This document shows positions 1 through 19,727 of a stretch of DNA of 19,727 nt, piece after piece; the stretch's first letter is position 1; every line of letters starts with the position of its first letter. The position numbers and the translations under genes were made by a program. Location: the NCBI GenBank assembly GCA_903825095.1, contig CAIJZF010000020.1, positions 1 through 19,727 of the forward strand. Reading direction: 5' to 3'. The DNA comes from an uncultured Bacteroidota bacterium (GTDB lineage Bacteria > Bacteroidota > Bacteroidia > Chitinophagales > Chitinophagaceae). The notes under the pieces are model-generated. The model did not search any database and was not told where the DNA came from. It saw nothing but the letters and a program-made list of their open reading frames with translations.

Positions 1-224
1 GCTAAGGCGACCAAATGATTAGAATAAGGACCTCCAAAACTAGCAATGGTAGAAGCATTATGCGCTATAGCATCTTCAATATAGTATCTTAACTTAAACC
101 ATTTATTGCCACTTACAATAGGGTGCAGTTTATCTAATCTTAAAATACTAGATTCAATAGTTGAACTACTAAAGCTAGTAATAGGATCTATGGTTATGGG
201 ATCTATTGTAATGCTTGGTTTCAA
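1..224 (-). CDS. Partial PLP-dependent ACC deaminase/D-cysteine desulfhydrase-like enzyme (N-terminal part; rest beyond window)
   Basis: Only the N-terminal part is present; the gene runs off the left edge. Translating the minus strand gives RLDKLHPIVSGNKWFKL followed by TIASFGGPYSNHLVALA. These match the first conserved blocks of the ACC deaminase/D-cysteine desulfhydrase family of fold-type II PLP enzymes: the Lys in SGNKW is the expected PLP-binding lysine, and YSNH is the next active-site block. No in-frame ATG lies between the upstream stop (246-248) and the conserved region, so I propose the TTG at 222-224 as start; an ATT is also possible. The N-terminus carries a two-copy ITIDP repeat. 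Substrate specificity (ACC, D-cysteine or another amino acid) cannot be decided from this fragment. The gene diverges from the nucleotidyltransferase gene at 339. Confidence 0.82.
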   Translation of the reverse strand, partial: MKPSITIDPITIDPITSFSSSTIESSILRLDKLHPIVSGNKWFKLRYYIEDAIAHNASTIASFGGPYSNHLVAL

Positions 225-242
225 TGTTTTTTTATTTAAGGG

Positions 243-269
243 AAATCAGTTATTTTTACACACTGATTT
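243..269. repeat. Inverted repeat (8-bp arms) in the divergent intergenic region
   Basis: AAATCAGT (243-250) and ACTGATTT (262-269) are exact inverted repeats separated by 11 bases, in the 114-base gap between two divergent genes. A separate 12-base palindrome, TAGGATATCCTA, lies at 288-299. Either could be an operator or a transcript hairpin; no function can be assigned. No clear TAnnTTTG promoter was found for either flanking gene. Confidence 0.45.
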
Positions 270-338
270 ATCATCAATATTCAGTACTAGGATATCCTAA
301 AATTAGGATTAAATTAGATTCAAATTAATTGAAAATAT

Positions 339-1238
339 ATGGCAGCTACATTAGTGATTTTGGCAGCAGGGATGGCAAGTAGGTATGGTAGTATGAAGCA
401 AACCGAGGGTTTTGGTCCTGCAGGAGAGACCATCATGGAATATTCTATTTATGATGCCATTCGCGCAGGTTTTAATAAAGTGGTTTTTATTATCCGTGCC
501 GATTTTGCAGAAGCTTTTAAAAATGCCATTGAACCTAAGTTGAAAGGTAAAATTGAAATTGAATATGTATTTCAATCTCTAGATAAATATACAGAAGGCT
601 ATACAGTAGCTGCAGATAGAGTGAAGCCTTGGGGTACTGCACATGCTTTATTATGTTGCAAAGAAGTGGTAAAAGAAGCATTCGCTGTGATTAATGCCGA
701 TGATTATTATGGCAAAGAGGCTTTTGAGCAAGCCTATACTTTTTTAACAAAAGAGTGCAATGAGAAAACCAATTGCATATTGGGTTATGAGTTGTCTAAT
801 ACATTAAGTGAGAATGGAACGGTGAGTAGAGGGGTTTGTTCTATAGATGCTGAAGGCTATTTAAAACAAATTAATGAGCGCACTACTATTTATCGTAGAG
901 CAGATGGTCAAATTGTATTTGAAGAAAATGGAGTAGAAACTTCTTTGCAAGAAGATACAAGAGTAAGTATGAATTTTATGTGCTTCGGGCCTACTTTCAT
1001 TGACTTATGCGAACGTGAGTTTGACTTATTTTTAAAAGCTAAGGGGCAAGAACTAAAATCTGAATTTTATATACCCTATGTAGCGGGCAGGTTCCATGAA
1101 TTAGGCCTTGGAAAAGTAAAGGTCATTCCTACCAATGCAAAATGGTTTGGGGTTACTTATAAAGAAGATGCACCTGGTGTGAAACAAAGTATTAATGCAC
1201 TAGTAGAAAGTAAAGTGTACCCTTCTAATTTGTGGTAG
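339..1238 (+). CDS. Nucleotidyltransferase family protein (sugar-phosphate NTP transferase-like)
   Basis: A 299-residue protein of the NTP-transferase (Rossmann-like, GT-A type) fold. The N-terminal signature LAAGMASRYGSMKQ (residues 8-21) is the nucleotide-binding glycine-rich loop followed by the conserved Lys. WGTAHAL (98-104) resembles the base/ribose recognition loop, and NADDYYG (119-125) supplies the metal-binding aspartates. The family transfers a nucleotidyl group from an NTP to a sugar phosphate, making an NDP-sugar in the cytoplasm, usually for cell-surface polymers or salvage. Which sugar and nucleotide are used is not visible. The protein lacks the C-terminal left-handed beta-helix found in GlmU-type enzymes. 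Start is the first ATG after an AT-rich leader. The gene ends 8 bases from the stop of the convergent protease gene, with no obvious terminator between them. Confidence 0.85.
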   Translation: MAATLVILAAGMASRYGSMKQTEGFGPAGETIMEYSIYDAIRAGFNKVVFIIRADFAEAFKNAIEPKLKGKIEIEYVFQSLDKYTEGYTVAADRVKPWGTAHALLCCKEVVKEAFAVINADDYYGKEAFEQAYTFLTKECNEKTNCILGYELSNTLSENGTVSRGVCSIDAEGYLKQINERTTIYRRADGQIVFEENGVETSLQEDTRVSMNFMCFGPTFIDLCEREFDLFLKAKGQELKSEFYIPYVAGRFHELGLGKVKVIPTNAKWFGVTYKEDAPGVKQSINALVESKVYPSNLW

Positions 1239-1246
1239 GAGGTATT

Positions 1247-2359
1247 TTAGTTGTAAGATCTAATACTGTAGATGTAATTTTTTAAATTACTCAATTGACT
1301 TTTTCTATTTCTTAAATTGGCAGTATTATTTTTAGACAATTTAATTTTGTCTGACTTCTTATCTTCTTTTTCGTTTACCGATTCAATTAAGTCAAATATT
1401 TTATTCGCCTTCACCGCAAAGGCAACTCCTTCAGCTTGCTTTTGTCTTGTATTGATAATGCCAATAACCTCTCCTTTATCATTAAATAAAGGGGCTCCAG
1501 AAGAGCCTGGATTCGCACTTATTTGAATTTGATAAGAATTGCTATCGCCATTATAACCTGTTTGCGCGCTTAGGTATCCCTTGCCATACACAATGTCATT
1601 ATCATTTCTTGGGTAACCTAATGTAAAAATTTCTTCTCCCAAATCGGTCATCTTTTTACGAATCACAAAGGGGATATTTTTCGGGGCCTTAAAATCTTCG
1701 TCATCAATTTTAAGTAAGGCTAGGTCTGAACTATAATCGCTGTAAATAATATCGGCATGTAATTCTTGGCCCTCACTATTTATAACAATGGCGCCATTTC
1801 CTTTAAGCACATGTGTATTGGTTATGATAAAACCCTTTGCATCAATTAAAAATCCTGAACCACCACTTATAAATTTTGCATTTTCTGGAACCTTAGACTT
1901 TACCTCATTAATCAAATGCCCTTGTACTTGTTGGTTTTTCTTAATCACTTCAATGTCATTACTTAATTGTAATAATTGATTACCATTTAAACTGGGTGAT
2001 AAAGACATTACTAATATAGTAGTAGTTAATGCTATGAAACCTCCCACAGAAGCGGCAATGGCAGTAACTCTTTTATATTTATTCCAAAGTTGTATCACTT
2101 TAGTTTTAGTGCTAATGCTATCGTCGGTCATCCATTCGCCTGCGGCTATTAATTTATTAAATGTTTGGCTAGTTAGTTTTGCAAAGCTGCGTCTATTCGC
2201 ATAAGACTGCATATGGTCCAAGAATAATTTATGCTCCACCACCATCTGATCTATTTCAGGGGTACTTTTTCTAAGGGTCTCAAATTGATTCCTTTCTTGA
2301 ACAGACATGGCGCCTGTCAAGTAGTTTTCAATTGTTTCTAATAATTCTTTGTCTTCCAT
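1247..2359 (-). CDS. Membrane protein: anti-sigma-like N-terminus fused to an extracytoplasmic trypsin-like (HtrA-type) serine protease
   Basis: A 370-residue protein with three parts. Residues 1-95 resemble the cytoplasmic region of zinc-less anti-sigma factors (YLTGAMSVQERNQFETL around 13-29, acidic and helical). Residues 98-120 form one hydrophobic membrane span. Residues 124-155 look like a helical stalk, followed by an S1C/trypsin-like protease domain (about 163-325). The catalytic triad is visible: His183 in TNTHVL, Asp212 in SSDLALLKI and Ser287 in NPGSSGAP. No PDZ domain is present, unlike DegP/DegS. The C-terminus (330-370) is Lys/Asn-rich. The gene lies 50 bases downstream of the ECF sigma gene on the same strand. 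I infer a membrane-bound regulator that holds the sigma factor inside while the protease domain senses or acts outside. The protease assignment is firm; the anti-sigma role is inferred from context and N-terminal pattern. Confidence 0.85.
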   Translation of the reverse strand: MEDKELLETIENYLTGAMSVQERNQFETLRKSTPEIDQMVVEHKLFLDHMQSYANRRSFAKLTSQTFNKLIAAGEWMTDDSISTKTKVIQLWNKYKRVTAIAASVGGFIALTTTILVMSLSPSLNGNQLLQLSNDIEVIKKNQQVQGHLINEVKSKVPENAKFISGGSGFLIDAKGFIITNTHVLKGNGAIVINSEGQELHADIIYSDYSSDLALLKIDDEDFKAPKNIPFVIRKKMTDLGEEIFTLGYPRNDNDIVYGKGYLSAQTGYNGDSNSYQIQISANPGSSGAPLFNDKGEVIGIINTRQKQAEGVAFAVKANKIFDLIESVNEKEDKKSDKIKLSKNNTANLRNRKSQLSNLKNYIYSIRSYN

Positions 2360-2409
2360 TTTGCTTTTTCTCTTTTCTCTTCAATAATTATTACCTCTCT
2401 GCTCTATCT

Positions 2410-3000
2410 TTATTCTCCTATATTATACTGCGCAAAAAATAATTTCTTTAGACGCATTAAACATTTGTATTTCTGATTCTTCGCATTGTCGGCATTTGTG
2501 TATCCAAAATCGGCAGCCAATTCTTGCATTCCTTTTTTATTCAAATAATAACCTTCTAATAAACTTTTACAAGGTTCTCCTAAACTATGTAATGCCCTAT
2601 GCATAATTTCAAAAGAAGCTTCTTTCTTATCAAACTCTCTCATATCTTGTTCTACTGAGACGGTTTCTTCTTGACTACTTAAAGGGCCGCTATATTTTCC
2701 TAATTGATGCAAGCGTTTTAACCACAAGTGCTTGCAAATAGAGAAAAGATAGGTTTTGATTTGACAGGAAAGCACAAATGAATCGGTTTGCACCTTTTCA
2801 TATAAAGTAATCATTGCTTCCTGAAATACATCCCTTGCGTCATCAAAAGAGCCATTGTTGTTTAGAACAAAGTGCTGAATGGAACTAAAATGACTTTTAT
2901 AGAGGGTTTCCACCGCCTTGGAGTCATTATCAGCTAGTCCTTTTAAAAGGGCTTGTTCGTTCAGTTCAGCTTTCAAGAGATTAATACTTAAGTTGAGCAA
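2410..3000 (-). CDS. ECF-type RNA polymerase sigma factor
   Basis: A sigma-70 family protein of up to 196 residues, with only region 2 (about residues 30-98; core DDARDVFQEAMITLYEK) and region 4 (about 131-190; helix-turn-helix around GMQELAADFGYTNADNAKNQK). Regions 1 and 3 are absent, which defines the extracytoplasmic-function group. It should direct RNA polymerase to a dedicated promoter set, probably including its own. No in-frame ATG is near the start: TTG at 2998-3000 gives the longest form, and TTG at 2974-2976 (codon 9) is an alternative that better separates the start from the GGGTTAC box just upstream. The next gene on this strand encodes a putative anti-sigma/protease, and a small lipoprotein gene lies divergently, so the three may form one envelope-stress module. 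Confidence 0.88.
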   Translation of the reverse strand: MLNLSINLLKAELNEQALLKGLADNDSKAVETLYKSHFSSIQHFVLNNNGSFDDARDVFQEAMITLYEKVQTDSFVLSCQIKTYLFSICKHLWLKRLHQLGKYSGPLSSQEETVSVEQDMREFDKKEASFEIMHRALHSLGEPCKSLLEGYYLNKKGMQELAADFGYTNADNAKNQKYKCLMRLKKLFFAQYNIGE

Positions 3001-3002
3001 AA

Positions 3003-3057
3003 GTAACCCAAAATGAGGTCTTTTTTAATTTTTTCAGGGTTCAGGGGGTTACCTTTT
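3003..3057. promoter_or_regulatory. Mirrored GGGTTAC-Y-TTTT boxes between divergent sigma and lipoprotein genes
   Basis: The plus strand carries GGGTTACCTTTT (3046-3057) pointing to the lipoprotein gene. The minus strand carries GGGTTACTTTTG (3009 down to 2998) pointing into the sigma gene. A further GGGTT lies at 3037-3041, giving the near-repeat CAGGGTTCAGGGGGTT. TACCTTTT (3050-3057) also differs by one base from the Bacteroidota -7 element TAnnTTTG. I infer promoter or operator sites shared by the divergent genes, possibly recognised by the neighbouring ECF sigma factor. Nothing here proves binding. Confidence 0.4.
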
Positions 3058-3106
3058 CTAATTGGGGGTATTAAGAGTATTAATTAATTAATAAAAACAA
3101 ACCCAA

Positions 3107-3271
3107 ATGAAAAAAGTAATCGCAATCTTCGCTATCGCGGCATTAGCTGCATGTGGTGGTGCTTCAACTGAAGCTAAGACTGATACTGCTGCTGCAACTG
3201 TTGATACAGCTGCTGCAACTACAGTTGATACAGCTGCTGCTGCAATGGATACTACTGCAAAAGCAAAATAA
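3107..3271 (+). CDS. Small Ala/Thr-rich lipoprotein (54 residues)
   Basis: The ORF begins with an ATG after an AT-rich leader and encodes a short Lys-Lys N-terminus, a hydrophobic stretch and a lipobox, LAAC (residues 13-16). Cys16 should be lipidated after signal peptidase II cleavage. The mature part is only 39 residues, low in complexity, with a near-repeat TVDTAAAT/TVDTAAAA followed by a Lys/Ala tail. The DNA of the repeat is also near-identical. No catalytic domain is visible. The size resembles entericidin-like or spacer-type lipoproteins, but I assign no family. The gene stands alone, with a strong terminator 73 bases downstream, and diverges from the ECF sigma gene, so it may belong to that sigma factor's regulon. 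Confidence 0.8.
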   Translation: MKKVIAIFAIAALAACGGASTEAKTDTAAATVDTAAATTVDTAAAAMDTTAKAK

Positions 3272-3343
3272 ATTATTAGCTTCCAGTTAGAAGGTTAAAT
3301 TATTCATTAAGGCAACTTTTTAGATCGGTAAGCAAAATTTCTG

Positions 3344-3373
3344 AGCCCTTGGTTTCGACCAGGGGCTTTTTTT
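3344..3373 (+). terminator. Rho-independent terminator of the small lipoprotein gene
   Basis: Arms AGCCCTTGGT (3344-3353) and ACCAGGGGCT (3358-3367) pair over 10 positions with one G-T wobble, around a TTCG tetraloop (3354-3357). The T run at the base continues to 3373. This is a textbook intrinsic terminator and insulates the lipoprotein transcript from the aromatic operon promoter about 65 bases downstream. Confidence 0.92.
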
Positions 3374-3437
3374 GTGTGAAGCATTAAACCTTAAAAACGA
3401 ATATCTGTTAGTTTTTAGAGCTAAAAATGGAAACATT

Positions 3438-3469
3438 TTTGACTAATAGCCTACAATAGCCTATCTTTG
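3438..3469 (+). promoter_or_regulatory. Bacteroidota-type promoter of the aromatic operon
   Basis: TTTG (3438-3441), a 20-base spacer and TATCTTTG (3462-3469) fit the Bacteroidota primary-sigma consensus TTTG-N(17-23)-TAnnTTTG. Transcription would start a few bases downstream, around 3472-3477, at or next to the leader-peptide ATG at 3477. The leader mRNA would then have almost no 5' untranslated region. Confidence 0.8.
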
Positions 3470-3476
3470 TGCTCCG

Positions 3477-3563
3477 ATGAAAGCAAATATTAACAATTGG
3501 TTTTACTGTTTCTTTTATTTCTACTTTAATCAAAGTAGCCGGGTTGTATTTGTAAAAGCGTAA
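3477..3563 (+). CDS. Aromatic-amino-acid leader peptide (pheL-like, 28 residues)
   Basis: The ORF runs from ATG 3477 to TAA 3561-3563. Residues 8-17 read WFYCFFYFYF: one Trp, five Phe and three Tyr codons in ten, with another Phe at residue 25. Such codon clusters are the hallmark of leader peptides that sense charged tRNA levels in ribosome-mediated attenuation, as in E. coli pheL, pheST and trp leaders. Phe and Tyr dominate, which matches the operon behind it (pheA, aminotransferase, tyrA). The peptide has no other expected role. It sits just after a consensus promoter and ends 22 bases before an intrinsic terminator. The ATG is the first after an in-frame stop at 3447-3449. Codons 21-22 also encode one arm of the predicted antiterminator. 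Confidence 0.9.
   Translation: MKANINNWFYCFFYFYFNQSSRVVFVKA
3521..3538 (+). promoter_or_regulatory. Attenuator hairpin 1 (anti-antiterminator) inside the leader ORF
   Basis: CTACTTT (3521-3527) pairs perfectly with AAAGTAG (3532-3538) around an AATC loop. The 5' arm covers the last Tyr and Phe codons of the aromatic run. A ribosome paused on those codons would open this stem and free the adjacent GCCGGG (3538-3543). Confidence 0.65.
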
Positions 3564-3591
3564 AGAAAATAACTAAATATACAGTCCCGGC
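3538..3591 (+). promoter_or_regulatory. Attenuator antiterminator pairing (3538-3543 with 3586-3591)
   Basis: GCCGGG (3538-3543, leader codons 21-23) is identical to the 3' arm of the downstream terminator and fully complementary to its 5' arm CCCGGC (3586-3591). Pairing would sequester the 5' arm and block terminator formation. The two structures are mutually exclusive, as an attenuator requires. Confidence 0.75.
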
Positions 3592-3609
3592 CCACCAGCC
3601 GGGATTTTT
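3585..3609 (+). terminator. Attenuator terminator upstream of pheA
   Basis: TCCCGGC (3585-3591) and GCCGGGA (3598-3604) form a perfect 7-bp, mostly GC stem with a CCACCA loop. Five T residues (3605-3609) follow, then GTTT. It lies 22 bases after the leader stop codon and 69 bases before pheA, so termination here would switch off the operon when aromatic aminoacyl-tRNAs are plentiful. Confidence 0.9.
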
Positions 3610-3677
3610 GTTTAAAAGCGGACATAGACATAGTGGGGATGGATTAAAAAAGGTAAAAAGAATAGGAAGTAATTAGA

Positions 3678-4514
3678 ATGAATAAAAAGGTAGCAATACA
3701 AGGGTACGAAGGAAGTTTCCACCAAGTGGCAGCTAGGCATTTTTTTGGTAAAAATGTAGAGGTGATTACTTGCGATACATTTAGAAAAGTAGTTCAATTG
3801 GGGGGGGATGCTACATTATCGGATGGGGCTGTGATGGCTATTGAAAATTCAATTGCGGGAAGTATTTTACCTAATTATAATTTATTACAAAAAAGTAAGT
3901 TGCAAGTTATTGGTGAAGTGTATTTATCTATTAGTCAAAACTTACTTACTTATCCTGGTGTAAAATTAGAAGATATTAAAGAAGTGCATAGTCATCCCAT
4001 GGCTATCTTACAATGTTTAGATTATTTAGAAAAGTATAATTGGAAATTAGTAGAGTCGGAGGATACCGCGCTAAGTGCTAAAATAGTACATCAACAAAAA
4101 AGCAAACATACAGCTGCCATTGCAAGTAAGCTAGCCGCTCAAATGTTTGATTTAAATATTATCACACCAGATATTCATACTTTAAAAAATAATATTACTC
4201 GTTTTTTAATAGTAAGTCCTGCAAGTACTAAAATAGTAGTGGAGGAAGCAAACAAAGCATCTATCTATTTTCAAACCGATCACTCTAGAGGGATACTTGC
4301 TAAGGTACTTGCTAAAATTGCGCAAGGCAATGTGAATTTGAGTAAGCTACAAAGTATGCCTATACCAGGCAGCACTTTTAAATACGGGTTTTATGCCGAC
4401 TTAGAATTTGATAATAAAAAACAAATTGAAAAAGTATTAGAAGCTTTAAAAGGTTTAACCAATAGTATTAGAATATTCGGTATGTATCAAAAAGGTAAAG
4501 TTGTAAAAGGATAA
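3678..4514 (+). CDS. pheA: Prephenate dehydratase
   Basis: Converts prephenate to phenylpyruvate, the Phe-specific step, in the cytoplasm. The 278-residue protein has the PDT catalytic domain at 1-180: GYEGSFHQVAA near the start, AIENSIAGS (54-62), HSHPMAILQC (104-113) and the catalytic TRF motif (Thr174 in NNITRFLI). A C-terminal ACT domain (about 193-272, GILAKVLAKIAQGNVNL) is the likely Phe feedback site. The usual ESRP allosteric motif appears as QSMP, so feedback may differ in detail. No chorismate mutase domain is fused, unlike E. coli PheA; that activity is on the DAHP synthase encoded in this operon. First structural gene after the attenuator; the aminotransferase ATG follows after 2 bases. 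Confidence 0.95.
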   Translation: MNKKVAIQGYEGSFHQVAARHFFGKNVEVITCDTFRKVVQLGGDATLSDGAVMAIENSIAGSILPNYNLLQKSKLQVIGEVYLSISQNLLTYPGVKLEDIKEVHSHPMAILQCLDYLEKYNWKLVESEDTALSAKIVHQQKSKHTAAIASKLAAQMFDLNIITPDIHTLKNNITRFLIVSPASTKIVVEEANKASIYFQTDHSRGILAKVLAKIAQGNVNLSKLQSMPIPGSTFKYGFYADLEFDNKKQIEKVLEALKGLTNSIRIFGMYQKGKVVKG

Positions 4515-4516
4515 AA

Positions 4517-5680
4517 ATGAATTGGACTGTATCACATAGATTAGAGGGTATTGGAGAATATTATTTTTCTACCAAACTGCGCGAAATTGATGAACTCAAT
4601 AAAGCCGGTAAGGGGATTCTTAATTTAGGAATTGGCAGTCCCGATTTGCCTCCGCATCCTGATGTGGTTAAAACTTTACACGAAGAAGCGATTAAAGAAA
4701 ATGTACATGGTTATCAATCTTATAAAGGCTCGCCTATATTAAGAGAAGCGGTAGCGAATTGGTATAAAAAATATTTCAAGGTAGCGGATATCAATCCGGC
4801 TACCGAAATACTTCCCTTATTAGGAAGTAAGGAAGGGATCATGCATATATGTATGACCTATTTAAATGAAGGAGATCAGGTATTAATTCCAAATCCTGGT
4901 TATCCTACATATACAAGTGCAGTTAAATTAGCGGGTGGGACCCCGTTATACTATGAGTTGACTGCCGAAAACAGTTGGGCGCCTGACTTTGAAAATTTAG
5001 AAAAATCAGATTTATCAAAAGTCAAGTTAATGTGGGTGAACTACCCGCATATGCCAACAGGCCAAAGGCCTACGAAAGAACTATTTGAAAAAATAGTCGC
5101 CTTTGGAATAAAGCATCAAATATTGATTTGTCATGATAATCCTTATGCCTTCATTTTAAATGATCAACCCGAAAGTTTATTATCTATTGAAGGGGCAAAA
5201 GAGGTAGTGATCGAATTAAACTCTCTAAGTAAAAGTCAGAATATGGCAGGATGGAGGGTAGGCATGTTAATTGCTGCCGAAGACAGAATCAATGAAATAC
5301 TTAGGTTTAAATCCAACATGGACAGTGGTATGTTTTTACCCGTGCAATTAGCAGCTGCTAAGGCATTAAGTCTTGATCAAAGTTGGTATGACTCCGTGAA
5401 CAAAATATATACAGCACGACGCGAAAAAGTATTCGAGTTATTAGATGTTTTAAAATGTGTCTACTCAAAACAACAAGTAGGCATGTTTGTATGGGCCAAA
5501 ATTCCCGCAACTTACAAAGATGGATATGCATTAAGTGATAAAGTATTATACGATGCAAATGTTTTTATTACCCCAGGAGGCATTTTTGGCTCCGCTGGTA
5601 ACGAATACATCAGAGTGAGTTTATGTGGTTCCATAGAAAAATTTAGTGAAGCCATAAAAAGAATTGAAGCATGCGTTTAA
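4517..5680 (+). CDS. Class I/II PLP aminotransferase (probable aromatic aminotransferase)
   Basis: A 387-residue fold-type I aminotransferase. Visible landmarks are GIGSPDLPPHPDV (about 38-50), the cofactor-binding region LLGSKEG, NYPHMPTGQRP (usual NYPNNPTG), the HDNPYAF block carrying the PLP-ring aspartate, Lys239 in SLSKSQNMAGWRVG as Schiff-base lysine, and a C-terminal YIRVSLC arginine for the substrate carboxylate. It lies between pheA (2-base gap) and tyrA (10-base overlap), so it is almost certainly co-translated with them. By context I infer that it transaminates phenylpyruvate and 4-hydroxyphenylpyruvate (or prephenate) to finish Phe and Tyr. Sequence alone does not exclude aspartate or LL-diaminopimelate-type specificity. 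Confidence 0.88.
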   Translation: MNWTVSHRLEGIGEYYFSTKLREIDELNKAGKGILNLGIGSPDLPPHPDVVKTLHEEAIKENVHGYQSYKGSPILREAVANWYKKYFKVADINPATEILPLLGSKEGIMHICMTYLNEGDQVLIPNPGYPTYTSAVKLAGGTPLYYELTAENSWAPDFENLEKSDLSKVKLMWVNYPHMPTGQRPTKELFEKIVAFGIKHQILICHDNPYAFILNDQPESLLSIEGAKEVVIELNSLSKSQNMAGWRVGMLIAAEDRINEILRFKSNMDSGMFLPVQLAAAKALSLDQSWYDSVNKIYTARREKVFELLDVLKCVYSKQQVGMFVWAKIPATYKDGYALSDKVLYDANVFITPGGIFGSAGNEYIRVSLCGSIEKFSEAIKRIEACV

Positions 5681-6510
5681 CAGTCATAGGAATTGGTTTA
5701 ATGGGAGGTTCACTGGCTTTGTCTTTGAAAAAGAAAGGCTTAGTCTCCAATGTCATTGGAGTGGATCAGAACCTTGAACACCAAAAACTGGCTTTGCAAT
5801 TGGGTATTGTAGATGAGATCATGTCTTTGGAAGAAGCCATTGCTGCTTCCGACTTGATAGCCATTGCTACACCCATTAACGTAGCGGAAAATTTATTGCC
5901 CACTATTTTAAACTTAGTGAACAAGCAAGTTGTTTTTGATTTAGGTTCTACTAAAGAAAGTATTGTTAAGATTGCGAATGAGCATATGAACAAAGGCCGC
6001 TTTGTTCCAACACATCCTATGTGGGGAACAGAATTTAGTGGTCCTACTGCTGCACAAGACGATGCTTTCATTGACAAGGCTACTATTATTTGTAATAAAG
6101 AACAAGTAGACAAGGATGCCTTGGAATTAGTAGAAAAAATGTATCAAGCTTTAGGTATGCATATACTTTATATGGATGCCATTAAACATGACATTCATGT
6201 TGCGTATGTGAGTCATATTTCACATATTACTTCTTTTGCATTGGCGAATACGGTGCTAGAGAAGGAGAAAGAGTCTGATGCTATTTTTGAGTTAGCAAGT
6301 AGTGGTTTTGAAAGCACAGTACGTTTGGCTAAGTCCAATGCGGAAATGTGGGTTCCCATTTTTATGCAAAACAAAGAAAATGTATTAGATGTTTTGAATG
6401 AGCATATTAGTCAGTTAAAAAAATTCAAGGCAAGTTTGGAAAAAGAGAATCCGGACTACCTTTTGGAATTGATTCAAAATGCCAATCAAATAAAAAGGAT
6501 TTTAAAATAA
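5671..6510 (+). CDS. tyrA: Prephenate dehydrogenase
   Basis: Oxidative decarboxylation of prephenate to 4-hydroxyphenylpyruvate, the Tyr-specific step. The 279-residue protein starts with a Rossmann nucleotide-binding loop, GIGLMGGSLAL (7-17), with VDQN at the end of the second strand. THPMWGTEFSGP (114-125) corresponds to the conserved HPMxGTE motif, with the catalytic His115. HDIHVAYVSHISH (173-185) in the all-helical C-terminal domain is the substrate-binding region. No chorismate mutase or ACT domain is fused. The start overlaps the last 10 bases of the aminotransferase gene (ATGCGTTTAA), indicating translational coupling. Confidence 0.95.
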   Translation: MRLTVIGIGLMGGSLALSLKKKGLVSNVIGVDQNLEHQKLALQLGIVDEIMSLEEAIAASDLIAIATPINVAENLLPTILNLVNKQVVFDLGSTKESIVKIANEHMNKGRFVPTHPMWGTEFSGPTAAQDDAFIDKATIICNKEQVDKDALELVEKMYQALGMHILYMDAIKHDIHVAYVSHISHITSFALANTVLEKEKESDAIFELASSGFESTVRLAKSNAEMWVPIFMQNKENVLDVLNEHISQLKKFKASLEKENPDYLLELIQNANQIKRILK

Positions 6511-6556
6511 TTAAAAAAGCAAAGCACTTCAAGTGACTAAGCAAAAAATATAAAAA

Positions 6557-8377
6557 ATGAAGAAGAAAGAAGAAGTAGAAATTACAAATGATTTGATAGA
6601 GGCCGTAAAGTCGAAAAAAACATTTACAGAAATTGGTATTAATGATCAATTGGTAAAAGCAGTGACTGAATTAGGATACACACACGCTACTGAAATTCAA
6701 GAGCGTTCTATTCCGGTTTTAATAAGTGGAACTAAAGATTTTATTGGATTAGCGCAAACAGGTACTGGAAAAACAGCAGCCTTTGGTTTGCCCTTATTAC
6801 AATTAATTAAAACAGCAGAAAAATTCCCTCAAGCCTTAGTGGTTTGTCCAACAAGAGAATTATGTATGCAAATTGTGAGCGAAATGAATTTGTTTAAAAA
6901 ACATATTCCAGGTTTGCAAGTATTAGCCGTATACGGTGGAACTTCTATTGGTTTACAAATCAAAGATTTAAAAAGAGGCGTACAAGTAGTAGTAGCCACT
7001 CCAGGTCGTTTAATTGACTTAATAGAAAGAAAGGCCATTAACTTAGAGAAGATTGAATATGTTGTATTAGATGAAGCAGATGAGATGTTAAACATGGGAT
7101 TCCAGGATGACATTGAGTTTATTTTAAAGAATACACCGAATAGAGAAAGTATCTGGTTGTTTAGTGCCACTATGCCTGCTGAAATTAGAAAAGTAAGTAA
7201 GCGTTACATGAAAGAGCCTGTAGAAGTTACGATTGGTAAAGTAAATGCTACGAACAAAAGTATTGATCATCAGTACTATTTAACCTCGGCCCAACATCGT
7301 TATGAGACTTTAAAAAGAATCATCGATTTTAATCCAGGTATCTATGGAATTATTTTTACAAGAACAAAGGCTGATGCACAAGAAGTAGCACAACGTTTAA
7401 CGCGTGAAGGTTATGATATTGATGCTATCCATGGCGATTTAACCCAACAACAACGTGATAGAGTCATGGGTCAATTCCGTGATAAGAGTTTACAATTATT
7501 AATTGCAACCGATGTGGCAGCAAGAGGTATTGATGTAAAAGGTATTACCCACGTAATTAATTTTGAATTACCTGATGATGTAGAAGTATACACACATAGA
7601 AGTGGTAGAACGGGTCGTGCGGGTAGTCAAGGTATTTGTATTTCAATTGTGCACGCGCGTGAGTCTTATCGTTTGCGTCAAATTGAAAACATGAACAAGT
7701 GTACTTTCCATAAATTGGATATTCCTAGTGGTAAGGATGTTTGTAGAAAACAATTTTTCCATGTAATGGATAAATTAATGTCTACCGATGTTAGTCATGG
7801 CGATTATGAAACTTATGTACCAATGCTTGCAGAGAAGTTTGCAGACATGACAAAAGAAGAAATTTTAAAGCGTGTAGCTGCCCTAGAGTTCAACCGATTC
7901 TTAAGTTATTATGAGAATGCGCAGGACTTAAATATTCGTACAGCTGAAAGAGGCCGTCGTGAACCGATGCAGCAACAAGATCGCAACCGTGATAGAGGTC
8001 GTCAAGAATTTAGTGGTGCCGATCGTGGACGCACAAGAAGCAATGATCGTGGTATGGAGAGAAACGCTGGTGACCGTGGAAGTCGAGGTGCAGAAAGAGG
8101 TGCAAGTGGCTATACTCGTTTATTTGTAAACCTTGGTACCAAGGATGGTTTTTACAAGGCTAGTTTTTTACAATTTATATTAGACATGAGCGACTTGAGA
8201 AAAGAAGCTTTAGGTAAAATAGATATGCGTGATATGAATAGCTGGGTAGAAATTGAATCGGGTGCTGCTAAGCAAATGATTAATGCGGTAGATGGCAAAA
8301 ATTATAAAGGTCGTCGTATTAGAATGAATGATGCAGATAGTGGTGGACCCAAAGGCTTTTCTAAAAGAGAAGGTTAA
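6557..8377 (+). CDS. DEAD-box ATP-dependent RNA helicase with DbpA-type RNA-binding C-terminus
   Basis: A 606-residue DEAD-box protein of the CsdA/DeaD-DbpA type that remodels RNA, usually in ribosome assembly or cold adaptation. All core motifs are present: Q motif around residues 41-52, motif I AQTGTGKT (66-73), Ia PTREL, Ib TPGRL, II DEAD (172-175), III SAT (203-205), IV IIFTRT, V ATDVAARGID, VI HRSGRTGRAG (347-356). An Arg/Gly/Asp-rich linker (about 463-516) precedes a C-terminal domain (about 519-590; YTRLFVNLGTKDGF and NYKGRRIRM) resembling the DbpA RRM-like fold. It sits between tyrA (46-base gap) and the DAHP synthase gene (83 bases), splitting the aromatic operon. No promoter or terminator is evident around it, so it may be co-transcribed. 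A link to aromatic metabolism is not expected from the family. Confidence 0.95.
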   Translation: MKKKEEVEITNDLIEAVKSKKTFTEIGINDQLVKAVTELGYTHATEIQERSIPVLISGTKDFIGLAQTGTGKTAAFGLPLLQLIKTAEKFPQALVVCPTRELCMQIVSEMNLFKKHIPGLQVLAVYGGTSIGLQIKDLKRGVQVVVATPGRLIDLIERKAINLEKIEYVVLDEADEMLNMGFQDDIEFILKNTPNRESIWLFSATMPAEIRKVSKRYMKEPVEVTIGKVNATNKSIDHQYYLTSAQHRYETLKRIIDFNPGIYGIIFTRTKADAQEVAQRLTREGYDIDAIHGDLTQQQRDRVMGQFRDKSLQLLIATDVAARGIDVKGITHVINFELPDDVEVYTHRSGRTGRAGSQGICISIVHARESYRLRQIENMNKCTFHKLDIPSGKDVCRKQFFHVMDKLMSTDVSHGDYETYVPMLAEKFADMTKEEILKRVAALEFNRFLSYYENAQDLNIRTAERGRREPMQQQDRNRDRGRQEFSGADRGRTRSNDRGMERNAGDRGSRGAERGASGYTRLFVNLGTKDGFYKASFLQFILDMSDLRKEALGKIDMRDMNSWVEIESGAAKQMINAVDGKNYKGRRIRMNDADSGGPKGFSKREG

Positions 8378-8460
8378 TTATAAAAACCAAAAAGAGAGAT
8401 CAATAAGCAAGATCAAAAAAACAGGTTCAAAAAAATAAAATAAATATTTAAATATTAAAA

Positions 8461-9555
8461 TTGGAAAAAATGGGAGACTTAACAGAGCAACAACAAAAAG
8501 TAAGCATTTTATTAAAAAAATCACCCTTGATTATTTCTGGTCCTTGTAGTGCAGAGACAGAAGAACAAGTGATGCAAACAGCTATTCGTTTAGCGGCTAC
8601 TGGTAAAGTAGACATTATGCGTGCAGGTATATGGAAGCCAAGAACCAGACCCGGAAGTTTTGAAGGGATAGGTACCAAAGGTTTGCCATGGATGCAACAA
8701 GCTAAAAAAGAAACGGGTTTGCCTATTGCTGTGGAAGTAGCCACTGCTAAACAAGTAGAAGATGCTTTGCATTTTGGAGTAGATGTACTTTGGGTAGGTG
8801 CGCGTACTACAGTAAATCCTTTTAGTGTGCAAGAAATTGCAGATTCCTTAAAAGGAGTGAAAGTACCTGTGCTTATTAAGAATCCTATTAATCCAGATTT
8901 AGAATTATGGATTGGTGGAATGGAGCGTATTGCTAAAGCGGGTATTGAAGAATTAGGACTTATTCATCGTGGATTTAGCTCATATGGAAATACCGAATAT
9001 AGAAATGCACCTATGTGGCATTTAGCGATTGAGATGAAACGCCGTTACCCAGGTATTCCAATGATCAATGACCCTTCACATATTTGTGGTCGTCGCGATA
9101 TTTTACAAGAAGTAGCGCAACAAGCTATTGACTTAGACTTTGATGGTTTAATTATTGAATCACATATTGACCCAGATAATGCTTGGAGCGATGCGAAGCA
9201 ACAAATTACTCCAGAGGTATTAAAAGAAATGTTGGAAGCTATTCGTTGGAGAAAAGAAGACGTGGCTTCTGCAGAATACCATGCAGCGCTTGAAAAATTA
9301 CGTCAACAAATTAATCAATTAGATGATGAGTTGTTGCAAGTATTATCTACGCGTATGAAAGTAGCTGAGAAAATTGGGGAGTATAAGAAAAATAATGATA
9401 TCACTATTTTGCAAACCAATCGTTGGAATGAAATTTTAGAGCGCGCTGTAGGCAAAGGCAATAAAGTTGGCTTAAGTGAAGACTTTATTACCAAGTATAT
9501 GGACGCCGTGCATATGGAAAGTATCAATCATCAAAATAAAATAATGAATAGTTAG
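8461..9555 (+). CDS. Bifunctional 3-deoxy-7-phosphoheptulonate (DAHP) synthase/chorismate mutase
   Basis: Catalyses the first step of the shikimate pathway (phosphoenolpyruvate plus erythrose 4-phosphate to DAHP) and also chorismate to prephenate. The N-terminal domain (about 20-265) is a type I-beta, KDO8P-synthase-like TIM barrel: GPCSAE (27-32), KPRTRP (59-64), VGARTTVNPF (112-121), KNP (140-142), HRGFSSY (169-175), DPSH (204-207). Probable metal ligands are Cys29, His207, Glu233 and Asp244. The C-terminal AroQ chorismate mutase (about 275-355) shows LRQQINQLDDELL, STRM and GEYKK. This domain order is known in Bacteroidota and can allow prephenate to inhibit the synthase. The longest ORF starts at TTG 8461; ATG 8470 (MGDLTEQ) is at least as likely. 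Confidence 0.94.
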   Translation: MEKMGDLTEQQQKVSILLKKSPLIISGPCSAETEEQVMQTAIRLAATGKVDIMRAGIWKPRTRPGSFEGIGTKGLPWMQQAKKETGLPIAVEVATAKQVEDALHFGVDVLWVGARTTVNPFSVQEIADSLKGVKVPVLIKNPINPDLELWIGGMERIAKAGIEELGLIHRGFSSYGNTEYRNAPMWHLAIEMKRRYPGIPMINDPSHICGRRDILQEVAQQAIDLDFDGLIIESHIDPDNAWSDAKQQITPEVLKEMLEAIRWRKEDVASAEYHAALEKLRQQINQLDDELLQVLSTRMKVAEKIGEYKKNNDITILQTNRWNEILERAVGKGNKVGLSEDFITKYMDAVHMESINHQNKIMNS

Positions 9556-9579
9556 TTTGTACTAATAAATACAAACTAA
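9552..9579 (+). repeat. Hairpin-forming inverted repeat between DAHP synthase and aroB
   Basis: TTAGTTTGTA (9552-9561) and TACAAACTAA (9570-9579) are exact 10-base inverted repeats around an 8-base loop; the 5' arm contains the stop codon of the DAHP synthase gene. The stem is AT-rich and only TTCTC follows, so it is a poor intrinsic terminator. It could set a processing site or protect upstream mRNA. Confidence 0.55.
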
Positions 9580-9624
9580 TTCTCATTAATTAATGTAAAG
9601 CATCCAACATTTAAATCATATTCA

Positions 9625-10647
9625 ATGAAAAACTGGAAAGTAAAATTTTCGTCTCAGACAGTATCCTTTTTCTTAGAGGGTAAGTTTGCTGCCATCGATA
9701 AAATGGTAGACAAGTCGAATGCTTTTTACATTACAGATGAAAATGTATATGCTTTATACCAAAAAAAGTTTAAAGGAAAGAAGACCATTATAATTCCTGC
9801 TGGCGAAGAACATAAGCAGCAAGCTACCGTAGATTTTATCATTGAAGCCTTAGTTAATTTAGGCGCCACAAGAGAGGCGGTATTAATTGGTGTGGGCGGC
9901 GGTGTGGTAACTGATATGGTAGGTTATGTGGCGGGGGTTTACATGCGAGGAGTAGCTGTAGGTTTTGTACCGACTACTATACTTGCCATGGTAGACGCTT
10001 CTATTGGAGGTAAGAATGGAATTGATTTAGGTATATATAAAAATATGGTGGGCTTAATAAGACAACCTTCTTTTTTAGTATACGATACAGATTTTTTAAA
10101 AACCTTACCCAAGCACCAGTGGGAAAATGGATTTGCTGAAATTATTAAACATGCTGCTATTAAAGATGCAGCCATGATGAAGGCTTTAGCAAGTCATGAT
10201 CTTTCTTATTATCAGAAAAATATAAAAGCCTTACAGCTTTTAATAGAAAAAAATGTACAGATAAAAGTGAAAGTGGTACAAAAAGATGAGTTTGAAAAAG
10301 GCGATCGTAAATTGCTGAATTTTGGACATACCCTTGGACATGCTATTGAAAACCAACATGCATTATTGCATGGCCATGCCATTAGTATTGGAATGGTCTA
10401 TGCTGCTAAAATTTCGCAAGTACTAGAAGGCTTTAAGGATGCTGGTTTGTTGGTAGATACTTTGAAAAAATACGGATTACCTACAAGTATGCGATTCGAT
10501 ATAAATGAAGCTATGCAAGTCATGCAGAAAGACAAGAAAAAAGCCACTGCGGGTATGCAATATGTGCTTTTGCAAAAAATGGGTAAGGCTGTGTATCAAA
10601 CGGTACCTATGAAATCATTAGAAAAATTAATTAAGTTATATTCTTAA
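9625..10647 (+). CDS. aroB: 3-dehydroquinate synthase
   Basis: Second shikimate pathway enzyme: converts DAHP to 3-dehydroquinate with NAD+ and a divalent metal, usually Zn2+ or Co2+. At 340 residues it is close to the usual length. Conserved blocks are IPAGEEHKQ (substrate/NAD region), the NAD-binding GVGGGVVTDMVGYVAG (89-104), PTTILAMVDASIGGKNGID (about 116-134), ENGFAEIIKHAAIKD with the first metal-ligand Glu, FGHTLGHAIE and HGHAISIGM with metal-ligand histidines. Starts at ATG 9625 after a 69-base spacer containing a hairpin; aroA begins 1 base after its stop. Confidence 0.96.
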   Translation: MKNWKVKFSSQTVSFFLEGKFAAIDKMVDKSNAFYITDENVYALYQKKFKGKKTIIIPAGEEHKQQATVDFIIEALVNLGATREAVLIGVGGGVVTDMVGYVAGVYMRGVAVGFVPTTILAMVDASIGGKNGIDLGIYKNMVGLIRQPSFLVYDTDFLKTLPKHQWENGFAEIIKHAAIKDAAMMKALASHDLSYYQKNIKALQLLIEKNVQIKVKVVQKDEFEKGDRKLLNFGHTLGHAIENQHALLHGHAISIGMVYAAKISQVLEGFKDAGLLVDTLKKYGLPTSMRFDINEAMQVMQKDKKKATAGMQYVLLQKMGKAVYQTVPMKSLEKLIKLYS

Positions 10648-10648
10648 A

Positions 10649-11986
10649 ATGCGTGCGATAGTTCATCCAAGTAAGTTAAGTGGTTCGCAGATTGCACCAG
10701 CAAGCAAAAGCTCTATGCAAAGAGCATGCGCAGCCGCTTTAATTCATATAGGCAAAACTATTATACATAATCCTGGTCACTCGAATGATGATTTAGCAGC
10801 CCTAGATGTGATTCAGAAACTAGGAGCTATTGTTGAAACAGAAAAACTTGTTAATGAAAAGGCAAATGCGGGCAGTATAGTAGTGAACTCTAATGGCGTA
10901 AAACCTATTGGCCCTTCAATGAACTGTGGGGAAAGTGGATTAGGTATTCGAATGTTTACACCTATTGCAGCATTAAGTAGTGAATTAATAAATATTGAAG
11001 GCAAAGGAAGCTTGGTGAAAAGACCCATGCATTTTTTTGATGAAATATTGCCTAAGGTGGGTGTAAAAGTTCAGTCTCAAAAAGGTTTTTTACCCATAGC
11101 AATTCAAGGTCCTTTAGTTCCTGCAAATATTACTATTGATGGTTCTTTAAGTTCTCAATTTTTAACAGGTATGTTAATGGCCTACGCGGCTACTGAAAAA
11201 CAAGGTATTGAAATAAAAGTACTGGACTTAAAAAGCAAACCCTACATTGATTTAACCTTGGCAGTCTTGAATGCATTTGGTTGGAAAGTGGAACATACAA
11301 ACTATGAAAGCTTCCGTTTTTTAGCACATGTACCTTTAAAACCTGTTATTGAATACACAGTAGAAGGCGATTGGAGCGGCGCTGCATTTTTATTAGTAGC
11401 TGGCGCCATTGCTGGTCCTATTAAAGTGAAAGGTTTACAATTAAATTCTACACAGGCCGATAAAAAAATAATAGACGCGCTTATAAGTGCAAAAGCCAAT
11501 ATGAAGCAAGAGCAAGATGGCATTTTGATAGGCCCTTCGGCGGATGTTTCAAGTAATAACTCTAATAAAAATTCAAATTATTTTAATGGTTTAATTGCTT
11601 TTGAATTTGATGCAACCGATTGTCCTGATTTATTTCCTCCACTTGTAGCTTTAGCCAGTGTATGTAATGGTATTACTAAAATAAAAGGAGTAAGCAGACT
11701 AGCGCATAAAGAAAGTGATAGAGGACTTACTTTGCAAACGGAATTTGCAAAAATGGGTGTTCAAATTGATTTAGTTGGAGACGAGATGCTTATTCAAGGC
11801 GGAGCTGTTATTCAATCAGCTACTGTTTTCTCTCAACACGATCATAGAATTGCCATGGCCTGCGGAGTAGCTGCATTAGTAGCGAACGGGCCCATTGAAA
11901 TAACAGAGGCAGAAGCGATTAATAAATCTTATACCGATTTCTTTACCCATTTGCAAGAACTGGGTGCAAAAGTGGATATACAATAA
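10649..11986 (+). CDS. aroA: 3-phosphoshikimate 1-carboxyvinyltransferase (EPSP synthase)
   Basis: Transfers the enolpyruvyl group of PEP to shikimate 3-phosphate. The 445-residue protein has SKSSMQRA with Lys20 (E. coli Lys22 equivalent), NCGESGLGIRMF (92-103), SLSSQFLTGMLM (substrate-binding SSQ), EGDWSGAAFLL, a DCPDLFPPL block with the catalytic Asp, HKESDRG with the catalytic Glu, and HDHRIAMA. The PEP-loop differs from the common NAGTAMRP form: Gly is kept, but the Thr and Pro equivalents are Leu98 and Met102, positions where changes in other EPSP synthases lower glyphosate sensitivity. A 1-base gap from aroB suggests coupled translation. Confidence 0.95.
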   Translation: MRAIVHPSKLSGSQIAPASKSSMQRACAAALIHIGKTIIHNPGHSNDDLAALDVIQKLGAIVETEKLVNEKANAGSIVVNSNGVKPIGPSMNCGESGLGIRMFTPIAALSSELINIEGKGSLVKRPMHFFDEILPKVGVKVQSQKGFLPIAIQGPLVPANITIDGSLSSQFLTGMLMAYAATEKQGIEIKVLDLKSKPYIDLTLAVLNAFGWKVEHTNYESFRFLAHVPLKPVIEYTVEGDWSGAAFLLVAGAIAGPIKVKGLQLNSTQADKKIIDALISAKANMKQEQDGILIGPSADVSSNNSNKNSNYFNGLIAFEFDATDCPDLFPPLVALASVCNGITKIKGVSRLAHKESDRGLTLQTEFAKMGVQIDLVGDEMLIQGGAVIQSATVFSQHDHRIAMACGVAALVANGPIEITEAEAINKSYTDFFTHLQELGAKVDIQ

Positions 11987-12017
11987 ATTTCTTACCTTGT
12001 AATAACGAAATAAAGAC

Positions 12018-13034
12018 ATGAACAAATTCGGAACCTTATTTACTGTACAAATTTTTGGCGAATCGCATGGTGCCTGTGTGGGCATTACTATAGATGGTTG
12101 TCCAGCGGGTTTACCACTTCAAGCGACTGATTTCGTGGAGGATATGGAGCGTCGCAAAGGTGGCAAGCAAAAAGGAACAACACCTCGTCAGGAAGATGAT
12201 ATTCCTATTTTCAAAGCGGGTTTATTCAATGATATGACCACAGGAGCACCTATCATGATGCTTTTTGAAAATAACAATACTAGAAGCGGTGATTATGAAA
12301 AGCAACGTGCTGTTCCAAGACCAGGTCATGCCGATTTTACAGCGCATCATAAATTTGGTGGCTTTGAAGATTATAGAGGAGGCGGACATTTTAGTGGCAG
12401 GTTAACAGCTGCCTTAGTGGGTGCTGGCGTGGTGGCTAAGAAATTATTAAATGCAGGTAATGTAGAAGAAAAAATTAAAGTAGAAGCTACTATTATAAGT
12501 ATAGCAGGAGAATCAGATGTAGAAAAAGGAATACAGAAAGCTATTGATCAGAAAGATAGTGTGGGCGGTATAGTAGAATGTGTAGTGAAAGGATTACCCT
12601 TAGGACTTGGGGAGCATTTTTTTAATTCTGTGGAGTCTTTAATTAGCCATGCAGTTTTTGCTATACCTGCTATTCGCGGTATTGAATTTGGAACTGGCTT
12701 TGCAGCCGCTTCTATGTTTGGCGTGGATCATAACGATGCTATTGTAGATGCCTCAGGAAAAACAAAAACAAATCATGCCGGTGGTGTGGTAGGTGGTTAT
12801 ACAAACGGAAATGATTTAGTATTTAGAATTGCAGTGAAACCTACTTCTTCAACACCCAAAGAACAAATTACCCTTAATTGGGAAACCAATGAACAAGAAA
12901 CATTTTCAGTAAAAGGAAGACATGATTTATGCATTGCACTCAGAGTGCCTGTAGTACTAGAAGCAGTCACTGCCATTGTGCTTGCAGACTTAATGTTAAT
13001 AGATCAAAAAATTCCTAGAATCCTTAAAAAATAA
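12018..13034 (+). CDS. aroC: Chorismate synthase
   Basis: Last common step: EPSP to chorismate, needing reduced FMN. The 338-residue protein is slightly shorter than many orthologues. Signatures are FGESHGACVGITIDGCPAG (about 14-32), VPRPGHADFTAHHKFGG (FMN and substrate region with the conserved His), DYRGGGHFSGRLTA (a classic signature), and the C-terminal NHAGGVVGGYTNG plus KPTSS block. The RHDLCIALRVPVVLEA segment near the end is also typical. Starts at ATG 12018, 31 bases after aroA; TACCTTG at 11993-11999 could be a weak internal promoter but no -33 element is seen. Confidence 0.96.
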   Translation: MNKFGTLFTVQIFGESHGACVGITIDGCPAGLPLQATDFVEDMERRKGGKQKGTTPRQEDDIPIFKAGLFNDMTTGAPIMMLFENNNTRSGDYEKQRAVPRPGHADFTAHHKFGGFEDYRGGGHFSGRLTAALVGAGVVAKKLLNAGNVEEKIKVEATIISIAGESDVEKGIQKAIDQKDSVGGIVECVVKGLPLGLGEHFFNSVESLISHAVFAIPAIRGIEFGTGFAAASMFGVDHNDAIVDASGKTKTNHAGGVVGGYTNGNDLVFRIAVKPTSSTPKEQITLNWETNEQETFSVKGRHDLCIALRVPVVLEAVTAIVLADLMLIDQKIPRILKK

Positions 13035-13040
13035 TTATTT

Positions 13041-13349
13041 ATGGAAAGCGAATTTATATACCATGTAACCACGCTTAAAGAGTGGGAAGCCGCTAAAATA
13101 AAAAACGAGTACACACCTGTTAATTTTGAGCAGGATGGTTTTATACACTGTTCTATTGAAAAACAAATTCCAGGCGTATTAGACCGTTTTTATAAAGGCC
13201 AAACGGGCTTGGTAAAATTAAAAATTGAAAAAGAAAAAGTGCAAAGACCTGTACTATTTGAATTAGCAGTAGATTTAGATGAGTTGTTCCCGCATATTTA
13301 TGGGGCATTGAACCTAGACAGTGTAGTGGAAGTAATTACAATTAGCTAA
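13041..13349 (+). CDS. DUF952 family protein
   Basis: A 102-residue cytoplasmic protein matching the DUF952 pattern: IYHVTTLKEWEAA at the start, GFIHCSIEKQ (about 34-43), a central fyk-like segment with LVKLKIE, and FPHIYGALNLDSVV near the end. The family resembles ADP-ribosyltransferase-like/RNA 2'-phosphotransferase-like folds in some classifications, but its biochemical role is not established and I do not assign one. It starts 6 bases after aroC and its stop lies in a hairpin at 13340-13368, so it looks like the last gene of the aromatic operon. Whether it contributes to the pathway or is a passenger is unknown. Confidence 0.85.
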   Translation: MESEFIYHVTTLKEWEAAKIKNEYTPVNFEQDGFIHCSIEKQIPGVLDRFYKGQTGLVKLKIEKEKVQRPVLFELAVDLDELFPHIYGALNLDSVVEVITIS

Positions 13350-13368
13350 TTTTTATATAAAGCTAATT
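13340..13368 (+). terminator. Possible AT-rich terminator at the end of the aromatic operon
   Basis: AATTAGCT (13340-13347) and AGCTAATT (13361-13368) are exact 8-base inverted repeats around a 13-base loop, followed by ATTTTATT. The 5' arm includes part of the DUF952 stop region. The weak stem and broken T run make it a marginal intrinsic terminator. Confidence 0.4.
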
Positions 13369-13424
13369 ATTTTATTAAATACATTTAAAGCTTAGTTTTT
13401 TAAAGTTGTATAAACGGGTACGCT

Positions 13425-13925
13425 ATGAATATTAAATTAAGCATCTTATTTATTGTAGTATTGCCTTTGTTCACTATTAAGCAAAGCTTTGCGCAAAATA
13501 TTTATCCTACTAGTTTAACTACCATTAACTATTTAGACAGTGCTGCAGTAAAAAAGTATCAAAAAAAAATTGATACACATAGAATTAAAATTGAGCTAAA
13601 TCACATAACAGGTATTGCAAGTTTTTACAGTAAAAATTTAGATGGCACTTTAACGGCTACCGGTGAAATTTTCAAAAATAGCAAATACACAGCTGCCTGT
13701 AATTTGTATAAGTTAAATACACTCGTGCGTGTGACCAATATGAGAAATGGAAGGTCCGTACTAGTTAGAATTAATGACCGTATGCACCCGAATATGTTAA
13801 AATTGGGTAGGGTGATTGACCTAAGTTCGGTGGCAGCCAAAAAATTACATTTAAGTTCTAAAGGAATAGTAAAAGTTACGCTTGATGCGGTGGGGAATTC
13901 AAAAATCAACCCCAAAAAGCAGTAG
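13425..13925 (+). CDS. Secreted RlpA-like double-psi beta-barrel protein
   Basis: A 166-residue exported protein. Residues 1-23 form a signal peptide (Lys4, hydrophobic core, SFA-Q cleavage). The RlpA-like domain spans about 62-156: GIASFYSKNLDGTLTATGE, LNTLVRVTNMRNGRSVLVRINDR and GRVIDLSSVAAKKL. Canonical RlpA proteins bind or cleave peptidoglycan strands lacking stem peptides, usually at the septum. The usual TAAH block here reads TAACNLYKLNT, so the conserved His is replaced, while the Asp in NDR and the Asp in VIDLS remain. No SPOR domain or lipobox is seen. It is monocistronic as far as can be seen. Lytic activity is uncertain. Confidence 0.85.
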   Translation: MNIKLSILFIVVLPLFTIKQSFAQNIYPTSLTTINYLDSAAVKKYQKKIDTHRIKIELNHITGIASFYSKNLDGTLTATGEIFKNSKYTAACNLYKLNTLVRVTNMRNGRSVLVRINDRMHPNMLKLGRVIDLSSVAAKKLHLSSKGIVKVTLDAVGNSKINPKKQ

Positions 13926-13966
13926 ACTCATCAAGGATTATCTTAAATTTACAGTATTATAATATT

Positions 13967-14033
13967 TCAATCATAAATATTCAATCATAAATATTCTAAG
14001 TAAAATACTTCTTAGTAAATACTTCTAAGTAAA

Positions 14034-14038
<5 letters not shown>
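13967..14038 (+). repeat. Two blocks of short tandem direct repeats before the OmpA-like gene
   Basis: TCAATCATAAATAT occurs twice in tandem (13967-13980 and 13981-13994). Next come three imperfect copies of a 14-15 base unit: TCTAAGTAAAATACT (13995-14009), TCTTAGTAAATACT (14010-14023) and TCTAAGTAAAATGCT (14024-14038). The ATG at 14034 exists only because the third copy has G where the first has A. Confidence 0.85.
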
Positions 14039-15416
<1,378 letters not shown>

Positions 15417-15421
15417 CCTAA

Positions 15422-16435
15422 TTAGTAAATAACTACTTCTCTTTCTAGTACTATTTCAAATTTTGCAAGTACAGACTGAATAATTTCTTCTGAGAAATTA
15501 AATATTTCCATGCCGGGCCCGTTATTGTAATGCACTATTACTAAAGATTGTTTCTCGTAACAACCCACATTCCCTTTTTGCATCCCTTTCCAACCACAGG
15601 CCTCCATTAACCAGCCAGCTGCTATTTTATAGGTATCATCTGTTATAGGGTAGGCAATGATTTTTGGATATTTTGCCACTAAAACCTCAAATAAGTCCTT
15701 GGTGATGGTAGGGTTTTTAAAAAAGCTTCCAGCGTTTCCTAATTTTTTAGGATCGGGTAGTTTTTCTGATCTAATTTGAATCACTGCGCTAGAAATAGCT
15801 TCTAAGCTGGGTTGTTTATTATTTTTCTGATGCAGTACTTCTTTAATAGCACCGTATTCAGTTCTAAATAGGGGTTGCTTTTGTAAAACAAATTGCACGG
15901 AGCATATGATATATCTATTTGTATCCTTTTTAAATAAGCTAGTCCTGTAGGCAAATGCACAATCACTATTTTGTAGTGTAATGAATTGGGCGCTTTCGGT
16001 ATCATAGGCGGTAACCGATGCTATAGAGTCCTTGGCTTCCACTCCATAGGCTCCAATATTTTGAATGGGTGCAGCGCCCACCGTGCCTGGGATTAAACTC
16101 AAGTTTTCTACACCACCCCAACCCTTTTGAACGCAGTAACTTACAAAATGATGCCAGTTTTCACCCGCACCTACTTCTAAAAAAACTTCAGAGGCTGTTT
16201 CTTTAATTTTTCTAATGCCCATAATTTCCATCTTTAATACTAAGCCTTGAAAAGTTTTAGTAAAAAGTATATTTGATCCTGCACCTAAAATTAAATAAGG
16301 TCTATTTTTTTCTTTTGTCCATTGAATATATTGTTCAATTGCTTCATTAGAGTCTATTTTAGCAAAATAATTTGCTTTTTCATTGCAACCAAAACTATGT
16401 AAGCTTTGAAGAGAAATATTTTCTTTAATTTCCAT
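15422..16435 (-). CDS. murB: UDP-N-acetylenolpyruvoylglucosamine reductase
   Basis: Reduces UDP-GlcNAc-enolpyruvate to UDP-MurNAc with NADPH and FAD, an essential peptidoglycan precursor step in the cytoplasm. The 337-residue length and YRTSLFK (163-169) insertion indicate a type I (E. coli-like) MurB. FAD-binding blocks are ILGAGSNILF (49-58) and NLSLIPGTVGAAPIQNIGAY (111-130). IRSEKLPDP (221-229) and NAGSFFKNP with catalytic Ser237 follow, and the C-terminus has LEREV with the conserved Glu. It lies 41 bases after priA on the same strand and ends next to the GTAA tract. Confidence 0.96.
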   Translation of the reverse strand: MEIKENISLQSLHSFGCNEKANYFAKIDSNEAIEQYIQWTKEKNRPYLILGAGSNILFTKTFQGLVLKMEIMGIRKIKETASEVFLEVGAGENWHHFVSYCVQKGWGGVENLSLIPGTVGAAPIQNIGAYGVEAKDSIASVTAYDTESAQFITLQNSDCAFAYRTSLFKKDTNRYIICSVQFVLQKQPLFRTEYGAIKEVLHQKNNKQPSLEAISSAVIQIRSEKLPDPKKLGNAGSFFKNPTITKDLFEVLVAKYPKIIAYPITDDTYKIAAGWLMEACGWKGMQKGNVGCYEKQSLVIVHYNNGPGMEIFNFSEEIIQSVLAKFEIVLEREVVIY

Positions 16436-16476
16436 ATTTTTTTTAATTCATGCGGGGTATTAATCTTGGTTAAAGA

Positions 16477-18927
16477 CTAATTAGGGTCGATATCAATTAC
16501 AATATTCACCGATTTATACCTAGGGTGTACTTGAAGTAATCGTATATAGTGTAAGAGCTGTTTTTTAGCCAATTGCAATTGTTGAGGTTGCTTTGAAATT
16601 TTAATAGCCAATTCCCAAATATATTTATTACGAACCCTGTTTACAATAGGTTGCGCTGGGCCTAATACTGTTTTTTGAATCTCAGGTGTAAGTGAATGAA
16701 GGAAGTGATTGGCTGCTTCTTCGGCTATATTATTTTCTTTGTGCTTAAATAGTAAGCTCATAAGTCTGCTAAAAGGAGGGTAGGAGAAATGTTTTCTATT
16801 TTGAATTTCAAAATTATAAAATCCAAAATAATCATGTTGTTGCACTAGCTGTACAATGGGGTGCTGTAATTGACTTACTTGTATGATTACTGTTCCATTA
16901 TCGTTTTTTCTGCCAGCTCTGCCACTTACTTGTTCCATCATTTGAAATGCCCTTTCATTCACTCTATAATGGTTGAAATTAAGTAAGCTATCTGCATCTA
17001 CAATGCCTACTAGGTCTACATTTTCAAAATCAAGTCCCTTCACCACCATTTGGGTACCTACTAAAATATCTATTTGTCTTTGTTCAAATTTTTGAATGAG
17101 TTGGTCATGCTCGTTTTTGCCTTTAACATTGTCTAAATCCATTCTCGCAACTATGACGCCGGGTAAAGATTGATTTAATTTTTCTTCAATCTGTTCTGTG
17201 CCAAAACTTTTTTGTTTAAAGTTTTGTTTGCCACAAGCTTTACAGATATTCACTATTGGATAAGAGGCACCGCAATAATGACAAGAAAGTAAATTCTTAG
17301 CTTTATGATAAGTAAGGGTAACATCACAATGTTCGCAATGTGGAATCCATCCGCAGGTTTCACAAATTAAATAAGGAGCATAGCCTCTTCTATTTTGAAA
17401 TAAAATAACCTGCTTTTTATTCGCAATAGTTTTTGAAATAGAGGCCAAGAGTTGCGGTGTTAGAATGGCAGTACCAGCGGGTTGTTTTTTGGTGTCTATT
17501 AATTCAATTTTGGGAAGTGTGCCTGTGCTAAACCTTTCATTTAAATAAGTGTATCCAAATTTCTTAGATATAGCATTAAAATAGGTTTCTACTGAAGGGG
17601 TTGCTGAGCCTAGTACCACTTTCGCCTTTAATTGACTGGCATAATAAATGGCAGTATCTCTTGCCTGGTATCTAGGAGCGGGTTCTTGTTGTTTATAAGA
17701 GGGGTCATGTTCTTCGTCAATGACAATGAGGGATAAATTTTTATAAGGCAAGAAAAGGGCGGAACGCGCACCCAATACAATTTTAATTTCACCAGATTTT
17801 ACCTTATTCCAAATTTCTACTCTTTCATTAGGGTTGAATTTAGAATGGTAAATAGCAATAGAACCGCCAAAATATTGTTTTAACCTTCTTATCATTTGGG
17901 CAGTGAGTGCAATTTCAGGAAGCATATACAAGGCTTGCTTGTTTTGTTGAATTGCTTCATTGATAAGGGCTACATATATTTGTGTTTTTCCACTGCCCGT
18001 AATCCCATGCAATAGTCCAACAGGATGTGTAAGAAGTTGCGATTGCACAGAGGCCAAGGCTTCTTTTTGTTTTTCAGATAAGCTATGCAGCGCAGTGTTG
18101 CCTGTATTTGGATCGTTGGCCAGTCTATCTATTTTTCTTTTCTCGGCCACTAAAATACCTTTATCAATTAAGGCTTTTAGTTGCGCATGGGTGGCATTGG
18201 CTTTTTCTAAAATAGATTTTTGTTGAACAGTTCCTTCTGTTTTTTCAAAATGTAAAAATGCAAGCAATAAATCTAATTGTTTAGGAGCCCTTGTCCATTC
18301 ATTCAATAATTTTTCTAAGGAAGCCTCGTTTTTATAGTCTGCATGTAAGCTTAAAAATATTTCTACCTTACTACTATACTTATCTTTCATATTCTCCTGC
18401 ACCAAACAAATTCCTTTTTGAATAAGTTTATTAATCACAGGATAGACCGATTTTTTATCTAGTAGTTTTTGAATTTCTAATAAGGTTAAGGTTTTTTTTA
18501 TTTCTAATGCTTCCGAAATAATATATTCAGCGTCGCTTAAGTTCTTAGTATCTTGCTCCTGTTGTTCATTTAAAATAAATACACTTTCGCTAGATATTTT
18601 TAAGTGACTAGGAATGGCCGCTTGCATGACTTCACCTTCGGTGCACATATAATATTCCGCCATCCACTCCCATAAAGCCAATTGATGTTCATACACAATA
18701 GGTGCATCGTCTAAAACAGAAAGAATGGGTTTGGGGGTAAAGGCTTCAGGGGCTTTGCTGCTTATTTTTTTTACAATGCCTGCGTACCTTTTATTGGCAC
18801 CTAACATCACTTCCACACGCATACCAATGGCTACTTCATCCTGCATAGATGCAGGAATCATCCAAGTATAATTTTTCGGAAGCGCTAAGGGTATGATTAT
18901 TTCTGCGTACATGATATAGGGTTGCAA
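16477..18927 (-). CDS. priA: Primosomal protein N' (replication restart helicase)
   Basis: Superfamily 2 DNA helicase that recognises stalled forks and reloads the replisome. The 816-residue protein has the N-terminal 3'-OH-binding domain (YAEIIIPLALPKNYTW at the start), a winged-helix region, Walker A GITGSGKT (308-315), DEEH (404-407), LGSATPS (439-445), and a zinc-binding insertion with eight cysteines (522, 525, 531, 534, 549, 552, 562, 565). GTQMVVKGLDF and QVSGRAGRK are helicase motifs V and VI. The longest form starts at TTG 18925-18927; ATG at 18910-18912 (MYAEII) is the likelier start because conservation begins there. It follows the acyltransferase gene by 7 to 22 bases, depending on start. 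Confidence 0.96.
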   Translation of the reverse strand: MQPYIMYAEIIIPLALPKNYTWMIPASMQDEVAIGMRVEVMLGANKRYAGIVKKISSKAPEAFTPKPILSVLDDAPIVYEHQLALWEWMAEYYMCTEGEVMQAAIPSHLKISSESVFILNEQQEQDTKNLSDAEYIISEALEIKKTLTLLEIQKLLDKKSVYPVINKLIQKGICLVQENMKDKYSSKVEIFLSLHADYKNEASLEKLLNEWTRAPKQLDLLLAFLHFEKTEGTVQQKSILEKANATHAQLKALIDKGILVAEKRKIDRLANDPNTGNTALHSLSEKQKEALASVQSQLLTHPVGLLHGITGSGKTQIYVALINEAIQQNKQALYMLPEIALTAQMIRRLKQYFGGSIAIYHSKFNPNERVEIWNKVKSGEIKIVLGARSALFLPYKNLSLIVIDEEHDPSYKQQEPAPRYQARDTAIYYASQLKAKVVLGSATPSVETYFNAISKKFGYTYLNERFSTGTLPKIELIDTKKQPAGTAILTPQLLASISKTIANKKQVILFQNRRGYAPYLICETCGWIPHCEHCDVTLTYHKAKNLLSCHYCGASYPIVNICKACGKQNFKQKSFGTEQIEEKLNQSLPGVIVARMDLDNVKGKNEHDQLIQKFEQRQIDILVGTQMVVKGLDFENVDLVGIVDADSLLNFNHYRVNERAFQMMEQVSGRAGRKNDNGTVIIQVSQLQHPIVQLVQQHDYFGFYNFEIQNRKHFSYPPFSRLMSLLFKHKENNIAEEAANHFLHSLTPEIQKTVLGPAQPIVNRVRNKYIWELAIKISKQPQQLQLAKKQLLHYIRLLQVHPRYKSVNIVIDIDPN

Positions 18928-18934
18928 AAATACA

Positions 18935-19696
18935 CTATGAATTTGGATACTTTCTATATCTTCTCATGCCTTCATCCATTTTCTTGTAAACAAGGTCTTT
19001 TAAGGCGTCCATTTGATCCAGGGTATAGTCGCTTACTTCCACCGTTTCTAAATAAACCACTCTATGTTTTCCGGGGGTAAGTGTGAGGGCGCTACTAAAA
19101 TGCATACGATCAACGGAGTCAACCAATAGCACTGGTTGAATAGGAATATTCATTTCGATGGCTAATTTAAAGGCGCCATTGTAAAAAGATTTTAGGGGGT
19201 ATTCTTCTGTCATGCTAAAAGTGCCTTCAGGAAAAATAAAAATAGAGATATGTTTTTCTAAAGCTGCTTTTAAATTACGTAAACTTTGGGCTCTTTTTTC
19301 TGGATCACCTCTATCTACCATCACTACAGCATGTCTGTAGATAAGTCCAAACAAAGGTATTTTTGAAGATTCGAATTTACCCAAGGGTTTGATAGGTTGA
19401 TGTTTTAATTGAACAATGGAGGGGATATCCATATAGGAATTATGGTTTCCTACAAATACATGGGCGCGATTAAAATCATGGGGGGCTTCAAAAATTTCTG
19501 AGTGTCGAACGCCCATGAAAAAATATAAAATTTTACCCCAATAACGACATATAAAATAAACATGCTCGCTTAGTTTTTCTTTACCCAAGGGAAGGGCTAA
19601 AAACATAGCTGTCACCGAAAGTATAGTGAGTATTGAAAACAATACAATGGCATAAAGGCAGTAGATAAGCTGTAGGGCTCTTTTAAGGATTTTCAT
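18935..19696 (-). CDS. 1-acyl-sn-glycerol-3-phosphate acyltransferase (PlsC-like)
   Basis: Acylates lysophosphatidic acid to phosphatidic acid at the inner membrane, feeding phospholipid synthesis. The 253-residue protein has an N-terminal hydrophobic segment (about 10-36), the catalytic NHxxxxD motif as NHNSYMD (84-90), a substrate/glycerol-phosphate block around MVDRGDP, and FPEGT (155-159). The IPIQPVLLVD segment corresponds to the conserved fourth motif. Members of this family may also act on other lysolipids, so the exact acceptor is inferred. First gene seen of a minus-strand run plsC-priA-murB; the preceding promoter is near or beyond the right edge. Confidence 0.9.
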   Translation of the reverse strand: MKILKRALQLIYCLYAIVLFSILTILSVTAMFLALPLGKEKLSEHVYFICRYWGKILYFFMGVRHSEIFEAPHDFNRAHVFVGNHNSYMDIPSIVQLKHQPIKPLGKFESSKIPLFGLIYRHAVVMVDRGDPEKRAQSLRNLKAALEKHISIFIFPEGTFSMTEEYPLKSFYNGAFKLAIEMNIPIQPVLLVDSVDRMHFSSALTLTPGKHRVVYLETVEVSDYTLDQMDALKDLVYKKMDEGMRRYRKYPNS

Positions 19697-19710
19697 CTGT
19701 CTGCTAATAT

Positions 19711-19727
19711 AATAAAAAAGGCCCGAA
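19711..19727 (-). terminator. Possible truncated terminator at the right edge
   Basis: Read on the minus strand, the window begins TTCGGGCC followed by TTTTTT. This looks like a TTCG loop plus the 3' arm and T run of an intrinsic terminator whose 5' arm lies outside the window. It would end a gene upstream of the acyltransferase. Confidence 0.35.

Follow-up and report, generated by a model that had tools for sequence, protein, structure and literature searches.

Does the short, aromatic-rich open reading frame upstream of pheA in this Chitinophagaceae contig control the genes that follow it and, if so, by which mechanism? An earlier note on the same DNA read the region as a ribosome-mediated attenuator of an aromatic amino acid operon. 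This core reading is strongly supported by the conservation of the leader, the spacing of its parts and the co-variation of its RNA arms. From these sequence comparisons, we consider it highly probable (roughly 0.92) that the element is a ribosome-mediated attenuator of the pheA–aminotransferase–tyrA–(DEAD)–DAHP synthase operon, which would sense phenylalanine and tyrosine together. The features discussed here are collected in Table 1; the window, as used below, is the entire stretch of 19,727 nt.

Table 1. Features of the proposed attenuator and of the operon downstream of it, in window coordinates.
Feature	Coordinates	Strand	Basis and remarks
Bacteroidota-type promoter: TTTG (3438–3441), 20-nt spacer, TATCTTTG (TAnnTTTG; 3462–3469)	3438–3469	+	Sequence
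Leader ORF, 28 codons, MKANINNWFYCFFYFYFNQSSRVVFVKA	3477–3563	+	Read from sequence; stop codon TAA at 3561–3563
Stall run WFYCFFYFYF, codons 8–17	3498–3527	+	Aromatic codons kept, F and Y interchange
Hairpin 1 (CTACTTT/AAAGTAG), weak, 7 bp, loop AATC	3521–3538	+	−4.3 kcal/mol, 26 nt folded alone
Arm 2, antiterminator 5′ arm, GCCGGGTTGTAT	3538–3549	+	Folding, comparison
Arm 3, antiterminator 3′ arm, ATACAGTCCCGGC, U3585 bulged	3579–3591	+	3′ part doubles as the 5′ arm of the terminator
Intrinsic terminator: AGTCCCGGC (3583–3591), loop CCACCA, GCCGGGATT (arm 4; 3598–3606), T tract from 3605	3583–3609	+	
pheA, prephenate dehydratase, first controlled gene	3678–4514	+	Pfam PF00800 above cut-off; NCBIfam prephenate dehydratase models below cut-offs
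PLP aminotransferase, probably aromatic	4517–5680	+	Best NCBIfam matches LL-DAP/aspartate-type aminotransferases, below cut-off
tyrA, prephenate dehydrogenase	5671–6510	+	NF006307 above cut-off
DEAD-box RNA helicase within the operon	6557–8377	+	Models below cut-off
DAHP synthase/chorismate mutase	8461–9555	+	Models below cut-off
aroB	9625–10647	+	TIGR01357 above cut-off
aroA	10649–11986	+	TIGR01356 above cut-off
aroC	12018–13034	+	TIGR00033 above cut-off

Downstream sequence exceeds 5 kb in 64 contig loci; all 64 have the order pheA–aminotransferase–tyrA, and the DAHP synthase gene follows in 63. A DEAD-box helicase gene lies between tyrA and the DAHP synthase gene in 46 of these loci and after tyrA in one more; given its position inside the operon, the helicase would be governed by the aromatic attenuator. 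The aromatic role of the aminotransferase is suggested by its operon setting. The pheA of the window is 98% identical to that of G001/L060. Further upstream, the minus strand encodes an ECF sigma factor and then a protein with a trypsin-like (HtrA-type) domain (1247–3000), and 63 of 70 loci likewise have a related sigma gene on the upstream side of pheA. A small lipoprotein-like ORF at 3107–3271 contains an Ala/Thr-rich repeat (TVDTAAAT) and has no Pfam match. The terminator scan also reports a terminator-like site at 3343–3368, upstream of the pheA leader.

Regions upstream of pheA were gathered with a pheA query from a family sample (68 of 98 genomes matched, 30 loci taken), a genus sample (85 of 101 genomes matched, 29 further loci) and the contigs of named genomes (best 80 of 125 relatives kept). 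The resulting 139 loci and the window gave 109 distinct upstream regions, none of which was dropped and many of which are closely related to one another. An ATG-initiated ORF with at least six aromatic residues in ten is present upstream of pheA in 106 of these 109 Chitinophagaceae regions, a run of aromatic codons that the earlier note had proposed to look for in relatives. The three regions without a leader call are L104 and L049, which are contig ends with 168 and 184 nt upstream, and L114, where the aromatic frame is present without a suitable ATG. A density of at least six aromatic residues in ten codons is reached in 106 of the 108 real regions scored, and of at least eight in 102; the corresponding rates in dinucleotide shuffles (n = 5400) are 1.3% and 0.04%. 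Upstream of other ORFs of at least 150 aa in the same loci, a density of at least six occurs in 16 of 551 cases. Seven of these 16 score at least eight and are pheA genes that passed the exclusion, and the other nine score exactly six, seven of them preceding one recurring minus-strand gene. The control listing itself comprises 24 rows, with one exclusion left off, and all of its rows scoring at least eight are pheA. At least two Phe and at least two Tyr codons occur in the run of all 55 representatives (54 retained after redundancy removal, plus L123), with totals of 307 Phe, 183 Tyr and 14 Trp. The peptide should therefore sense both amino acids, which fits an operon that makes both.

The pheA leader ORF is predicted, from the location of its promoter, to be nearly leaderless. 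Mapped transcription starts of F. psychrophilum have TAnnTTTG at −12 to −5, according to the main text of PMC9723704, which puts the predicted start in the window near 3474, about 3 nt before the leader AUG. The distance between the end of this box and the leader ATG is 7 nt in 60 of 106 leaders and 4–10 nt in 84 of them (42 of the 55 representatives); the box is 12–33 nt away in six leaders and absent within 45 nt of the ATG in 16. Ahead of other ORFs in the same loci, it is found within 60 nt in 59 of 551 cases, with a mode of 17 nt and a distance of 10 nt or less in eight of the 59; in this control, related loci were kept unthinned and the first ATG was the assumed start. Leaderless mRNAs are otherwise rare in Bacteroidota, amounting to 5.5% in F. 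psychrophilum (main text of PMC9723704), and the reported share of 5′ UTRs shorter than 10 nt in B. thetaiotaomicron is about 3.7%.

The sequence elements listed in the earlier note are all present: the 28-codon ORF with its aromatic run, at the correct coordinates; the hairpin of 3521–3527 with 3532–3538; and GCCGGG (3538–3543), CCCGGC (3586–3591) and GCCGGG (3598–3603), followed by the T tract. The pairing of GCCGGG with CCCGGC, proposed there as a 6-bp switch, also holds, although the helix is actually 12 bp long with one bulge. This antiterminator (3538–3549 with 3579–3591) folds at −16.0 kcal/mol (z −3.3, 1 of 200 shuffles as good), and the terminator, reported by the terminator scan at 3583–3606, at −15.8 kcal/mol (z −4.2, 0 of 200 shuffles as good). 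The two exclusive helices were folded separately because a fold of 186 nt of the leader at once is uninformative (z −0.8, 41 of 200 shuffles as good). The intrinsic terminator lies between the leader ORF and the first gene, as expected of an attenuator. Its core was identified by pattern in 105 of the 106 family leaders and by eye in L123; a separate stem scan missed four of the 106. Both helices are kept over the 55 representatives, with outer arm sequences that differ between two clades. The pairing of arm 2 with arm 3 has z below −1.5 in 54 of the 55, and its mean energy is −18.2 kcal/mol, compared to −19.4 kcal/mol for the terminator.

The antiterminator excludes the terminator through their common arm 3, and its two arms co-vary. 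At the variable ends of NCCGGG in arm 2 and CCCGGN in arm 3, the combinations G/C, G/T, A/C and A/T occur 39, 0, 2 and 8 times, respectively (Fisher p = 1e-7, uncorrected for relatedness; two T/C and four unparsed rows are outside the table). Of the ten leaders in which arm 2 begins with ACCGGG rather than GCCGGG, eight have T rather than C as the last base of arm 3, and seven of these eight keep a G–U pair in the terminator, which argues that arm 3 follows arm 2. The core of L137 is changed on both sides, with pairing that persists weakly (z −1.8). Within the RPG clade (29 rows), the percentage of paired positions, the double-change cells and the covariation score beat all 500 shuffles for both helices, and the measure of further pair types was equalled by 83 and 47 of the 500 shuffles. 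The pair counts of the SRV clade (21 rows), three rows of which are one base out in arm 3, fall within the shuffles. These two alignments leave out five of the 55 representatives (L121, L127, L136, L024 and L028). Co-varying arms, which the earlier note had named as a check, are thus seen over the family and in the RPG clade; for the SRV clade alone, the counts, weakened by the three displaced rows, do not rise above the shuffles.

Arms were also swapped among 24 loci, 21 of them from the class outside the family and three from the family. Own arms pair with a mean of −15.7, compared to −10.6 for swapped arms (permutation p = 5e-5, the floor of 20000 draws). The own arm ranks first in eight of the 24 loci and within the top three in 13, while three loci rank it 12th, 13th and 24th. 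Several of the arms from outside the family differ considerably in sequence.

The spacing between the last aromatic codon and CCGGG is 11 nt in 65 leaders, 9 nt in 29, and 8, 10 or 12 nt in six (n = 106). If a ribosome stalled at the final aromatic codon, its front edge would reach roughly to the CCGGG core. A folding model was built with an assumed footprint that shields 12 nt from the first A-site base. When the ribosome stalls at one of the nine final codons of the run, the mean probability of the antiterminator, P(2:3), is 0.95–0.97; this value drops to 0.46 once the ribosome has moved a single codon beyond the last aromatic one and to 0.01 after two codons (n = 55). Under this assumed footprint, arm 2 is free during the stall and covered afterwards. 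The gate is footprint-dependent: footprints of 9 or 15 nt shift the step by one codon, and with 15 nt the probability for a stall at the last aromatic codon is down to 0.44 (28 of the 55 representatives in each case). In this simple model, a ribosome on the stop codon leaves the core of arm 2 free in 36 of the 55, including the window, masks the outer half of the arm and occupies the antiterminator loop. The stop codon precedes TCCCGG by 20–47 nt in all 55 representatives, leaving the terminator clear.

An equilibrium switch was considered and rejected, since the terminator prevails in every ribosome state tried for the window. The equilibrium probability of the terminator, P(3:4), is 0.99–1.00 in the five ribosome states of the window and exceeds 0.5 in 44 to 55 of the 55 representatives, depending on the state. 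The switch must therefore be kinetic, with 2:3 acting only by forming first. For the window, a crude Findpath estimate puts the barrier at 9.5 kcal/mol, which under an assumed prefactor corresponds to roughly seconds. Across the 55 representatives, the median barrier is 8.4 kcal/mol and the tenth percentile 0.6, with values of at least 8 in 29; a zero barrier is also obtained when 2:3 is the final fold, as in L134.

We propose the following sequence of events. Transcription would start about 3 nt before the AUG, and a ribosome would load immediately. When charged tRNA-Phe or tRNA-Tyr is scarce, this ribosome would stall within the run and leave arm 2 open to pair with nascent arm 3, and RNA polymerase would pass before arm 4 could displace the helix. 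When charged tRNAs are ample, the ribosome would keep pace and cover arm 2 and the loop as arm 3 emerges; 3:4 would then form and transcription would stop near 3609. Termination under plenty would come about by steric exclusion and timing. In the model, read-through is predicted to rise when the charged cognate tRNA is scarce.

Hairpin 1 has no evident part in this scheme as a protector. The earlier note had proposed that melting of hairpin 1 frees GCCGGG and that, with the ribosome at the stop codon, hairpin 1 can re-form and the terminator folds. In the folding model the switch does not work in this way: hairpin 1 shares only G3538 with arm 2 and leaves the arm exposed, and in the model the ribosome itself must cover arm 2. 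In the textbook three-helix attenuator of the pheL/trpL type, hairpin 1 would hide arm 2 on completion of the leader, and untranslated RNA would terminate. Such an arrangement could account for the weak hairpin (−2 kcal/mol or lower) found just 5′ of arm 2 in 50 of the 55 representatives, a raw count in a pyrimidine- and then purine-rich stretch, and for the fact that Phe_leader (RF01859) is the best sub-threshold Rfam match in the window. However, this match scores 28.5 bits, far under the gathering score of 55, and in 52 of the 55 representatives the stronger partner of arm 2 is arm 3 rather than the upstream leader. Furthermore, RNA without a ribosome favours 2:3 before arm 4 is made, with a P(2:3) of 0.999 in the window (mean 0.95, minimum 0.00, n = 55). 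A protector role of hairpin 1 was rejected on account of the one-base overlap and this ribosome-free pairing, and no helix 1:2 sequestering arm 2 was found at pheA. We thus regard the three-helix form as unlikely at this locus. The simple model instead predicts read-through of an untranslated leader and, with no evident protector helix, superattenuation should not arise. Hairpin 1 is possibly an RNA polymerase pause hairpin. It is followed at 3541–3552 by GG-N8-TG, which is also seen by eye in a similar place in the other clade; this motif is similar to the polymerase pause consensus and may pace RNA polymerase.

Conservation of the ORF across Chitinophagaceae is also what a functional small hydrophobic peptide would display, in which case the terminator would merely set a fixed read-through. 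Such a peptide is very improbable, as Phe and Tyr swap freely with the aromatic class retained, the C-terminal part tracks the RNA arm (through codons that spell CCGGG), the spacing from run to arm 2 is fixed, and his, trp and some ilv genes are preceded by similar His, Trp or Ile/Val leaders. Control of the operon by a T-box, a riboswitch or a protein-bound leader, with the ORF being incidental, is hardly credible: we found no points in its favour, and no Rfam family reaches its gathering score in the window. The 11 weak Rfam matches contain no T-box and just one riboswitch, a SAM-SAH fragment on the minus strand that scores 10 bits. On the basis of this search, weak matches included, both a T-box and a riboswitch were rejected.

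Returning to ribosome-mediated attenuation, related leaders were found beyond pheA and beyond the family. Of 27 loci from the class but outside the family, 19 have an aromatic leader (at least six in ten), and no such leader was found in the other eight. TAnnTTTG lies 15–35 nt before the ATG in nine of these 19 relatives and is absent within 45 nt in ten. A pattern search for CCGGG-type arms returned 23 matches in 21 of 40 genomes. By coordinates, 17 of these are next to pheA; another is next to a tyrA-like gene, and the remaining five lie elsewhere, including one that by eye overlaps a tRNA-like sequence. Ten of the 23 were inspected. In L191 (match at 974), a stand-alone tyrA-like gene, recognized by eye, is preceded by an aromatic leader of its own (MQQVSNINWFYVYYFSCTADRVAFA) and by attenuator arms of the CCGGG kind. 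For this reason, other operons were looked up via their genes.

Upstream of hisG, 27 of 30 loci (L192–L221) have a leader with at least four His in ten residues; upstream of trpE, a leader with at least three Trp in ten residues is present in 28 of the 29 readable loci of 30 (L222–L251). Runs of at least five consecutive Ile, Leu or Val residues are found in the leaders of ilvD in ten of 30 loci (L252–L281), eight of them with a terminator and pairing arms. Terminators and pairing arms also accompany the His, Trp and Ile/Val-run leaders of hisG, trpE and some ilvD. In 18 of 26 His leaders, pairing begins 13–14 nt beyond the last His; the corresponding distance from the last Trp is 12–16 nt in 23 of 28 Trp leaders, and in seven of eight Ilv leaders pairing begins at 10–14 nt. 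TAnnTTTG is located 4–10 nt before the ATG in 20 of 27 His leaders. The strict box is at this distance in six of 28 Trp leaders, most of which have no box within 45 nt, and it is present in five of ten Ilv leaders, 18–28 nt away; the near-leaderless proposal is therefore not extended to Trp or Ilv. It is possible, as a tentative generalization, that Chitinophagaceae possess protector-free attenuators for Phe/Tyr, His, Trp and partly Ilv, those for Phe/Tyr and His being translated from the very 5′ end; a protector was looked for at pheA only.

This kind of attenuation is known, is already suspected in Bacteroidota and is little described there. PMC4833913 cites a comparative study by Lopatovskaya et al. 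(2010) on attenuation. In Enterobacteria, attenuation of pheA by pheL (RF01859) involves a Phe-only leader. The window resembles this system in its regulatory-codon leader ORF, in the arm common to antiterminator and terminator and in the control of pheA. It departs from pheL in its mixture of Phe and Tyr codons (55 of 55 representatives), its predicted nearly leaderless ORF and the lack of an evident protector helix. Sensing of several amino acids of a common pathway by one leader is known from ilvL and thrL of Enterobacteria, which are similar in this respect but concern other amino acids and another lineage. The Bacteroid-trp motif is of the leader-peptide type. This motif (RF01692), like the element described here, belongs to Bacteroidetes and is listed as cis-regulatory in table 1 of PMC2864571. 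It gave no match at the gathering score in the window or in six Chitinophagaceae trp loci with WWW leaders, and these six loci are without any Rfam match at the gathering score.

The statement in the earlier note that the arrangement may be undescribed for this lineage was too strong. According to the main text of PMC9723704, there are strong indications that amino acid operons of F. psychrophilum are preceded by leader-peptide attenuators, and structured 5′ elements upstream of pheA, hisG and others are present in other Flavobacteriaceae genera. The pheA and hisG elements share the phylum, the gene and the suggested leader-peptide attenuation with the window; they are from another family, and the passages of that main text considered here do not detail the pheA peptide, arms or mechanism. 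Among the literature matches listed (titles and abstract starts, few of them from subscription papers), a Chitinophagaceae pheA leader is not described. We would call the Phe/Tyr mix, together with the nearly leaderless ORF and the missing protector, both predicted, the features of a variant.

Attenuation needs a ribosome that closely trails RNA polymerase. Bacteroidota ribosomes fail to recognise Shine-Dalgarno sequences, according to PMC9976891. If the tentative generalization above is true, a start at the 5′ end would let ribosomes that are blind to Shine-Dalgarno sequences load early and couple with RNA polymerase. The ribosome-free default would then be read-through, the opposite of the enterobacterial default, and an untranslated leader is predicted to respond with this unusual sign. 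The conserved attenuator would offer a ready-made reporter of transcription-translation coupling in Bacteroidota, and the attenuators predict how Chitinophagaceae set the synthesis of Phe, Tyr, His and Trp.
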